A stretch of DNA of 64,000 nt from a virus: IMG/VR virus record IMGVR_UViG_3300037245_002163, positions 37,301 to 101,300 of that record, one strand, 5' to 3'. A program made the position numbers and the translations under genes. The notes beneath the pieces are model-generated. The model was not told where the DNA came from. It saw only the letters and a list, made by a program, of their open reading frames with translations, and ran no database searches. Positions 1-64,000 of the stretch are shown one piece after another. The first letter of the stretch is position 1, and each line of letters opens with the position of its first letter.

Positions 1-722
1 CGACGCAAGCGACGCTCGCCACGCGCGCTAGCGAAGCCACGCTCGAAGCGGCGCGAGTGCTGTTGGTATCCCTGGACGGTAAAGACTTCGCCACGGAGAC
101 GACCCAAGTGGCCTTGGGCGTCATTCTGAGCGCCATCGAAGTCAAGGTGGCCACGGAGACTACGCTTGCGACGCGGGCCAGCGAAACCACGCTGGCTCTG
201 ACGAAGGGTGTGCTGGACACGATCTACACACGACAGAACGACCGCAACCAGAAGACCCAGCTCACCAACGGAACCCTCGACGTAACCGTTACGGCCGACG
301 CGTCGATCAACCGCCTACAGATCGCTGGCAAGGTATCGGTCACTGGCGCAATCGCACCCCCGGCCACGACACAAGTGCTCATCCATGCCGACACTCCGCT
401 GACAGTAGGTAGTCACGATTCGGTCTACGTGATTCCTGATGGGGAGGTGTTTCATATTCAAGAGATTCACCAAGGCAATGAAGATCCAACGAAGGGCGCA
501 TCTGTTGAAATCATCTACTACAACGGGACAGAGCACTTGCTTGAACGGGTCTACTCCGCAGGCTCAACGGTGACGATTGGCTACCCGGAGATCAACGCGG
601 CGAGGGATGGAACGTCGATGGTCGGCAACGCAGGCGGCACGAACACGATCATCACTCGCCGCCTAAAGTATTCAGGTTCCAACATTGCAATCGAAACAGA
701 GGTCGTGGGGTACGTTGTATGA
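1..722 (+). CDS. Fibre-like virion protein, 5' end outside window
   Basis: The frame is open from base 3 with no convincing start, so the gene begins left of the window; a GTG at 57 is in frame but upstream sequence codes equally well. The visible N-terminal part is built of short repeats such as ATETTL and ATRASE, spaced like heptad or coiled-coil repeats and common in phage fibre or tail-associated proteins. The rest is Thr/Val/Gly-rich and probably beta-stranded, with no enzymatic motif. Its stop overlaps the next start (ATGA at 719-722), so it is translationally coupled to it. Fibre assignment is inferred from repeats and position. Confidence 0.6.
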   Translation, partial: TQATLATRASEATLEAARVLLVSLDGKDFATETTQVALGVILSAIEVKVATETTLATRASETTLALTKGVLDTIYTRQNDRNQKTQLTNGTLDVTVTADASINRLQIAGKVSVTGAIAPPATTQVLIHADTPLTVGSHDSVYVIPDGEVFHIQEIHQGNEDPTKGASVEIIYYNGTEHLLERVYSAGSTVTIGYPEINAARDGTSMVGNAGGTNTIITRRLKYSGSNIAIETEVVGYVV

Positions 723-1966
723 GGGTGCTCTACATCGAGTACGCGCTTTGGAAGCAGATCACGCAGACGCGGGGCTTCACCGCGTTCCATGAGGTCGTCA
801 CAACGGATACCTTGCGGGTGTGGTCGGGAATGCCCGAAGTGGTCTACGCCGCCGACGTGGAGCCCGCCAACTTCGCGGACTGGCAGGCCGCCTTCCCCAG
901 CTCGACCCTTGTGCTGGGCGAGGATACTGCGCTTGCGAATATCGCGGGCCTTGGCGCTACGCTGCAACCCCGAAGTGCGGATGGCACGCCGCAAACGGCG
1001 GGTCAAAATCTCACGCTGGGCCAGCTCGCTTTCACGCGAGCGGACGACGGCACTGAGCCCATGAACGTCAACGGCGAGGCTTCCGGCACTCCCGTGAACC
1101 TTTGGAACGGCACGGGTGGCGGTGATACCGGAGCTGACTGGCCCGCATCGGGCACCGGATCAGAGCAAGCCGCAGCGGACGCCGGGGCCGGCACAAACGG
1201 CTGGGATACCGGGGTCGCTGCGCAGAACGACGCTACCGATTTCGACAACGGCTCCCTAGTGGATGTGGATGCGCTCTACGGCGATTTGCAGTTTCAGATC
1301 AATCCGCAGGCGTGGCCCGCAACTTCACGGCTTCGGGTCGGGTTTCTCGATGCGTCGAACAATCTCGTGGGCAACTGGCGTCGGGCCGAAAACTACACGA
1401 CGAATATGGATCTCGGCATTTGGCAGCCCGTGTCGATTCCGATCGTGGACTTTGCGCTCACAGGGCAAGTGCAAAAGCTCCACTTTGAGTACCGGAGTAC
1501 CAGCGGGCAGCACCACTACTTCGACGATATCAAGCTCGTGCCATCGGGTGGGAACGGTCCCTACCGCTTTCGGGTGGCCGCGCCTAATGCGCTCACGCGC
1601 TACCACGTATCGATGATTGTGTTCATGGTGAGCGGCCCAACCGCGGGCTGGACTTCGACCAGCTTTGCGAACATTTCGGCGCTCTCGAAGGGGGTCATTT
1701 TGCGCCAGCGCCGGATCTCCGATGGGGCCGTGCTTTGGAGCTTCAACTCAAAGGATAATGTGGAGCTGTTCGGTCGCTACCATCCCCAAGACGATATTGA
1801 GTTCGCCGATGGCACTTTGCTTGTCGGGTTCATGGTCAAGCCCGGCAAGGCGAGCATCGTGGTGAGCGATGACGCGGTGTTGGAGTTCGTAGTGCGGGAT
1901 GACTTGAGCGCACTGGCCGCCGCCCGCGCATTCGCGCACTACGGGGTAGAGGTACTAGAGCCATGA
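719..1966 (+). CDS. Putative fibre or adhesin structural protein
   Basis: A 415-residue protein coupled by ATGA overlap to both neighbours. Residues about 100-160 are a Gly/Asp/Ala-rich low-complexity linker. Residues about 165-265 look like a beta-sandwich of carbohydrate-binding type, with alternating hydrophobic strands and an HHYFDDI motif that could bind calcium or sugar. A second beta-rich domain fills the C-terminus. No catalytic motif or signal peptide is seen. It lies between a repeat-rich fibre-like protein and a patatin phospholipase, consistent with a host-surface-contact cluster. The sugar-binding idea is inference only. Confidence 0.5.
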   Translation: MRVLYIEYALWKQITQTRGFTAFHEVVTTDTLRVWSGMPEVVYAADVEPANFADWQAAFPSSTLVLGEDTALANIAGLGATLQPRSADGTPQTAGQNLTLGQLAFTRADDGTEPMNVNGEASGTPVNLWNGTGGGDTGADWPASGTGSEQAAADAGAGTNGWDTGVAAQNDATDFDNGSLVDVDALYGDLQFQINPQAWPATSRLRVGFLDASNNLVGNWRRAENYTTNMDLGIWQPVSIPIVDFALTGQVQKLHFEYRSTSGQHHYFDDIKLVPSGGNGPYRFRVAAPNALTRYHVSMIVFMVSGPTAGWTSTSFANISALSKGVILRQRRISDGAVLWSFNSKDNVELFGRYHPQDDIEFADGTLLVGFMVKPGKASIVVSDDAVLEFVVRDDLSALAAARAFAHYGVEVLEP

Positions 1967-2685
1967 GTATCAGCATGAAGCGGTCGCCCGTGACGAGCGA
2001 TGGTCGACCCATCTACCTCACGAGCCGATTTCGAGGCAACGTCGATCCGTTCTTCGCGGGCTCAGGGGATAATGAGAACGGGCGCGGGCAAGACGATCTG
2101 TTTTGCTTGCATTGGGCGACGGCGCCAACCGAGGCCGAAGACAAGACGCAAACCTTTGGGTTCTGCGACTGGATCTACATCGCCAAGGGCACGGTGCAGT
2201 GGTGCAACGCGGGGCCGGGGGATTACGTGAGCTTTCACGCGTTCGCGCCAGCGACCACGGTCACGCCGAACACGGATGCGGGCAACTGCAATCTCGTAGC
2301 CACGGGCTTGGGGTTCAACACCATTATCCCCGCAGCGGGCAACGGCTCACACGACTACGCCGACCCCGTTCCGGTCCCGGCCTTCAATGCAGCCGGCGAG
2401 CCCAACGGGCACTGGCTATGGAGCGAGCCCGACGCCGGCAAGGGCGACATGACGTTCAAGGGCGACGGCGCTCAAATGTATAACCTCTACGACGCTACGC
2501 TCCCGTTGGTCTATTGGATCAAAAAGCTCCCGTTGATCGGCAACCATAGTGCGTTGCTCCAACCCGAAACCAAGGCCCGTAAGGTGCTCCCCCATTGGAA
2601 GTTCAAAGTGACCGTCCACAACGAATCGCTAGGCGCGCTCCAAGCGACCTGGCATTTGGATTGCGCACGGAAGAGCACGTTATGA
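1963..2685 (+). CDS. Hypothetical protein of the fibre cluster
   Basis: A 240-residue protein whose ATG overlaps the preceding TGA. It is rich in Trp, Gly, Asn and Asp with few Lys or Arg before residue 180, which suggests a beta-rich virion protein. No recognised domain, signal peptide or membrane segment. The last 40 residues contain a basic stretch around a paired WKFKV strand. It may be an accessory fibre subunit or decoration, but nothing beyond context supports that. Confidence 0.45.
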   Translation: MSISMKRSPVTSDGRPIYLTSRFRGNVDPFFAGSGDNENGRGQDDLFCLHWATAPTEAEDKTQTFGFCDWIYIAKGTVQWCNAGPGDYVSFHAFAPATTVTPNTDAGNCNLVATGLGFNTIIPAAGNGSHDYADPVPVPAFNAAGEPNGHWLWSEPDAGKGDMTFKGDGAQMYNLYDATLPLVYWIKKLPLIGNHSALLQPETKARKVLPHWKFKVTVHNESLGALQATWHLDCARKSTL

Positions 2686-2706
2686 GTAGCACGCAAAGGG
2701 GGGTTT

Positions 2707-3612
2707 ATGCGCGCACTGGTTTTAGGGGGAGGGGGCAGTAAGGGTCCGTATCATTTAGGTGCGATCACTTCGCTGCTTTCGCAGGGATACCGATTTGACT
2801 TGTTCGCGGGGGTGAGCGTGGGGGCGCTCATGGCCGCATACCTAGCGCAGTTCGATGACCGCGATGTGCTCATAGGCCATCGCGCGTTGGTCGATATCAT
2901 GATGCGGCTCAACACGACTGACGTGTGGCGCAATTGGAAGTTCTGGCGTCGCGTCGCCGGCCTTTGGAAGACGAGCATCTACAACTCATCGGGGCTCCAT
3001 GCGCTCATCGAAAAGAGCGTGGACCCAAAGAAGATCCGTGAGAGCGGTAAGAAGCTGCGCATCGGCGCCGTGGATCTCTACAGTCGCGGGTACGAAGTGT
3101 TCGATGAGACCTATGTTCCGCTCAACAAAGCCATCGCCGCCAGTGCTTCACTGCCGTTCGCATTCTCGCCCGTGAGCATGGGCGGGAGCTTGTGGGTCGA
3201 CGGGGGTGTACGCGCCATGACGCCTTTGGCATCGGCTATCGAAGCGGGAGCAACCGACATAGTGGCGATCACGCTACAGCCCAAAGAGGCGAGCTTGAAG
3301 TTCAAAGACAAACCGAACGCGCTCGACATTGGGCTGCATTCGATTGATCTCATGAGCGACGAGATCGTGACGAAGGATATCAAGATCGCGCAGCTCTACA
3401 CGAAGATCAGGGGCCTAGAGCTACAGCTCGCCGGGGCGTGCGGCCATGCGCTCGACCACACCACGAACAAGCGGGCCGTGAAGGTGCTGCACATCCGGCC
3501 GCAGTTCGCCTTGAACGAGGATAGCGCCAAGTTCATGCCCGCCGAAGCCGTTCGCCTGTACCAACAGGGCCAGGAAGACGCTCAGCATGCGGTGTTTTTG
3601 GCCACGCCTTGA
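2707..3612 (+). CDS. Patatin-like phospholipase
   Basis: All patatin signatures are visible: the Gly-rich oxyanion loop GGGGSKG at residues 7-13, the nucleophile elbow GVSVG with Ser37, and the DGG motif with Asp165, forming the Ser-Asp dyad. At 301 residues it is about the size of a single-domain bacterial patatin, and no signal peptide is present. The family hydrolyses acyl chains from phospholipids. The start is an ATG after a purine-rich AAAGGGGGG. The gene follows three fibre-like genes in the same direction with a short gap, so it could act on host membranes at entry or lysis, or in the cytoplasm. Family is well supported; role is inferred. Confidence 0.9.
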   Translation: MRALVLGGGGSKGPYHLGAITSLLSQGYRFDLFAGVSVGALMAAYLAQFDDRDVLIGHRALVDIMMRLNTTDVWRNWKFWRRVAGLWKTSIYNSSGLHALIEKSVDPKKIRESGKKLRIGAVDLYSRGYEVFDETYVPLNKAIAASASLPFAFSPVSMGGSLWVDGGVRAMTPLASAIEAGATDIVAITLQPKEASLKFKDKPNALDIGLHSIDLMSDEIVTKDIKIAQLYTKIRGLELQLAGACGHALDHTTNKRAVKVLHIRPQFALNEDSAKFMPAEAVRLYQQGQEDAQHAVFLATP

Positions 3613-3638
3613 CTACCTAATCGACCGTCTATTATGCT
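3609..3638 (+). promoter_or_regulatory. Sigma70-like promoter, very short leader
   Basis: A -35-like TTGACT at 3609-3614 and TATGCT at 3633-3638 are separated by 18 bp; an overlapping TATTAT at 3630 gives 15 bp. The ATG at 3645 starts 6 bases after the -10 element, so the transcript would be leaderless or nearly so. Confidence 0.45.
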
Positions 3639-3644
3639 GGGGAT

Positions 3645-4301
3645 ATGGAGCCCCACTACCCATGGGACGATGAGCCCAACGTCGGCGCGACCGATGCGTA
3701 CGGGTATCGCTGCCGGCTGCGGCGCAATACGGACCTAGGAACGTGGTGCGGCTACGTGGTTATCCCCGCCGATCATCCGTGGTACGGGGTCTCGCTCTCC
3801 GACCTTGACGACGTGCGCGTGCATGGCGGCGTGACCTACTCCGGCGATAATCTGTACGAAGGGGAATGGGTCATAGGCTTCGACTGCGGCCATGCGTTCG
3901 ATCTGATCCCCAAGCTCATGACGGGCGAGCTGGGGAACGAGCCCCCGCTAGGCCCGCAAGGGATCTACCGGGACTACGACTACGCGATGGGCGAAGCCGC
4001 CGCGATAGCGCAGCAAGCGCAGCAAGCCGTGGCCAATCCCGATGACCCGCTCGACCGCAGCGACGAAGAGCTGACGCGTGCGCTCAAAAGGCTCCGCGGC
4101 GAAGTCGTGGCAAAGGCTCCCGAGCCCGGAGCGCCGCCAGAGTACGTGCGGCACCCGGACGAGACCGATGGGGAGTTCAAGCGGCGTATCATCGAAGACA
4201 ATGCCCGCGTCGCTGCCGGCATGGCGCCCCGTAGGCGCCCCAAGCTCTCCGCCGCCGCCGAAGCACGCATCGATGACCCGGAGCGCAAAGACCCATGGTA
4301 G
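3645..4301 (+). CDS. Hypothetical protein with DLSDEEL-type motif
   Basis: A 218-residue protein not recognised. Residues 1-105 form a compact Trp/Tyr/Gly-rich domain. Residues 125-140 are Ala/Gln-rich helix. Around residue 145 is DRSDEELTRALKRLRGE, close copies of which occur in the next genes. The C-terminus is Pro/Arg-rich and probably disordered. It starts immediately after a promoter-like sequence and overlaps the following gene by 7 bases. The shared motif suggests the group acts on, or binds to, a common partner. Confidence 0.55.
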   Translation: MEPHYPWDDEPNVGATDAYGYRCRLRRNTDLGTWCGYVVIPADHPWYGVSLSDLDDVRVHGGVTYSGDNLYEGEWVIGFDCGHAFDLIPKLMTGELGNEPPLGPQGIYRDYDYAMGEAAAIAQQAQQAVANPDDPLDRSDEELTRALKRLRGEVVAKAPEPGAPPEYVRHPDETDGEFKRRIIEDNARVAAGMAPRRRPKLSAAAEARIDDPERKDPW

Positions 4302-4999
4302 GGGATAATGACGACACCACGGATCTGAGCGATGCGGCGCTCATGCGACGGCTCAAAAGGCTACGCGGCGAAGACGCACCAGAGCCCGAACCCAAGCCGA
4401 AGCGCGAGCGCAGCGCGTTCGATGGGATCGATCTGGGGATCGCGCCCCCGTATGAGCTGCCCGACTTGCATGAGCATGGGCTCATCGCGATGGATCATGA
4501 AATGAGCCGTTCGGAGCGGCACGATGCGATCGAGCATCGGCTCACGTGCAAGGTCATTCACGATGACATGGCCGAAGAGATTCAGAAGAGCATGCGCTTC
4601 GACCTACGGCTGCACCTTCCCGGCATGTTCCAACATACCAGCGCGGTTGTGTGCGAACGCTACGATGCTGGCACGCGCACGGCCGTGTTCCGGCCCATCG
4701 AAGAGCTGCCCCCGGTCCCGAAGCTCGTGCCCATGCCGGAGCCCACGGAGCCCGTGCTGTTGATCATCGGTCGAAGTGACCGCGCCGAAGAGTTTGCGCG
4801 GGTCCGCAATGTGGCTTGGAAGTCGGTTCGAACGAGCCGCGATTTGCGGGGCCATGCGCCCGGTACGAAGCTGATCGTGCTCGATGAGGGCTACCCGCAC
4901 AGCCCCGAAGAGCTGGAAAAGCTGTTGGCGTTGGCCGCCGACCGCGGCTACGAAGCGGAGATGGTGACCTTCGGCCGCACGTCCCCCTCCGAGTTCTGA
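4295..4999 (+). CDS. Hypothetical protein, DLSDAAL motif plus Rossmann-like C-terminus
   Basis: A 234-residue protein starting inside the end of the upstream gene. Residues 9-27 carry the shared motif (DLSDAALMRRLKRLRGE), followed by an acidic/basic proline-rich linker. The last 75 residues alternate strand and helix (VLLIIGRSD, then a strand KLIVLDEG, then a helix) as in a small Rossmann-like or flavodoxin-like domain, though no classical nucleotide-binding glycine motif is obvious. Function unknown. Confidence 0.5.
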   Translation: MVGDNDDTTDLSDAALMRRLKRLRGEDAPEPEPKPKRERSAFDGIDLGIAPPYELPDLHEHGLIAMDHEMSRSERHDAIEHRLTCKVIHDDMAEEIQKSMRFDLRLHLPGMFQHTSAVVCERYDAGTRTAVFRPIEELPPVPKLVPMPEPTEPVLLIIGRSDRAEEFARVRNVAWKSVRTSRDLRGHAPGTKLIVLDEGYPHSPEELEKLLALAADRGYEAEMVTFGRTSPSEF

Positions 5000-5059
5000 T
5001 TATCCTTTGGTTGCGGTGGTGGCTTGGGAGCCTTGTCCGCTTCGTTTAGTTCCCCCCAT

Positions 5060-5089
5060 TTGCTCATACTTCATAGTCTGGCGTACGAT
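5060..5089 (+). promoter_or_regulatory. Sigma70-like promoter, possible leaderless start
   Basis: TTGCTC at 5060-5065 and TACGAT at 5084-5089 are 18 bp apart in the 97-bp gap after 4999. The ATG at 5097 lies 7 bases after the -10 element, while an in-frame ATG at 5088 falls inside it. This favours 5097 as the start. Confidence 0.4.
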
Positions 5090-5096
5090 GAGCCGT

Positions 5097-5486
5097 ATGG
5101 CCTCAGAAGAGAGCACTGTTGACCTGAGCGACGAAGAGCTGACGCAACGGCTTCGACTCGCGCGTGGGCAGAGTGCGGTGCGGGCTGCCACGGCCGACTC
5201 GATTGCCGATCAGCTTCGCAAGGGAGCCGACGCGATGAAGATCCGCGGCGTGAGCATTGACTCCGTGCTCATCGATGATCCGATCAGGGATATCGATCTC
5301 GTTCCGCTGCCGTCGATTACCGACCCTTACGACCCGAGCGTGTACGAACACAAGATCGAGCCCTATTGGGGAACGAGCACGGGGCGAATCACGACGCCGT
5401 ACGTTAGCCACACGGATATTGACGTGAAGGTGAGCGCCAACAGCACCGACCTACGCTTCGACAATTGCACCGGGGAAACGAAATGA
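5097..5486 (+). CDS. Hypothetical protein with DLSDEEL motif
   Basis: A 129-residue protein when started at 5097; a longer frame reaches back to 5007 but its extra N-terminus lies in promoter sequence and does not look protein-like. The motif DLSDEELTQRLRLARGQ is near the N-terminus, shared with the two preceding genes. The centre is acidic with a repeated ID/DI pattern. Function unknown. The stop overlaps the next ATG (ATGA at 5483-5486). Confidence 0.5.
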   Translation: MASEESTVDLSDEELTQRLRLARGQSAVRAATADSIADQLRKGADAMKIRGVSIDSVLIDDPIRDIDLVPLPSITDPYDPSVYEHKIEPYWGTSTGRITTPYVSHTDIDVKVSANSTDLRFDNCTGETK

Positions 5487-5704
5487 GCGTCGAAGACCGC
5501 AGAGTACGCGACGCCGCTATCGAGTTAGCCGAAGCCACGCTCGACATGCTGAGCCGCCGCAACGCCCATCCGGTGTTGCACGTGAAACGTGCTTATCGCG
5601 CCGAAGTGACCGCGCTCAAAGAAGAGCAGTTCATGGTCAAGCTCATGACGTACCAACAGCGCAAGCGGCGACTGACGAGCGAAGCCTCAAAAGACCGTGT
5701 ATAA
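5483..5704 (+). CDS. Small helical protein, unknown
   Basis: A 73-residue, strongly helical and charged protein. The ATG at 5483 overlaps the upstream TGA, which is preferred to an upstream TTG at 5465. Basic residues cluster at the C-terminus (QQRKRRLTSE), compatible with nucleic-acid binding, but no family is recognised. Confidence 0.5.
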   Translation: MSVEDRRVRDAAIELAEATLDMLSRRNAHPVLHVKRAYRAEVTALKEEQFMVKLMTYQQRKRRLTSEASKDRV

Positions 5705-5718
5705 AGCCCGCGGGGGCC

Positions 5719-5931
5719 ATGGATCTGGAGACGTTCGTAGAGCACGCGGCACGTTATGCCGCGTTGCAAAAGAAGCTCACTCGTAAAGCGTTGCTGCAAG
5801 CGATTGACGGGCGGGATAGTCTGCACCCGGAGGACGCGGATCACTTGGCTGACTTTCTCGATGAGATCAGTGCTGACTTGAGCGATGAGGGGGAGACCCT
5901 TCGACTCGCAGAAGCGGTGCGCGGAAGATAA
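5719..5931 (+). CDS. Small helical protein, variant DLSDE motif
   Basis: A 70-residue acidic helical protein. Its C-terminal DLSDEGETLRLAEAVRG resembles the DLSDEEL...RLKRLRG motif of the upstream genes, extending that group to four. The first 40 residues are helix-forming. No known domain. Confidence 0.45.
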   Translation: MDLETFVEHAARYAALQKKLTRKALLQAIDGRDSLHPEDADHLADFLDEISADLSDEGETLRLAEAVRGR

Positions 5932-5938
5932 CCCAGCC

Positions 5939-6121
5939 ATGGAACCGAACGACCTTCGATGCTTGGTGACAAACAACGCGTGCAGCGCGGATTGCACGTG
6001 CGTCAACTGCCAGCTTCACGCGCAGTTCAATCAGCATTTCAGCGGTACGGCGAGCGGACCCCATGAGGCGCCAAAGGATAATGAGCCTGAGTGGTGGGAG
6101 TTACCGGGGGGTAGCTTGTGA
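5939..6121 (+). CDS. Small cysteine-rich protein, putative zinc ribbon
   Basis: A 60-residue protein from ATG 5939. Four cysteines within 15 residues (CSADCTCVNC) suggest a compact zinc site. It ends in an acidic tryptophan-rich tail (EPEWWELPGG). It overlaps the next GTG by 4 bases. The codons for KDNEP contain a copy of the GGATAAT heptamer. Function unknown. Confidence 0.5.
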   Translation: MEPNDLRCLVTNNACSADCTCVNCQLHAQFNQHFSGTASGPHEAPKDNEPEWWELPGGSL

Positions 6122-6489
6122 GTGTGCAGAGCGCCTTCGACAAGTTGAACGCCCGCCGCATCGCCCTTGTCGTCCGTAAGCTGGACGGTGGGCTCGATGC
6201 GGAGCACACGGCGGAGCTAGAGGCCGTGACGGTGCGCTGCGATGCGGTGGTCAACGCGCTGTTCCCCGTGCCGAGTCTCGAAGAGATTGGGAAGCGTCTT
6301 GGCCTTGCCGGGCTCGAAGACCGGGAAGACCGCCAGCTCGAAATGCTCTTCGCATGTGCGCCACCCGATTGCTCATGGTGCGGAGCCCCGCATGAGGGAG
6401 GGCCGGAGTGTTGCGAGGATAATGAGCGGAGCGAGGGGCCAGCCGGGGGAGCCGCTGAGAGCCAGTGCAGCCGAACGGGACCGTCCTAA
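6118..6489 (+). CDS. Hypothetical protein with CxxC cluster
   Basis: A 123-residue protein starting at GTG 6118, overlapping the upstream stop. The N-terminal 75 residues are helical. CSWC followed 11 residues on by CC forms a possible zinc knuckle, and the C-terminal 30 residues are low-complexity. A GGATAAT copy lies in the codons for EDNER. The following gene starts directly after its stop. Confidence 0.45.
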   Translation: MSVQSAFDKLNARRIALVVRKLDGGLDAEHTAELEAVTVRCDAVVNALFPVPSLEEIGKRLGLAGLEDREDRQLEMLFACAPPDCSWCGAPHEGGPECCEDNERSEGPAGGAAESQCSRTGPS

Positions 6490-6903
6490 ATGGGCCGAAA
6501 GAAGATATCTACGACCGTTTATGTGGAACCTGAGCAAGACATTGCGCTCAAAAAGCTCCGTGATCGCACGGGTATTCCGATGGCCGTGCTCATCCGTGAC
6601 GCCATCGATACGATGCTCCGCCGCTGGGAGAACGAGCATGACGTGCTCGACCACGTGGATCAGCTTGTGGCTGAGAAGCGCAAAGAGGCCGACGATGCGC
6701 ACCGCCACGCCGATATCATGGTCGAAGAGCTGGACGTGCTGGCGGAGCACTGCCGGCAAGTCGAGTCAGAGCGCGATCAGTGCCGCAATCTGGTCCAGCA
6801 CTACCGTGGCGCGCTCAGAGGGGTCCAGGGCCGCCTGAGCGACCTTCTGACGGCTTCGCCGAGCTTCTACCTAGACCAAGACGATGAAAAAGAAGAGCCC
6901 TAA
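6490..6903 (+). CDS. Ribbon-helix-helix DNA-binding protein with coiled coil
   Basis: Residues 1-45 have the ribbon-helix-helix pattern of CopG/Arc-type proteins: a short basic strand (KKISTTVYV), a helix containing ALKKLRDRTG, a turn at GIP, and a second helix MAVLIRDAID. Residues 50-115 are a charged coiled coil. Such proteins dimerise and bind operator DNA through the strand, so it could regulate this cluster. The coiled-coil extension is longer than in a minimal repressor. Confidence 0.7.
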   Translation: MGRKKISTTVYVEPEQDIALKKLRDRTGIPMAVLIRDAIDTMLRRWENEHDVLDHVDQLVAEKRKEADDAHRHADIMVEELDVLAEHCRQVESERDQCRNLVQHYRGALRGVQGRLSDLLTASPSFYLDQDDEKEEP

Positions 6904-6905
6904 GC

Positions 6906-7091
6906 GTGGCTGATAGGCCCCCGCGCGAAGATATCCTGTTGGAGCGTATCGAGCGGGCCAAAGAGGCCCTTGTGCGGCTACGCTCCAACTGCGCCCAACA
7001 AGTGGCTTTCGTCGAATCGCTCGAAGAGACCTACACGAAGTGGTTCGGCGACAAAGAGGATACCAAGCCTCAGAAGCTCCCCGAACGCTAG
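6906..7091 (+). CDS. Small helical protein, unknown
   Basis: A 61-residue protein starting at GTG 6906, two bases after the previous stop. It is a single long charged helix with heptad spacing and may be a partner of the coiled-coil protein upstream. Its stop overlaps that of a convergent gene on the other strand. Confidence 0.45.
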   Translation: MADRPPREDILLERIERAKEALVRLRSNCAQQVAFVESLEETYTKWFGDKEDTKPQKLPER

Positions 7092-7252
7092 GCGTAGCGC
7101 CCCTTGAACCACGTGTGGCATCCGCAGTGCTCACAGACGGCGGGATTGGTGACGACGTGCACGGGCTTCTGGCACGAGGCGCAGCGAGGGATGGGACGGT
7201 AGCGAGGCCGGCGAACCTTGCGCACGAGCCAAAACAGCAACCGACCCCCCAT
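7088..7252 (-). CDS. Small basic zinc-ribbon protein
   Basis: A 54-residue reading frame from ATG 7252. The N-terminus is hydrophobic then very basic (FWLVRKVRRPRYRP). It is followed by CASC and, 14 residues on, CEHC, the paired CxxC knuckles of a zinc ribbon, ending in a Trp-containing strand. No clear Shine-Dalgarno is seen, but the motif spacing is convincing. Its stop overlaps the convergent + strand gene by 3 bases. Confidence 0.55.
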   Translation of the reverse strand: MGGRLLFWLVRKVRRPRYRPIPRCASCQKPVHVVTNPAVCEHCGCHTWFKGRYA

Positions 7253-7509
7253 GAATCAAGGGTGTCATAAGCCGCTGAAAAAATCCTTGGCGTCGCCCGT
7301 GCGGTGAATCTGATCCCGTGTGAGGGGGTCACGCTGAACCCGACCCTGTTTTTGCGCTGCGGGCGATCACCAAGGAAGGGGAATGACCGTAACCTAAGCG
7401 CCGCCCAAGGTAGTGTCAATATCCCTTAGCAGCTCGACACAAGCGTGGCGATGATGAAGCCGGCGGCCATGGTCAAGCCGAATGCGGTTTCGAGGTCCAC
7501 ACTTGAAGG
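7253..7509. other. Mostly non-coding stretch
   Basis: No gene of normal size is supported. A 24-codon GTG frame on the - strand (7426-7500) encodes a mainly hydrophobic peptide (TMAAGFIIATLVSSC core). It might be a second tiny membrane peptide after 7510-7632 but has no ribosome-binding site. No promoter or terminator is evident. Confidence 0.3.
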
Positions 7510-7632
7510 CTACGTGATCACGCACCCGACCGCAGCGGCGCCGAGCACTGCGCCCAAAAGACTTCCGCTCATGAGGTAGAGCGAGACGAGCGTAAAGCCC
7601 AAGCACGTCAATCCACGAAATGGTCGATTCAT
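7510..7632 (-). CDS. Tiny single-span membrane peptide
   Basis: A 40-residue frame from ATG 7632 with GGGGA 6 bases upstream. After MNRPFRG comes a hydrophobic stretch to the C-terminus (LVSLYLMSGSLLGAVLGAAA core), long enough for one or two membrane passes. Short peptides of this type in phages are often holin-related or host-modulating, but nothing proves it here. Confidence 0.4.
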   Translation of the reverse strand: MNRPFRGLTCLGFTLVSLYLMSGSLLGAVLGAAAVGCVIT

Positions 7633-7649
7633 AATCATCCCCAAGCCCC

Positions 7650-7679
7650 CTGCGGACACACGCTAGCATGCGGTACACT
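7650..7679 (+). promoter_or_regulatory. Possible promoter for the 7703 peptide
   Basis: CTGCGG at 7650-7655 and TACACT at 7674-7679 are separated by 18 bp. The spacer ACACGCTAGCATGCGG resembles the spacers of the - strand promoters at 14.6 and 47.8 kb. Confidence 0.35.
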
Positions 7680-7702
7680 CACTCGCTGGGGGGACACAAC
7701 CT

Positions 7703-7792
7703 ATGCTTACCGATGAACGCAACGGGCTCGCATTGCTCATGATCTCAGGGATGGTCGCGCTCGCGTACCAAACCGTCGCAGTAGGGTGGTGA
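7703..7792 (+). CDS. Tiny hydrophobic peptide
   Basis: A 29-codon frame with GGGGGG about 9 bases before ATG 7703. After MLTDERNG it is hydrophobic (LALLMISGMVALAYQTVAV), enough for one membrane span. It is an isolated + strand gene between divergent - strand genes, with a promoter-like sequence just upstream. Supported by RBS and promoter position only. Confidence 0.35.
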   Translation: MLTDERNGLALLMISGMVALAYQTVAVGW

Positions 7793-7799
7793 CGCCGGC

Positions 7800-8039
7800 T
7801 TAGTGCGTGGTCCGTATATCCCCGGTCTCGATGAACGCGAGCGCCAGATCGTCGGAGCATCCTTCGGCGAAAAAGCGTTCTGCGCCATTGAGACCGGGGC
7901 GGAACAAGAGCCATCCATGAGTGGTGTAGCGGGCGAATCGGTCGCCCTTGATGGCGCTTACGTGACGAAAACCGACGTGTAAATGCGCATCCGCTTCGCC
8001 GAATGCGGTACGGAGTTGCGCGAGTCGATCAGGGGACAT
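7800..8039 (-). CDS. Hypothetical protein
   Basis: A 79-residue protein from ATG 8039, preceded by AAAGGA. Mixed alpha/beta composition with an aromatic centre (YTTHGWLLF) and no recognised motif. It is the last normal-sized gene of the leftward accessory block. Confidence 0.45.
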   Translation of the reverse strand: MSPDRLAQLRTAFGEADAHLHVGFRHVSAIKGDRFARYTTHGWLLFRPGLNGAERFFAEGCSDDLALAFIETGDIRTTH

Positions 8040-8138
8040 GGGGGATCGTCCTTTCGATGTTCATGAGCGCATTGTTTGCGTGTGTCGTCCAGTACGTGCT
8101 GTAAGTTCGCGCGATCATTTGGCAACCCCCACACCCGA

Positions 8139-8717
8139 TTAGAACAGGTGGGCTTTTGCAGTGCGCACGCGAAACTTCGGCGCTCCGTTGCGGCGTAACA
8201 CGACTTCGGTCACGCCGGCAGCGATGGCGTCTTTATCACGGGCGACCGCCACATCCGTGGCCCATTCCCAGCGCGTGAGCGAGGGTGAGGGGTCACGGTA
8301 GTCGCACCAAAAGTGCAGCCCTTCGACCGCGAAGATGCACACGACGTGCCCCTTGCTCTTCTGGCCCTCGCGCCCGTACCAAACGGTGCCGAGCCATGCG
8401 GCGCTTGCGAGCCCGCTTTGCAAGAGCGCCGTACACCAATAGAGCGCGTGATCATCGCAGTCCCCAAACTCCGTGTCGCCGGCATTGATCTTTGCCTGAA
8501 ACTTGCCGGGGCACATGAGCACATCGAGCACGCCCTTGATCGGATCGGGGCGCCAGTGCTGTCCCCATTTCAAGGCTTCGACGATCTCCCGCGTGGTGTA
8601 GTAGTGGTCGAGGTCGGGCCATCGTCGCCAGCCAGTGAGCCATTGGGTGAGCCCGTACCAAAGCGGCACGAGCCAGTAGAGGCGCTTGTAGAAAAAGCGC
8701 ACGAGCTTGTCAGTCAT
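8139..8717 (-). CDS. Transglutaminase-like cysteine peptidase-fold protein
   Basis: A 192-residue protein from ATG 8717 with GGGGA upstream. Residues 13-30 form a Trp-rich hydrophobic segment. The core carries the transglutaminase/NlpC-type triad in order: Cys87 in GDCDDHA, His124 in KGHVVC and Asp139 in WCDYRD. Related folds act as peptidases, amidases or amide-forming enzymes. It lies among small accessory genes and could modify host protein or peptidoglycan at the membrane. Fold call is good; substrate unknown. Confidence 0.7.
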   Translation of the reverse strand: MTDKLVRFFYKRLYWLVPLWYGLTQWLTGWRRWPDLDHYYTTREIVEALKWGQHWRPDPIKGVLDVLMCPGKFQAKINAGDTEFGDCDDHALYWCTALLQSGLASAAWLGTVWYGREGQKSKGHVVCIFAVEGLHFWCDYRDPSPSLTRWEWATDVAVARDKDAIAAGVTEVVLRRNGAPKFRVRTAKAHLF

Positions 8718-8739
8718 TGTGAATCCCCCTGAGCGTAGG

Positions 8740-9000
8740 TTAGCTCTTGCGGGGCGTTGCCCGCCACGGGCTAGGCCCGATCGTGTCGACGTGCTCTTGT
8801 TGCGTGAAGGTGCACAGAGCGTCGGGATGGCGGTTGTACCAATCGAAGACTTCGCGGATGGGGTGGCCTACGAAGCGTTTCGTGGCCGGGATCGAACGGT
8901 ACACATGGCCAAGCACGACCACGAAATCGATGTTCAATTCGTGTGTTTGGAAGTTGGCGACTCCCGTGAAGCTAGACCAGCCAAGCAAAGGGGTACGCAT
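8740..9000 (-). CDS. Hypothetical protein
   Basis: An 86-residue protein from ATG 9000, alpha/beta with a hydrophobic central strand (DFVVVLGHVYRSI). No recognised motif. A 22-bp gap separates it from the transglutaminase-like gene downstream, suggesting one operon. Confidence 0.4.
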   Translation of the reverse strand: MRTPLLGWSSFTGVANFQTHELNIDFVVVLGHVYRSIPATKRFVGHPIREVFDWYNRHPDALCTFTQQEHVDTIGPSPWRATPRKS

Positions 9001-9030
9001 GCTCCGATTACTAACCCAAGCGCCCCGTGC

Positions 9031-9366
9031 TCACCAGTTATTGTGGGGAAAGCGTAGCGCAAAACAAATGCGCAGAATGGGTTCGTGGGTGCGAAGCCAG
9101 GTGGAGCATTCCACATCGGTCCAGTCATTGGGCATGTACATGGAACACTTGCCCACGGGCAAGTGCAGAGCCCGCGCCCGTAGCGTGTAGCGCGTCGTCA
9201 TGGGGATATCGGGGAGCATGGCTTCTGCGATGAAGCGAGGCGACGGCTTGTCGGGCTCGATGTATTCGTACAGCTCCCCGTGCGGCTTTTCGAGCACTAG
9301 GATGCGCCGGTCATGGCGCACGGCGATGAAGCGGGGCTGTTGGTGCTCGATGAGGGAAGGGACCAT
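9031..9366 (-). CDS. Hypothetical protein
   Basis: A 111-residue protein. The ATG at 9366 lies in an AAGGATAATG context directly after the upstream stop; a longer frame to 9417 overlaps that gene and is less likely. The first 45 residues are beta-like (RFIAVRHDRRILVLEKP). It contains CSMYMPNDWTDVEC, but no known family is recognised. Confidence 0.45.
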   Translation of the reverse strand: MVPSLIEHQQPRFIAVRHDRRILVLEKPHGELYEYIEPDKPSPRFIAEAMLPDIPMTTRYTLRARALHLPVGKCSMYMPNDWTDVECSTWLRTHEPILRICFALRFPHNNW

Positions 9367-9371
9367 TATCC

Positions 9372-9566
9372 TTAGTTGTCTTGGGCAGCTCTTTCCGCGT
9401 CCAGATCGTCGGCCCATCGGATGAGCCTGAGCCCGAGCGCGCGAGCCTTGCGTGTCGTCATGTGGAACGTGTGCGGCGTCCCGTCTTTGGTTTTCAGTTC
9501 CAAGCCCACGATGGGCTGGTCCGCGGGAACAATATCGTTGGGGTCTGCGGGGATCTTGTCAGCCAT
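9372..9566 (-). CDS. Hypothetical small protein
   Basis: A 64-residue protein. Its ATG overlaps the upstream TAA (TAATG) in the string AAAGGATAATG. The N-terminus is acidic, followed by a strand pair (GLELKTKDG) and a C-terminal helix. Function unknown. Confidence 0.5.
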   Translation of the reverse strand: MADKIPADPNDIVPADQPIVGLELKTKDGTPHTFHMTTRKARALGLRLIRWADDLDAERAAQDN

Positions 9567-9796
9567 TATCCTTTGCTTTCGGTTTCGGGGTTCACGTCGT
9601 GCGCATCGCTAGCTTCGGGGTTCAAGCACGGCTGCCCTTCGGAGATGCACACGCCGTCAAGGATCTGTTCGATATCGATGCCCACGCCGCGCCAGCTTCG
9701 GTACGCACTGGTATACGCCGTGCCGTGTTCGTTGCGCACGCGTGCTCGCCAGCGCCCGGTGCGTGTCCGGTACAGCAATATCTCCGCGTTGCTCAT
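9566..9796 (-). CDS. Hypothetical small protein
   Basis: A 76-residue protein. ATG 9796 has GGGATAATC immediately upstream, a good Shine-Dalgarno with AT spacer, and is preferred to a start at 9820 inside the upstream gene. The first 35 residues are a basic beta-hairpin (LYRTRTGRWRARVRNEHG), the rest acidic. Function unknown. Confidence 0.5.
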   Translation of the reverse strand: MSNAEILLYRTRTGRWRARVRNEHGTAYTSAYRSWRGVGIDIEQILDGVCISEGQPCLNPEASDAHDVNPETESKG

Positions 9797-9798
9797 GA

Positions 9799-10044
9799 TT
9801 ATCCCTTGCTTGCTTTGCATCGCACGATCGCCACGATCTCATCGCCGGGATACCATGTACGGGTCTCTTGGAAGTACGCGCCGTCGTCCGCTTCGAAGCG
9901 CATCGTCACGAGCACGTAGAGCCCGGCGAGCTGAGTCACGCCGTCTTCGCCGTGGTAGTCGCCGACCTTGATCACTTCGGTCACACGGTGAACGCCTTCG
10001 ATGGCGTCGCCTTTGCACAGCTTACTCGCTCTGACGTTGCGCAT
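9799..10044 (-). CDS. Hypothetical beta-rich small protein
   Basis: An 81-residue protein from ATG 10044. Alternating strands such as GLYVLVTMRFEADD suggest a small beta-barrel. Its 5' end overlaps by 23 bases the end of a tiny membrane-anchored peptide gene in another frame. No family is recognised. Confidence 0.5.
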   Translation of the reverse strand: MRNVRASKLCKGDAIEGVHRVTEVIKVGDYHGEDGVTQLAGLYVLVTMRFEADDGAYFQETRTWYPGDEIVAIVRCKASKG

Positions 10045-10153
10045 GGTTGTCGACTGTGAACGCGGGGGCTTCGAGGATAACCGAATCGCCGGGTGTCGAG
10101 CACCACGCTACGGCGAGCAATAGCCAAAGGAACACGTGAAGGTCAAGCGCCAT
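10022..10153 (-). CDS. Small membrane-anchored peptide, lipoprotein-like
   Basis: A 43-residue frame from ATG 10153, overlapping the ends of both flanking genes. The sequence is MALDLH, a hydrophobic run VFLWLLLAVAW, then Cys18 and a polar tail of 25 residues. This has the plan of a very short lipoprotein or Rz1-like outer spanin, but Trp before the cysteine does not fit the usual lipobox, so a plain signal anchor is equally possible. The polar tail (PAFTVDNHAQRQSE) is not proline-rich as in most Rz1 proteins. Confidence 0.4.
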   Translation of the reverse strand: MALDLHVFLWLLLAVAWCSTPGDSVILEAPAFTVDNHAQRQSE

Positions 10154-10508
10154 TGCGCTCTGCGGCGATCTCTTCGGCGCGTAGCTTCACCTTCACGGCG
10201 CACGGATCGCACAAGCATGGCGACTCCCATTTGCCGTCCATTTCCATGCGCATGCACACGGTGGCGCCGCCTATGCCGCACACTTCGCAGTCTTCGGCCT
10301 CACGCAACCGTACGAAGCTCCGGCGCAGATCGTTGGCGTGTTGCTCCGTGCCGAGTGTGAAGCCCACGATCAACGGGATGGCGAACAAGGTCGCATCCTC
10401 TTTCATTATCCCCCGCGCTTCGGCTTCGGGGCTTTCGTAGCGGATAACCCAGCCGCGCGCTTTCACCATCGCGAGCACGTGCTCTGCGATCTCATAGATA
10501 TCACCCAC
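10143..10508 (-). CDS. Hypothetical protein with cysteine pairs
   Basis: A 121-residue protein from ATG 10508. After an N-terminal helix, residues about 75-108 contain CEVC, a single Cys, and CLCDPC, a likely zinc-binding domain. The hydrophobic ATLFAIPLIVGFTLG is more likely a buried helix than a membrane span. Function unknown. Confidence 0.5.
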   Translation of the reverse strand: MGDIYEIAEHVLAMVKARGWVIRYESPEAEARGIMKEDATLFAIPLIVGFTLGTEQHANDLRRSFVRLREAEDCEVCGIGGATVCMRMEMDGKWESPCLCDPCAVKVKLRAEEIAAERNGA

Positions 10509-10513
10509 CGCTA

Positions 10514-10717
10514 TTATCCTCGCTGCACCGCTACGAGCGTCGCCGGGTCCATGAGGGTGCGCTCGCCGGTCTCCGTGGTGATCAGGATCTTGCCGCCGCG
10601 AAAGCTCACGTCCGTGATTCGCGAGTATCCTCCGGTAGCAACCATGATACGCACGGCGCGCGTTAGCTCGCGCGCTTCGATGCGATCGGTGGTGGGCTTC
10701 TTATCGAGTAGGTGCAT
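10514..10717 (-). CDS. Hypothetical small protein
   Basis: A 67-residue protein. ATG 10717 is preceded by AGAGGATAATC, where AGAGG is a well-placed ribosome-binding site. A basic helix is followed by a beta-hairpin (DVSFRGGKILITTETG). No family is recognised. Confidence 0.5.
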   Translation of the reverse strand: MHLLDKKPTTDRIEARELTRAVRIMVATGGYSRITDVSFRGGKILITTETGERTLMDPATLVAVQRG

Positions 10718-10719
10718 GA

Positions 10720-11277
10720 TTATCCTCTAGGGGCGGTAGGTGGTAGCTCATGGGCTTTTTGGGCTTCGCGCAGCTCCCGCACAAGCGCGGGAACGACGTA
10801 CTTGCGGAGCACCATACGAGCTTTGGCATCGGATGGCGTCAGCTTGCGAAGCGTGAATCGGATGACCCGGTGAACGCGCTTCACGTGTAGCAGGGCGATG
10901 GCAGTTTGGCCGAAGTAGGCCGGGGGGAAGGCGCCGCTTTCGCGCAGCTCAAAGTCGAGCCACTGGCCCCATTGCGACTGAGTGTCGACGCACTTGCTGC
11001 GGATGGTGCCGGCCGTCCATCGGGGATCGTCCGCGAAGCCGATGCTGTAGGTGGCCACGCATGCCGTGTACGCCAGCTCTGAGCGCAGCGCCCGCTCACG
11101 GTAGAGCACGGGGATGCGATCGTAGTTGGGGCCGGCAGCGTCGGCGCTGTCTTGGTACTGGCGCTTGGCATCGGCGAACGCCCACACCGGAGCTTGCGCG
11201 AGCACCGGAACCGCGGGGGCTCCGATGGCCAGCCAAAGGATAATGGTGGTGGCCAGCTCGATGCGTTGGCGGGTCAT
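10720..11277 (-). CDS. Putative exported protein
   Basis: A 185-residue protein whose ATG overlaps the upstream TGA. Residues 1-28 form a Sec signal peptide: MTRQRIELA, a hydrophobic core TTIILWLAIGAPAVPV, then LAQA as a likely cleavage site. The mature part is helical and basic with two cysteines (ACVAT and KCVD). Export implies a periplasmic role, for instance in lysis or superinfection exclusion, but no domain is recognised. Confidence 0.5.
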   Translation of the reverse strand: MTRQRIELATTIILWLAIGAPAVPVLAQAPVWAFADAKRQYQDSADAAGPNYDRIPVLYRERALRSELAYTACVATYSIGFADDPRWTAGTIRSKCVDTQSQWGQWLDFELRESGAFPPAYFGQTAIALLHVKRVHRVIRFTLRKLTPSDAKARMVLRKYVVPALVRELREAQKAHELPPTAPRG

Positions 11278-11735
11278 GACGCGGCTTTGGTTTCAGCGTC
11301 GCGTAGTAGCGCCTGGAGCACTTCGATCGGGCCGGTCGCGTCTTGTAGCGTTTGCGCACGGCCTTGGCTGTAGCCGCGATCGTAGCGATCGGTCTCTTCG
11401 CGTGCGTCGCGTTCGGAAGCGATGCGCTCCGTGGCCATGCCGTCCAGAACGTCGGCAAGGGTCTCGCGCATGCGCACAAGGTCGTCGACTGCGATCGTGG
11501 CGGTCGTCACGGGGATCATCCATCCGTAGCCGACTTGCTCTTGGTAGTCGTCTTCCCCGATGGCGTTGCACATGCCGGAGCCGTAGCGCCCGCACTGGTA
11601 GTCAGCGCGATCCGCTTCGATGCGCACCTTGCGCACGGCCTTGCCGTTTTTGTCGCGGGCCACGATGCCCAAGTGGGTCGTGTAGTTGTAGTCGTAATCG
11701 ATGTGCGCGGTGGTGTAGCGGATAATGGTTTCCAT
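11274..11735 (-). CDS. Hypothetical protein, first gene of an operon
   Basis: A 153-residue protein. Start at ATG 11735 rather than GTG 11753, because the -10 element at 11758-11763 puts the transcript start near 11750. The N-terminal 100 residues are beta-rich with many Tyr and Asp (HIDYDYNYTTHLG) and two cysteines; the rest is a charged helix. Function unknown. It has the common leader TGAAGGGAACGAAGACCATG. Confidence 0.5.
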   Translation of the reverse strand: METIIRYTTAHIDYDYNYTTHLGIVARDKNGKAVRKVRIEADRADYQCGRYGSGMCNAIGEDDYQEQVGYGWMIPVTTATIAVDDLVRMRETLADVLDGMATERIASERDAREETDRYDRGYSQGRAQTLQDATGPIEVLQALLRDAETKAAS

Positions 11736-11757
11736 GGTCTTCGTTCCCTTCACCTAG

Positions 11758-11787
11758 AGTGTACGGCACGCCGTATACGGCCGTCAA
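11758..11787 (-). promoter_or_regulatory. Promoter with palindromic operator in spacer
   Basis: Reading leftward, -35 TTGACG (11782-11787), an 18-bp spacer and -10 TACACT (11758-11763). The spacer holds a perfect 12-bp palindrome GCCGTATACGGC (11770-11781), a typical repressor position. It drives the 11735 gene and overlaps the 3' end of the upstream gene. Confidence 0.6.
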
Positions 11788-12005
11788 GCCTCATTCCGTT
11801 GGCGCTCTACAGCGTCCGCGATGGCGGCGGCAAGCGCATTCCAGCCGCGCTCTTCGGCCATCGCAGCCGTGGTGAGCTGTTCGAAGTTGGCCGTGGTCCC
11901 GCAATAGCCGGGAATGCGGCTGCCTAGGTCGAGGAGCTGAGCGACCCTTGCGAGGCTCACGCGGAGCTTCACAAGGGGGCTCAGGGGGCTTAGGGGTGCT
12001 GCCAT
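11784..12005 (-). CDS. Hypothetical small helical protein
   Basis: A 73-residue protein from ATG 12005, which has GGGAG 8 bases upstream; longer frames to 12176 overlap the upstream gene. It starts MAAPLSPLSPLVKLR and is mostly helical with a conserved-looking GYCGTTANFEQL turn. Function unknown. Confidence 0.5.
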   Translation of the reverse strand: MAAPLSPLSPLVKLRVSLARVAQLLDLGSRIPGYCGTTANFEQLTTAAMAEERGWNALAAAIADAVERQRNEA

Positions 12006-12007
12006 GG

Positions 12008-12565
12008 TTATATCTCCCGTGGTTGGTTGAAGTCGCGTCCGAAGCCGAGCACGGGGCTCGTGTGGCCCTTGGCCCGGTACTCGCCGTCTTGGCGGCGGGT
12101 GAAGCAGCGCCATTCGCTCTCCGGCATTTCGACGGGCTCGTAGAGCAAGGCGCGCGGGCCGTGGCTCGCATCCCATTCGCTCTTGGCGACGCGATCCGAG
12201 CTAACCCAGATCATGTGCCCGCTCTTGCTCACCTTGCGGACGGTCGCCGGGTACACGTCGCTGGGGTGGCTGTAGTGAACGCCGTCGCCGACCTGGAAAT
12301 GCGTGATCAGGTGCCGGCAGAAGTCGCGCTCTTGGAGCACGCCGAACGACACCTTTTTGTCGCCTTCGAAGCCGAAGATGCGGATGATGAATCGCTCGTG
12401 CACGTCCCGGTCGTGCTGGACTACGAAGACGCGGCCCACGGCCCGATCAGTGAGCACGCGAGCGGTACGCGCCGCCGCATTCCAGTTGGTGAACACGGCG
12501 GGCTCGTGCTTTTCGGTCGGAGCGTCGAAGTCGATTGGTTGGGTCGTATCGTTGTCGGTAGTCAT
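12008..12565 (-). CDS. Conserved-type phage protein, unknown
   Basis: A 185-residue protein. The second half contains GVHYSHPSDVYPATVRKVS followed by MIWVSSD, a small beta-barrel pattern seen in uncharacterised proteins of many phages. The C-terminal part (WRCFTRRQDGEYRAKG) extends that domain. The N-terminal 60 residues form a separate alpha/beta segment. No enzymatic residues are evident. The spacing to the next gene is 2 bases. Confidence 0.5.
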   Translation of the reverse strand: MTTDNDTTQPIDFDAPTEKHEPAVFTNWNAAARTARVLTDRAVGRVFVVQHDRDVHERFIIRIFGFEGDKKVSFGVLQERDFCRHLITHFQVGDGVHYSHPSDVYPATVRKVSKSGHMIWVSSDRVAKSEWDASHGPRALLYEPVEMPESEWRCFTRRQDGEYRAKGHTSPVLGFGRDFNQPREI

Positions 12566-12568
12566 GGC

Positions 12569-13069
12569 CTAAATCTCCCAAAGCTCTTCGTTGGCGGTTG
12601 CGATGATGCCCTTCTCAATATCCTCTAGCTCGATGCGCACGGCGTGGGCGTTGTGCTCAAGGTCTTCGATGTGCTCGCAGAGCGCGTCAAGGCGCTTGTA
12701 GAGGCGACGGCGCCGGGTGATCTCTTCGTCGTCGTACTCCGCGCAGATTGCGTCGATATCCTCTTCGCTCAGGCGCTCATGGTTCGCTTGGGCGACCGTG
12801 AAGCTCTCCGCGGGAAAGAGGGTGCAGTAGCCGCCGCTGGTCCCGCCGTGGAAGTCGAGCGCGACGGTCCAGCCGCACTCCGGCTCCCCGAAGAAAGCGC
12901 AGCGGGTGGTCGTGGTTGCCGCGTGACCGTGCCCAAGGGCTTCGTCGATCACGCCTTGGAACGCCTTGGCCTCTTCGCGCGTGTCATACACGTGGGCCGC
13001 GCCGTTATCCTTGGTCCATTTGACGTTTTCGGGGAGTTGGTAGTGCTTGATGATCTCGATGGTGTTCAC
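12569..13069 (-). CDS. Hypothetical protein with coiled-coil C-terminus
   Basis: A 166-residue protein starting at GTG 13069, overlapping the upstream TGA (GTGA). Residues 20-90 form an alpha/beta region with two cysteines (CAFFGEPECGW); residues 105-155 form a charged coiled coil. Function unknown. Confidence 0.5.
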   Translation of the reverse strand: MNTIEIIKHYQLPENVKWTKDNGAAHVYDTREEAKAFQGVIDEALGHGHAATTTTRCAFFGEPECGWTVALDFHGGTSGGYCTLFPAESFTVAQANHERLSEEDIDAICAEYDDEEITRRRRLYKRLDALCEHIEDLEHNAHAVRIELEDIEKGIIATANEELWEI

Positions 13070-13296
13070 GACGCACCGCCGTTCCGCTTGTGGTCTTGGT
13101 AGCCGGCCCATTCGTCGATCGTCGGGTGACCGCCGAGCTTGGCGACAACCGCGGTGTACTGCGCGCGAAGCGCATTGTGCTGGCGGCGAAGCTCTTTGCT
13201 TTCCGCGGGGGCGTGCTCTTCGCAGTGGGTCATTTCGAGCCCTTCGATGCGCACGATGAGATGGCGCAACGCGCCCATTAGCTTGAATCGGTCCAT
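13066..13296 (-). CDS. Hypothetical coiled-coil protein, first gene of an operon
   Basis: A 76-residue protein. Start at ATG 13296, because the -10 element at 13322-13327 excludes upstream starts. The body is a helix with Leu/Ile heptads and a polar tail (GYQDHKRNGG). It has the common leader TGAAGGGAACGAAGACCATG. Function unknown. Confidence 0.5.
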   Translation of the reverse strand: MDRFKLMGALRHLIVRIEGLEMTHCEEHAPAESKELRRQHNALRAQYTAVVAKLGGHPTIDEWAGYQDHKRNGGAS

Positions 13297-13321
13297 GGTC
13301 TTCGTTCCCTTCATGGCTTTC

Positions 13322-13350
13322 ATCGTAGACGGTGGGCCGTACAACGCCAA
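13322..13350 (-). promoter_or_regulatory. Sigma70-like promoter
   Basis: Leftward -35 TTGGCG (13345-13350), 17-bp spacer, -10 TACGAT (13322-13327). The spacer contains GTACGGCCCACCGTC, related to the CCGTATAC/CCGTCTA sequences at other promoters of this phage. Drives the 13296 gene. Confidence 0.5.
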
Positions 13351-13432
13351 GTGAGGTAGCTCACCAAAGCAACGATTATCCTCTGAGGGGCGTCAGAAGC
13401 GCATGGGGCTCCGCGTCACCTAGGCATGAGCC

Positions 13433-13768
13433 CTAACGGAGCGCGAGCGGGAGCGATGAGAGTAGCCGGGCACCACTTGGCGCAACCGCAACCGCCGTGA
13501 GTTCCCCACCTAGGTCGGGTTCGTGGAAGCAGAGCATTGGCACGCTCGCGCCGGCAAGGCGCTCCACGAGCCCGCTTAGGGCCTCTTTGTCGGGAACGGC
13601 CAGGCACACGAGGTTATTGCTCCGCGTGTGCCAGCGGGCCGCCTGAGCGGGCTGAGCGAGCACGTAGCCCACGAGCGCATGCCCAAGCTGGGCCGCTTGG
13701 AGCCCCGCGGGCAGATCATCGCGTGTGACCGCGTACAGCTTAGAGGCGTCGGCGGGAATCGAACCCAC
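13433..13768 (-). CDS. PTH2-type peptidyl-tRNA hydrolase
   Basis: About 101-111 residues with the PTH2 pattern: LYAVTRDDLPAGLQAAQLGHA, a strand LVCLAVPD, a helix, then HEPDLGGELTAVAV and LLSSLPLAL. The family cleaves peptidyl-tRNA and recycles the tRNA. There is no ATG: the frame enters from a tRNA gene on the same strand. The candidate starts are a GTG at 13768 inside the tRNA T-arm or a CTG at 13738 next to the first core residue. The family call is by pattern; the start is unresolved. Confidence 0.7.
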   Translation of the reverse strand: MGSIPADASKLYAVTRDDLPAGLQAAQLGHALVGYVLAQPAQAARWHTRSNNLVCLAVPDKEALSGLVERLAGASVPMLCFHEPDLGGELTAVAVAPSGARLLSSLPLALR

Positions 13769-13817
13769 ATTTCGGACCTCATCAGGGTCCGCATCTTGGC
13801 CGTTAGAACACGACGCC
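13745..13817 (-). tRNA. tRNA, anticodon GAT (Ile)
   Basis: A cloverleaf folds on the - strand: a 7-bp acceptor GGCGTCG/CGACGCC, a short D-arm with AACGGCCA loop, an anticodon stem GGACC/GGTCC with loop CTGATGA giving anticodon GAT, a 5-base variable loop, and a T-arm GTGGG-TTCGATT-CCCGC. The D-stem is weak and one extra base lies before the anticodon stem. No CCA is encoded. The 3' end lies within or abuts the PTH2 frame. Confidence 0.7.
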
Positions 13818-13822
13818 GGGGT

Positions 13823-13902
13823 ACGTGGGGGTGGAATCGAACCACCTACCTCCGAGGCAGCACTACGTGCATCCCGGTGCTCTTCCAATGAGCTACCCAC
13901 GC
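13823..13902 (-). tRNA. tRNA-like element, anticodon arm not standard
   Basis: Acceptor GCGTGGG/CCCACGT, D-arm GCTC-ATTGGAA-GAGC and T-arm GGTGG-TTCGATT-CCACC are all well formed. The 31 bases between D-arm and T-stem do not fold into a 5-bp, 7-base-loop anticodon arm; they contain GCAC/GTGC and TGCC/GGTA stems instead. It may be a class-II-like tRNA with unusual pairing, a degenerate tRNA or another RNA. It lies 5 bases upstream of the tRNA at 13745-13817. Confidence 0.5.
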
Positions 13903-13937
13903 AAAAAGCCCCAAGCCGCGGTGAAGCGAGTTGGGGC
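13903..13937 (-). terminator. Rho-independent terminator abutting the tRNA-like element
   Basis: Leftward, GCCCCAA (13931-13937) pairs perfectly with TTGGGGC (13908-13914) and is followed by five T residues (13903-13907). The T-tract ends exactly where the tRNA-like acceptor begins. It would end transcription from the 14204 gene. Confidence 0.55.
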
Positions 13938-14000
13938 GAAGTGTTCTCTTGCTGCGCGTCAATCGCGCGACCGTCAATGGTGGAAAGGCATGCCCGGAAA

Positions 14001-14204
14001 CTAACGCCGGCTTGTGGGCGTGTCAACGTGTGCGTGCACGGCACACGCTTGGCCGCACTTGCCGCACGTGACCACGTAGGCGCCGTAGCTCCGCTCTAGG
14101 GCGATCGTCGCGACGCATCCGTGTACGGGGCAGAAGGCGTCCACGTTTTCGGGCGGTACGATGTTCTTGGAGTCGGGATCTTCGAACGGCGGTGGGTCGA
14201 CCAT
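14001..14204 (-). CDS. Small zinc-ribbon protein
   Basis: A 67-residue protein. Two cysteine pairs, CPVHGC and CGKCGQAC, flank a beta-hairpin with ERSYGAYVV, the plan of a zinc ribbon. ATG 14204 is used here; a TTG at 14219 with a G-rich tract upstream is possible but falls in a terminator. Zinc ribbons commonly bind nucleic acid or protein. Confidence 0.5.
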   Translation of the reverse strand: MVDPPPFEDPDSKNIVPPENVDAFCPVHGCVATIALERSYGAYVVTCGKCGQACAVHAHVDTPTSRR

Positions 14205-14217
14205 GGGCGGAGCGTAC

Positions 14218-14256
14218 AAAAAAGTGACCCCCCAGAACAGCGTGCTCTGAGGGGTC
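14218..14256 (-). terminator. Rho-independent terminator
   Basis: Leftward, GACCCCTCAGA (14246-14256) pairs with TCTGGGGGGTC (14226-14236), one mismatch in 11, with a 9-base loop, and is followed by a run of six T residues (14218-14223). It ends the 14561 transcript. Confidence 0.65.
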
Positions 14257-14345
14257 GAGTGGGAACCCGTAGAAGTCTTGAAGGGATACTACGGAGTGCC
14301 CCTGGGGGCGTGCGTGCGCAGACCAACGCGCTCGCTCGCCCGAAG

Positions 14346-14561
14346 TTAGATGACGTGCTTTACGTAGTCGCATCCCCGCACATCGAAGTCGCGCTCGTAG
14401 GCGACTTCGCGCGCCGCGTCTTCGCTTTGGTACGTCACGTCGTGACCCCACTTGTCGAGTTCGATGCCCTTGCCCGTGCGGGGGTCGACGAATCGTGCGG
14501 GGTGCTGATTGGTGTAGCTCCGGCAAACGGTGCTGACTTCGATTACGACTGCTTTGCTCAT
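14346..14561 (-). CDS. Hypothetical small protein
   Basis: A 71-residue protein from ATG 14561, the start set by its promoter. N-terminal strand KAVVIEVSTVC, then a polar loop region and FDVRGCDYVKHVI at the C-terminus. No recognised family. It stands alone between its promoter and a terminator, so it is probably monocistronic. Confidence 0.5.
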   Translation of the reverse strand: MSKAVVIEVSTVCRSYTNQHPARFVDPRTGKGIELDKWGHDVTYQSEDAAREVAYERDFDVRGCDYVKHVI

Positions 14562-14584
14562 GGTCTCTCTTCCCTTCACTCCAA

Positions 14585-14613
14585 ACACTACGGCACACCG
14601 TCTAGCGTGTCAA
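14585..14613 (-). promoter_or_regulatory. Sigma70-like promoter
   Basis: Leftward -35 TTGACA (14608-14613), 17-bp spacer CGCTAGACGGTGTGCCG, -10 TAGTGT (14585-14590), then GAAGGGAA before ATG 14561. The spacer is nearly the same as that of the promoter at 47808-47836. Confidence 0.65.
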
Positions 14614-14692
14614 ATGCGCCGTCTAGTTTCCCGCGGGGGTATGGAGAATCCAGCACTTTGCGGGCACTCTGGGAAGCGGAATGGGGGTAACC

Positions 14693-15364
14693 ATGGCCAA
14701 AGAGGAAGTGCTCGCGATTGTGCCGATGCACGATACGAAGGGGAAGCGGGATGCGACGCGTGCGTTCATCCCAGAAGCACATCGGTTCGCCAACTATTGG
14801 GAAAGCCAAGGCTTGGCGACTCACATCGTGGGCGTCGACAACCGGGCCACGAATCACATCCGTCGTCGCGAGTTGATCCACGCGCTGGGGGGCGTGGATC
14901 AGCTTCGGCACTTGGCGATCTTTGCGCACGGTTGGCGCACGGGGATTCAGTTTGGTTTCCGGGTGAACCACGTGGCGGCTCTCGCGCGGCATATCACTGC
15001 GGTGTCGATAGACGACTCGCCGATCGTCACGCTCTACTGTTGCAGCACGGCTCAGGGGGATGCTGGCGGCGACGGGGGCTTTGCCGATGAGCTACGCGAT
15101 GCGCTTTGCGAGCAAGGGTTCACGGGGTGCCGGGTCGATGCGCATTCGACGCGTGGGCATACGACGCGCAATCCGCACGTGCGGCGTTTCGAAGGGGAGG
15201 GGAGCCACTACGGGGGCCAAGGTGGGCATCCCATCGTGCGGCCCCGCGGCAAGCATTGGGCGCGGTGGAAGCGTGCGCTCCGTGACCGTGACGACGTGCT
15301 CCGTTACCGCTTCCCCCAAATGGGCACGGCCGAAGTGCATGACTGGCTTTGGAGCGTCGCGTAG
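14693..15364 (+). CDS. Caspase-like (clan CD) fold candidate
   Basis: A 223-residue protein, ATG 14693 with GGGGG upstream (ATG 14681 is also possible). The core has a strand ending in His-Gly (LAIFAHGW, His79) and, 37 residues on, a strand ending in Cys (VTLYCCSTA, Cys116/117). This is the order and spacing of the His-Cys dyad in caspase-like peptidases. A conserved-looking HSTRGHTTRNPHVRRF follows. It could equally be another alpha/beta hydrolase-like family. No signal peptide. Confidence 0.4.
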   Translation: MAKEEVLAIVPMHDTKGKRDATRAFIPEAHRFANYWESQGLATHIVGVDNRATNHIRRRELIHALGGVDQLRHLAIFAHGWRTGIQFGFRVNHVAALARHITAVSIDDSPIVTLYCCSTAQGDAGGDGGFADELRDALCEQGFTGCRVDAHSTRGHTTRNPHVRRFEGEGSHYGGQGGHPIVRPRGKHWARWKRALRDRDDVLRYRFPQMGTAEVHDWLWSVA

Positions 15365-15435
15365 CCTCTTGACCGGAGCTTGCGCGTTGGGATAGGGTCA
15401 GCGCCCCCCAGAGGACGCCGGAAAGTGACTCCCCC

Positions 15436-15708
15436 ATGTTCAAGACTCAAATACCCAACGGCATTGACTACTACGCTGAGAAAGACCGGACACCCCCCGA
15501 ATACGTGGTGATCTGGCAAGACGCTACCGGGCGCTGGCATCCCGACCGATGGACTAGCCTTCGGGCGGAAGCGCGACGGCGCGTTCGGGCGGTACGTGCG
15601 AACCGAGGGTGCATTGCCGCGCTCAGTCTTTCGCATATCGAAGAGTGCCCACGTCCTGCCAATCTCGTGAAGCACGGGTCGCATTACCGTACGTACGTCT
15701 TGGGCTAG
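15436..15708 (+). CDS. Hypothetical small protein
   Basis: A 90-residue protein after a 71-bp gap. Aromatic- and Arg-rich (DATGRWHPDRW, then an RRRVRAVRANR helix), with CIAALSLSHIEEC near the end. Composition suits nucleic-acid binding, but no domain is recognised. Confidence 0.4.
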   Translation: MFKTQIPNGIDYYAEKDRTPPEYVVIWQDATGRWHPDRWTSLRAEARRRVRAVRANRGCIAALSLSHIEECPRPANLVKHGSHYRTYVLG

Positions 15709-15869
15709 CGCCGCTTTAGTCGCCAGCGAGCAAAGAAGTGCTCCCACCACGCATGGGGTCGAGTGAACCGCATGCTTTCAGCCTAAGCAAGATTCTGGCG
15801 CATTGGTAATGTGCCTTACTGGCCGTAGTCGATCGATCGTCTATCTTGAAGGGGAAGGGACGAACGACC
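15709..15869. promoter_or_regulatory. Intergenic leader of the 15870 operon
   Basis: A TATCTT at 15842-15847 could be a -10 element but no good -35 is present. GATCGATCGTCTA upstream resembles GACCGTCTA at the 3.6-kb promoter. The leader GAAGGGGAAGGGACGAACGACC before ATG 15870 resembles those of the - strand operons. No gene of normal size is seen. Confidence 0.35.
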
Positions 15870-16412
15870 ATGACCAGCAAAACATTCCTACGGACCCGGA
15901 CTTTCAAGAGCGAGCGCGACGCGATTCGCTCGATTCCGGCGCTCCGCAAAGACAACCCGCGTGACCGTTACGGCGCCACGCCCACGAATCCCAGCAAGGC
16001 GGAGTGGATCGTCACGCGCTACGTGGGCGAGTCGAGCTTTTCGATGCCCGTGCAAGAGACCGTGAAGTTCGGCGTGCTCTTCGGCAAGCCCGAAGGCGAT
16101 GGCATCATGGACGGCTGCACCACGCAAGACATTGAACGCGATGGCGTTCACGTCGGCACCATCGAATGTGAATGGGTCGTGGACTACGAAAGCCCGTGCA
16201 GCCGCACTCAGGTCCGCAAGGGCACGGAATGCTACATCCTGACATTCCAGAACGGGCACCCCTTCGACACCTGTGAGTTCCGCTTCGAGATCGTGACCGG
16301 CTATCACAAGAGCAACGAAGGCGACGACGCGTCGCAGACCTACGTCACCGTGTACCCGAACGCCCGCAAGGCCCTTGCCGCCGCCAAACGATTCAGCAAG
16401 GCGGTGCTCTAA
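15870..16412 (+). CDS. Hypothetical protein, first gene of an operon
   Basis: A 180-residue protein from ATG 15870. The N-terminus is basic, the centre beta-rich with two or three cysteines (GCTTQD, ECEWVVDYESPC), and the C-terminus helical with a basic end. No recognised motif. The stop overlaps the next start (TAATG). Confidence 0.5.
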   Translation: MTSKTFLRTRTFKSERDAIRSIPALRKDNPRDRYGATPTNPSKAEWIVTRYVGESSFSMPVQETVKFGVLFGKPEGDGIMDGCTTQDIERDGVHVGTIECEWVVDYESPCSRTQVRKGTECYILTFQNGHPFDTCEFRFEIVTGYHKSNEGDDASQTYVTVYPNARKALAAAKRFSKAVL

Positions 16413-16675
16413 TGATGCAGGCCGCGCAGCGAGCACGCCTAGAGGCGCTAGAGAACGGGCACGCCGTGCATCGGCACGGGTGCTTCGGCAAGGCCACGCC
16501 GCAGCCGGGGCTTGGCTACTTTTGTGAGGCGTGCGAACGCACCGTGTCAGTTGCCGATGTGGAGTCGGTTTACACGAGCACGGACGTTCACGCGCATGAT
16601 CTCCGCGTCTTGATCAAGGCGCTGGACGACGCGGAAGACCGCATTGCAGAGCTAGAGGATAGGAGCGTACGATGA
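16412..16675 (+). CDS. Small protein with CxxC, unknown
   Basis: An 87-residue protein from ATG 16412, or ATG 16415 three bases later. HRHGC and CEAC suggest a zinc site in the first half; the second half is a coiled coil. It overlaps the next ATG by 4 bases. Confidence 0.45.
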   Translation: MMQAAQRARLEALENGHAVHRHGCFGKATPQPGLGYFCEACERTVSVADVESVYTSTDVHAHDLRVLIKALDDAEDRIAELEDRSVR

Positions 16676-17019
16676 CCGATACTCCCAAGCTGAGCACCAT
16701 CGCGAAGCTAAACGATCACGCGCGCAAGCACGGCTCTTGTCGGCTTGTGGCGACCGCATGCGTGTCTGCGCTGGCCCCGGCCAAGCTCAGCGCGCTCATG
16801 AAGCTCGTGAAGGGCTACGACGCCTTCGATGAGGCCGGCATGCTCGATGGGAACGACCCCCACGGGGAGCACGACTTCGGTGCGCTCGACTTCGAGAAGG
16901 TGACCTACTTTTGGAAGTTCGATTACTACGCCGACGCGAGCTACAGCCTAGGCGCGCAGAACGCCGCGGACCCCAGCACGGCGCGCGTGCTCACGGTCAT
17001 GCTCGCGTCGGAGTATTGA
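16672..17019 (+). CDS. DUF3768-like protein
   Basis: A 115-residue protein. The pattern AFDEAG...NDPHGEHDFGAL, then a strand with FWKFDYY, and a C-terminal VLTVMLASEY matches the small conserved DUF3768 family known from alphaproteobacteria, their plasmids and phages. It overlaps the upstream stop (ATGA). The family has no known activity, and recognition is from memory of its motif. Confidence 0.7.
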   Translation: MTDTPKLSTIAKLNDHARKHGSCRLVATACVSALAPAKLSALMKLVKGYDAFDEAGMLDGNDPHGEHDFGALDFEKVTYFWKFDYYADASYSLGAQNAADPSTARVLTVMLASEY

Positions 17020-17037
17020 TCGCGATAGGCTCCGCGG

Positions 17038-17262
17038 GTGGTGAAGACCCCCGCCATCGAAATCGATATCGACAAGGTGCTCTCCAAGAGTGAGAGCGCC
17101 TTTCGCGTTATGACGCAAGGCAAGGTGGTGTGGCTCCCGAAGAGCCAGCTCGAAGCGTTGAACATCGAAGCGTTGAACGAGGCGCACGGCAACCGCACGA
17201 CGCTTTGCTGTTTGCAGATCCCGAAGTGGCTTGCTGACAAGATGCAGCTCAAAGGGATCTAG
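17038..17262 (+). CDS. Hypothetical small protein
   Basis: A 74-residue protein from tandem GTG codons (17038 or 17041). Alpha/beta, with paired cysteines (TLCCLQIPKW) near the end. It converges on the terminase gene with a 4-base overlap. Function unknown. Confidence 0.45.
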   Translation: MVKTPAIEIDIDKVLSKSESAFRVMTQGKVVWLPKSQLEALNIEALNEAHGNRTTLCCLQIPKWLADKMQLKGI

Positions 17263-18848
17263 GTGCCGAATGCGGCGTCTTCTTCGTCTTCGCCAAGCAT
17301 GACGCTTTCCCAATCGCCTTCACCCTCTTGATCGTCTTCGTCGCCATCGTCTTCGTCGCCGAACGCAAACGAAAAGCCACCGGCCTTGGCCGCTTCGTTC
17401 GCAAACCACCACGCCATTACGAGATCGTCGTGCGCCCCGATGCCTTGTAGCTTGCCTTCGATGTAGCCGAACATGCTCATTTCTTCGATCCAGAGATCCG
17501 TTTGCTGCCGGCTGTACGCGTCGCCGCGGGGGATGATGACCTTCTGGTTCTCTAGTAGGATGCGGAGCCCCGGAACGCCGCGGTCGAGCGGGTACTTGTT
17601 CGTCGCGAGCGTGACAAACTCTTTGACGGGGAGATCGGTCAAGCGCCGCATTTCGTCCGTGTAAATCTGTTGCATCGCATTCGACTCGATGAAGATCAGA
17701 CCAGGGTCGTACGCCAGTGCGTCGCGCGTGATTTGCTCTAGCTGTTGGTTGAACGGCAAGCCTTTGGTGCGGTTGATCTCGACGGGGATCACATTGCCTT
17801 GGCGATCCTTGGCGATGGTGTAGACAACGAAGTAGTCGGCGCCGACGTTGGCACTGCGCGCGATATCGACGCCCATGTACGTTTGCCAGCCGCGTTGCTT
17901 GATCTCCGCAAGCGAGGGGCGCAACTTGAGCACGGGGTCGAAGAGCGGTGGGAACAAGTGTGTTGGAAAGATGCTCAGCTCATCGCTGATCGGTTCGCAT
18001 AGAATCTCGCGTGTGAAGCTGACGGTGCCGATCTCTTCGCGCTTGTCATAGAGCCGTTTCAGCGTCCATCGCCAAGGGAACAGCGCGCGCTCGTCGCCGG
18101 TATCCTTGTCGCGGATAATGCCGGGGTACTTTTTGAACACGTATTGCGTATTGTGCCGAAGGAACCCCCATAGGTCGGCGGCGTGGTACGGCGTCCCGAC
18201 GCACACGAGCTGGCCTTCGGGCGTGAGCATGTTTGTGATCGCGCTCTTGAAGTATTCGATGTTCTTTTTGCGGACGGTTTCGCTCCACATATCCTCATCG
18301 TTTAGAACGTCGTCAGCGATGATGTACTTGGGGTGACGACCGCGCACCTTTTTGCCGTAGCCGATGGCCCGGATGCGCGAGCCGTTGGTAAGCCGCGCGT
18401 CGCTTCTGTTGAGCCGTGTGCGCGTGCCCTTGCCTTCGTTCTGCGGAACCAAGTGTTGCAGCTCAGGGATATCGATCATCCCCCGCAAGTTGTCGCGTCC
18501 ATAGATGATGATATCGAGGAATTCCATCGCACCATCGAGCGTCGCGCTAAACATGTAGACTTCGCATCCGGGCTCCGACCATGCGCGCCAGATCGGGTAC
18601 GCGTACGAAAAGAACGTGCTCTTCGAATGGTCACGTGCGGCGTTGATTGCGATGCGCCGGTTGTCGTGAACCAAGTCGCCCCAATCCATGAGATGCGGCC
18701 CGATCTCTAGCCCCAGAATATCCTTTGCGAACAAGCAAAGATCATTCTTTAGAAGCTCTTGATACAGGGCTTGCCAGTAAGGGTCGTCTTCGGCCCCCTG
18801 CATTTCGAGGATCAGCTCATCGACTTCGGCGGTGCTCAGGCTCGACAC
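17259..18848 (-). CDS. terL: Terminase large subunit
   Basis: A 529-residue DNA-packaging ATPase-nuclease. Visible are a Walker A variant ARDHSKST (residues 71-78), a Walker B YIIADD (175-180) and a coupling motif CVGTP (216-220). The RNase H-like nuclease has acidic residues in GVDIA (Asp328), FIES (Glu388) and AHDDLVMAWW (about 475). The C-terminal 45 residues are highly acidic. GTG 18848 is the start. It drives ATP-dependent packaging through the portal and cuts the concatemer. It is on the opposite strand from the head genes, and no small terminase is recognised nearby. Confidence 0.92.
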   Translation of the reverse strand: MSSLSTAEVDELILEMQGAEDDPYWQALYQELLKNDLCLFAKDILGLEIGPHLMDWGDLVHDNRRIAINAARDHSKSTFFSYAYPIWRAWSEPGCEVYMFSATLDGAMEFLDIIIYGRDNLRGMIDIPELQHLVPQNEGKGTRTRLNRSDARLTNGSRIRAIGYGKKVRGRHPKYIIADDVLNDEDMWSETVRKKNIEYFKSAITNMLTPEGQLVCVGTPYHAADLWGFLRHNTQYVFKKYPGIIRDKDTGDERALFPWRWTLKRLYDKREEIGTVSFTREILCEPISDELSIFPTHLFPPLFDPVLKLRPSLAEIKQRGWQTYMGVDIARSANVGADYFVVYTIAKDRQGNVIPVEINRTKGLPFNQQLEQITRDALAYDPGLIFIESNAMQQIYTDEMRRLTDLPVKEFVTLATNKYPLDRGVPGLRILLENQKVIIPRGDAYSRQQTDLWIEEMSMFGYIEGKLQGIGAHDDLVMAWWFANEAAKAGGFSFAFGDEDDGDEDDQEGEGDWESVMLGEDEEDAAFGT

Positions 18849-19011
18849 GATCCGTAGTCTTACACGCTTTGTACCGTTCGATCACAGCACGCGGCGGCTC
18901 CGCGGCGCGCAGCGGTAAGTGATCCTTGCCGTACCACCGTTCCATTGGACCGATGCGCAGAAGTGCCGTCCCACTAGGCACGTCTTTGAATACAATCGTG
19001 GCTTTTGCCAT
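18817..19011 (-). CDS. Hypothetical small protein upstream of terL
   Basis: A 64-residue basic protein from ATG 19011, overlapping the terminase start by 32 bases. First half alpha/beta, second half Arg-rich. Its position suggests a packaging accessory role, but it lacks a helix-turn-helix typical of small terminases. Confidence 0.4.
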   Translation of the reverse strand: MAKATIVFKDVPSGTALLRIGPMERWYGKDHLPLRAAEPPRAVIERYKACKTTDRVEPEHRRSR

Positions 19012-19049
19012 GAGTATCGTCCCCCTAAGTTGTCAGTTGTTTGCCGGTC

Positions 19050-19256
19050 TCAGACGCGGGGCTGCTTTTGCCCTACGTGTAACGGACGGGGGCGTTTCGG
19101 TGGTTTCTTTTCGTAGGCGTCACACGGGAACCGCGCACCTACGAAGATATTGGACCGCTCCATCCAACAGAGTTTGCAACGTACACGACCGCCATGAGCT
19201 TCCCACCAATGCGATGCGTGATAAGGCTTGTCACTCCAATGAATCCCCACGGCCAT
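19050..19256 (-). CDS. Small cysteine-containing basic protein
   Basis: A 68-residue protein from ATG 19256. Histidine- and Trp-rich first half (HWSDKPYHASHWWEAHGG), then CKLC and a later Cys, and a basic Lys/Pro tail. The Cys/His pattern could bind zinc. Function unknown. Confidence 0.45.
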   Translation of the reverse strand: MAVGIHWSDKPYHASHWWEAHGGRVRCKLCWMERSNIFVGARFPCDAYEKKPPKRPRPLHVGQKQPRV

Positions 19257-19306
19257 CTGTTTAGCCAAACGAAGTGGCCACGTCCAGGGATGACGGCATT
19301 TTCCTG

Positions 19307-19675
19307 TTATGGGCGCTCGCCGCTCGACCCGCCTGTAGGCGTGTAGCGACTGAGCCAACGCTCTTCGACGGGGCGCTGGTGCCGGCGTGCGTGCTTGATC
19401 CCCTCTTGCATGCCGTCCGTGAGCCCGCGGTCCATGTAGACCGCCGTGAGGTCGGAGCGCAGCATGATCTCGCGCGCAGCGAGCATGCCCAGCACGCGGT
19501 GCTCAGGGATCGTGTCGTCCAGCACCCGCGTGTACAGCAAATGACTGGCGAACGGGCTCTCTCCGCGCAGAAGCGAATCGAACAAGCACGCTTCGGCATA
19601 CGCCTCATTATCCTCTACTTCGCCGGAGTACGGCGATTCGATGATCACGATCTTCAAGCGTGGCTCGTCAGACAT
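19307..19675 (-). CDS. Deoxyribosyltransferase-like fold protein
   Basis: A 122-residue protein from ATG 19675. N-terminal strand IVIIESPYSGE, a helix with AEACLFDSLLRGESPFASHLLYT, and YMDRGLTDGMQEGIKHA follow the layout of nucleoside 2-deoxyribosyltransferase-like proteins found in many phages (the YSG, P-F-SHLLY and D-GLTDGM blocks). Related enzymes act on nucleosides or modified nucleotides; whether this one is active cannot be judged. It overlaps the upstream gene by 22 bases. Confidence 0.6.
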   Translation of the reverse strand: MSDEPRLKIVIIESPYSGEVEDNEAYAEACLFDSLLRGESPFASHLLYTRVLDDTIPEHRVLGMLAAREIMLRSDLTAVYMDRGLTDGMQEGIKHARRHQRPVEERWLSRYTPTGGSSGERP

Positions 19676-19893
19676 TCCACACGCCGTTCCATGATGTGAT
19701 CTTCGGGGTAGGACTGGACGAGCGCGTAGCTTGTGACTCGCCGGCACGATGGCGAGCACGCGTACAGCTCATACTTCGGATTGCTCTCCGCCCAAAGCGC
19801 GCGCCAGTGCGATGGGATATCTGGTGTACCGTCGTTGTCGGTCGCGGGCTCTTCGGTTTTGCACGCGGCGCACTGCACATAGATCAGGGGCAC
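19654..19893 (-). CDS. Small cysteine-rich protein
   Basis: A 79-residue protein from GTG 19893. CAAC near the N-terminus and CSPSC about 45 residues on form a possible zinc site; a final Cys lies near the end. The frame is open further upstream to 20070, but that part contains a GGATAAT repeat block and does not look coding. Start uncertain. Confidence 0.4.
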   Translation of the reverse strand: MPLIYVQCAACKTEEPATDNDGTPDIPSHWRALWAESNPKYELYACSPSCRRVTSYALVQSYPEDHIMERRVECLTSHA

Positions 19894-20040
19894 TCCGCTA
19901 TCGTGCCTCAGCTCAGGGGCGCGGGTCCAGTTTGGCGCCAGAGGATAATGAGCCTTCACCGTTGCGTTGGCGTACCCTTGCGGGCAGCATTGTGACGCGC
20001 GCACAACCCAACGGGCGCTAAAAGAGGGAAGGTCTATCCG

Positions 20041-20451
20041 ATGGCAAGAGACAATTACGCACAATCGCAAATTCCGACTTCGCAGGATTCAGTTCCGTAC
20101 GCGGATCACCGGGAGATCGCGCAAGGGCTTGGCCGGCACATGACGGATTCGTTTGTGGGCGAAGTTGTCGGCGCTGGCGGCGCAGGCGGGAGCCTCACGG
20201 GCATCCCATTCGATCCGGCTGTTATCTATCTGAGCGAGGCCACTGGTCCCGCATTGCAGCTCCAGCTTCCGGGCTCGGCTGCAAAGGTGGATCTCAACAT
20301 GATCACGGGTGCCGCGGCAGGAACCGCGATCCCCGATGCAACCCAAGAGGTAGATGGCACCTGGACCATCGCTCTTCCGACCGCGCTCGCGCCCGATGGC
20401 GATACCGTGTCGGCGTGGTGCTTGGGCTTTAGCTCAAACAACAGTCTCTAA
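20041..20451 (+). CDS. Putative structural protein
   Basis: A 136-residue protein with GAGGGAAGG before ATG 20041. It is Gly/Ala/Thr-rich and beta-like, without charged clusters, resembling small capsid decoration or head fibre subunits. It opens the rightward structural block divergently from the terminase cluster. Role inferred from composition and position. Confidence 0.45.
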   Translation: MARDNYAQSQIPTSQDSVPYADHREIAQGLGRHMTDSFVGEVVGAGGAGGSLTGIPFDPAVIYLSEATGPALQLQLPGSAAKVDLNMITGAAAGTAIPDATQEVDGTWTIALPTALAPDGDTVSAWCLGFSSNNSL

Positions 20452-20463
20452 TCGGGGGATCGT

Positions 20464-20528
20464 CCGTACGCGTGCTTCGCAAATCAGATTCGGGGGAATC
20501 CGAGGCGCATGAATGAAGCCGCGTACGG
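20464..20528 (+). other. Structured intergenic element
   Basis: A perfect 9-bp inverted repeat CCGTACGCG (20464-20472) / CGCGTACGG (20520-20528) encloses a second perfect hairpin GATTC-GGGG-GAATC (20487-20500). A T5 run follows at 20536-20540. It could be a weak terminator for the 20041 gene or a structured leader for the giant gene at 20542. Confidence 0.45.
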
Positions 20529-20541
20529 GCGGTGATTTTTC

Positions 20542-23500
20542 GTGGCCTTTCGCAAAGCAGAACGCTCGCGTTGGCACACCAACGCTTCGTCGGGCTTCCC
20601 GACGATGGCCCCCACGAACAAGATTCGTGCGCGCCTTGCTGCGGGCAAGGGGGGACTTTTAGACCCCCAACTTGTCGCGAACCGCATCTTTCGGCAGAAC
20701 ATGACCACGGAGGATGCTCCGCTGCCCCGGCATATCGTCACCCTAGAAGACGTGACCGCCGGCTTGGGGCTCGACTCCGCCGATGAGCAAGCGGTCCAGC
20801 GGCTCATCGTTGATACCAACGCGCACTTCGACCAGACCCAGCAAACGCAACGCATCGCGCTCGCTCGCGAACGCTTTGTGACCACGCTGCGGGCCATGCC
20901 GTATATCAGTTCCGACATTCGCATGGAGCTAACCAAGCGCGTGATCGCGTACTGGCGCCGAACCGTGCAAACCGACTACGGCAAGGTGCCCACGATCCGG
21001 TCGATCGCGGTCAAGAGCGAGCCCACGCTAGTGATCGGCGCGGAATTGCGCAAAGCAGGGGCCTACGTCGGGCCTAGGGGCGGCAAATGGGCCGATGCGA
21101 AGCACACTATACCTTGGAAAGACCCCGTTTTAGAGCGCAAACGGAGCCTGTTGACGCAAGTCGAGGGCGGTCTCACGGCTGCCACCCGCTCAGCGAGCCG
21201 ATCGCTCGACTCACGGGACGATGATGCCATGCGCGCGGCCGGTCACGACGTGCGCATGGTCCGTGAACGCTTGGCGCGGGTCGCTGGGGAGCATGAGATC
21301 CACGCCAAGAGCCCCGGCACGCTCGGAAAGCAGTACCGGACGCTCGACAAGCGGCTCAAAGGGCTTGAAGCGGAGCTGCGGGGCACGCCATCGAAGGAAA
21401 TGGAAGCCGCGGCAACGAAGACGATCCGTTCGGAGCTGACGGCCGACTCACGGGACGAGCAATACCGCACGCAAGACACTGATTTCATTCGCGGCGATGG
21501 GTCCGTGGACGAAGCGGCGCTCTTCCAAGAGGCCGGCATGGCACTTCGGGGCCTTCGGTTGCTCCCAGAGCGCGCGAACCTTACGTGGCTCCGCAAGCTC
21601 GTCAAAAAAGAAGCCGCGTTGCATGAGCGCAAGGTTACCAAGCCGCTCCACCGGCAGCCCAAAAAGAAAAGCTCTGCAAAGCGCGGCTCCGTAGAATGGC
21701 TACTCGCGCAATCGCCTGTAAGCCCCGATCAAGCCAAAGCGCAGCTTGCTAAGTTCGCGCAAGGACAAGAGGCCGATGCGTGGGTCACGCAAAACGGCTT
21801 TCATGTTCGCGTAGGGAGTAAAACCAGTCGTTCGGAAGCGAGCTTTGAACGCGCTATCGGGCAACTCCAAAGTCGCTTGCGCAAGGCCGACAAGATCCCA
21901 GGCGGTCTCGCCGACAAAAAGAAGCCTTCCGACTTCGATTCTAAGAAGCTCGCCGCGGGCGTCAAAGTTGAGATGGAACACACGAGCGATCGTGCCATCG
22001 CGACTGAGATCGCCATGGATCACTTGACCGAAGACCTGGACTACTACGAAAAGCTCGCGACCATCGAGAAGGCGGAGCAGTTCGGGCTCGACTTCACGGG
22101 CGACACGACTCCCAAAGAGGGGCCGCCGGCCGGCTACGCGGCGATTCCCAGCGGCAAGCACGGGGGATACCGCAAACGCGTCGGCGGGAAGTGGCAGTAT
22201 TGGTATCCCGATGGCGCCAAGCCGAAGAGCAAGGGGCGCAAAAAGAAGCGTGCGAAGCGTGAGAACGTGTGGGGACCGTTGTCGCATGAGGCGGTCAATC
22301 AGTGGCGCAAAGACTTCCGCCAAGCCAGCAAGATCCAGAAGCAGATCATGGATGAGGCCGAAACGATCTTCCGGCCGCAGTGGGATGCGTACAACGCGGT
22401 TGAACCATCGAAGCGCGGCTTCTTTGAAGCCGAAGTGCCCGAAGAGTTTGCGGAGCGTTTCTACGAAGCCAAGACCGTCGTGGAAAACATAGGGATGCAG
22501 TTGCGCGGGTGGGCGGCGAGCCACGTGCTTGGGCTAGAGGGCAGAGCCCTACTGACGAAGCCGGAGGATATTCCTGAGATCGGCCGGCGCGACATAGCTA
22601 CCAAGCTGAAAGACTTGCACTTTTCAGGGGGCTTCCCCGAAGCGATGAGCCACAAAGAGAGCGTGACGTACGCGCCCGGTATCGAGATGGGGGAGTACGC
22701 CGCGACAAGTTGGAAGCAGACTCAGCGGCGCGTGCGGGGCTTGCTGAATGCGGTCGACACGTTCATTTCAGATACCCACGCGGGGCAGACAAGTCGCACC
22801 CCGGTCGGGACGTTCAATAAGCAGGGCATTCAGTTCGCCGTACACGGGGAAGGCTTCGAAGGCACGGCCGCGGGGGATGCGGAGATCGCGGGCGTGGTCG
22901 AGACGGCACTCCGGGTCAAAACGAAGCTCGACAAGATGGGGCTCGGCAAGACCATGGACGGGCTGCGCGTGCACGTGCACAACGAAACGCGGCGCTCCGC
23001 CGAAGGGCATGAGCACCAAGGGCGCGAAAACTTCACGACGGCCGGCTATTACAACGTGCAGGACGACCATGTGCGGCTGTTCAACAGCGGGCACACGCAA
23101 CGCGTGGTCACGCATGAGCTAGGGCACCGCGTGTACTACCAGCTCATGGGCAGCAAGGCGCGTGCGGAATGGGCCAACTTCTACGAAAGCCGGCGTGAGA
23201 AGATCACGAATGACGACGTAGAAGAGCTGGCCGACTTGCTCGAAGAAAACTCCGTAGGGCGCCCCAGAGTCAACGTACTCCAGAACCTCAAAGAGCTTGA
23301 AAAGCGGGGCACGCCCGAAGCGAAGCGTCAGAAGTTCCTACTCCAACAGCTAAAGCTCGGCAGCGACAAGCTCGATAAGTGGGGGAACGTGCCGCACTAC
23401 GGGCAGACCGCGGAGCAAATGGGGGAGTCGTTTCGGCAAGCGGTCAAGGCCGGGACCGTCAACGCATCGATCCCCGATGAGTTCGTGACGCAGTATGCGG

Positions 23501-26328
23501 AGACCGACAACGGCGAGTTGTTCGCCGAAGCCTTTGACCACTACGTGCGCAAGGGGCCAAGCTCGTTGAAACCCCGCGTCCGTGATCAGCTTGAACGCGC
23601 GCTGCGGTCGACGGGTATGAAGCTCCAGAAGTCAGAGGATAATGAGCCCATCCTTGTGACCACGCTGAGCAAAGCGGAGCAAGCCGCGCGCGGGGGCAAG
23701 TACATCAAGCGAGTGCCGTACTACGTGAACGGCAAGCGCAAGTTTCGCTACTACTACCGGGAGAGCGCAGCGGCCCGTGACGTGACCGTGGGCGAGACCG
23801 TGAAGCTCGGCAAGCGTGTCGCCGAAGTGCTCGGGATCGACAAAGACGGGAAGATCACGATCCGTGAGGGCAAGCGCAAGCGCACCGTGACCGCCGACCA
23901 GTGGTCGAAGCTCATGGCCAAGCACTACGGGGATCGGTACTTCGAATGGGCGGAGAAGCGGGCTTCGCAGACCGTGAACGCCGTGCTCCGCCACGTGCCC
24001 CGTGAGATGCTGGCTGACTTGAAGGGCTCCGATGCGGAGCGCATGGCGCAGCTCGAAAAGCGGGTGCCCGAAGTCTACGCCAAGCTCCGCGCGAGCTTTC
24101 AGCGTTCCGGGGTGAGCCCGTTCGAAGCGAAGCGCGTGCTTGGCACCGTCCTAGAGCGCAAGGGCTGGGAGCCCGAAGCTCGCGCGGCGGTCATTGGGAA
24201 CGTCATAGAGCACCGGAACATGGCCTACCGCCAGACCATTCAGGGGGCGGAGAACCTAGCCGGCGGCGGCAAGGTCAAGGCGGGTCACGTCCAGGCGATG
24301 GCCGATATCCTCGCTCCGCCCGACAAGTCGCTCAAAGCCGAAGTTGACGACTTGGCAAGTAAGGCTGAAACGGAGCTGGCGGCGCTCAGCGCGGCACTGG
24401 CCAAAGCGCGGGACGGCAGCCCCGAAGATGCGGCAAAAGCCCTAGAGGAAGCTCTCAATAGCCCCGCGATGGCGCGGCTCGCGCTCGTCGCTCAGGCGAT
24501 GCCAGGGCTCAAAGACAAGGCCATCGAGCCGACCCGCGATGCGCTGGCCCAAGTGCAAGCGGTCATTCCGCGCTCTCAGCCGACGCGTGAGGGCGCTTCG
24601 GCCGTGGTGTACGTAGCGGGTGAGAACGGCGCTCCGCGGGCTCTCAAAGCCCGCTACAAGCTCGTAGAAGCCTCTGAGGCCATCGCGTCGCACGACCCCA
24701 ACTCGTTCAAGCAACGGGAGGGGTATCCCGAAGGGGTGCAAGAGCGCGCCTACCATCGGGATCGGGACGAGCAAGCCAAGGTCATGCGGAATGCGAACAA
24801 GCTAAATCCCGCGTTCCTGGTCAATACGAACCCCGATGCGGTCAACGGGCCGCCCATTCTGGACCAGAACGGCGTGGTGCTGGGGGGCAACTCGCGCACC
24901 ATGAGCATGCAACTCGCCTACGAGAAGCATCCCGATCGGGCCAAAGAGCTTCGGGCCTACATGGCAGCCCACGCCCATGAGACCGGGTTCACCCCCGAAG
25001 ACGTGAAGGCGCTGAAAAACCCCGTGCTTGTGCGCGTGGTCGAGACCACGGGCACGGATGACCAGAAGCTCCTAGTGCGGCAAATGAACGAGTCGTTCAC
25101 TCAGGGGATGGACCCGCGAACGATGCAGGTGGCCATGGGCCGCAAGCTGGACGATGCAGCGGTCAAGCAACTTGGCGATTCGATGGAAGCCGACGAGACC
25201 TTGAACGCGTTTCTTGATTCGAAGCGGGCCGAAGGGTTCATCAACGCGCTCACCCGCGTTGGCGTGATCGACCAGCGCAACTCGAATCAGTACATGGTCA
25301 AGGGCACCAAACGGTTGAACGAAGACGGCAAGCAACTGGTCGAGCGCGTGCTTGTCGGGCGCACGGTCGGCGACGCTGACTTGCTCAGCAATACGACCGC
25401 CAAGATCGTCGGGAATATCGCCCGCAGCGTGCCGTTCATGGCGCAAGCCAAGGCGCACGGTGCCACGTATGACCTAGGGGATGATCTCAAAGTCGCACTC
25501 GATCAGTTCAACGATCTGAGCTTCCGGGCTCGGCAAGGGCACCGGGCAGCTCTGAATGCCGACATGAGCGACAAAGAGTTCAAGGGGCTCTTCGCGCAGA
25601 CTGAGATGTTCGGGGAGCGAAACCCCATTCTCGACAACCCCCGCGCCATGACCTTGCTTGAAGTGCTCATCCGCAAGAATGGCCCCCAAAAGATGAGCGC
25701 CGTCTTCCGTGACTACGCTGCGCTCGCTGCCCAGCACCCCGAAGATCAAGACAGCATGTTCGGCGACAAGCCATCGCCCGAAGCGTTGCTAGAGCGGGCC
25801 ATGAAGGGCGACGCTAAGAAGAGCATGGAGCCGACCCTGATCGTCAAGCGCGAGCCCACACTGATCGTCAAGGCCCGTTCGATCCTCACACCGAACATTC
25901 AGGTGGGCGAAGCACGGGGCGCGCCGCGCTTCGACACGCCCCCGATGCCCGACTACCAAGGCATCTATTATCCCCCGGAAGACGAAGACGCCCACAAGCG
26001 CGAGCGGGACCATGCGCAGAACCGCCGCCAAGCCGATGCGGAACGCGCGCGGGGCAAATGGGGCTTCCATGGCAAGGTGCTCAGCGCCAAGCCGGCCATC
26101 AAATGGGAGCTGGACCGGGAGGAAAGCGAGCCCGCGTTCAAGCAACCGAAAGACCGGGAAACAGGCAAGCCGCTCCGCGTGAGCCCCAAGCTGAATGCAC
26201 GCACCCGCGAAGAGAAGGGGAAGCCGACCTACGCGGATGCAGACGTAGAGCTAGAGGGTGAGGGCAAGCCGAAATCAAAGCGGAAAAAGAAGAAGAAGCG
26301 AGTTAGGCTCACAGCGAGGAAACGGTAA
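20542..26328 (+). CDS. Giant polyvalent protein A: zincin plus DdrB/ParB-like
   Basis: 1928 residues from GTG 20542 (ATG 20605 is possible). Order: a helical N-terminus; module copies near residues 173-193, 531-558 and 1050-1075; a zincin metallopeptidase with HELGH at 858-862 and a likely third ligand in GELFAEAF near 995; a DdrB-like ParB-superfamily domain from about 1350 to 1650 with GGNSRTMSMQ near 1448; and a basic C-terminus. EPTLIVK is duplicated near 1763. Phage P1 DdrB and related polyvalent proteins are packaged and injected to counter host defences. Placement beside the head genes fits; targets are unknown. Confidence 0.75.
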   Translation: MAFRKAERSRWHTNASSGFPTMAPTNKIRARLAAGKGGLLDPQLVANRIFRQNMTTEDAPLPRHIVTLEDVTAGLGLDSADEQAVQRLIVDTNAHFDQTQQTQRIALARERFVTTLRAMPYISSDIRMELTKRVIAYWRRTVQTDYGKVPTIRSIAVKSEPTLVIGAELRKAGAYVGPRGGKWADAKHTIPWKDPVLERKRSLLTQVEGGLTAATRSASRSLDSRDDDAMRAAGHDVRMVRERLARVAGEHEIHAKSPGTLGKQYRTLDKRLKGLEAELRGTPSKEMEAAATKTIRSELTADSRDEQYRTQDTDFIRGDGSVDEAALFQEAGMALRGLRLLPERANLTWLRKLVKKEAALHERKVTKPLHRQPKKKSSAKRGSVEWLLAQSPVSPDQAKAQLAKFAQGQEADAWVTQNGFHVRVGSKTSRSEASFERAIGQLQSRLRKADKIPGGLADKKKPSDFDSKKLAAGVKVEMEHTSDRAIATEIAMDHLTEDLDYYEKLATIEKAEQFGLDFTGDTTPKEGPPAGYAAIPSGKHGGYRKRVGGKWQYWYPDGAKPKSKGRKKKRAKRENVWGPLSHEAVNQWRKDFRQASKIQKQIMDEAETIFRPQWDAYNAVEPSKRGFFEAEVPEEFAERFYEAKTVVENIGMQLRGWAASHVLGLEGRALLTKPEDIPEIGRRDIATKLKDLHFSGGFPEAMSHKESVTYAPGIEMGEYAATSWKQTQRRVRGLLNAVDTFISDTHAGQTSRTPVGTFNKQGIQFAVHGEGFEGTAAGDAEIAGVVETALRVKTKLDKMGLGKTMDGLRVHVHNETRRSAEGHEHQGRENFTTAGYYNVQDDHVRLFNSGHTQRVVTHELGHRVYYQLMGSKARAEWANFYESRREKITNDDVEELADLLEENSVGRPRVNVLQNLKELEKRGTPEAKRQKFLLQQLKLGSDKLDKWGNVPHYGQTAEQMGESFRQAVKAGTVNASIPDEFVTQYAETDNGELFAEAFDHYVRKGPSSLKPRVRDQLERALRSTGMKLQKSEDNEPILVTTLSKAEQAARGGKYIKRVPYYVNGKRKFRYYYRESAAARDVTVGETVKLGKRVAEVLGIDKDGKITIREGKRKRTVTADQWSKLMAKHYGDRYFEWAEKRASQTVNAVLRHVPREMLADLKGSDAERMAQLEKRVPEVYAKLRASFQRSGVSPFEAKRVLGTVLERKGWEPEARAAVIGNVIEHRNMAYRQTIQGAENLAGGGKVKAGHVQAMADILAPPDKSLKAEVDDLASKAETELAALSAALAKARDGSPEDAAKALEEALNSPAMARLALVAQAMPGLKDKAIEPTRDALAQVQAVIPRSQPTREGASAVVYVAGENGAPRALKARYKLVEASEAIASHDPNSFKQREGYPEGVQERAYHRDRDEQAKVMRNANKLNPAFLVNTNPDAVNGPPILDQNGVVLGGNSRTMSMQLAYEKHPDRAKELRAYMAAHAHETGFTPEDVKALKNPVLVRVVETTGTDDQKLLVRQMNESFTQGMDPRTMQVAMGRKLDDAAVKQLGDSMEADETLNAFLDSKRAEGFINALTRVGVIDQRNSNQYMVKGTKRLNEDGKQLVERVLVGRTVGDADLLSNTTAKIVGNIARSVPFMAQAKAHGATYDLGDDLKVALDQFNDLSFRARQGHRAALNADMSDKEFKGLFAQTEMFGERNPILDNPRAMTLLEVLIRKNGPQKMSAVFRDYAALAAQHPEDQDSMFGDKPSPEALLERAMKGDAKKSMEPTLIVKREPTLIVKARSILTPNIQVGEARGAPRFDTPPMPDYQGIYYPPEDEDAHKRERDHAQNRRQADAERARGKWGFHGKVLSAKPAIKWELDREESEPAFKQPKDRETGKPLRVSPKLNARTREEKGKPTYADADVELEGEGKPKSKRKKKKKRVRLTARKR
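21058..21120 (+). repeat. Basic W/Y module, copy 1 (divergent)
   Basis: Encodes GAYVGPRGGKWADAKHTIPW, preceded by the tag EPTLVIGAELRKA. It shares the GGKW core and the preceding leucine-Lys tag with later copies but lacks the YRYPDG part. Confidence 0.5.
22132..22215 (+). repeat. Basic W/Y module, copy 2
   Basis: Encodes IPSGKHGGYRKRVGGKW followed by QYWYPDG. Clear member of the IP-G-GG-RKRVG-KW-Y-YPDG type, followed by a Lys/Arg-rich linker. Confidence 0.75.
23689..23766 (+). repeat. Basic W/Y module, copy 3 (RVP/YYY type)
   Basis: Encodes RGGKYIKRVPYYVNGKRK followed by FRYYYRES, preceded by EPILVTTLSKAEQAA. Same type as copy 7. Confidence 0.75.
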
Positions 26329-29300
26329 ATGGCGGGGAGACTACCGATCGGGGACGCGGCTTCGTTGCGTTCCATCATGGAGCGCGGGCTCCAAAAGGGT
26401 AAGGGCGGATGGCAGTCCGTGCCGAAGGGCAAGCACGGCGGGCAGCGCCGTCGCAAGGGCAATTCCTACGAGTACCGCTACCCCGATGGGCAAGGCGGAT
26501 GGCGCAGTAGCCCCGGCCGACGCCAAGCCACTTCCGGCGCCCCGAAGCAGGGCCTAAAGACCCGGCTCGCAAGGCACAAAGAGCAGAAGATCGCCGACAT
26601 GCGCCGCCGTGACAAAGAGGCGGCTGGGAAGCGTTTGGACGCGTCTATCGAAGAGAGCCGTAGGCAGAACGCCGCCCGCGGCCCGGTCACCCGCCGGTCG
26701 CTCAACTTCGACGAGTACCAACAGCGCGCCTACCGGATGACAAATCAGGGGCTTGCCGGCGCGCTCGATGACATTCGCGCCACGCTCCCAAGCGCCGATT
26801 CGATGGACCGTGAGATGAACACGGACAACGGCGGCTACTACCGTGACCAGGCGAGCGTGCTCGTCCAAGAGCAAAAGAAGCGCACTGAGAACCCAAAGCG
26901 CGAGACAGAGAGCGCCATTCTACGCACGCGGGATGAGATCGCCGTGCGCTCATGGCGCATCGAAGAGAACGCGGGCAACACTTCGCAGGCCGCGAAGACC
27001 CAGACGGGTATCGATCAGCGCGAGCTATCTAAGCTGTACGAACGCACCGCGAGCCTTGAAGCGAAGATCGCGCCGGCCAAGCAAGACCCGACCAAAAAGC
27101 TCCCGCCGCACACGAAAAACAGGTGGGATTCAGCGGACGGCAAACGCAATATCGTCGGGATGCACGCGAGCGGGAAGTACCTAGTGGCCACCGCGGGCCG
27201 TACGACGCTAGAGCTGATCGACCCCAAAGACCTCATGGACGAGCAGAACCTAGACATGCGGCAGCTAGAGAGCCGTCGCAAGATGGGCCGCGCAGTCCAG
27301 GCGGAAAAGGACCGTGCCGCCGCAGAGAAGCGGGTCGCCGAAGACACGCAAGGCTTCACGGACAAGATGACTCCCGCGCGCAAGGCCAAGGTCAACGCGA
27401 CGCTCAATAAGCAACGGCACATCAGCGGCTACGTCACGACGCTCAAAACGTACATGCAAGCCGCCGTCGCAGACGGTGCCAAGGTCACGACGCACAGATC
27501 CTTCGGGCGCATCCTGACGACCGCCACCGGGTCGTTCTTTACGCAAAAAGACCTGACGAAGACCGGGCTCGACTTCGCGGAGCATCTTAGCGCGCTACCG
27601 CCGCGCAAAGGCCAGTACGGCGAAGCGTGGCCCATGGCTAAGCCATCGCGCGCAGTCACGGCCGTGAACGTGGCTGACGCACTGAAAACAGCGTCCCACA
27701 ATCTCGTCTACCTCACGGAAAAACTGACGGGCTCCAAAGACGAGAAGTCAGTCAGTGACATTCGCTCCATGGTAGAGGCGATGCAGGACCAGGGGCGCGC
27801 GATCATCTTTCGGGATCGCGATGGCGACGAGATCGTAGATATCCCAGGCCGGCACGGGACGAGCAAGAGCCTCTACAGCGTGCCCCTACGTAGGTTCGTA
27901 GTCGGCGACCTAGAGAAAGCTGGGGGCTGGGGGAACATTCCCGCCGGTAGGCGCGGGGGCCAGCGTAAGCGCGTGGGCATGAAGTGGGTCTACCGCTATC
28001 CCGATGGCAAGGGTGGTTGGCAGAGCGGCGCGGCGCGCGAGCGAAGCGCCACCAAAAAGAAGGCCGCGGCTAAGAAGCAAGCGGCGCAGACCACGCTCGA
28101 CTTCGGCGCAGCCGGCGAGCCCGACGAGCCTACAGCCACGCCCGATATCGTGCATCTTGCGGCGGCGTTCATAAAGCCGGGCGACGTGCTGCACCCCTTC
28201 GGCGATGAACAGTACCGGATCATCGCGTCGGGTAAGAAGGGCTTCAAGATCCACCTTGCGACCATGAACGTCGCAACGGGCGAATCGCTCGCGCTCACAG
28301 TGAGCGCCACGGACAAGATGTGGGTCCAGCAAGTGGGCGAGCAACGCAAGACGGATGTGGAGACGCAGCCGCCTAAGAAGGCCCCCGCTTCCACGCCACG
28401 CGGCAAGGCGTCGCACACGACTGAATCGATGATCGAAGAGGGCGAGTACGTCAACGATCGGGAAAGCAACGTACGCCAGATCGGCGAAGACGTGTTCGGC
28501 AGTGCGCGCCACCGGGCGATGAATTGGAAGAGCCTACGTGAAGCTCTTGATTCAGAAGACGCGCCCGCCATGTTCACGCGCAAGTTCCTGCTACGCGAGA
28601 AGCCCATCGGGTTCATTGGGCGCGCTCAGGCGGCGGAAGGCGCAGACGGGGTGCTCAACCAAGCGCACTACTACTTCGCGATGAACAAGTTCCCAGCGAA
28701 GCCGCCCAAGTTTGGCTCTTCGCCGCAACGTGGTTGGTTTTTCAGGGACGTGAAGCGTGAAGGCCGGGGCACCTACGACTATCACAATAGCCCGGAGTAC
28801 AAGGCGAAAGCGGTAGAGCTAGAAGAGGCACGGAACAACCCTGAGAAGTGGGCGGAAGTCTCAAAGGAATGGCAGCGCGCCGGGCTTGAAGGCTACTACA
28901 ACGCGTACGCGACGGTTCAAGGGATCATCGAGGGGCACTCCGCGTCGGGCAACGCTCCCGAAGGCCCTCCGCAGATCCGGTATCCCAGCTACACAAAGCC
29001 GAACGCGGATTCGCCAAGGCTCGAAGACAAGCTCCGGGCGGCGTTGTGGCAAGCCAAGGCCGATGGCAAGCACCCCGTGGAGATCGAGAGCTTGCGCAAG
29101 ACGTTCAACGGCCAAGTGAGCGGCAAGACACGACCATCGAGGCAAGTCGACGATATCCGATCCCGCGCCACTAGAAAGCACGGGCCAGACGCCGATGCGA
29201 TCAATAGCGCGACCATCGAAGCGGCGATGCTGGTCATGGAAGGCAAGAGCATCAACGCGGCCTTCGGGGAAAAGAAGAGCGGCAAGGGCTACGCGGTCAA

Positions 29301-30195
29301 CCTTCGGGACATGTACGACACGGACAAGATGGAACGGAAGGGGCCGGAGAGCCGCTACGAGCACATCGAACAAGGCCGTAAGCTCATGAGCAAGGGCGGC
29401 CCGTTCAAGATGCGCGGCCTACAGCTCGGCAAGAGCGTCACGGACCAAGAGCGCGTCCACCATCTAAAGAGTCTGGTCGATAGCTTCGATGACATGGCGG
29501 AGTTGACCGGCTTGCCGGTGGGCATGATGGGCTACAACGGCAAGCTCGCGATGGCCGTGGGCGCACGTGGGGTCGCCGGGGCGCTCGCGCACTACGAGCC
29601 CACCGCGAACGCGATCAACCTGACGCGGCTAAACGGTGCGGGCTCGCTCGCGCACGAATGGGGTCACTTCTTTGATTCGAACGCGGGCGCAGCCGACCTA
29701 AATGGCGGTCGCAACCGGGAGAACAACCTCACGGGAAGCCGTGTTCCACGCGGTGCCAGCCAAGGCTTGCCGTCGCCTACGCGCGAAGCCGTGACGGCGC
29801 TCCGTGATAGCGAGGCGTTCCAAAAGTTCGATGCCCGGATCACGACGGCCATGGACAAGAATCCGCTCTACTCTCCGCCGGAGAAGCAGTATTGGCGGAG
29901 CCACGTCGAAATGTTCGCCCGGAGTTTCGAGCGGCACTTACAGCGTAAGATGGCCAAGCAGGGGCGCAGCAATACGTACCTTGTGGCGCTGCGGAAGGCG
30001 GCTAGCTCGCCTGACGGGCTTTGGCCGACCGATGAGGAAGCCGATGCGATGGCTCCGCTTTTCGAGAACATCTTTGCGAAGTTCAAAGAGTCGGGACTAC
30101 TTGAAAAGATGATGCGCCAGCTCGAAGGGGATACTCTTCGCAAAGCGGCGTTCACCGTGCCCAAAAAGCGGTTCGTTGTGGGGGATATTCGATGA
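26329..30195 (+). CDS. Giant polyvalent protein B with LPD1-like zincin
   Basis: 1288 residues; ATG 26329 follows the previous stop directly. Two modules (residues 26-88 and 532-567) separate an N-terminal helical domain rich in Arg/Glu from later domains. Residues about 940-1200 match the large polyvalent protein-associated domain 1 type: LAHYEPTANAINLTRLNGAGSLAHEWGHFFD, given in parts as LAHYEP, INLTRLNGAGS and HEWGH (His1109). The zincin motif implies peptidase activity. The C-terminus ends LRKAAFTVPKKRFVVGDIR-like, a tag repeated elsewhere. It overlaps the next gene by ATGA. Confidence 0.75.
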   Translation: MAGRLPIGDAASLRSIMERGLQKGKGGWQSVPKGKHGGQRRRKGNSYEYRYPDGQGGWRSSPGRRQATSGAPKQGLKTRLARHKEQKIADMRRRDKEAAGKRLDASIEESRRQNAARGPVTRRSLNFDEYQQRAYRMTNQGLAGALDDIRATLPSADSMDREMNTDNGGYYRDQASVLVQEQKKRTENPKRETESAILRTRDEIAVRSWRIEENAGNTSQAAKTQTGIDQRELSKLYERTASLEAKIAPAKQDPTKKLPPHTKNRWDSADGKRNIVGMHASGKYLVATAGRTTLELIDPKDLMDEQNLDMRQLESRRKMGRAVQAEKDRAAAEKRVAEDTQGFTDKMTPARKAKVNATLNKQRHISGYVTTLKTYMQAAVADGAKVTTHRSFGRILTTATGSFFTQKDLTKTGLDFAEHLSALPPRKGQYGEAWPMAKPSRAVTAVNVADALKTASHNLVYLTEKLTGSKDEKSVSDIRSMVEAMQDQGRAIIFRDRDGDEIVDIPGRHGTSKSLYSVPLRRFVVGDLEKAGGWGNIPAGRRGGQRKRVGMKWVYRYPDGKGGWQSGAARERSATKKKAAAKKQAAQTTLDFGAAGEPDEPTATPDIVHLAAAFIKPGDVLHPFGDEQYRIIASGKKGFKIHLATMNVATGESLALTVSATDKMWVQQVGEQRKTDVETQPPKKAPASTPRGKASHTTESMIEEGEYVNDRESNVRQIGEDVFGSARHRAMNWKSLREALDSEDAPAMFTRKFLLREKPIGFIGRAQAAEGADGVLNQAHYYFAMNKFPAKPPKFGSSPQRGWFFRDVKREGRGTYDYHNSPEYKAKAVELEEARNNPEKWAEVSKEWQRAGLEGYYNAYATVQGIIEGHSASGNAPEGPPQIRYPSYTKPNADSPRLEDKLRAALWQAKADGKHPVEIESLRKTFNGQVSGKTRPSRQVDDIRSRATRKHGPDADAINSATIEAAMLVMEGKSINAAFGEKKSGKGYAVNLRDMYDTDKMERKGPESRYEHIEQGRKLMSKGGPFKMRGLQLGKSVTDQERVHHLKSLVDSFDDMAELTGLPVGMMGYNGKLAMAVGARGVAGALAHYEPTANAINLTRLNGAGSLAHEWGHFFDSNAGAADLNGGRNRENNLTGSRVPRGASQGLPSPTREAVTALRDSEAFQKFDARITTAMDKNPLYSPPEKQYWRSHVEMFARSFERHLQRKMAKQGRSNTYLVALRKAASSPDGLWPTDEEADAMAPLFENIFAKFKESGLLEKMMRQLEGDTLRKAAFTVPKKRFVVGDIR
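26404..26517 (+). repeat. Basic W/Y module, copy 4
   Basis: Encodes GGWQSVPKGKHGGQRRRKG, then YEYRYPDG and QGGWRSSPG. Full-length member, near the N-terminus of protein B. Confidence 0.8.
27922..28029 (+). repeat. Basic W/Y module, copy 5
   Basis: Encodes GGWGNIPAGRRGGQRKRVG, then KWVYRYPDG and KGGWQSG, preceded by the tag LRRFVVGDLEKA. Full-length member. Confidence 0.85.
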
Positions 30196-33100
30196 GAGAT
30201 GCAATCGATGGCCTAGTGAAGCTCGTCAAGGGCGCAGCGGCGGGCAGTGGCGGCGGCTGGGGCAATATCCCCAAGGGCACTAGGGGTGGGCAGCGCAAGC
30301 GCGTCGGCGGCAAGTATCAATACCGCTACCCTGACGGCAAGGGCGGTTGGCAGAGTAGCCCTAGCAAGGGCGGCAAGGGCGGCAGGCGCAAAGCCAAAGC
30401 CAAAGCCAAGAGCAAGGCCGGCAAGTGGACTTCCCCGGAGCAAGCTCGCGAGCGTGGCGCAGCGGCGCACGCGGAAGGCATCAGCGCACCCGCCCAAGAC
30501 AAAGCGTACATGGATAGCGTGCCTTGGGGCGCCGTGGGCGACTCCATACCCTATGCCGACGCGTGGTCGAAGGGCTGGCACGCGGCCAACACCAAAGCGA
30601 ACGATGCGAGCCCCGAAGGCCGGGCACTCGCCGCCGACATGGCGCGCACAAAGTTGGAACAGCACGCGTGGTATGCAGAGCATTCCGACTTTCGAAGCAC
30701 GGTCAAAGGCGTTCGGCACATCATGGTGCTCGATGCGGCAACTGGCGGAACCATGCTCACCCCGCTCACTGAGGCCACGGATTTCGAGCTAGCCAAGCTC
30801 CTCGCTAAGAACCAGAACGACGCCGCGGATGCTATCGATCCGCTGAATCCTTCCGAGGGCGAGAAGGCGCGCATCATAGACGCCGCCGACAAGCTATGGG
30901 ATAGCGAGCGCGCCTATGACGGCTCCGTACAGTGGCCCGTGAAGTACGCGGCCTACCGGGAGCTTGCGCGGGGCATTGAAGTCGCCGACAAGCGGTTCGG
31001 CCCCAAGCACCACGTCGTGCCCCCCTCGCTTCGGGACCGGGTAGCGGAGATGCGCAACGTGTTCGCAGAGCGTGAATCAGAGGCGCGTAAGCGATACGCG
31101 AACGATCACAAGCGGATGGCGCGCAATGGGTCCGTGCATATCGACTCTTTCCGAGGCGCGAATATCATTAGCCCCAGCAAGGCCATGATCGACCTGGCTG
31201 ATCAGCTTGGGAAGCAGGGGGCGTATGGCAACGTCCACGAAAAGCTCACGGCGATGGCTGAGCAGTACACCAACTACTTAGATTCGTGGAGCGCCGATCA
31301 GCATAAGTCAGCATCCAATGTGCTTTCGCACTACGCCCATGAGCACCGCGCCGACGACGCCGTGCGCCAAGCGGCGATCGTGCTCGCGCGGGCTCACGAT
31401 GCAAAGGGCAACGCGAAAGCGAAGAGCCAGAAGCCCGGCCCGGCGGCTACGAACAAAGAAATTGCCGCGGCGATGCGCTTGAACAAGGTCGAGGCGCTTT
31501 CGACGGGCGAGACAAAGGCCATGCGCGCGCAGCTCAAACGGAACGCAAAGAACGGCGTAGCCGGCGGCAACGCGGGTCGTGTCAAAGCGGGCCAGCGCGT
31601 CGCATTGGATGGCAAGGGCTGGAAAGTCGCAGACTTCGATGCGGACGCTGCGGCGCCCGAAGGCTCGACCCTTGTGCTCTTAGCCGACGATGGCCGGAGC
31701 ATGATGAGCGGCGTGCGGCTCGATAACCCGGCGTTGCGCTACGGCAAGCATCAACCGGGCGATCCCAAAGACGATCTTTCTGGCGTTTTCGATGAGGGCA
31801 AGGGCAAGGGCCGTTGGCCGAAGGGCACCAAGGTCAAGAGCCCCGAAGAGCGCGGCCGAGACCGTGCGAAGGGCCGTCGCTCCGATGCGGACCTTGCGGA
31901 GAACAAGAGGCGCAACGTCAGAACGCGCGCGGAGAGCGGCTACCGCAGTTCGACCGATGCGGAGCTGGCAGAGACCGTGCGCCGGAACAAAGAGAAGAGC
32001 GGCGGTATGAAGGGCGCAGATCCGCTCGAAGTGTGGCGGAAAAAGAAGGCCGAAATGGACGCTAAGAAGAGTGCCGACGCGATCGAAGGGCTCGAAGTGT
32101 TGCTCAAAGGTGTGCAGCGCGGCGGCAAATACTACAAGCGCGTCCCCAAGAGCGGCGGCAAAAAGGGCTACGACTACTACTACACCAAAGAGAAGTACGA
32201 CGCGCGCCCCGGAGCCACGAAAGACACCGATCCGAACGCGCGCGCCAAGACGCAAAAGATCGTCGACCTCTTTCACGACCACCACTTGAACCAGTGGAAC
32301 GCGAACGCCGCGGAAAAGCTCAAAGCGTTCACGGACGTACCCAAAGAGGATATCGAAACGGCGGTAAGCTGGGCCAAAGAGCACGGCGACGCGAAGATCC
32401 AGCGGGCGATGGAAAGCGCCAAGAATGCGCACTTCGATGCGATCCATTTGAAGCCGCATGCTGACAAGCGCCGCGAAGAGGCCAAGGCCAAGCACGCCGC
32501 GATCGACATTTCCCCGGACACCTACAACTCAAAGAAGTTCCGGGTGAAGGGCATGAGCGGAGAAGCCTCATTCAGCCAAGCTAAGGACAAGAGCGCGGGC
32601 GCGCGCATCGTCAACTTGCTCTTCCCTGAGCACACCGCGTCGGATCACTACGGCGCGTCGCACAAGCACCGCGATGCCATGCGTGACAACATGACCGAAC
32701 ACCGCAAGCTCATCGCGGACGCGCAGAACAAAGCCTACGGTAAGAAGCTGGGTATCGGGGAAGGCCCGAACATTTCAGGCGGCACCGACCCGAAGTTCGG
32801 GAAGGAAACCAACGACAAGATCCGGGTCGCGGTGAAGGCTTTGCAGTTCCACCAGGACGCCGCTGACGCCCATGAGCACGCCGCACGGTACACCCGGAAA
32901 GCAAAGAAGAGCGGCGACGCTATCGATGGGCTCGAATCGCTGAGCAAGGGCGGCGGCTGGCACAGCGCACCGGGCTCCAAGAAAGGCCGGCAGCGCACGC
33001 GTGGTGCCGGGGGTAAGTGGATCTACCGGGATGCTCCGGGTGCGGGCGGTGGCAAGGTCAAGCGCGGCAGCGATGCCCGCAGTGTCTTGGGTGGCGGTTG

Positions 33101-34436
33101 GGCGGTCGGCGTTATCGAGGGGCTTCCCAAGGATCTCAAAGACTTCACCGAGGCCGTCGAAGCCGGCAACGATGAGATCAGCATCGATGGCATCGGTAGG
33201 GCGATCAAAAACAAGCTCGATATCGCGGACGTTCGATCTTCGCAGATTGTCGCGCACTCGATGCGCGAAGACATACCGGACGGGCTTCTTTCGATGCGGA
33301 CTGCGCCGACGCAAATGAAGCAGCGGATTGCGAGCGAGAAGAGCAAGATGGCGGAACGAGACCGCCTACGGACGCAGGTGCGGAAGTTCGCACTAGCCGC
33401 GCTCGACAAGATCGACCGCTCGAAAGAAGTCAGCTTCCAAAAAGAGTCAGACAAGGGCTACGGCGAGAAGCGCGACCAAGATCGGCGGGCGCGTTTCAGG
33501 GATAACCGGGAAGACCATAGCAAGAGCGGCGACGCTATCGAGGGCTTGGAAGGGCTCAGCAAAGCCCGGTACTACGATATGGACTACGGGTCGGGTAAGA
33601 TGACCGCCAAGAAAGAGAGCGCATCCATGGGGAAGAGCAAGGGCGATATCATCCAAGAGCTGATTGCCAAGATGAAGTCTGGGGATATTACCAAAGAGTT
33701 GATCGGCAAAATGAAGGCTGCGGGCCTTGCTGACGACGTGGTTCAACAGCTCATCGGCCGATGCAATACGCGCAAGAGCCACTTCGAACCCTCACTCAAA
33801 AAGGGGCTCTATGCTTTCGAGCTGGGTGGATCGGAGAGCAAGAGCCGCAAGCTCCCTGACAATCTCTTGCCTCAGTACCTTGGGGCCTTTGTGGAGCAAG
33901 CCTACGAGCATGAGAAGCAAGAGTGTGAGCACCAAAAGGTCAAGCCCGTGAGCTACGACGATCAGATCAACTTCTTTGCCATGCGCGTCATGAATGAGCT
34001 GGTCGTTTACATGCGGAACAACCCCGATCTCATGGCAGCCGGCAAGGATGCGACGGCCGTCAGCATCGCCGCGATCCTCCGTAACTCCGGGCTCGTGCAG
34101 CCCGACGTGAGCGGCTTTACGAACAACGAAGGCAACGGATACATGGGCGAAGTGGCCCACTACTCAAAGAAGGCCCCTTGGATTCAGGAAGATCCCACAG
34201 CTCGCCCGATGGCGCAGCTCGCCGATCGCCATGAGCAAGGGTCGTTCACGGACGACACCGCAGACCCGGCCATTGCGCTCCGCAAGGCTCAGGTCGAAGA
34301 GACCCGGCGCGCATTTACCGCCCCAGAACCGAAGTTCATGGTAAAGGGGGATGGCGACTGCCCGGTACACGGCTACCACGATCTCACCAAGATGCAGACT
34401 CTTCTGATCCCGCCCGGACATTGCACGTGTAACTAA
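30192..34436 (+). CDS. Giant polyvalent protein C, multi-module
   Basis: 1414 residues, coupled to B by ATGA. Modules lie near residues 21-57, 643-667 and 920-947. Each is preceded by a DAI(D/E)GLE tag, and a fourth tag near 1111 introduces a domain (IIQELIAKMK, ELIGKMKAAG) without a module. Between them are helical domains, a His-rich region (DAADAHEHAARYTRK) and a C-terminal CPVHGYHDL...PGHCTC zinc-ribbon-like end. No enzymatic motif is certain. It ends TAATG into the portal gene, so it is translated with the head genes. Probably virion-internal or injected. Confidence 0.7.
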   Translation: MRDAIDGLVKLVKGAAAGSGGGWGNIPKGTRGGQRKRVGGKYQYRYPDGKGGWQSSPSKGGKGGRRKAKAKAKSKAGKWTSPEQARERGAAAHAEGISAPAQDKAYMDSVPWGAVGDSIPYADAWSKGWHAANTKANDASPEGRALAADMARTKLEQHAWYAEHSDFRSTVKGVRHIMVLDAATGGTMLTPLTEATDFELAKLLAKNQNDAADAIDPLNPSEGEKARIIDAADKLWDSERAYDGSVQWPVKYAAYRELARGIEVADKRFGPKHHVVPPSLRDRVAEMRNVFAERESEARKRYANDHKRMARNGSVHIDSFRGANIISPSKAMIDLADQLGKQGAYGNVHEKLTAMAEQYTNYLDSWSADQHKSASNVLSHYAHEHRADDAVRQAAIVLARAHDAKGNAKAKSQKPGPAATNKEIAAAMRLNKVEALSTGETKAMRAQLKRNAKNGVAGGNAGRVKAGQRVALDGKGWKVADFDADAAAPEGSTLVLLADDGRSMMSGVRLDNPALRYGKHQPGDPKDDLSGVFDEGKGKGRWPKGTKVKSPEERGRDRAKGRRSDADLAENKRRNVRTRAESGYRSSTDAELAETVRRNKEKSGGMKGADPLEVWRKKKAEMDAKKSADAIEGLEVLLKGVQRGGKYYKRVPKSGGKKGYDYYYTKEKYDARPGATKDTDPNARAKTQKIVDLFHDHHLNQWNANAAEKLKAFTDVPKEDIETAVSWAKEHGDAKIQRAMESAKNAHFDAIHLKPHADKRREEAKAKHAAIDISPDTYNSKKFRVKGMSGEASFSQAKDKSAGARIVNLLFPEHTASDHYGASHKHRDAMRDNMTEHRKLIADAQNKAYGKKLGIGEGPNISGGTDPKFGKETNDKIRVAVKALQFHQDAADAHEHAARYTRKAKKSGDAIDGLESLSKGGGWHSAPGSKKGRQRTRGAGGKWIYRDAPGAGGGKVKRGSDARSVLGGGWAVGVIEGLPKDLKDFTEAVEAGNDEISIDGIGRAIKNKLDIADVRSSQIVAHSMREDIPDGLLSMRTAPTQMKQRIASEKSKMAERDRLRTQVRKFALAALDKIDRSKEVSFQKESDKGYGEKRDQDRRARFRDNREDHSKSGDAIEGLEGLSKARYYDMDYGSGKMTAKKESASMGKSKGDIIQELIAKMKSGDITKELIGKMKAAGLADDVVQQLIGRCNTRKSHFEPSLKKGLYAFELGGSESKSRKLPDNLLPQYLGAFVEQAYEHEKQECEHQKVKPVSYDDQINFFAMRVMNELVVYMRNNPDLMAAGKDATAVSIAAILRNSGLVQPDVSGFTNNEGNGYMGEVAHYSKKAPWIQEDPTARPMAQLADRHEQGSFTDDTADPAIALRKAQVEETRRAFTAPEPKFMVKGDGDCPVHGYHDLTKMQTLLIPPGHCTCN
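30252..30362 (+). repeat. Basic W/Y module, copy 6
   Basis: Encodes GGWGNIPKGTRGGQRKRVG, then KYQYRYPDG and KGGWQSSP. Nearly identical to copy 5 at protein level although in a different gene. Confidence 0.85.
32118..32192 (+). repeat. Basic W/Y module, copy 7 (RVP/YYY type)
   Basis: Encodes RGGKYYKRVPKSGGKKGY then DYYYTKE, preceded by SADAIEGLEVLLKG. Same type as copy 3 in protein A. Confidence 0.75.
32949..33032 (+). repeat. Basic W/Y module, copy 8 (divergent)
   Basis: Encodes GGGWHSAPGSKKGRQRTRG then GGKWIYRD, preceded by SGDAIDGLESLSK. Retains the GGW, basic block and KWIYR core. Confidence 0.65.
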
Positions 34437-36232
34437 TGGGGCTCCTAGACGATATCCGAACGGCGGGGACGGGTGCTCTTGACGGCGCGATGCAGTCATT
34501 GCGCAAGGCCGACGATCTAGGCGACGACGTGCCGTTCGATGAGATGCAAGACGCGCTCATGAAGGGCGGGCTCGCTGAGCCCACGGAAGAGAAGCCCCGT
34601 GGTCTCTTTCATGATCCCTACAGCGTCATGGATTGGGGCGGCTGGCGTCAGCGTCCCAGCATTCTCACGTACGATACGCTCCGCCAAATGAGCATATCGA
34701 ACACCGTGATCGCGGCCATCATTCAGACCCGCGTGAATCAGCTCAGCCAGTTCGCCGTGCCGCAGCAAGGCGACTACGACCGGGGCTACCGCATTATCCT
34801 TCGGGACCGTCGCGACAAAACCAAGGTCATGACGAAGGCTCAGCAAACCAAGGCGACTGAGCTGGAGCGCATGATCGAAACCACCGGGTACATGCTCCCC
34901 GATGAGAAGTCGTACGACCGCGATAGCTTTCGCGCGTTCCTAAAGAAGATCGTGCGGGATTGCCTCACCTACGATCAAATCTGTATCGAGAAGATCCGCG
35001 ACCGCAAAGGCCGGATCAGTCGCTTCATCGCACTGCCCACGGAGACCATTCGTCCCGCTGTTGCGGACGTGGAGCACATGGACCCCGAAGAGCGCCGCAA
35101 CCGCGTTGCGTATGTTCAGGTGTACGAAGATTCAGTTATAGCCGAATTCGGACCCGATGACCTTGCGTGGAGTGTCATGAACCCACGTTCGGATCTGCGC
35201 GTGAATGGCTTCGGGTTCGCTCCCATCGAACAGCTCATTCGCATGATCACAAGCTGGCTCTATGGCTTCGAATACAATACCAAGTTCTTTTCGCAGGGCT
35301 CCGCAATCAAGGGCGTGATCAACGTCAAGGGCGCCATTCCCGATCGCCAGCTCCGCGCGTTCCGACGCATGTGGTACTCGATGGTCACGGGCGTCCAGAA
35401 CAGTTGGAAGACGCCCATCTTGAACGCCGAAGACTTGCAATGGGTCTCGCTCCATTCGACGAACCGCGAAATGGAGTTTGGCCAGTGGCTCGACTTCCTA
35501 ACCAAGAGCATTTGTTCGGTCTACGGGATCGACCCCCTGGAGATCGGGTTCATTTACGGCTCCGGTGGTGGCGGCTCGTCGCTCTTCGAATCCCGGCCGA
35601 ACCAAGCCGAAGTGCAAGAGTCGAAGGACAAGGGGCTCCGCCCGCTCATCGAGCACATCGAAGACACGATCAACCAGCACATCGTATGGGAGCTGGAGCC
35701 CGACTTTGAATTCGAGTTCACCGGCTTCGATGCCAAGGCCGAAGACAAAGAGCGTGAGGCTCGGATGCTTGAAGTTACCAAGGTCAAGACGGTCGACGAG
35801 ATCCGGGCCGAGATGGATCAAGATCCGCTGCCCGATGGGCTTGGGGAGATCATTCTCGACCCGACGTTCCTGCAATGGGTCCAGGGCAAGCAAGGCATGG
35901 ACGAGGAAGGCGGCGAGGGCGGCTTCGGCGAGGAAGGCGACGGCGACGAAGACGGCGACTCCGGCGACCTTCCCGACTGGTTCGGCGGTGGCAAAGACAA
36001 AGACAAGGGCGACGACAAGGAAAAGCAGGAAGGCCCCCCAGGCGCCAAGAGCGGCGACAAGGGCTCGGCTCCGGGGAAAGACCTACCTTCGGGGGTCAAG
36101 GGCGGTAAGGCGTCCCAGAAGGAAGCCCTAGCGGCCTCTGAGTCGGCCATCCGTACCGTCGAAGTGTTGCGGAAGAGCCAAAGGGTGCAGAATGATCGCC
36201 AGATCATCGATGTAGAGATCGTGGGGGAATGA
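34436..36232 (+). CDS. Portal protein
   Basis: 598 residues, ATG in TAATG overlap with protein C. The sequence has the layout of large phage portals: NTVIAAIIQTRVNQL in the N-terminal wing, an extended beta domain, the region SWLYGFEYNTKFFSQG, the polar LHSTNREMEFGQWLDFLTKSI and YGIDPLEIGF typical of the stem/crown junction, and a C-terminal extension of about 110 residues that is first acidic and then basic. The dodecameric portal is the DNA channel and motor dock. Its place before MuF-like, protease and capsid genes supports the call. Confidence 0.88.
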   Translation: MGLLDDIRTAGTGALDGAMQSLRKADDLGDDVPFDEMQDALMKGGLAEPTEEKPRGLFHDPYSVMDWGGWRQRPSILTYDTLRQMSISNTVIAAIIQTRVNQLSQFAVPQQGDYDRGYRIILRDRRDKTKVMTKAQQTKATELERMIETTGYMLPDEKSYDRDSFRAFLKKIVRDCLTYDQICIEKIRDRKGRISRFIALPTETIRPAVADVEHMDPEERRNRVAYVQVYEDSVIAEFGPDDLAWSVMNPRSDLRVNGFGFAPIEQLIRMITSWLYGFEYNTKFFSQGSAIKGVINVKGAIPDRQLRAFRRMWYSMVTGVQNSWKTPILNAEDLQWVSLHSTNREMEFGQWLDFLTKSICSVYGIDPLEIGFIYGSGGGGSSLFESRPNQAEVQESKDKGLRPLIEHIEDTINQHIVWELEPDFEFEFTGFDAKAEDKEREARMLEVTKVKTVDEIRAEMDQDPLPDGLGEIILDPTFLQWVQGKQGMDEEGGEGGFGEEGDGDEDGDSGDLPDWFGGGKDKDKGDDKEKQEGPPGAKSGDKGSAPGKDLPSGVKGGKASQKEALAASESAIRTVEVLRKSQRVQNDRQIIDVEIVGE

Positions 36233-36984
36233 TGGGGGTACGAACCAGCACAGTGCTATCGCTTGAAGTGGGTCTCAATAACTCGCTTGACGATTGCCTT
36301 TTCGAGCGGAGCTTCACGGAGCTATTAGACACGCTCGACCATGGGGTTTCCCAAGTGCTCACGGTCGAAGCGGGCACTTCGAATCTTGCGGTCGACATGG
36401 GCGACGTGGCGCAAGCCCGGCTCATCTACATCGAAAGCAACCTGGAGATCGAAGTCACCTTCGGGGGCGCGCTCGCCACGGGCGCGATTGTCGACGGCTC
36501 CGGCGGCACCTACCCGACTGGCTTTGCCGGCGGCGAGACCCTGAATCTGGTCGTGGACAACGGCGGGCTGGTCTCATGTAGCTTCGATGCGGCCGACCAG
36601 TCGCTCGCTCAGGTGATCAACCGCATCAACTCATGCCTAGCGTTGAACGGCCAAGCGCCCGTCGCGTCGGATAGCGGGGGTGAGCTACGGCTCGCGAGCA
36701 CCACGACCGGCACCGGGTCGGAGATCGACATTCAGAGCGGCACCGGGCTGGCCATCTTGGGCCATAGCATCGGCGTCACCAATGGCATCAACAGCACTCC
36801 GGGCGCGAGCGCATTGCAGCTCCAGCGGCCCGCAGACGCGTCGGGCGCGGACGCCGCCCAAGACGTGCTCGCCTACGTGCTCGCCACGATCAACACAAGT
36901 TCGGTATCGATCAGCAATACATCGCTCACGGCCAATGCGCGCGTGAGGCTCATGATCGCCGGGGATCTGGTCGTAGCGCCGTAA
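36229..36984 (+). CDS. Putative virion protein with hook-like repeats
   Basis: A 251-residue protein overlapping the portal stop (ATGATG at 36229). The C-terminal half (LAQVINRINSCL, then SGGELRLASTTTGTGSEI) resembles the beta-alpha pattern of flagellar hook-associated proteins, also seen in phage structural proteins. Very low in Lys and Arg. Probably a surface or head-associated structural protein; exact role unknown. Confidence 0.45.
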   Translation: MMGVRTSTVLSLEVGLNNSLDDCLFERSFTELLDTLDHGVSQVLTVEAGTSNLAVDMGDVAQARLIYIESNLEIEVTFGGALATGAIVDGSGGTYPTGFAGGETLNLVVDNGGLVSCSFDAADQSLAQVINRINSCLALNGQAPVASDSGGELRLASTTTGTGSEIDIQSGTGLAILGHSIGVTNGINSTPGASALQLQRPADASGADAAQDVLAYVLATINTSSVSISNTSLTANARVRLMIAGDLVVAP

Positions 36985-38759
36985 TGCAGGGGGGCGACGT
37001 GGCGGCGAAGGCCAAGATTCGAATACACGCGCCCGCAAACCTAGATCCTCTTGAAATCGCCCAAGCGGTGGTGGGCAACGGGCTTCTGGTCAAAGCGGAG
37101 CCCGTGCCGCGCTACGGCAAGGGCACGTTCCGCCGCTACAAGGCGATGCTGACGAGCGTGGGACGCTTTGAACGCGCCTACGATAAGCAGCTCGACAAGA
37201 TGGTGTCGGAGATGCGGCGCTACATCGAAGAGACGATCAAGGTGAAGCTCGCCAAGGCCGACACCCCGAAGCCTCTGATCACGCCGGGGGAGCTGTATGA
37301 GCTGACTCAGATCGTCGAAGACTACCACCACGCGTTCATCGCCGGGACCATCGGCCCTGAAACCCTACCGCCGGGCACTGTAGAGCGCCTAATCGACGCC
37401 GGGATACTCCCCGAAGACCTACGGCATACCTTCGTCCCAACGGCCTCAGAGCTGCCCCCAGCGACCATGGACGCCATCGAAGACGCCTACCGCTACGGGC
37501 ACGTCCTGAGTGCGTCGCGGTCCTACAAAGAGAAAAAGCGCCGCCACGGGCTCACCTACAAGCAATTCGTGAGCGACTATGCCCCGAAGATCCCGATCGG
37601 CCCGAACGAGAAGCACGCGCTCGAATGGGCCAAGCACTCCGCCGCCACGGAGATCAAGGGGCTCGGAAACAAGATATCTGACGACTTTTCGACCATCGCC
37701 ATCGAAGCCGACAAGGATCTGCGCCGCCGCTACGAGGGCGTGATCCGTGACTCGACCGCGGAGAACATTCAGCGCCAGCAAACGTGGCGCCAGCTCGCGA
37801 GCGACTTGGGCGACAAGACCGGGGATTGGTCTCGCGACTTCAAGCGCATCGCGGCGACTGAGAAGCAGAAGGCCATGCAAGAGGGCATCGTCCAGGGGCT
37901 CGCTTCACGGTACGGCGATCCCGACGATATCCGGGTCGCCAAGATGCCAAACCCGGATGCGTGCCCGCATTGCATGCGGCTGCACAAGCTGCCCACGGGC
38001 CAACTGCGGATCTTCAAGATGAGCGAGCTAGTGGAGAACGGCAGTAACGTCGGCCGTAAGGCACGCGATTGGAAGGCCACGGTCGGCCCCGTCCATCCGT
38101 GGTGTGGCTGCGATATCATTCACGTGCCCGAAGGTTGGGCCTTCGACGACACGGGCGAGATGGTGCCGGAGTCATTGCTGCGAAGCGACTGGCTGAATTG
38201 GGATCTGCGCAAGGCGCTCCCGAAGCCGACACCCGATGCGCCCGTGCTGAGCTACGGGGATAGCCGGCCCGACAAGGGGATCAGCGTGCGCGTCGGCGAC
38301 CCCACCATGGTCGACGAGATCCAAAAGGTACTCGACCGGACACCCCCCGAAATCTTTGACAAAGACGTAGGTATCACGTTTGTTACCACTGATATCCCGC
38401 GGGTGCAGAACCCGCTAGATGAGCACGACTTCGCGTATTGGAGCGGCAACGAGATCCGTATCTCGCAAACGCTTCCCGCGGAGCGCATCGCGCGCGTGCT
38501 CCCGCATGAGATTGGGCACTCGCTAAACGTCTACCTCATCCGGCAACTTGGCAGCATCGCGGCGGTCAAGGCGTGGCACGCATCGCTCGACACGATCAGC
38601 AAAGACGAAGGCTACGTGAGCGACTACGCGGAGCGCGAGCCTATCGAGAACGCGGCCGAAGTCACGATGCTCTATCTGTACCACCGGCAGCGGCTTATGC
38701 TGCGCTGGCCACGGCAGTTCGCATTCGCGCACAAAGCGTACCGAAAAATCTGGGCATGA
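36984..38759 (+). CDS. MuF-like head morphogenesis protein fused to a zincin
   Basis: 591 residues in TAATG overlap. Residues 150-385 resemble the phage Mu gpF / SPP1 gp7 minor head family, including the metal-binding CPHCMRLH near 326 and HPWCGC near 371. The remaining 200 residues form a separate zincin metallopeptidase with HEIGH at 508-512 and a downstream ENAAEVTM glutamate. MuF proteins often carry C-terminal effector domains and some copies are ejected with DNA, so the peptidase may be delivered to the host or act in head maturation. Confidence 0.8.
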   Translation: MQGGDVAAKAKIRIHAPANLDPLEIAQAVVGNGLLVKAEPVPRYGKGTFRRYKAMLTSVGRFERAYDKQLDKMVSEMRRYIEETIKVKLAKADTPKPLITPGELYELTQIVEDYHHAFIAGTIGPETLPPGTVERLIDAGILPEDLRHTFVPTASELPPATMDAIEDAYRYGHVLSASRSYKEKKRRHGLTYKQFVSDYAPKIPIGPNEKHALEWAKHSAATEIKGLGNKISDDFSTIAIEADKDLRRRYEGVIRDSTAENIQRQQTWRQLASDLGDKTGDWSRDFKRIAATEKQKAMQEGIVQGLASRYGDPDDIRVAKMPNPDACPHCMRLHKLPTGQLRIFKMSELVENGSNVGRKARDWKATVGPVHPWCGCDIIHVPEGWAFDDTGEMVPESLLRSDWLNWDLRKALPKPTPDAPVLSYGDSRPDKGISVRVGDPTMVDEIQKVLDRTPPEIFDKDVGITFVTTDIPRVQNPLDEHDFAYWSGNEIRISQTLPAERIARVLPHEIGHSLNVYLIRQLGSIAAVKAWHASLDTISKDEGYVSDYAEREPIENAAEVTMLYLYHRQRLMLRWPRQFAFAHKAYRKIWA

Positions 38760-38989
38760 CTAGCCAAGGGATAATGAACGGCGACAAGCACTTGCACTGC
38801 CCGCACTGCGATCGCCCCATCTTCCGCAAGAGTAGTTCTGGCGCACGTTACAAAGCGAAAACGTCGATCGTCGTGTTGCACAAAAGCGGTGACGTGGAGA
38901 TCAACTGCGGCGCATGCAAGCGCGCGGTTATCCTTACGCGAGCGAAGATCGAGCTGCGAAAGGCTGTTTTCACCGTCCCCAAGAGTTGA
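38756..38989 (+). CDS. Small zinc-ribbon (Com-like) protein
   Basis: A 77-residue protein, ATG overlapping the previous TGA. CPHC and CGAC about 40 residues apart, separated by a basic region and VEIN strand, match the layout of Mu Com-type zinc-ribbon proteins. It ends LRKAVFTVPKS, almost the same as the end of giant protein B. It is the last gene before a strong terminator. Confidence 0.6.
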   Translation: MTSQGIMNGDKHLHCPHCDRPIFRKSSSGARYKAKTSIVVLHKSGDVEINCGACKRAVILTRAKIELRKAVFTVPKS

Positions 38990-39054
38990 CACGCCCTAGG
39001 GGATACTGTCAGATCATCATCGGGGCCTAGGCTGCGCGGGGGCGTGGTCATTAG

Positions 39055-39090
39055 AGGCGGTTCAACCATCGACGGTTGGCCGCCTTTTTT
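39055..39090 (+). terminator. Rho-independent terminator
   Basis: AGGCGG (39055-39060) and CAACC (39063-39067) pair with GGTTG (39074-39078) and CCGCCT (39080-39085), followed by a run of T. It separates the polyvalent-portal-MuF transcript from the protease-capsid operon. Confidence 0.8.
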
Positions 39091-39107
39091 GCGTTCTGGG
39101 GGCGACA

Positions 39108-39848
39108 TTGACGACAACACCTTTCAAATTCGATGTTCAAGTTGAGTGCTTTGAAAAGGCGGGTGTCGATCCCTCCAAAGAGCGCCGCATCGGGGGTATC
39201 GTGTCGACCGGCGAAGTTGACCGGCAAGGCGAGCGCCTGATCCAGAAGGGGCTGGATTTTAGCCCGTTCCTAAAGGGCGGCTGGTTCAACGATAACCACG
39301 ACCATTCGACCGAAGCCCTAGTCGGTTATCCCGACCTTTGCGAGCTTCGGGAGCTGCCCGATGGGGAGCAAGGTTGGTACGTCGAAGGCTACTTACTCAA
39401 AGGCCACACGCGCTCCGACAACCTTTGGAACATTGCTCAGGCTCTCCAGAAGAGCGACCGCCGGCTTGGGTTTAGCGTCGAAGGCCAGATCGAAGAGCGC
39501 GACGCTTCGAACCCCAAGGTCGTTCGCAAAGCCACGGTGCGCGAAGTCGCGATTACGCGCTGCCCCGTGAACAACGGCACCGGGCTCGATGTGCTCGCCA
39601 AGTCGCTCAGTGCTGGCAGCGCCGTGAGCGACCCCGGCACAGCACCCGGTGAAGGCTTCCCGCTTCGCGACGAATCGCTCGAAGGCGGCAAGAAAAAGAA
39701 GAAAAAGAAGCGCCTCTACAAAGCAACTGAGGCGCTTGAAAGACTCCGCGCAATCCGGCCAAACCTGGACGGCGCGCTAGCAGAGAAAATCGTGGCGTAC
39801 GCGATGAAGTGGCACGCCGAAACGGAGGATAGTGAACATGCCGGATGA
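39108..39848 (+). CDS. Prohead maturation protease
   Basis: 246 residues from TTG 39108 with GGGGGCG upstream. Residues 1-165 have the HK97/herpes-type protease layout: GIVSTGEVDRQGERL, a catalytic His in FNDNHDHS, a Ser in LGFSVEGQI and a strand VREVAITRCPVN. The family cleaves scaffold and capsid N-termini. The C-terminal 80 residues are an extra extension with SDPGTAPGEGFPLRDESLE, shared with the major capsid protein, then a Lys-rich run and a helix. This is the first gene after a terminator. Confidence 0.82.
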   Translation: MTTTPFKFDVQVECFEKAGVDPSKERRIGGIVSTGEVDRQGERLIQKGLDFSPFLKGGWFNDNHDHSTEALVGYPDLCELRELPDGEQGWYVEGYLLKGHTRSDNLWNIAQALQKSDRRLGFSVEGQIEERDASNPKVVRKATVREVAITRCPVNNGTGLDVLAKSLSAGSAVSDPGTAPGEGFPLRDESLEGGKKKKKKKRLYKATEALERLRAIRPNLDGALAEKIVAYAMKWHAETEDSEHAG

Positions 39849-40767
39849 GATTCAGGCTCCAGCGGAGCCGCAAGTGACTGACGACGGTCTTGGGAATGCT
39901 CTTGACGAGCTTCTAAAGGCTGCGGACGCCACGAGCTTGACCAAAGCGTACGGCGGCACATCGGTGGAGACCGGCGGCCGGGTGGACGAGCGAGGAGCAA
40001 GCTCAGGCACATTGGCCGGTGGTGGTGACGTAGGCGGGCTTGACGATCTCATGATCGCCAAGATGAGCGCCGCGGGCATTCCTGCCGGAACGATTAGCGC
40101 CTTCGCCGCTTTCATGAGCGACGAAGAGGAAGAGGAAGAGGAAGAGGGCGACGACGAGGATGAGAAGGACAAGGACAAGAAGGATAATCCCTTCGACAAG
40201 TCTGAGGCTCACTCGTTCCAAAAGAGCATGGATGTGTACCGGGAAGATCCTGATCTCTCCGACACCATCGATGTGTCACCGTTCCTAGAGGCGCTGACTG
40301 CCCGCACGGCAGATCAGCTCGATGCGATTCGCAAGAGTGCGGGAGCCTTCGAAGGCCAGCAGTCTCATGTGAACCAGAAGCTCGCCGCGGCACTTCACCA
40401 GATCGGTGGATTGCTCAAGAGCCAGAGCAACGTCATTCAGGTTCTCGGAGAGCGCCTGAATATCGTGGAGCGCACACCGGCCGAACCCAAGGGAGCTACC
40501 CAGCTTTCCGGGGCGCAGCCGCTTCACAAGGCACTGCCCGGTGAGCTTGGCCAGGGTGGCCCGGATCTTCGCAAGAGCGAGATCCTTTCGACCCTCACGT
40601 ACATGAACCTTGAAAAAGGCATGAACGAGATCAATGGCCACCGAACGTCCGAATTGGTCGGGCTGTTCGAGGGGGGCAACGTCATCGATCAGAAGACGAT
40701 CGGCGCCGTTCACAACTTCCTCCAGACCCATCCAAATGAGGCGGACGCGGCTCGGCAGTACGCCTAA
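39832..40767 (+). CDS. Scaffold-like protein
   Basis: 311 residues from GTG 39832 (ATG 39838 possible), overlapping the protease end. A long Glu/Asp run around residues 100-125, predicted coiled coil and helices (LAAALHQIGGLLKSQSNVI) and position directly between protease and capsid genes fit a scaffolding protein. No direct homology recognised. Confidence 0.65.
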   Translation: MNMPDEIQAPAEPQVTDDGLGNALDELLKAADATSLTKAYGGTSVETGGRVDERGASSGTLAGGGDVGGLDDLMIAKMSAAGIPAGTISAFAAFMSDEEEEEEEEGDDEDEKDKDKKDNPFDKSEAHSFQKSMDVYREDPDLSDTIDVSPFLEALTARTADQLDAIRKSAGAFEGQQSHVNQKLAAALHQIGGLLKSQSNVIQVLGERLNIVERTPAEPKGATQLSGAQPLHKALPGELGQGGPDLRKSEILSTLTYMNLEKGMNEINGHRTSELVGLFEGGNVIDQKTIGAVHNFLQTHPNEADAARQYA

Positions 40768-40797
40768 CGCGCCTAGAAAGAACAAAGGAAAAACAAG

Positions 40798-42207
40798 ATG
40801 AGTGTAGGATCATTTGTTTCGGCGCGTGACTACCGCGATTACGGCGGTTGGGGCACATCATCGCCCGACGAGCTAGCTGAGCTGCGCAAGGCCCTTACGG
40901 CCGGCAGTGACGTGAACGACCCAGGCGTTGCGCCCGGTGTCGGTTTTCCGTTGAGGACGGAAAGTCTCGAATCACAACTCAAAAACCTGACGTTTGAAAT
41001 GTCAGAGATCAAGTTGTTCCGCAGCATTTCCAAGGTGAGTGCGCAGAATACAGTTGAAGAATTCAACCGTTTGGTAAGCTATTCTCGTTCGGGCAGCCGG
41101 CGCTTCAACATGGGTTGGATGAGCGAGGGAGCACTTCCCGAGGAAGAGGACAGCACGTACGAACGTGTGACCGTCCTCACGAAATTTTTGGGAGTTGTGG
41201 GGAGGGTCACACATGTGGCCAACACCATTCGGGCCGCTCACGGTAACGTGATCGCGCTCGAAACCATGAACAAGACGATGGATCTGTTGAAGAATCTGGA
41301 GAACAGCCTGTTCTTCGGCAACTCTTCGCTCATCCCCGAACAGCTCGATGGTCTCGAAAAGCTGATCACGGATGCGGCCCCGGATAACGTGGTCGACCTT
41401 CGTGGCGCTGCGCTCACTGAGGGCGCGATGAACGACATGCTGTTGCAGATTCGTCAAAACTACGGGATGGCGACCGACGCCTACTTTAGTGCCGGCGCAT
41501 TTGGCGACCTCGCAAAGCAGGTCTACGAGCGTCAACGATTCGCCATTGCACCGGCACCCGGTGTGCTTGGCGCTTCCGTCACGGCTTTCCAGGGCCAGCA
41601 CGGCAAGATCAACTTGCACGACCACGTGTTCTTTGAAGACTCCCAGACGCCGCTTACAAACGGCTTGGGCGACGCTTCGAAGCGCCCGCTCACTCCGACC
41701 ATTACCGTTGCTCCGGCAGCGGCCGGTACGGGCAGCCAGTTCGTCGCGGCTGACATTGGTGTGTACATCTACCAAGTCATGGCGGGCAACCGCTACGGCG
41801 TCAGCTCTCCGGTCACCACGGCTGGGGTCACGGTTGCGGTAGGCGAGAACGTCACCTTCACGGTGGCAGACGGCGGGCAGGGCACGACCTTCTACGAGCT
41901 GTACCGTTCCACGGTCGGCGGCGCAGCGGACACCGCTCAGCTCATGACACGCGTCGCGCGCACTGGCGCAACGCAGGTCATCACGGACAGCAACGGCGAC
42001 ATTCCGGGGACCACTAAGGGCTTCGTTTTGCAACAGAATCAGCGGTCAATGTCATGGGCTCAGCTCTTGCCAATGACCCGGATTCCCCTCGCAACCATTG
42101 ATACTTCGATCAGGTGGGCACAGGTAGTCTATGGTGCGATAAAGCTCTACACGCCCGCACGTAACATCGTGGTCAAGAACATCGGCCGCGAACCGGGTAG
42201 CCTCTAA
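40798..42207 (+). CDS. Major capsid protein with inserted beta-sandwich
   Basis: 469 residues with AAGGAAAAACAAG upstream. Placement after protease and scaffold and a terminator after the gene support major capsid identity. The N-terminal 60 residues carry NDPGVAPGVGFPLRTESLE, matching the protease extension. Residues about 75-290 and 400-469 fit the HK97 fold. Residues about 293-402 form an Ig/fibronectin-like insertion (ADIGVYIYQVMAGNRYGVSS, then TFYELYRSTVGG), probably exposed on the head surface. Confidence 0.85.
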   Translation: MSVGSFVSARDYRDYGGWGTSSPDELAELRKALTAGSDVNDPGVAPGVGFPLRTESLESQLKNLTFEMSEIKLFRSISKVSAQNTVEEFNRLVSYSRSGSRRFNMGWMSEGALPEEEDSTYERVTVLTKFLGVVGRVTHVANTIRAAHGNVIALETMNKTMDLLKNLENSLFFGNSSLIPEQLDGLEKLITDAAPDNVVDLRGAALTEGAMNDMLLQIRQNYGMATDAYFSAGAFGDLAKQVYERQRFAIAPAPGVLGASVTAFQGQHGKINLHDHVFFEDSQTPLTNGLGDASKRPLTPTITVAPAAAGTGSQFVAADIGVYIYQVMAGNRYGVSSPVTTAGVTVAVGENVTFTVADGGQGTTFYELYRSTVGGAADTAQLMTRVARTGATQVITDSNGDIPGTTKGFVLQQNQRSMSWAQLLPMTRIPLATIDTSIRWAQVVYGAIKLYTPARNIVVKNIGREPGSL

Positions 42208-42241
42208 GGGAGGAAGCCCATAGCGAAAGCTGGTAGAACGG

Positions 42242-42280
42242 GGGCGAGCGGGCATTAGTTCGCTCGCCCTTTCTGCTTTT
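42242..42280 (+). terminator. Rho-independent terminator after the capsid gene
   Basis: GGGCGAGCG (42242-42250) pairs perfectly with CGCTCGCCC (42261-42269), 10-base loop, followed by TTTCTGCTTTT. A usual position for limiting transcription downstream of a highly expressed capsid gene. Confidence 0.8.
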
Positions 42281-42297
42281 CGGAGGGAACAAAGGTA

Positions 42298-42741
42298 ATG
42301 AAAATCAAGAATCCAAGTCTGGCCGGCATGGAGCTGGGCCTCAAGTACGGTACGGGGACTGTAACGGGGGATGCGGACGGCGTGTTCGATGTACCGGACA
42401 AAGACGCGGAGTTCCTTCTGAGCACTCCGGGCTGGGCCAAGCCCAAGATGGGTCGTTCCGTGGCCCCAGCGGCCCCTGAGCCGGCCCCGGAGCCTGAGCC
42501 CGAACCAGCGGCCGTCGAACCAGAACCGGCCCCTGAGCCCGCCTCAGAGCCCGAAATGGGCGATGAGGGGGACGACGCTGCCGATGAGGGCGAGGAAGGC
42601 CCCGATCTCGAAGCCATGACCAAAGCGGAGCTTCTGGCGTGCGCGGCGGAGTACGGGGTCGACGACGTGGACGCGCACATGCGCAAAGACGATATCAAGG
42701 CTGCGGTCGAAGCTGCGCTCTTCGAAGATGAGGGGGAATAA
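42298..42741 (+). CDS. Head-associated protein with HeH/SAP-like C-terminus
   Basis: A 147-residue protein with GGAGGG upstream. Residues 1-55 are a small beta domain; residues 58-100 are a Pro/Glu repeat (PEPAPEPE) linker; residues 105-142 (MTKAELLACAAEYGV, KDDIKAAVEAAL) fit a helix-extension-helix or SAP-like fold found at the ends of many phage head proteins. It ends TAATG into the next gene. Confidence 0.6.
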   Translation: MKIKNPSLAGMELGLKYGTGTVTGDADGVFDVPDKDAEFLLSTPGWAKPKMGRSVAPAAPEPAPEPEPEPAAVEPEPAPEPASEPEMGDEGDDAADEGEEGPDLEAMTKAELLACAAEYGVDDVDAHMRKDDIKAAVEAALFEDEGE

Positions 42742-43112
42742 TGGCCGCCCATGCTGACGATCTGCGGTACTTTTACGCGGAGCACTTGGGAGACTCGGTA
42801 CAGGTCACGACGCCTTCGGGCGGCGCGGTCGCACTGCCCGAACCACTGACGCCGGGGCGCTACGAAATCCGCGTGCCCGCCTACGGGGGCGGGGACTTGT
42901 GGGTTCGCCAAGGGCCGTTCGGCGACGTGCTAGCCGATGATGAGACCCCTTCCACGCAATTCGTGGTGCACACGGACAGTGCGCATCTCAACTATCCGAT
43001 CTTCACGCTCATGGTGCGTGGGAGTGGGAATGGCGACGATGGGCTTTCGTTCTACGGGGACGGGGGCACGGTGCTGGTCCAGGTCACCAAGGTTTCAAGG
43101 GACAAGCGATAA
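42741..43112 (+). CDS. Hypothetical structural protein
   Basis: A 123-residue beta-rich protein, start overlapping the upstream TAA. Rich in Gly, Asp and Val with few helices (GRYEIRVPAYGGGDLWVR). Probably a head completion or decoration protein by position. Confidence 0.5.
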   Translation: MAAHADDLRYFYAEHLGDSVQVTTPSGGAVALPEPLTPGRYEIRVPAYGGGDLWVRQGPFGDVLADDETPSTQFVVHTDSAHLNYPIFTLMVRGSGNGDDGLSFYGDGGTVLVQVTKVSRDKR

Positions 43113-43432
43113 TGCCACGCAAAAAGACAGGCACCGCGGAGAAGCGCACGCTCAAAGAGCACGCTAAGCCGGTGGTGGTCGAAGTACCGGAGCCTACTGA
43201 GGTCGAAGTCTCGTTGGATCAACAGCGCGTTTCGCGCGTGGTGATCGTGCCGACCACGGAAGGGGCTTGCTTAGCGACCGTGGACGTAGAGAACGGCTAC
43301 CTGGACACGGATGGCGACTTCCGGCGTGTTGGGCGCGACCGCTTCGTCTACAAAGAAGACGCGGGGCTAGGTGCTCCATGGGCCGCGGTAGAAGCTGCAA
43401 TCTGGGCGTTGATCGACGCCGGGAGTGAGTGA
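43112..43432 (+). CDS. Hypothetical protein
   Basis: A 106-residue protein in TAATG overlap. Basic N-terminus, a proline/Glu linker (EVPEPTEVEV), then an alpha/beta domain ending in a helix AAVEAAIWALI. No family recognised. Confidence 0.45.
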   Translation: MPRKKTGTAEKRTLKEHAKPVVVEVPEPTEVEVSLDQQRVSRVVIVPTTEGACLATVDVENGYLDTDGDFRRVGRDRFVYKEDAGLGAPWAAVEAAIWALIDAGSE

Positions 43433-43785
43433 TTGAACAGAAGGCGAGCATACGCCCGTACCGCAAGGTCGATATGGGCCGGGAGCTGGAAGAGCATGAC
43501 GCTCGGCTCCGCAAACTTGAAAAGCTCGAAACTCAGGTTCGGGTCTTTCAAGTGCTCGCCGGGATGCTTTTGATCACATTGCTCGGCTCGTGGCAGCGCG
43601 CGTGCGTCGATGTAGACAGTAGAAAGCTAGAGCAAGCCGGGGTGAGGCAGTCGATTGAAGCGCACGCGAAGCAGCCGCACGGGGTAGATCAAGCCACGCT
43701 CGATAGCATGCAGAACACGGATAAAGAGCACGGGGAACGGCTGATCACCATCGAGAAGCGCCTCTACATCCGAAGGAAAAAGTGA
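43429..43785 (+). CDS. Coiled-coil single-span membrane protein
   Basis: A 118-residue protein from GTG 43429, overlapping the upstream stop. Residues 15-38 are charged coiled coil, 39-56 a membrane span (FQVLAGMLLITLLGSW), and the remainder a polar helix. The plan could suit an inner-membrane spanin, holin partner or tail-associated anchor. Unusual within a head gene run. Confidence 0.5.
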   Translation: MIEQKASIRPYRKVDMGRELEEHDARLRKLEKLETQVRVFQVLAGMLLITLLGSWQRACVDVDSRKLEQAGVRQSIEAHAKQPHGVDQATLDSMQNTDKEHGERLITIEKRLYIRRKK

Positions 43786-43958
43786 TGCAGCACATGATCA
43801 ACGTACCGGAGGATATTGAGGGGCGGCTCGCGAGCGAAGCGGACAAGCAAAAGCTCTTCGTAAAGGATCTGATCCCGTTGATCATCGCTGAGTATTTCCG
43901 CATGTGGGACGACCTGGAAAGTGGCGCTGCACTTTTGAAGAGCGATGTACCAGAATGA
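43785..43958 (+). CDS. Small helical protein, unknown
   Basis: A 57-residue frame from ATG 43785 (TGATG overlap with the upstream stop). Acidic and helical with a central hydrophobic IPLIIAEYF segment. Supported by coupling and lack of any other coding frame here. Function unknown. Confidence 0.5.
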   Translation: MQHMINVPEDIEGRLASEADKQKLFVKDLIPLIIAEYFRMWDDLESGAALLKSDVPE

Positions 43959-43971
43959 GTGAGGGGGGCGC

Positions 43972-45057
43972 ATGGCTCAGGTAAATCCACTAGACCCGGC
44001 AGAGAACAGCGGCATTGACACACGTGCGTCGGGCAACGTCATTCGAGTCACGACCAATGACCCGAACGTGGCCATCGCCATCAAAGCGGGCATGGAACGG
44101 CTCGTAGTCGAGCGGAGCACGGACCAGGGCCTCACGTACCAAGAGATCACGCACGCCTCAGAGCGGCCCGTGCTTGAAGCCGAACAGTTCGTCTACGAGT
44201 TTTTCGACCGCTGCGGCAGCCCGTCCTACCTGTACCGCACGCGCTACGCGGGCACGATCAAGGGCGAGAAGATGTGCACGGAAGCGAGCCCCCCGATCCT
44301 TGGGGCGGGCTTGGCCGTGCGCAATATCCTCACGGTCGACGACTTGAAGTCGCGCTACATGTTCGGGCTCGACCTTACGAACGACAAAGGCGTGCCGCTC
44401 GAAGACGCCGTGTACCTGAGCTACATCATGGCCGCGATTCGCGGCTTCGAGAAGCAAGTCGATATCCCGCTGTTGCCGTCGACCTTCGTAGAGAAGCACG
44501 ACTACTACCGGCACGACTATCACTCGTTCAACTTCATTCACCTGGATAACACCCCGGTGATCAGCGTTGACGAGTTTCGCGTTCAATATCCTTCGGGGCA
44601 GAACGTGATCATCTTTCCCGGCGAATGGATTCGCTTGAACAAGCTCGAAGGGCACGTACAGATCGTCCCGACCAGCGGCACGCTCAGCGAGATCCTTGTC
44701 GGCCAAGGCGGCTCGTTCTTACCGGCGATCTACAACGGGCTCGACTATCTCCCGCATCTCTTCGAAGTGAGCTACACGGCCGGCTTCGAAGACGGGCAGA
44801 TCCCAGCCGATATCGTGAACGTGATCGGCATGATGGCGAGCATCGGCCCCTTCCATATTTTTGGTGATCTCATCGCGGGGGCTGGCATCGCGAATATCAG
44901 TCTGAGCATGGACGGGCTGAGCCAGTCCATCGGCACTACCAGCTCGGCAACCAACTCCGGTTACGGCGCGCGAGTCGGCAACTATCTGAAAGAGATCAAG
45001 GCCGCGATCCCGCTGTACAAGCAATACTACCGCGGTCTCAAAATGACTTGGGCATAG
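43972..45057 (+). CDS. Head-tail connector-type structural protein
   Basis: A 361-residue protein with GAGGGGGGC upstream. The middle contains LTVDDLKSRYMFGLDL and AIRGFEKQVDIPLLP, a pattern reminiscent of phage head-tail adaptor proteins in which helices start with a DDLK segment. It lies between head and neck genes. No enzymatic motif. Confidence 0.55.
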   Translation: MAQVNPLDPAENSGIDTRASGNVIRVTTNDPNVAIAIKAGMERLVVERSTDQGLTYQEITHASERPVLEAEQFVYEFFDRCGSPSYLYRTRYAGTIKGEKMCTEASPPILGAGLAVRNILTVDDLKSRYMFGLDLTNDKGVPLEDAVYLSYIMAAIRGFEKQVDIPLLPSTFVEKHDYYRHDYHSFNFIHLDNTPVISVDEFRVQYPSGQNVIIFPGEWIRLNKLEGHVQIVPTSGTLSEILVGQGGSFLPAIYNGLDYLPHLFEVSYTAGFEDGQIPADIVNVIGMMASIGPFHIFGDLIAGAGIANISLSMDGLSQSIGTTSSATNSGYGARVGNYLKEIKAAIPLYKQYYRGLKMTWA

Positions 45058-45076
45058 CGACGGCCCAGCGTATAAG
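45048..45076 (+). promoter_or_regulatory. Sigma70-like promoter, short leader
   Basis: TTGGGC (45048-45053), 17-bp spacer and TATAAG (45071-45076) overlap the previous stop. The ATG at 45082 starts 5 bases after the -10 element, which implies a leaderless or almost leaderless transcript. Confidence 0.5.
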
Positions 45077-45081
45077 CGGGC

Positions 45082-45435
45082 ATGCCCACCCCCCATTCCC
45101 CCGATCCGCAGTTCACGCTGCGCTTCCCCGTCCTAGAGTCTCGTGCCGACCAGATCGAACGGGATGCGCACGCCTTTTTGAAACGGAACCCCGACTTCTG
45201 GGATGAGTTTTGCCGCCGTGCGTTTCTCATTCGCAAGCGCGGGCACAAGCACTATTCCGCGATGGTCGTGGTGCAGAACATTCGTTGGCATACCGACCTT
45301 GGCGACTGCAAAGACTTCAAGATCAATAACAACTACACGCCTATTTTCGCGCGCGTGTTCAACAGCTCATACCCGGAGCTGAACGACTTTTTCAAGACTC
45401 GGGAGCAAACGAGCAGACGATCGGTGGCGCGATGA
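45082..45435 (+). CDS. Conserved-type small phage protein
   Basis: A 117-residue protein. The sequence VVVQNIRWHTDLG, then DFKINNNYTPIFARVF and ELNDFFKTR, is a recurrent pattern in uncharacterised proteins of many tailed phages. Mostly helical; no catalytic motif known. Has its own promoter-like sequence, so it may be expressed apart from the head operon. Overlaps the next gene by ATGA. Confidence 0.6.
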   Translation: MPTPHSPDPQFTLRFPVLESRADQIERDAHAFLKRNPDFWDEFCRRAFLIRKRGHKHYSAMVVVQNIRWHTDLGDCKDFKINNNYTPIFARVFNSSYPELNDFFKTREQTSRRSVAR

Positions 45436-46688
45436 GCGTCGCCCCCGGCACCCTGATCACCACGTCGAAGGGGCTCATGCCCGTCGAAGCCCTCACCACG
45501 GCCCCGTTCAAGGTCTGGACGGGCCAGCAATACGAGGAAGCCATGGCCTACTCCGCGGGGGTCGAGCCTGTTGCCCGCGTGAAGCTCGCTAACGGGCTCT
45601 CTGCGCTTGTAAGCCCATTGCAGGCTCTAGCGGTCGTTCCCTCAGAGAGCGCCCTAGGAGCCGCCTTGTGGCGCGAGCAACGGGCACTCAAAGCGGGCGA
45701 CCGCGTGCTCATGGGCTACCAGCGCGAAGACACCTTGCTCGATACCGACTTGCTGGGATGCGGCTACCGGGACCGGGCGATGCTCGAAGATCCCGGCATT
45801 TGGCACCTACTCGGCTACGCCCTTGGCAGCGGCTACTTCCCCGGAGCCCCGCCTAGCACGGAGTCATTCAGCGTTTTCGCCTACAACCGGCTGGACGAGC
45901 CCTTGCTAGAAGACTTCGCGGCGACGTGCGACGCCCACTTCATTCCCGCACTGGCGACCGAAGGCGACCACGCCATGCTTTCGATCCATGACCGGGACTT
46001 CCATCGATGGCTGCGCGATCTGGGGTTTCAGTCGGCCGCGGAAGGCCAGTCGATCCCGAACCGCTTCTTTCGGGCGCCGGCTTGGATTCGTGGCGCGCTT
46101 CTGAGGGGGCTCTTCGCCAGCGCATCGAAGTGGGATGAGACCTACAACGCGCCCGTGCTCTACCTTCATGACTCCCGGCTCCGGCAGTCCGCGCTCCGAT
46201 GCCTATGGTCCATCGGCGTGGCGGCGCATGAGAAGCAGAGCGATACCGTCGACCATAAGATCCGCGTTTCCGATGTAGCGGCGTGGCAGGACCACGTAGG
46301 GGAGCTACAAGAGGGCGAGCCCCGCGAAGCCAAGCGAGCACCCGGCTATGAGAACCGCTGGGACGTGCTTCCGGTGTCGACGGCGCAGACGGTTATCCGC
46401 GCCATGATGGCGAGCCCCGTTTGGAAGACGCTGACGGGTGACGAGCGCGAGAAGATCGCACGGCTGGAGCGCCGTGGCCTAGCCATCCGGCGCCCCCTAG
46501 CAATCGAGTATCTACGCAAGGTCCATGCGGAAGTGCCCGCGGCGCTCCACTACCACCACGCCAAAGTGGGCATGGTGGACGTGGAACCCATTCACCGGGC
46601 GCTCATGTATCGCGTGGAAGTGGCGAATGAGGCGGCCCTGTTTCTCGCCAATCACATCGCGATGGGCGACTCACGCGCGGTGCTGTAG
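45432..46688 (+). CDS. Free-standing degenerate intein-like (Hint plus LAGLIDADG) protein
   Basis: 418 residues. The start MSVAPGTLITTSKG matches intein block A with Ser2 as first intein residue. The block B equivalent (VSPLQALAVV) lacks the His. LAGLIDADG-like helices at 126-136 (LLGYALGSGYF) and 219-230 (IRGALLRGLFAS) have Ser and Ala where catalytic Asp is expected. The end, VEVANEAALFLANHIAMGDS, lacks the usual His-Asn. There are no exteins. Splicing and cutting are therefore unlikely; it appears to be a fossil or repurposed element. Confidence 0.65.
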   Translation: MSVAPGTLITTSKGLMPVEALTTAPFKVWTGQQYEEAMAYSAGVEPVARVKLANGLSALVSPLQALAVVPSESALGAALWREQRALKAGDRVLMGYQREDTLLDTDLLGCGYRDRAMLEDPGIWHLLGYALGSGYFPGAPPSTESFSVFAYNRLDEPLLEDFAATCDAHFIPALATEGDHAMLSIHDRDFHRWLRDLGFQSAAEGQSIPNRFFRAPAWIRGALLRGLFASASKWDETYNAPVLYLHDSRLRQSALRCLWSIGVAAHEKQSDTVDHKIRVSDVAAWQDHVGELQEGEPREAKRAPGYENRWDVLPVSTAQTVIRAMMASPVWKTLTGDEREKIARLERRGLAIRRPLAIEYLRKVHAEVPAALHYHHAKVGMVDVEPIHRALMYRVEVANEAALFLANHIAMGDSRAVL

Positions 46689-47003
46689 CTCTTGGATCAT
46701 TAGGAGCTGGTCGACGACCATGTTCCGAAGCTGTTGATTCTCAGCTTCAAGATGATTCGTCTTCGCGTACTGGACGAGCTTATTGCTCCGGGTACGCGTC
46801 TTGCGCCGTGCCTTCGGCTTGGAAGTCGGAGGGGCTGCGGTTTCGATCTGCGCCTTCCACTTGTAGATCAACGCGGAGCTGAGCTTGTGCTTCGCAGCGA
46901 CCGCCATCGCGCTTGTGCGGTTCGCTTCGGCTACGTACCGTTGCTTCTGCGCGGGGGTAAACTTGCGCCGTACGACGCGTTTGGTGCTTGCCTTTTTGGG
47001 CAT
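46671..47003 (-). CDS. Transposase-type helix-turn-helix regulator candidate
   Basis: A 110-residue protein from ATG 47003. Residues 12-50 (RKFTPAQKQRYVAEA, then AVAAKHKLSSALIYKWK) match the helix-turn-helix of IS3-type OrfA proteins. A basic linker and a coiled coil (NHLEAENQQLRNMV) follow, as in OrfA leucine zippers. No OrfB, inverted repeats or other IS features are present, so it is more likely a stand-alone DNA-binding regulator. It overlaps the convergent intein-like gene by 18 bases. Confidence 0.6.
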   Translation of the reverse strand: MPKKASTKRVVRRKFTPAQKQRYVAEANRTSAMAVAAKHKLSSALIYKWKAQIETAAPPTSKPKARRKTRTRSNKLVQYAKTNHLEAENQQLRNMVVDQLLMIQELQHRA

Positions 47004-47027
47004 ACTAGGGACTCTCTTTCGTTGTAG

Positions 47028-47069
47028 GATACGACGCATCATAGTCGACGCGCCGTATTCGATTGTCAA
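47028..47069 (-). promoter_or_regulatory. Promoter region with imperfect palindrome
   Basis: A leftward TTGACA at 47064-47069 is followed by TATGAT at 47038-47043 (20-bp spacing, longer than ideal). GATACGACGC (47028-47037) and GCGCCGTATT (47050-47059) are imperfect inverted repeats over the -10 region, a likely operator for the 47003 gene product or another regulator. Confidence 0.45.
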
Positions 47070-47075
47070 GCCGAC

Positions 47076-47324
47076 CTAGTTCAAGGTCGGATCAGGCTCG
47101 CCGCCATCCTCCGCGTCTTCTTCTTTGGCGGCGTAGTAGTTGATCACGTTATCTAGGCCGGTGTCGGCCTCAAAGCGGCTCAAAGCCTTGTCGCGAAAGA
47201 TGCCCGTGATCTCGCCTTCCGCATCGATTACCACCACGTCTTGCTCGAAGCGAGGCTCGTCAGCGACGGGCACCGCGGGGCTTCGGCGCCAGTAGATGGT
47301 GAAGGTTCGGAGTTCGATCCGCAT
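47076..47324 (-). CDS. Hypothetical small protein
   Basis: An 82-residue protein; ATG 47324 overlaps the upstream TAA (TAATG). Basic N-terminal strands (LRTFTIYWRRS), a VVVIDAEGEITGIF strand pair and an acidic tail. Function unknown. Confidence 0.5.
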   Translation of the reverse strand: MRIELRTFTIYWRRSPAVPVADEPRFEQDVVVIDAEGEITGIFRDKALSRFEADTGLDNVINYYAAKEEDAEDGGEPDPTLN

Positions 47325-47785
47325 TACTGCCCCGCGCCCGCGCACACGGGGCCTAGGCCGCGCTCGATGCTCGCCGGGACCGTGAGCTTGCGCCCGCAGC
47401 GACCGCAGCGACCTTCATGCCAAAACTCCGCGGGGGCGAAGTCAGTGTCGGCAGCCAAGCGGCTCCAAAGCCACGTGAAGGCTCGCGCGCTGGGGGCGTC
47501 CGTGCCGACTCGGCTCTTGCGTCCGTGAACAAATTTTTCCGCGTCGAAGATCGTTCCGAGAAACGAGTAGTCCGCATCGTTGTCGGGTCCGCTCAGCAAG
47601 CCGACAAAGAACAGCTCTTTGGGCTCCGCTTCCGTACCCACATCCTTGCGCTTCACCTTGAACGTGTAGCGGTTGCCCGTGTCGGGATTCAGCACGGTGA
47701 ACGTGGCGTTGCCGGCGAGCGCGTAGGCTTTCGCGAAAAGCGGGGTGTGGAGCTGGCCTCTTAGTTCGTTTGGAATGGTGGTCAT
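47324..47785 (-). CDS. DUF6011-like zinc-binding protein
   Basis: A 153-residue protein. Start ATG 47785 is set by the promoter; ATG 47803 would lie at or before the transcript start. The C-terminus CGRCGRKLTVPASIERGLGPVC matches the conserved cysteine-rich DUF6011 motif common in phage and plasmid proteins (parts CGRCGRKL, SIERGLGPVC). The N-terminal 100 residues are a separate beta-rich domain. Probably nucleic-acid associated, function unproven. Confidence 0.65.
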   Translation of the reverse strand: MTTIPNELRGQLHTPLFAKAYALAGNATFTVLNPDTGNRYTFKVKRKDVGTEAEPKELFFVGLLSGPDNDADYSFLGTIFDAEKFVHGRKSRVGTDAPSARAFTWLWSRLAADTDFAPAEFWHEGRCGRCGRKLTVPASIERGLGPVCAGAGQ

Positions 47786-47807
47786 GGTCTTCGTTCCCTT
47801 CATCTAA

Positions 47808-47836
47808 AGAGTACGGTGCGTCGGCTAGCGTGTCAA
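47808..47836 (-). promoter_or_regulatory. Sigma70-like promoter
   Basis: Leftward -35 TTGACA (47831-47836), 17-bp spacer CGCTAGCCGACGCACCG, -10 TACTCT (47808-47813), then TGAAGGGAACGAAGACCATG. A CGTATACG octamer lies just upstream of the -35 (47843-47850). Confidence 0.7.
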
Positions 47837-47842
47837 ATCGAC

Positions 47843-47874
47843 CGTATACGCTGCCTTTTTGCGGTCGTATACGA
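47843..47874. promoter_or_regulatory. Paired CGTATACG operator candidate
   Basis: Two CGTATACG octamers, 47843-47850 and 47866-47873 (the second inside the 10-bp palindrome TCGTATACGA), lie 23 bp apart between divergent promoters. A protein binding both could control both directions. Confidence 0.5.
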
Positions 47875-47887
47875 TCCATGCTATACT
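47859..47887 (+). promoter_or_regulatory. Sigma70-like promoter, short leader
   Basis: TTGCGG (47859-47864), 17-bp spacer containing a CGTATACG palindrome, TATACT (47882-47887), and ATG 6 bases later at 47894. Divergent from the promoter at 47808-47836. Confidence 0.6.
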
Positions 47888-47893
47888 AGGGGG

Positions 47894-48433
47894 ATGAAAC
47901 GGATGACGCGATCGAAGCAATATGCGCGCCTTGTCGCGCGGCTTCCCGGTATCGTGTTCGCGGAGTACGGGCGAAAGGACGTGTGCATTCCCGCCGCGTA
48001 CCACGCGCTAGAAACGCTGCGCGCATGGGGCATTTCGGGGCGGCTGGTGAGCATGAACACCACCGCGATGAATTGGCCTTTCGTCGAATGGGTTAGCCGG
48101 CGCGCGGACGGGCACTACGACCCGATGCCCAACTACGGATGGTCGGTAGGTATCAGGCACGACAATCCAGATCGGGACGGCTACCTGAGCCACCTTGTTT
48201 GTGTTTCGAAGGGCAAGGTGCTCGACTGCGCAGCCGGAGCACTGTCACGCCCTGAGCGCGGGATGCCAGTCCCCGAAGGGCTCATGGTGGTGAACGGCGA
48301 ATGGTACGATGACACGACGGTGGTCACGTACATGCCGTCGCCAGAGCCCGTCCCGCCGATGTGGGTACTCGACCCGGTAGCCACGGAGTGCGTGCGAAGA
48401 CGGATCAAAAAAGAGATCCTAGAGGGGAGCTGA
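47894..48433 (+). CDS. Cys-His-Asp (papain/transglutaminase-like) fold candidate
   Basis: A 179-residue protein; ATG 47894 is fixed by the promoter, and a GTG frame back to 47816 is rejected. Cys31 in VCIPAA starts a helix, His100 in YLSHLVCV starts a strand and Asp111 in VLDCAAG follows, the order of a papain- or transglutaminase-like triad. It may be an active or decayed peptidase-fold protein. Expressed from its own regulated promoter, unlike the tail genes downstream. Confidence 0.5.
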   Translation: MKRMTRSKQYARLVARLPGIVFAEYGRKDVCIPAAYHALETLRAWGISGRLVSMNTTAMNWPFVEWVSRRADGHYDPMPNYGWSVGIRHDNPDRDGYLSHLVCVSKGKVLDCAAGALSRPERGMPVPEGLMVVNGEWYDDTTVVTYMPSPEPVPPMWVLDPVATECVRRRIKKEILEGS

Positions 48434-48467
48434 TTATCCTGAGCCCCTGAGCTAACCTTGCGGGGCC

Positions 48468-49319
48468 ATGGCCGACCCTTCGAAGCTCGCTCCCCCAGCG
48501 CCCGTCGATCACGCCGATCGGGTGGTCGACGTGCCGCCTACCGTGGGCGAGTACGACACGTCCGAAGACTACCCGGCCAAGCAAAAGACGCGGGCCGACT
48601 TCCGCCCCCAAGAGTTCGAACGGGTCATTGGGCAGCACGGCAAATTCGTGGTGTGGCGCAAAGCCCTGCTTTGCCCGTGTGAGAACCGGGACACGGGGCA
48701 GCCCCAAGTCGACTGCGAAGACTGCGATGGCTCCGGCTACATCTACGTGGACGGGCACCGCATCCGGGCGCACATGGTGAGCTTCGACAAGACCACCAAA
48801 ATCTACGAAAAGTTCGGGATGTGGCTTGAAGGCAACGTCCAGATCACCGTGCTCCCGCAGTACCGGCTCGGCTTCCGTGACTCCATTGAAATGGAAGACT
48901 CGCTCATGAGCTTCAATGAGCTGTTGCGGAAGGGCAACCGGCGCGGCCGGCGGAGCAAGCTCCCCGATGGGGTCGACTCCGCGCGCTACCGGGTCACAAG
49001 CGTCACCCGGCTGGCAGTGCATACCGGAGACTCGTTCACCTTGCTCGAATCGGGCTATCATTTCGAAGTGACCGATGAGGGGTGGATCAAGTGGCTCGCG
49101 CAAGGCAGCAACGCCGTGAGCGACGGGACGACCTACAGCGTGCTCTACGACTTCCACCCCGTTTTCCAGATCATTAGCCACCCGCACTCGACTCGCGACG
49201 ACGTGCGGGGCACCAAACAGCCCAAAGACACCGTGACGGCGCTCCCGATTCAGGCAGCCGCGCGGCTCGACTACCTCATCGATATCAACTCGGCTGCGGT
49301 GCCGCCGGTCACGGGATAA
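48468..49319 (+). CDS. Neck or head-completion protein with zinc knuckle
   Basis: A 283-residue protein. CPCEN and CEDCDGSG (residues about 69-85) form a DnaJ-like or treble-clef zinc knuckle; the rest is beta-rich (FEVTDEGWIKW). Position before HK97 gp10-like and tail terminator-like genes suggests a connector. It ends TAATG into the next gene. Confidence 0.5.
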   Translation: MADPSKLAPPAPVDHADRVVDVPPTVGEYDTSEDYPAKQKTRADFRPQEFERVIGQHGKFVVWRKALLCPCENRDTGQPQVDCEDCDGSGYIYVDGHRIRAHMVSFDKTTKIYEKFGMWLEGNVQITVLPQYRLGFRDSIEMEDSLMSFNELLRKGNRRGRRSKLPDGVDSARYRVTSVTRLAVHTGDSFTLLESGYHFEVTDEGWIKWLAQGSNAVSDGTTYSVLYDFHPVFQIISHPHSTRDDVRGTKQPKDTVTALPIQAAARLDYLIDINSAAVPPVTG

Positions 49320-50140
49320 TGGCGCTCATCAAAATCGACATGAGCCAGGTAGTTGCGAACGTCACGCGCTCGCTCCCGCGCATGACAGACACACGCCGGC
49401 TCCAGGCGGAGCTAGGCTCCAAGGCGATGGAATACTGGACCCATCTAGCCAAAACCAAGCTGGGAAGCTCTTCGCGCGCTTACATCCATGAGCTGAGCCA
49501 CCGCTCCACGGAGAACCGGGAGTACATCGTGCTCACGGGCGTGCTCCCGAACATGATCGAGAACGGCTGGCGCGGCGGCGACATGCGCGATTGGATGCTC
49601 AAAGGGCCGAAGGCCAAGACGGCCGCCGATGGGAGCAAGTACCTCACGATCCCCTTCCAACACGGCACGCCGGGCACCGGGGGGCGCAACGTGGGCGCGG
49701 TCATGCCCAAGCCCATCTACAACGCGGCCAAAAAGCTGGACGGTACGAAGTCGCGAGCCAAAAAGCTCGAAGGCCCCAGCACTTTGACGGCCCGTAGCAC
49801 GAAAGATACACGGATCGACAAGATCCACGGGAAGCGGCTAGAGCCGACGATGCGCGGGATCAGTAAGCAGGTCTCCACCATGCTGAAAACGAAGCGCCAA
49901 GACTGGCACACCACGAGCATTTGGACGGGGATGCAGCGCGACTCGAAGCAGTATGAGAACGCGAACCAGACCAGCGGCTACACGACGTTCCGGCGGATCA
50001 GCTCGAAGGTGCGCCCTGGCACGGAGGGCAAGAGCTGGCACCATCCGGGGATCGAAGGGAAGCGATTCGCGCCCCAAGTGCAGAAGCGAATCGAGCTGTT
50101 CGCGCCGATCATCATGCGGCAGATCATAGAGGGCAAATGA
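49319..50140 (+). CDS. Neck/tail completion protein, HK97 gp10-like
   Basis: A 273-residue basic protein, TAATG start. The layout (N-terminal helix, then IENGWRGGDMRDWM with a conserved NG-W turn, a long basic segment and C-terminal helix) resembles the minor tail/neck family that follows connector genes. Basic composition fits a DNA-passage ring. Overlaps the next ATG. Confidence 0.5.
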   Translation: MALIKIDMSQVVANVTRSLPRMTDTRRLQAELGSKAMEYWTHLAKTKLGSSSRAYIHELSHRSTENREYIVLTGVLPNMIENGWRGGDMRDWMLKGPKAKTAADGSKYLTIPFQHGTPGTGGRNVGAVMPKPIYNAAKKLDGTKSRAKKLEGPSTLTARSTKDTRIDKIHGKRLEPTMRGISKQVSTMLKTKRQDWHTTSIWTGMQRDSKQYENANQTSGYTTFRRISSKVRPGTEGKSWHHPGIEGKRFAPQVQKRIELFAPIIMRQIIEGK

Positions 50141-50922
50141 GTCGCAAAGACAAGGCCAACCCCCGCAATCTGGGTGGCACCCTAGAGAACAGCATCGAGC
50201 CCTTTTTCGAAGGGCCGGCGCTCGCCAACGCGCGCACAAGCATCGTACTGTTGGAGCGCATTATCTTGAACCTTTTGCGCTCCGAAGTCGCACGGCTGTC
50301 AGTGAACGAGCCGGAGCTGACTCGGTTTTTCAGTCACTTCTTTGACCCCACGGCCGGCGCCGAAGAGCGCGCGCGGTTCGTGACCAACTTCATGCGCGAG
50401 CCGCCGGTCACAGTCATTGGCTACCCGCGGGCGTCGGGCGACTTTCCATGCTTCGCCATTATCCTCGAAAGCGAGGAAGAGACCGACCCCCAACTCATGG
50501 GCGACTACATGGGCATGACGCTCGATGGGGAGCCCGGTGAAGCGGCGGAGTACGAAGGCGGCTTCTTTCAGAACACCTACGGGATCTACATCTATGCGCA
50601 GAACAGCGACGTAGCGGTGTACCTCTACCAGTTCGCCAAGATGGTGCTTTTTAGTGCAAAAACGGCGCTTCAATGCGCTGGCTTTACGGGACTCGCTTTC
50701 AGCGGCGGCGAGCTGAGCCCCGAAGAGATGTACTTGCCCGATAACATGTACGCGCGCGTGCTGCGCATTCAGGCGACGGCTCCGATGAGCGTGCCGAAGC
50801 TCGTAATCGACCCGGCCAAGGTTCGCATCTTGGGGCTCCACATGGATGATATCGTAGTGGACGGCATGCGAGGGACCGTGACACCGTACGTACCGGAAGG
50901 ATCTGATGATGGCGAATGCTAA
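50137..50922 (+). CDS. Putative tail terminator/neck protein
   Basis: A 261-residue alpha/beta protein in ATGA overlap. A long N-terminal helix (IVLLERIILNLLRSEV) and strands such as FPCFAIILES with GIYIYAQNSD are compatible with the tail terminator fold found before sheath genes. Position supports this; sequence alone does not. Confidence 0.45.
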   Translation: MSRKDKANPRNLGGTLENSIEPFFEGPALANARTSIVLLERIILNLLRSEVARLSVNEPELTRFFSHFFDPTAGAEERARFVTNFMREPPVTVIGYPRASGDFPCFAIILESEEETDPQLMGDYMGMTLDGEPGEAAEYEGGFFQNTYGIYIYAQNSDVAVYLYQFAKMVLFSAKTALQCAGFTGLAFSGGELSPEEMYLPDNMYARVLRIQATAPMSVPKLVIDPAKVRILGLHMDDIVVDGMRGTVTPYVPEGSDDGEC

Positions 50923-51235
50923 GCGGCGCTCCGGGGGGAGCACTAAAGGCGTGTCGGAGCCCCGCAAGTCGGAGCCGGCGCTAGAGGATATTGAGGCCGT
51001 GTCGGAGCCCGTTCCATCGGAGCCAGCGCCCGCAAAGAGCCCTTCTACCGTTAGTTTGGCGCAAGAGCTGCCAGACCGAACGCCACGCGTTACGATCCAG
51101 TCATTCGTGCGGGGAACCAGAGATCCAATCTTGCGTTCATTCGCGAGTCAAGAGCGACTGTCAAAGGCCGTCCGCAAGCTCACACGGGATGAGTGGAAGA
51201 CGGCATTCGAAGCCTTCAAGAGTGAACCTAGGTAG
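50906..51235 (+). CDS. Small Ser/Pro-rich protein before the sheath gene
   Basis: A 109-residue protein starting at ATG 50906 or 50909. Residues 1-60 contain SEP repeats (VSEPRKSEPAL, VSEPVPSEPAP) and are probably disordered; the last 45 form a basic helix. The frame overlaps the previous gene by 17 bases. Function unknown. Confidence 0.45.
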   Translation: MMANAKRRSGGSTKGVSEPRKSEPALEDIEAVSEPVPSEPAPAKSPSTVSLAQELPDRTPRVTIQSFVRGTRDPILRSFASQERLSKAVRKLTRDEWKTAFEAFKSEPR

Positions 51236-51249
51236 GGGGTAAGGGGTAC

Positions 51250-53520
51250 ATGGCTACTGCAATCTTTTTCAACGGGCGACGTATCAACGTGCCGCAAGTC
51301 ACGTCGAAGATCGACGCGAGTGCGCTCAGCACGATTAGCCCTTCTGCGGTGGGGATCGTGGCCCTCGTAGGCACGGCCGAAGGCGGCGTGCCGCTGACTG
51401 TTGACGAGACCTTTTCCGACATGAGTCGAAGCGGCCAAGTCTACACCCGGTATCGCACGGGCGACTTGAAAACCGCTTCGCTCTTCGCGTTCGAACCGTC
51501 CAGCGATGAAGCCGTGCCGAACGGCGCGCAGAAGATCGTCGCCGTGAAGGTCAACCCCGCGACTCAGAGCGTGGGCGTGCTTCAAGACGACTTCGCGGCC
51601 AATGCCGTGGATCTCACAAGCCGCGATTACGGGCTGTTCACGGAGCAGATCAATATCACGGTCGCCACCGGCACCAATCAGGGGAAGCAGATCACCATCG
51701 TCTTCGAAGACGAGTCGGAAGTCTTTGACGACGTGGGCGGCGACGCCGCGTTCACCGTGGGCTACACGGCGGGCAGCGACGGCTACGACACGATCACGGG
51801 CCAGATCACGGCAACTCAGTTCATCGCTGCGGCGACCAAAGACGAGCTAGGCCGTGTCACGGAGCGCACTGCCGATATCCCGGCACCGGGTGTGCTCGAT
51901 GTGGCCAGCGACAACGTGGCTGACACGACCCAGACGATCACGGTCTACGGGCTCGATGCGTCGAATGTGCCGATCAAAGAGAGCATCGCTCTGAATGGCA
52001 CTACGAACGTCACGGGCTCCGTGAGCTTCACTAAGGTGCTCGGATGCGTGCTCGATGCGGCCGGCGCCGGCACCGTCACGGTTAGCGACTCGCCAATCAG
52101 CGCGTCGCTGTTCGTACTTGCGGCTGCCGTGCTCACCCGCGGCGTAACGCTCACCACTGCCACCCCGGTCAACGGCGTGGTCACGGTCACCATCGATACG
52201 GACGACGCAACCGATTGCGTGATCCGAGGCGCCAACGCTTCGGGAGTCGAAGTCGCGGAGCGCATCGATCTGGCAGCCGCGAACACGACGCCGGTTGTCG
52301 GCACCGTGGTGTTCGCCAGAATCACGCAAATCGAGCTGGGGGATACCGCCGCGGCGCGTACGGTCTCGATTAGCTGTAATGCGGAAGCTGTGGGCCATAG
52401 CACCTACAATACGGTGTCGAAGCTCGTAGACCGGCTCAACACCCTCGATGGGTTCACTGCCGCCGCTTTGGTGAGCAATCCGACGACGTTCGCCATGACT
52501 GACATGGACTACGAGGCGGCGGTGAATCTCTTGGCGGTCACGGCCAACTTCACGGCCGACCTTTACGCCGTGATCAAAAAGATCAACACGGAGAGCGCCT
52601 ACGTGAGCGCAGCGCGAGCCACGAGCGCCACAAGCGTGCCCGCGAACACCGTCGTTCCCGCGTTTCTCACGGGGGGCGTCGAAGGCGTCACCACGATCGC
52701 GGAATGGCAAGCGGCTTTCGAGCTTCTACGCAGGCGCCGCGTGACCACCATCGTGCCGCTCACACGCGACCCCGCGGTACACAACCTGCTTCTGAGCCAC
52801 CTTGTGGAGCGGGCGGGTCGACTTCGCAGCGAGGCCAACGGCTACGTGGGCATCGGCAACACGGACGGCGCGGGCGAAGCACGGGCCACGATCAAGAGCG
52901 AGATTCAGGTACTCCAGAGCCGGCATATCAGCGCGATCAGCGAAGAGTGCCAACGCTTCGACCCGGAGACCGGCGACGCGACTTGGTATCCGCCCTACAT
53001 CTACGCGAGCATCGCGGCGGGTATGCAGGCGGGCAGCCCCATCGGCGAGCCTCTGACGCGCAAGCGCCCGGCCGTCACGGACGTGCGGAACGACTCTTCG
53101 TGGTCGGTTGAAAACGACGTGGAAGAGCTGATCGATGCAGGGCTCATGATGAGCGAGAAAGTCGATAACGTCGGCATTCGCTGGATTCGGTCGATCACGA
53201 CCCACTTGGCTGACGACAACGTAGTGTTTACGGAAGTGAGCGCGAACGAAGCGGCCAACACCGCGGTATTCGAGCTGCGCCGGCAGCTAGAGCTGAAAAT
53301 CGGGCAGCGTGGGCTGGCGGGTTCGGCGGCTGCAATCAAGGGCTTGGCCAACGATGTGCTGGGGCGGCTCATCGATGACGAGATCATTGTGGCGTACAAG
53401 GCGTTGCAAGTAGACCAAATCGGCGACGTGTTCCCGGTCTCAGTCGAGATCGCTCCAGTGCTGCCGATCAACTTCATTCCAATCACCGTGCATCTCGTAG
53501 CGGTGCGGGCAGCGGCGTAA
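51250..53520 (+). CDS. Contractile tail sheath protein
   Basis: 756 residues, longer than most sheaths. The C-terminal domain (GMQAGSPIGEPLTRKRP, LIDAGLMM, VFTEVSANEAANTAVFELRRQLE) and N-terminal ISPSAVGIVALVGTAEGG have the usual sheath pattern. The extra length is an insertion at residues about 213-382 made of two similar beta domains of about 85 residues. The sheath contracts around the tube to drive DNA delivery. A tail tube gene follows. Confidence 0.85.
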   Translation: MATAIFFNGRRINVPQVTSKIDASALSTISPSAVGIVALVGTAEGGVPLTVDETFSDMSRSGQVYTRYRTGDLKTASLFAFEPSSDEAVPNGAQKIVAVKVNPATQSVGVLQDDFAANAVDLTSRDYGLFTEQINITVATGTNQGKQITIVFEDESEVFDDVGGDAAFTVGYTAGSDGYDTITGQITATQFIAAATKDELGRVTERTADIPAPGVLDVASDNVADTTQTITVYGLDASNVPIKESIALNGTTNVTGSVSFTKVLGCVLDAAGAGTVTVSDSPISASLFVLAAAVLTRGVTLTTATPVNGVVTVTIDTDDATDCVIRGANASGVEVAERIDLAAANTTPVVGTVVFARITQIELGDTAAARTVSISCNAEAVGHSTYNTVSKLVDRLNTLDGFTAAALVSNPTTFAMTDMDYEAAVNLLAVTANFTADLYAVIKKINTESAYVSAARATSATSVPANTVVPAFLTGGVEGVTTIAEWQAAFELLRRRRVTTIVPLTRDPAVHNLLLSHLVERAGRLRSEANGYVGIGNTDGAGEARATIKSEIQVLQSRHISAISEECQRFDPETGDATWYPPYIYASIAAGMQAGSPIGEPLTRKRPAVTDVRNDSSWSVENDVEELIDAGLMMSEKVDNVGIRWIRSITTHLADDNVVFTEVSANEAANTAVFELRRQLELKIGQRGLAGSAAAIKGLANDVLGRLIDDEIIVAYKALQVDQIGDVFPVSVEIAPVLPINFIPITVHLVAVRAAA

Positions 53521-53534
53521 GGTAGGGGGCATCA

Positions 53535-53969
53535 ATGGCCGGTAGAGGATTAGTTCTTTCAGGCGCGCGAGCGCGACTCATGATCGAAGGGGTCAAGGTC
53601 ATGTACGCCACCAATGTGTCGTACAGCGAAGAAATTTCGATGGAAGGGATTGAAATTCTCGACCAGTTCGAAGTCGCGGAGCACGTGCCGACCGGCTACC
53701 GCGTCACGTTCACCGCGCAAATGGTCCGGGTCATTACGAACCCGATCAAGTTGCGCGATGGCGTGGTGATCCAGCCCCGGCTCGAAGACATTCTCACAAG
53801 CCCGGAGCTTACGGCGTCGATTGAAGATCGTGCATCGGGCGCCGTGGTGGCAAATATCGAGCGTGTGCGGGCGACCCGCTACTCGCAAAACATCGGCGCA
53901 CGGGGCATCGTCCTGAATGATGTGGAGTTCGTTGCGATCCGCATCCGAGACGAATCCGAAATTGCGTAG
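53535..53969 (+). CDS. Tail tube protein
   Basis: A 144-residue protein with GGTAGGGGGC upstream. A beta-barrel pattern with VSYSEEISMEGIEILDQFEV, and position directly after the sheath, match tail tube proteins of myoviruses. It forms stacked hexamers around the tape measure. Confidence 0.75.
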   Translation: MAGRGLVLSGARARLMIEGVKVMYATNVSYSEEISMEGIEILDQFEVAEHVPTGYRVTFTAQMVRVITNPIKLRDGVVIQPRLEDILTSPELTASIEDRASGAVVANIERVRATRYSQNIGARGIVLNDVEFVAIRIRDESEIA

Positions 53970-53981
53970 TAAGAGGGGGTC

Positions 53982-54533
53982 ATGACTCAACCCCCCTCCC
54001 CCGAAGACGTTCTGAAACAGTTCGCATCCGTAGACGCGCCTGAAAAGGACGAAGACGACCTACTGCCGGCGATCACGCGCTTGCAAATCGATGTGACCGG
54101 GATTCGCGGCATGCGCTACCAAGGTGATTTCGTCTACAAGGTGCCGACCTTGGCCGACCAAATCTCGATTGGCCGGCTCAAAAATACCTACTTGCCGCAA
54201 GGTGGCGCAGCCGATGCCAACGCGTCGATCCTAGTCGAGCAAATCAGCTACTTGGCCGTGACGATCCAAGACCCCAAGCCCGATTGGTGGGAACCCTTCG
54301 GGAGCTACGATGCGACCCCGCTCTCCGCTCTTTACAAGGAGGCGCTCTCTTATGAGCAACGGTTTCACGGCGAGCTTGCGAACCGCGGAACAGCTCAAAG
54401 CGGAGCTGCGGGAGCTGGACATGACGACGCTTCCCGCGATGACACGGATGGTGAAGCTAATGTGGGCCGAAAAGTACAGCCTACCGCCGAACGACGAGAG
54501 ACTATTGTCGCTCACTCTCAAAGAAGCGGCTGA
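53982..54533 (+). CDS. Tail assembly chaperone, upstream product
   Basis: 183 residues in full frame. Residues 1-125 look folded and match the position and general type of the first tail chaperone (FVYKVPTLADQISIGRL, WWEPFGSYDATPLSALY). From about residue 124 it overlaps the next gene in another frame and becomes low-complexity (GAAGAGHDDASRDD). It may be the shadow end of a gene normally read by ribosomal frameshift. Chaperones bind tape measure before tube assembly. Confidence 0.65.
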   Translation: MTQPPSPEDVLKQFASVDAPEKDEDDLLPAITRLQIDVTGIRGMRYQGDFVYKVPTLADQISIGRLKNTYLPQGGAADANASILVEQISYLAVTIQDPKPDWWEPFGSYDATPLSALYKEALSYEQRFHGELANRGTAQSGAAGAGHDDASRDDTDGEANVGRKVQPTAERRETIVAHSQRSG

Positions 54534-54762
54534 GCAAGTCTTCGAGCAAGAGGCGTTCAAAACCTACGCGCGCGAGCGGTGGCGATCCCAGAACCCGGAG
54601 TTCGAAGATTGGGGTGAGCCCGAAGTCGAAACGCACACGGGTGAGGCGGCTAAGAAGATCGCTGATACGCCCCATTTGACGGGCGACCCGGAATGGGATG
54701 CAATCGAGTTGGCGGAGACAGATCCACGGCGCCCCTTGCTATCTGAGCGGCAAATGGGCTGA
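54352..54762 (+). CDS. Tail assembly chaperone, downstream product
   Basis: A 136-residue helical protein. ATG 54352 has a strong GGAGG 10 bases upstream, so independent initiation is possible; overlap with the upstream frame is 182 bases. Its frame is +1 (or -2) to that gene. Helices (AEQLKAELREL, LKEAAEQVFEQEAF) suit the T part of a G/GT-type chaperone pair. It lies just before the tape measure, as expected. Confidence 0.65.
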   Translation: MSNGFTASLRTAEQLKAELRELDMTTLPAMTRMVKLMWAEKYSLPPNDERLLSLTLKEAAEQVFEQEAFKTYARERWRSQNPEFEDWGEPEVETHTGEAAKKIADTPHLTGDPEWDAIELAETDPRRPLLSERQMG

Positions 54763-54774
54763 TAAGGTTACGTC

Positions 54775-56721
54775 ATGGCGGGGCAAACGAGGCATCGTAC
54801 AGTAGTCGAAGTTGCGGTCGAAGACCGCCAAGTACGCGGCCTTGGGCAGACCATGGAGCGGGCTTTCGACCCGACCATCGTCGAAGGCTTTGAACGCTCC
54901 CTTGAACGGCTCGACCGGACCCTGAATCACCTAGTCACCACGCTCGAAAAGGCGGGTGGCGCTGCAAATGCTTTGGGCGCTTCGGGCAGCGGTGCTAACG
55001 CGCCCGGTGGTGGCGGGGGCAGTGGTCCACCACCCGGTGGCGGCGGAAGCAGTGGGGGTGGGCGTAGGGATGGCCAAGGGCGCTTTGTAGGCGGCTCCGG
55101 TGGTGGTGGCGGCGGAGCGGGCCAGGCAGGGGGCGGAAGCGGCTTCTGGGGCACGATGGCGGGTGCGGGGCTAGGCGCGTACATGGGCACGCGCATGGCC
55201 GCAAATCGGCTCCCAACGGCCTTGGGCACGATGGCATCGGGCTCCGGCTTCGTTGGGAACATGGTGAGCGGTATCCCGATCGTCGGCCCGGCACTCGCCG
55301 GAGCGGTCCAGGGCGTCCAGGGCATGTACGGGCAGTACCAACAGCGGCAAATGGGGATTGCTGGGGGCTACGGTGCCACGGGGATCAATCGGATGGGCGG
55401 CGGCTTGCAAAAAGCAGGCGTACAGCAAGGGCTAGGCCCCATTCAGCTCGCGTCCATGATGCAAGGGCTCAGCGGGCAGACGGGGCTCACGGGCGACGCG
55501 CTCCAAAAGCAAGCCCCTGAGCTGTTGAAAATGCAGCGCACGATGGGCTTCGGCAACGTCGGCGGCATTCTAGGCGCGGGGGGGACCGCGGGCGGGCGCA
55601 CCGGGGGCGACAAGGAAATGCAGCTCGCCATTTCGAGCGGTTTCCAGATCGGCATGCGCGAAGCCAAGATGGACAAGTTCTTTCAGCAAATGAGCGGCTG
55701 GATCGAATCACTGCGAACCAATGGCATCGATATCACCCCCGAAAGCGCCTTGTCGCTCGTGCGGGTGGTCGGCAACACCGGGATTCAAGGGGAAGCAGCG
55801 ACTCGGCTCGCGCAGAGCATGCAAGGGGCCGTCACGAATGCTGCGGGCATCGGAGGGGGCGGGTTCGCCAAGAACATGATGCTCCGCGAAGCACTCGACA
55901 TGAGCGGCGGCAATATGGCCGACGCGATGCTCTACATGGAAGAGCACCCCGATGAGATCACAGAGCGCATGTTCAACCGGCTCCGCGAAGTCAGCGGCGG
56001 AGATGAGGGCGTAGGGCAGCTCGTCACTCAGGCATTCGCGCAGAGCGCCGGGATCAAGCTCAGCGCGAGCCAAGCGAGGGCCATCGGGGGCGGAGAGGGC
56101 CAAGTCACGGACGATGCGGCCAAAGGCTCCGCGAAGGCCAAAGACTACCAACGCGGCCGTACTAAGGGCGCCGCCAAGGGCCTAGGCGAAGCACGCTACG
56201 TCGCCGGCCTTGAAGCGGAGCGCGTGGGGATGGGAGCGCAGTCGCAGACCGCAGCACGCGAGATCAACCGGCTAGAGCTGGATCTAGCCAAGGAAACGCT
56301 GCCCACGTTCACCAAAGCCATCCGGGGGACCACGGAAACGCTCAAAGAGATGCTAGCCGCCTATAAAGAGGGGGGCCTGAGCGCACTTGTCATAGAAGGC
56401 GCGGGCAGCGCGCTCACAACCTTCACGGATGTGGTCGAAAACGCGGGCGATGCAGTCGGCGACTTCATCGGGAAGACCATGGGGGAGTCTCCCGAAGAGA
56501 AAGTGGAACGCCACCGCCAGCGCGAGCGCGACAAAAAGGCAGCTAAGCAAGCCGTCGATGCGTTCAAAGCCGGCAAGGGCGACCTTAGCGGCAGCGGGCC
56601 TACGGCGAGCCTAGACCCACGCCAGCAGATCGTAGACGGGCTCGAAGCAGCCGTTGGCGGCGCGCGTAGGCTTCATGATCTAGACGCCATGAGCGAGTCA
56701 GACATAGGAATCCCGGCCTGA
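54775..56721 (+). CDS. Tape measure protein
   Basis: 648 residues. N-terminal coiled coil (residues 30-65), a glycine-rich region of about 60 residues (GGGGGSGPPPGGGGSSGGG type), hydrophobic Gly/Ala membrane-like segments (SGIPIVGPALAGAVQGV), and long helices to the end. Gene order after chaperones supports it. The length implies a tail of very roughly 90-100 nm at the usual 1.5 angstrom per residue. Confidence 0.8.
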   Translation: MAGQTRHRTVVEVAVEDRQVRGLGQTMERAFDPTIVEGFERSLERLDRTLNHLVTTLEKAGGAANALGASGSGANAPGGGGGSGPPPGGGGSSGGGRRDGQGRFVGGSGGGGGGAGQAGGGSGFWGTMAGAGLGAYMGTRMAANRLPTALGTMASGSGFVGNMVSGIPIVGPALAGAVQGVQGMYGQYQQRQMGIAGGYGATGINRMGGGLQKAGVQQGLGPIQLASMMQGLSGQTGLTGDALQKQAPELLKMQRTMGFGNVGGILGAGGTAGGRTGGDKEMQLAISSGFQIGMREAKMDKFFQQMSGWIESLRTNGIDITPESALSLVRVVGNTGIQGEAATRLAQSMQGAVTNAAGIGGGGFAKNMMLREALDMSGGNMADAMLYMEEHPDEITERMFNRLREVSGGDEGVGQLVTQAFAQSAGIKLSASQARAIGGGEGQVTDDAAKGSAKAKDYQRGRTKGAAKGLGEARYVAGLEAERVGMGAQSQTAAREINRLELDLAKETLPTFTKAIRGTTETLKEMLAAYKEGGLSALVIEGAGSALTTFTDVVENAGDAVGDFIGKTMGESPEEKVERHRQRERDKKAAKQAVDAFKAGKGDLSGSGPTASLDPRQQIVDGLEAAVGGARRLHDLDAMSESDIGIPA

Positions 56722-56722
56722 G

Positions 56723-58477
56723 ATGGGGGAGCTGTACGCCAACACCCGATGCGAAGTCGCGTTTCACTCTGAGGGGGGTGACAACTTCGACGGGGTGGTG
56801 TTCGAATCGCATCCGCAGCTTGGCCGCATCGTCGGCGTGACGACTACCAAAGGGCTTGGGGGCGCTTCGGGCACGTTTCAGATCACGATGAAAAAGCCCA
56901 CGGAACAGAGTCAGTCATGGGCTCAGCTTTTCCCGACTCCCGAAGGCGTGTGGGTCCGCATTACGTACATCATTGACGGGGAACGGCGCCCCTTGCTTTG
57001 GGGCATGATCGATTCGATCGTAGAGAACGTCCAGCGCCAAGGTTCGGGCCAGCGCACGGAGACCTATACGATCACGGGCCGCGATATCGGCAAGGTCTTC
57101 GAAGACACGAAAACCATCGTCAATCTCTTCGCGGTGTCGAGCATCGAAATGTTCGCCGCGATGCTCCAAGCCTACAATACCCAGCCCGCGCTAGGGCCGC
57201 CCGACGTGGTGATCAAAGACATTTTGAAGCGGTGGCTTGGGAACAACGGGCTGGCAGCACGGCAATACCGCTTGCCGCAATCACTCGCCAAGATCGCTGG
57301 CGTGGAAAACTTCTACGACGCGCTCAACTTGGACACGATCCAAAAGATGGATCGCGGGCACGGCGAAACGCTCGACATGAGCATCTTGAACCCGGACCAG
57401 CAAGGGGGTGCGGCGCTTTGGGATATCCTGCAACAGTATTGCAACGGGCTACTGAATGAGATGTGGGTCGACCTAGCCTACGACCCGAACAAAAAGGCGT
57501 ATGGCCCTGCACTCTACTTGCGCGAGCGCATCTTTCGTACCGAAGGCGTGGGCGGGCTGACGCTTTGGGACAACGCTCCACTCTTCCGCTTGAAGCCGGG
57601 CATGGTGCGCGGCTGGCAGTTGGCCAAGGGCGGCGCGGCGAATCGGTACAACTACTGGCTTTTGCACGGGGGCGTGCTTGGCGATCAGTATTCGACTCAG
57701 GCGCTCACGCACAGCATCGGCAAAGAGCCCTACAAGCCCGGCGCGATCCCGATCATCAATATCGATTCGATGCAACGGCATGGCATTCGCCCGTACGTGG
57801 TCACCACCAACTTCTTACCGCTCTACAAGCGCGAAAAGGATGAGAACGGCGAGCTGAAAGAGATCGGCCAAAATTTCATTGCGCTCGCCGCCAACTGGCT
57901 CAAACGCGCACATGATTGGTACGGCGTGGCGCCGGGGCAGCTCAGCGGCACGATCACGACCACGCGCTTACTTCCGAGGCTCCGCGTGGGCGAGCGCGTG
58001 CGCGAAGAGCGACGCGACGGCAGCCAGGTGGTCTACTACATCGAAGCCGTAACCCACAACTGGTCCTATCCGGGGGCCGGGTCGAGCACGATCACGGTCA
58101 CGCATGGGCAGTTCGATGGGGAGAACCTACTAGAAGAGCTGTACGCCCAATACGAAGAGCGATCGACTACGAGCAAGGCGCTATCTGACGTGAAGCAATC
58201 CGACGACCCGCAGCCTATTGAGGCCCAAACGCGCACCCCGCAAAAAGAGACCATTCCGGTGCAGAGCGCGGATGAGAAAGCCGCACGTACCAAGACGGGC
58301 GCTCCCAAGAGCGTGCCCACCGTGGGCAACCCCGTGAGCGCACAAGCAACGAAGGTCGCCGAAGGGGAGTCGCAAGACCCGCTTCCACCCAGCGAAGCGC
58401 CCGCGCAGTCCGATCTATCGCTCTCCGAAGACGACTTGAACAGCGGCGCCAAAATCAGCAAAGCGGGGCAAACATGA
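56723..58477 (+). CDS. Baseplate hub protein
   Basis: 584 residues. Residues 5-100 resemble the first beta domain of phage Mu gp44/T4 gp27-type hubs (GRIVGVTTTKG, FQITMKKP), followed by a helical middle and a second barrel (TTTRLLPRLRVGERV, SYPGAGSSTITVTHG). The C-terminal 100 residues are a disordered Ser/Pro/Ala tail. Position after the tape measure fits. Overlaps the next gene by ATGA. Confidence 0.7.
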   Translation: MGELYANTRCEVAFHSEGGDNFDGVVFESHPQLGRIVGVTTTKGLGGASGTFQITMKKPTEQSQSWAQLFPTPEGVWVRITYIIDGERRPLLWGMIDSIVENVQRQGSGQRTETYTITGRDIGKVFEDTKTIVNLFAVSSIEMFAAMLQAYNTQPALGPPDVVIKDILKRWLGNNGLAARQYRLPQSLAKIAGVENFYDALNLDTIQKMDRGHGETLDMSILNPDQQGGAALWDILQQYCNGLLNEMWVDLAYDPNKKAYGPALYLRERIFRTEGVGGLTLWDNAPLFRLKPGMVRGWQLAKGGAANRYNYWLLHGGVLGDQYSTQALTHSIGKEPYKPGAIPIINIDSMQRHGIRPYVVTTNFLPLYKREKDENGELKEIGQNFIALAANWLKRAHDWYGVAPGQLSGTITTTRLLPRLRVGERVREERRDGSQVVYYIEAVTHNWSYPGAGSSTITVTHGQFDGENLLEELYAQYEERSTTSKALSDVKQSDDPQPIEAQTRTPQKETIPVQSADEKAARTKTGAPKSVPTVGNPVSAQATKVAEGESQDPLPPSEAPAQSDLSLSEDDLNSGAKISKAGQT

Positions 58478-59427
58478 GCCGCTACAATACGATTCGAACG
58501 CGCGGCGGCCCGGTGGTGCAGTCGGGTCTCGATGTGCGCGATCAACGGTCGGCGCGCGACGGCAAGATGACTCCCAAGCTCGGCATTTACCGCGGGCTCG
58601 TAGTCCAGTCCTATCCCCCGCTTGTCGAAGAGAATGGCGAGTTCACGGCCAACGAAAAGAACCGGCGCCCCGGCCAAGTCGAATGCGACGTGATCCTTGT
58701 GCGCACGCACCAAACTTTGCTGCACGTCCCGGTTATGCAGCGTGCGTTCGGGATCAACGAAGCGCACGCGCCTTGGATTCCCAAGGCTGCCACGCGCACG
58801 ATCACGGGCCAGAACGAGCTGCGCTTCCAAGTGCAGAACGATGATGGGAGCTTTGCAGGCGTGGCGACGCCGTTCGATGACATGGACGGCGATATGGTCG
58901 CAATCCAGTTCGTCGAAGGAAACCCGGACTACCCGCTGATCACGGGCGCGCTCACGCATGAGCGTACCAACCGCGTGGTGCGCGATGGCGACGGCTGGAC
59001 CGAAGGCAACGGCGCCGAAGAGCGAGGCTCGCCCTATGCGAACGAATACTACATACACCACCAGGGCGCAGAGATCCGTGTGAACGCCAACGGCGACGTA
59101 CTGATCGATACGGTGGGCGCGTATCAGGAACGCGCCACTGAGGATAATGCCGTCCCGACCGGCAACGTGCGGCTCCGCGTCAAAGAGGGGCAGAAGTTCA
59201 CCATTGCCATGGGCGAAGACGAAGACGTGCTCGAAGTGTTCAAAGACGGCGGGCAGCTCCGGGTCGACCTAGGGGAAGGCGCCGATGAGCGCGTGGTCTT
59301 AGGCGACGCATTCATGCAGTTTTTCAATGATCACATCCATCCCACGGGCGTCGGGCCTTCGGATGTGCCTTCGATCCCCATGGACGCGACCTTGCTCTCC
59401 GACCTGAGCAAGACAAAGAAGAGCTAG
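58474..59427 (+). CDS. Baseplate spike/assembly protein V-like
   Basis: 317 residues. An OB-fold-like part is followed by PFDDMDGDMVAIQFVEGN and PLITGALTH, then a beta-helix-like run (AEIRVNANGDVLIDTVGAY, GGQLRVDLGEG), and HIHPTG near the end. This is the organisation of gpV/gp5-type membrane-piercing spikes. The apex metal site cannot be assigned with certainty. Confidence 0.6.
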   Translation: MSRYNTIRTRGGPVVQSGLDVRDQRSARDGKMTPKLGIYRGLVVQSYPPLVEENGEFTANEKNRRPGQVECDVILVRTHQTLLHVPVMQRAFGINEAHAPWIPKAATRTITGQNELRFQVQNDDGSFAGVATPFDDMDGDMVAIQFVEGNPDYPLITGALTHERTNRVVRDGDGWTEGNGAEERGSPYANEYYIHHQGAEIRVNANGDVLIDTVGAYQERATEDNAVPTGNVRLRVKEGQKFTIAMGEDEDVLEVFKDGGQLRVDLGEGADERVVLGDAFMQFFNDHIHPTGVGPSDVPSIPMDATLLSDLSKTKKS

Positions 59428-59429
59428 CC

Positions 59430-59921
59430 ATGGCGATGGTGCCCGCAACGCTGATCGACGCGCTCACGGGCCTTTGGACCGAACCGCCCATAGCGCGGGA
59501 TATCACGGAGACCGGGGACGCCATCGAAGCCCTTTGGATCACGGCCGCAGTGGCGGGTAGCGTGAGTAGCGCGACGCTTTTCACGCCCGGCGTGACTCAT
59601 AGCGATCTCAGCGCCTTGGGAAATAACTCGACCCCTACCGAAGCCGCGCAAGCCTTCGAAGACGCGTGCACAGCCATGATCGTTGCGACAACCTTCACGG
59701 CCGTAGCGCCGGCAACGATCGCGCCGCCGGCCATCCCAGCCGCGTCCACGCCCGGCACGCTTTCCGACGTACTAAAGCCCATCTTTGACGCGCCCGAAGC
59801 CGGCACGAGCGCGTCAACGCAGGCCAACTCCATTGGGGCCGCGATCCACACTTTTCTAGCTGGCTGGACGGTCGCGGTTACGATCCCTCCCGCCGCGGCG
59901 GTGCCCACCGCCATTCTCTAA
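59430..59921 (+). CDS. Hypothetical baseplate-region protein
   Basis: A 163-residue protein, two bases after the spike gene. Ala/Thr/Pro-rich, hydrophobic throughout and with almost no Lys or Arg. Likely structural, no domain recognised. Confidence 0.45.
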   Translation: MAMVPATLIDALTGLWTEPPIARDITETGDAIEALWITAAVAGSVSSATLFTPGVTHSDLSALGNNSTPTEAAQAFEDACTAMIVATTFTAVAPATIAPPAIPAASTPGTLSDVLKPIFDAPEAGTSASTQANSIGAAIHTFLAGWTVAVTIPPAAAVPTAIL

Positions 59922-59981
59922 AGGATAATCAGAGGGCCGTCGTGGCGCAGACGCCGCTTCCAAGGGTAAGCTAGCGTCGGA

Positions 59982-61739
59982 ATGGCTAGAGAGCGTGGGG
60001 TGGCGTCGGCGGGTCCGAGGAACATCGAGATCGGGGCTTATGACCTCGCTTCGGCACCACTGCGCGATATCCGCACGGGCTTCCGCTCCGGGTTCGCCAT
60101 CGAAGTGCGGGATACGCGCAATCAGCGGCAGCCGGTAGCCGTCCATAGCTTCGCGCTGAATCCCAGCACTTACATCCTGAGTGAACCATTCCAGTCCACG
60201 CTCACGCCGACCGAAGACAACTTCGTAGTCGCCGAAGAGAACGGGCAGATCATCCGTGAGATCACCTTGAGCGGCACGTTCGGGATAACCGAAAAGCGGG
60301 GGCCGACATTCAATGGGGACCAGGGCTCGCGCTCTGGCAATGAGCACTTCATCCACTTGCGCAATCTGTTCCGCGACTACGGCAAGCTAAAGCAAGACCC
60401 GAAGGTTGCCAGCTTCGTTCAAATGATCTTCCATTCGATGCGGGATGATGACCATTTCGTGGTTGTGCCCCGGAGCTTCGAGACCCCGCGCGACGCCAAA
60501 ACCACGCGCTTGCACTACGAATACCGGGTCACCTTGGCCGTGATCAGCGATGCCACGGTCCCGACCAATCTCTTGGCCATCCCCAAGCGGCTCGATACTC
60601 TGAGCAAAGCCTTCCACGATGCCCGCGCGTCTTTCGCCGAAGCCACGTCGAAACTTGGGGATATCAAGGCGCGCGTCCAGAACGTCGAACGGGTGCTTGT
60701 GCAAGCCGCAGAGCTGATCAACTCCGTGGGCGAAGTGCTCGATGGCACCGCGGGGCTCATCAACTACCCGCTGGAGGGGGCGGCCAACGTCGCCACGGAC
60801 CTAGCGAACGCCGCTGATAGGCTCGCCAACAGCTCCACATCGCTCACTCCGGGCTCCGTGGAGGAAACAGGCTCTAGGCAACTCAGGCGGCTAGAGAGCG
60901 CCTTAGATCGCATCCTCGCCATTCCTGAAAAGTTCGGCCCGTCCAGCATCCAAGACACCCTGGAACGCTACGAAGGCGAACAAGGGCTCACGGCCGGCGA
61001 CTTGAACAACGGCTTAGCCGGCGCTGACATAGGCTCGCGCACCCGGCTCGCGCTCGGCTCCGGCGGCGATGCGGATACGATCGATATCCTAGAATACACG
61101 GGCTTGGCGCGGGAGCGCGTGGACCGGACCACCACGATCCAAGGGCTCGCGAACCAGTTTCAGGCGCCGCCGGAGCTGATCATCCTCGCAAACAACCTTT
61201 CGTTCCCCTACATCGCCGAAGGCGGCGGCCCCGGTGTGCTGAAACCAGGGGACGTGATCCTTATCCCGGTGCGTGAGGGCGCGACGGGCGATACCGGGCA
61301 GCCTTCCAATAGCTATCTGACGGCCGAAGAGCTTCTGTACGGTATCGATATGGCGCTCGACACGACCGTGCTCAAAGACAACGAGTTCGATCTCCAGATC
61401 GCTCAGTCGCTCACGGACGTGGACTTGAAGCGGGGGCTCGACAACGTAATCCAGGGCACGGAGATCACCGTGCGCACGGAGCGGGGCTCGACCGTGTACG
61501 TGCCCGAAGTCGGCGTGCGGCGCTCCGTGGGCGTCAAAGGCACCATTCAGCACATGCTGTTGACCGCTCTCAACTTGCGCGAGGGCATCTTGGCCGACCC
61601 CCGCGTAGAGGGCATCGAAGACACTAAGATCACGCTCGAAAGCGACGTGCTCAGCCAAGAGATCACGCCCCGGCTACGCGGAAACCAAACGGGCGTGAAC
61701 CTAGTTTTGCCGTTTGGTACGGCAACAGGAGAGTTCTAA
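59982..61739 (+). CDS. Baseplate protein: LysM-like domain plus gp25/W-like domain
   Basis: 585 residues after a 60-bp gap containing GGATAAT. The N-terminal 190 residues form an alpha/beta domain. A LysM-like motif (TIQGLANQFQAPPELIILANNL ... LKPGDVILIPV in parts) lies near 385-430. The last 120 residues (DLKRGLDNVIQGTEI, HMLLTALNLREGILAD, VNLVLPFG) have the gp25/baseplate W pattern. Such fusions place a peptidoglycan- or shaft-binding LysM next to the sheath initiator. Confidence 0.6.
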   Translation: MARERGVASAGPRNIEIGAYDLASAPLRDIRTGFRSGFAIEVRDTRNQRQPVAVHSFALNPSTYILSEPFQSTLTPTEDNFVVAEENGQIIREITLSGTFGITEKRGPTFNGDQGSRSGNEHFIHLRNLFRDYGKLKQDPKVASFVQMIFHSMRDDDHFVVVPRSFETPRDAKTTRLHYEYRVTLAVISDATVPTNLLAIPKRLDTLSKAFHDARASFAEATSKLGDIKARVQNVERVLVQAAELINSVGEVLDGTAGLINYPLEGAANVATDLANAADRLANSSTSLTPGSVEETGSRQLRRLESALDRILAIPEKFGPSSIQDTLERYEGEQGLTAGDLNNGLAGADIGSRTRLALGSGGDADTIDILEYTGLARERVDRTTTIQGLANQFQAPPELIILANNLSFPYIAEGGGPGVLKPGDVILIPVREGATGDTGQPSNSYLTAEELLYGIDMALDTTVLKDNEFDLQIAQSLTDVDLKRGLDNVIQGTEITVRTERGSTVYVPEVGVRRSVGVKGTIQHMLLTALNLREGILADPRVEGIEDTKITLESDVLSQEITPRLRGNQTGVNLVLPFGTATGEF

Positions 61740-61740
61740 C

Positions 61741-63153
61741 GTGCCAGTTTTCACTCCCAGAACCCGACCGGCAATCGAGCGCGATATGGTGGCTCGCGCA
61801 GTGGCCCGCTCCAACCTTACCGGGCTCACTCGCAACAGCGTGATCTACCATTTGATCGCGGCAGCGGCGTCGGAAGACGCGGAGCAATACTTCCAAATGA
61901 GCCGGCTTCGCGATCTCTTCGCGATCGACAAGGCCACCGGCTCCGACCTGGACGCTCGCGCAGCGGAGATCGTACCCGGCACGATCGTGCGACGGGAAGC
62001 CTTGAAGGCTTCGAATACAGTCGTCTTTGCACGCCCTGGCATCATTGGGACGACCGCCATCCCGACCGGCACCATCGTGGCAGCCACGGACGCTCAGGGA
62101 CAGATCAAGTATCAGACGACCGCAGCGGGCTCCATTCTCGCTGGCAGCACAGACTCCGTGCCGATCACCGTGGTCGCCATCGAAGCGGGCACACGGGGCA
62201 ACGTCGCTGCGGGAAGCATCAATCAGTTCGTAAGCCGCATCGCGGGTGTCACCACGGTTGCCAACGGCACGGCGCTTACCAACGGCGCCGACCGCGAAAG
62301 CGATGCAGCGTTCCGCGCGCGCATCCGTGCCTACGTCCAGGCGATCAGCCGCGCGACGCCTACGGCTATTGAGAGCTTCGCGAACAACGTGACCTTGGCC
62401 GATGGCCGGCGCGTGCTCTTCGCGAACCTGAAAGAGCCCATTATCCCAAACGGTACGGTCCAGCTCTACATCGACGACGGCACGGGCAGCGTTGACGAGT
62501 CTGACGACACGTTCATCGGCACACCCGAAGTCGTGATCGCGTCAGCCTTGCTAGGGGAAGTGCAAGCCTTTTCGGGGGAAAAGCCCATCCGTGACGACGG
62601 GAGCTTTGTGCTCGAAGTCGACACGGGCGGTGGTTACGTCGTTCAAGTGATCGATGTGGATTACAACTTCAATGCCGCGCAAGGCAAGATCGTGTTCACC
62701 GCAGTAAGCTACCCCACGGGGCTCGGCACGGGCGACGCCGTGCGCATGACCTACCGCTACTACACGGGGCTCATTCAAGAGACGCAAAAAGTCGTAGACG
62801 GCGACCCGCTAAATCCGCTTGTGTATCCGGGCGTGCGCGCCGGAGGCATTCAGGTCTACACCCTTCCGCCCACACTCGTGCCCCAAAGTGTAGTCGCGTC
62901 AGTCAGTGTGCTTGGGGGCTTCGATACCGTCACGGTTGCGGCCGAAGTCGACACCGTGGTTCAGGACTACATCAACAACTTGCCGATTGGGGCCGACGTG
63001 ATCGTGAGCGAGATCATCGAACGCGCGATGGGTGTGACCGGCATGTATAACTTTCGGTTCCAAATACTAACGGGCTCCACACCGCCCGCAGATCAAGTGA
63101 TTCTCGATGATCAGGTCGCGCGGATCACGGCCGCCAATATCACGCTCGTGTAG
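61741..63153 (+). CDS. Baseplate wedge protein J-like
   Basis: 470 residues from GTG 61741, which has AGGAG 9 bases upstream; a TTG at 61714 lies inside the previous gene. The domain order and motifs such as ATGSDLDARAAEIV, VVAIEAGTRGNVAAGSI, and NGADRESDAAFRARIRAYV are typical of the baseplate J family, which forms the wedge and joins tail fibres. Confidence 0.85.
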   Translation: MPVFTPRTRPAIERDMVARAVARSNLTGLTRNSVIYHLIAAAASEDAEQYFQMSRLRDLFAIDKATGSDLDARAAEIVPGTIVRREALKASNTVVFARPGIIGTTAIPTGTIVAATDAQGQIKYQTTAAGSILAGSTDSVPITVVAIEAGTRGNVAAGSINQFVSRIAGVTTVANGTALTNGADRESDAAFRARIRAYVQAISRATPTAIESFANNVTLADGRRVLFANLKEPIIPNGTVQLYIDDGTGSVDESDDTFIGTPEVVIASALLGEVQAFSGEKPIRDDGSFVLEVDTGGGYVVQVIDVDYNFNAAQGKIVFTAVSYPTGLGTGDAVRMTYRYYTGLIQETQKVVDGDPLNPLVYPGVRAGGIQVYTLPPTLVPQSVVASVSVLGGFDTVTVAAEVDTVVQDYINNLPIGADVIVSEIIERAMGVTGMYNFRFQILTGSTPPADQVILDDQVARITAANITLV

Positions 63154-63162
63154 GGGAATAAG

Positions 63163-63669
63163 ATGGCACTCGGAATAACAACGGTTGAACGCGCGAACGA
63201 CGTAGGAGAGCAGCCTTTCCTGATCTTCACGGACGGCTCGACACGGCGGATTCAGACGTTCGCTGCCGTAGATGAAGACGGGGCGCACGCGGGCATTGCC
63301 GGCAACCCATTCATCGTCGGTATTGAGGCTACGGCGCCGCGTTGGAAATACGATACGGTCGGAGCCGCCGAAGCCGGCGCGCAGCTTCGTACGGGGGCCG
63401 GGGATATCAGAGAGTTGCGCGTCTTGCTCGACCCTTCCGTGGTCGCGGTTCGCTACCTCATGCTCTTCGATCTGGCTGCACCCCCAACGCTGGGTGCCGT
63501 GCCCGACTGGCGCGGGCTCATCCCCGCTGCGGGCGAAGCGAGTGAGTCGTTTCCGGGCGGTGAATTTGAGTTCACGTTGGGGTGCTACGCGATGATCAGC
63601 ACCACGCTGCCCACGCTCACTGTGAGCGCCGCGGATGCGTTTTTCCACGTACGGGGATTAGAGGCTTGA
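63163..63669 (+). CDS. Hypothetical baseplate-region protein
   Basis: A 168-residue protein with AGGGGAATAAG upstream. Beta-rich and slightly acidic (LIFTDGSTRRIQTFAAVDEDG). Located between the J-like gene and a probable fibre gene, so it may be a wedge or fibre connector. No domain recognised. Confidence 0.45.
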   Translation: MALGITTVERANDVGEQPFLIFTDGSTRRIQTFAAVDEDGAHAGIAGNPFIVGIEATAPRWKYDTVGAAEAGAQLRTGAGDIRELRVLLDPSVVAVRYLMLFDLAAPPTLGAVPDWRGLIPAAGEASESFPGGEFEFTLGCYAMISTTLPTLTVSAADAFFHVRGLEA

Positions 63670-63672
63670 TCG

Positions 63673-64000
63673 ATGGGATATTCAGGCGCATCGGGCATAG
63701 AGAACGTCAATCCTGAGTATAGGATTCCCCTACTTGTCGAAGGCGAGTGGGAGCACTCCGCTACCCTAGTTGAAACGCGCATCGGCCGCTTCGAGCTAGA
63801 CCCTGACGGCGCGGGCAAAGCCGATCTAGAGCTATACATCGTAGGCTTCTTAGCGGACGCGGGTGCCGCCGCCCCCACGGTCGAGCTGCGGCTCTACGAT
63901 GTAGGGCCGCCGAACGCGCCAATCACAGGCGACCTTCGGGCCACGATCACGTCTTCCACAACGAATGCCATCGTGCGCGAGAGCGTTGCGCTCACGGCGA
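63673..64000 (+). CDS. Structural protein, 3' end outside window
   Basis: Starts at ATG 63673, three bases after the previous stop, and stays open to the right edge (109 codons seen). Beta-rich (LVEGEWEHSATLVETRIGR, LELYIVGFLA), consistent with a baseplate or fibre protein. Confidence 0.5.
   Translation, partial: MGYSGASGIENVNPEYRIPLLVEGEWEHSATLVETRIGRFELDPDGAGKADLELYIVGFLADAGAAAPTVELRLYDVGPPNAPITGDLRATITSSTTNAIVRESVALTA

Follow-up and report, generated by a model that had tools for sequence, protein, structure and literature searches.

Background

Inteins are usually viewed as selfish elements that persist only through splicing and homing. Among the closest described systems to the one considered here are the yeast proteins HO and WHO, which are intein-derived and free of exteins, with HO having been domesticated and WHO being encoded beside its target gene; both still cut DNA and possess a zinc finger (PMC7282813). 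Another is the cellular regulator WhiA/DUF199, in which DNA is bound through an HTH domain, the LAGLIDADG domain being dead and its DNA surface altered (PMC3781837). In the PhoVMA intein the surface became acidic and DNA was bound more weakly alongside the loss of the catalytic acids, while the element remains inside a host protein with its splicing under selection (PMC8966425). Free-standing 'Intein_splicing' genes have also been counted in Jug phages, in passages that do not take up residue loss or selection (PMC12363816); the likeness is drawn from this description.

Here we analyze a gene in a 64,000-nucleotide stretch of viral DNA, hereafter the window, taken from a 101-kb virus record (IMG/VR IMGVR_UViG_3300037245_002163). 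An earlier note, made from the letters alone, had described its product as free-standing and intein-like, with all catalytic signatures missing, and had suggested a domesticated intein, a view that is borne out by full-length homology to intact inteins, by losses common to all members of the family and by purifying selection. Like HO and WHO the gene is intein-derived and has no exteins, but its product lacks both the catalytic acids and a zinc finger. As in WhiA, its LAGLIDADG domain has outlasted the catalytic residues and its surface is altered; unlike WhiA, it has a Hint domain, and no added HTH domain was seen in it. It shares with PhoVMA, one of its best structural matches, a dead acidic LAGLIDADG domain set within a Hint domain, but it does not reside inside a host protein. 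In the literature outside subscription journals that we surveyed, a full intein that stands alone in a phage and is catalytically dead had not been reported. To judge from its sequence, the gene is a real, domesticated and chemically dead intein, for which HO/WHO and WhiA serve as precedents.

Results and discussion

Architecture and homology to intact inteins

The reading frame is unbroken, as the earlier note had stated, and has no extein (Table 1): in all members of the family Met alone precedes residue 1 and SRAVL alone lies past the Hint end, the C-terminus of the window protein reading LANHIAMGD followed by SRAVL. Used singly as queries, the proteins matched no family in Pfam, PHROGs or NCBIfam, and the first tblastn matches, all weak, were to inteins of phage ribonucleotide reductases, in their splicing regions. 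An intact intein from the DNA polymerase (Pol I) of a huge phage aligns with residues 2-413 of the stand-alone protein, its residue 1 pairing with the residue directly after Met and its end with the GD; a profile alignment of the two spans 383 columns (E 7e-7). This intein matches LAGLIDADG_3 and Hom_end above the Pfam cut-offs, and a second huge phage holds a copy of it that is 47-53% identical. These Pol I inteins (LR745208.1, L051/L052) have the same domain order as the stand-alone protein over its whole length, but at 22-25% identity they differ in retaining Cys1, SPEH/SPDH, LGMVYGDG, GYFSADG and the terminal His-Asn, and in lying inside a host protein. The Pol I of the 485-kb huge phage L047 (LR745208.1) contains two inteins in reading frame 1, of which the second (3001-4380) is an intact LAGLIDADG intein. 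A Tsukamurella helicase intein also matches residues 40-271, weakly (E 2e-3). When the five stand-alone proteins by themselves were made into a profile, its top PDB sequence was PI-PkoII, with both LAGLIDADG motifs in register, at an E-value (0.098) that is not significant alone.

Table 1. Features of the intein-derived gene and its surroundings, in positions of the window
Feature	Position	Strand	Remarks
Head-tail connector gene (phrog_772; SPO1 gp6.3-like)	43972..45057	+	PHROG match, SPO1-like relatives
Empty intein site between N328 and S329 in connector gene	44955..44956		occupied in L019, L020 and L021 by an intact 140-aa mini-intein
GTATAA box	45070..45075	+	immediately before the Hint ATG in relatives
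phrog_13625-like gene	45082..45435	+	this lineage only, between GTATAA box and Hint gene; 4-bp ATGA overlap
Stand-alone Hint-LAGLIDADG (intein-derived) gene	45432..46688	+	ATG start, 418 aa; homologues, intact inteins, predicted fold
Hint N-terminal splicing region, residues 2-98	45435..45725	+	alignment to intact inteins
Block B SPLQ, residues 61-64	45612..45623	+	His of TxxH replaced by Gln in all members
Degenerate LAGLIDADG endonuclease region	45780..46277	+	alignment, predicted fold; strongest purifying selection, dN/dS 0.21
LAGLIDADG motif 1 LLGYALGSG, residues 126-134	45807..45833	+	S in place of the catalytic acid (in relatives, N or G)
LAGLIDADG motif 2 ALLRGLFASASKW	46095..46133	+	Ala in place of the catalytic Asp in all
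Helical stretch between endonuclease region and Hint C	46278..46562	+	matches same region of polymerase inteins by homology; weakest constraint, dN/dS 0.44
Hint C-terminal region, blocks F-G	46563..46670	+	terminal Gly-Asp, not His-Asn
SRAVL tail	46671..46685	+	opens with TCA (+1 Ser), which on the other strand is the TGA stop of the next gene
HTH_Tnp_1 gene, tail-to-tail	46671..47069	-	stop overlaps Hint gene

Structure prediction, which the earlier note had proposed as a check, returned a Hint/LAGLIDADG fold. The pLDDT of the model rose from 43 with five close sequences to 65 with a ten-row alignment including the polymerase inteins; confidence in the model is medium, and poor over residues 136-182, and true inteins were among its alignment rows. 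A Foldseek search with this model gave 39 PDB matches at E <= 1e-3, every one of them an intein or the LAGLIDADG enzyme I-DmoI; the lowest E was 1.6e-10, and the best matches were TliVMA, PI-PfuI, PhoVMA, PI-PkoII and PI-SceI. The two LAGLIDADG-like helices recognized earlier, LLGYALGSG and LLRGLFASAS, are in register with those of PI-PkoII and fall in the right fold by that alignment, the polymerase inteins and Foldseek alike. Taken with homologues that are 63-65% identical, the full-length profile match and the best structural matches to intein endonucleases show that the resemblance is not due to chance; alignments and model together indicate that the stand-alone protein is of the Hint fold and shares common descent with inteins. 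The search for homologues that splice within other genes, also proposed earlier, recovered the intact Pol I inteins and none with the same dead residues inside another gene. A scan of bacterial and archaeal genome contigs with two short peptide patterns each for the family and for the polymerase inteins, a weak screen, confirmed no copy of either.

Distribution and genomic context

The major head protein, connector and tail sheath encoded near the gene are related to those of SPO1-like phages. The key related loci were found by searching with the connector protein, not with the divergent stand-alone protein, and come from phages whose connectors are 87-89% identical to that of the window. A full-length stand-alone gene, 63-65% identical at the amino acid level, is present in four further lineages (L017 type, L018, L019 and L021), while L020 carries an N-terminal fragment comprising the first 38 residues only. 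L027 and L034 appear to share the genotype of L017, and L002 has that of the window; the gene exists full-length in at least five phage lineages including the window, and as a fragment in a sixth. All are from one phage clade, the only one from which the family is known. In the more distant L025 and L046 (connectors 56-58% identical) the next structural gene directly follows the connector, which marks the stand-alone gene and its neighbours as an accessory island.

The earlier note had also seen the gene as coupled to an upstream gene with its own promoter. The ATGA overlap and the GTATAA box are both real, but the upstream gene is an insertion of the window lineage. In the window the box lies just ahead of the ATG of this upstream gene (45082-45435), while in the relatives it lies within about ten nucleotides before the Hint ATG, including in L021 with its otherwise different spacer. 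The box is therefore probably the original signal of the Hint gene, for which it would act as a promoter; GTATAA is not enriched within the window. It leaves little room for a ribosome site (window 45070-45084; L017-L021), and is possibly a short-leader promoter. The phrog_13625-like gene sits exactly between box and start codon, and its homologues are scattered in unrelated phages. We considered this gene as the source of an in-frame extein and rejected it, since it lies in another frame and is absent from the relatives. L021 has a different small gene, probably with a membrane-spanning product, between connector and Hint gene (L021:8623-8809), so this spot appears to collect insertions. On the other side, the HTH_Tnp_1 (transposase-HTH) protein stands alone without a transposase and is kept in all relatives.

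Loss of the residues for splicing and DNA cleavage

The block B His, both endonuclease Asp residues and the terminal His-Asn had been reported as missing, and this holds across the family. Block B reads SPLQ or SPDQ in all full-length members, the acid of LAGLIDADG motif 1 is replaced by S, N or G, and the Asp of motif 2 (LLRGLFASAS in the window) by an Ala common to all. The block-F Asp position is R, Y, C or A, and every copy showing the site ends the Hint region in Gly-Asp before Ser, with His-Asn missing. At position 1 (residue 2, after Met, aligning with the intein Cys1), the Ser that the earlier note had seen in block A is present in the window, as is block A itself, but is not conserved, being Ala in all relatives; it was accordingly rejected as a retained nucleophile.

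That the protein might still splice or cleave itself as an intein of an unusual class, with Ala1 and a terminal Asp, seems hardly credible to us, though some of its peculiarities have counterparts in active inteins. Class 2 and 3 inteins lack Cys1. Phage ribonucleotide reductase inteins (L012, L014, L015) end in Thr-Gly-Gln before Cys and not in His-Asn, which is therefore not obligatory, so Ala1 or a non-Asn end alone is no proof of inactivity. The +1 Ser is moreover invariant. However, in 6/6 loci examined the TCA codon of this Ser is, on the opposite strand, the TGA that ends the HTH gene, which explains the invariance and led us to discard it as a sign of retained splicing. Further, the block B His is Gln throughout, the residues at the block-F Asp position mean that the conserved Cys of class 3 is also missing, and there is no extein to join. 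The summed losses and the lack of exteins make splicing implausible. By alignment, then, all known members are without the residues for splicing and DNA cleavage, and either activity by any known chemistry is implausible.

Purifying selection on the stand-alone gene

The comparison of dN/dS among relatives that had been suggested gave a pooled value of 0.30 (0.25-0.37) for the whole gene, pointing to purifying selection, with values of 0.16-0.40 in every pair of stand-alone genes. By region it was 0.34 for Hint N, 0.21 (0.15-0.28) for the endonuclease region, 0.44 for the middle region and 0.25 for Hint C; the intervals of the endonuclease region and Hint N overlap, so the firm contrast is that with the middle region. 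The neighbouring connector gene has lower pairwise values (0.09-0.17), indicating that constraint on the stand-alone gene is moderate. Neutral simulation did not preserve an open frame on the longer branches; on the window branch it stayed open in 0/2000 runs.

These values bear on whether the gene is a selfish relic that lost nuclease and splicing after fixation and is slowly decaying, its frame merely unbroken so far. Such an outcome is predicted by the intein homing-cycle model (PMC8966425) and fits the loss of all catalytic residues and the dN/dS above that of the neighbouring gene; earlier, active stages could account for part of the constraint. Against it stand five full-length lineages with an open frame, constraint in every pair, the low dN/dS in the very part that should rot first, and the simulation. 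The dN/dS values and the simulation together render decay unlikely. The gene is very probably a degenerate intein whose retention has been selected, and probably has a new job.

An intact mini-intein in the neighbouring connector gene

Three relatives carry a mini-intein in the connector gene (L019:8985-9404, L020:3934-4353, L021:8068-8487), whereas the same site is vacant in the window, L017 and L018. It has Cys1, SPDH and His-Asn before Ser; its match to Intein_splicing (E 2e-6 to 3e-5) falls short of the curated cut-off. It is a Hint homologue of the stand-alone protein (30-32% identity) residing in the neighbouring gene, but differs in its intact splicing residues, the absence of an endonuclease domain and its location in a host protein. 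Descent of the stand-alone gene from it was considered and not adopted, as the Hint tree leaves their kinship unsettled. Between L019 and L020 the flanking DNA differs by 3% in the bin with the site as against 7-12% elsewhere, while the inteins are only about 61% identical (dS 0.96 versus 0.34 for the connector). Such near-identical flanks around strongly differing inteins suggest mobility or exchange at the site.

This pattern, and the patchy presence of the mini-intein among close relatives, would be accounted for if the stand-alone gene had moved it in trans, a collaborative homing of the kind known for introns (PMC10448857). Yet L019 and L021, which have the mini-intein, also lack both catalytic acids, phages without the mini-intein have the stand-alone gene all the same, and the tree does not make the two sisters. 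We therefore regard such a role as quite improbable, though a homing partnership in the past, before the acids were lost, is possible.

A proposed non-catalytic role through binding

On balance we favour, as the likely course, a domestication in which a complete LAGLIDADG intein parted from its host protein, to be carried by SPO1-like myoviruses as a late-region gene that stands alone. Its product would then act through binding, without chemistry, a role to which we give a similar likelihood, and the folded endonuclease region would be its working part. The partner could be a protein, or the surface could have been reshaped like that of the endonuclease-like domain of WhiA; one or other of these is somewhat likelier than strong DNA binding. 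The net charge of the endonuclease region, a weak proxy for a binding surface, is -1 to -5 in the stand-alone members as against +4/+5 in the two intact polymerase inteins. This shift from basic to acidic slightly favours a protein partner over DNA, with a likelihood little better than even.

Specific binding of an uncut DNA site, as the earlier note had suggested by way of example, is less likely in our estimate; the protein could be a repressor, or could protect an old homing site against rival homing elements. The LAGLIDADG fold is retained, and nowhere is the protein better conserved; upstream of the gene there is a vacant intein site, at a distance of about 126 nucleotides in L017 and L018 and of 476 in the window; and WhiA offers a precedent (PMC3781837). 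However, the charge of the region runs against it, a similar acidic surface goes with weaker DNA binding in dead PhoVMA (PMC8966425), and WhiA binds DNA mainly through its added HTH domain. No HTH or other credible Pfam match was seen in any member of the stand-alone family, a very divergent HTH being possible, and the window protein has no Cys-X-X-Cys motifs, the zinc finger being absent and the Hint C-end present. Returning to domestication with a binding role, we tentatively propose that the Hint and endonuclease folds may be kept together as a non-catalytic binding scaffold with a role in late infection or in the virion, or else to guard the neighbouring intein site without cutting it.

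Conclusions

A complete intein that neither splices nor homes, yet is maintained by selection as a gene of its own in at least five phage lineages, would clearly exemplify intein exaptation going further than in yeast HO, with the nuclease lost too. The intact mini-intein in the neighbouring gene of some relatives makes the origin of the stand-alone gene testable at one locus.
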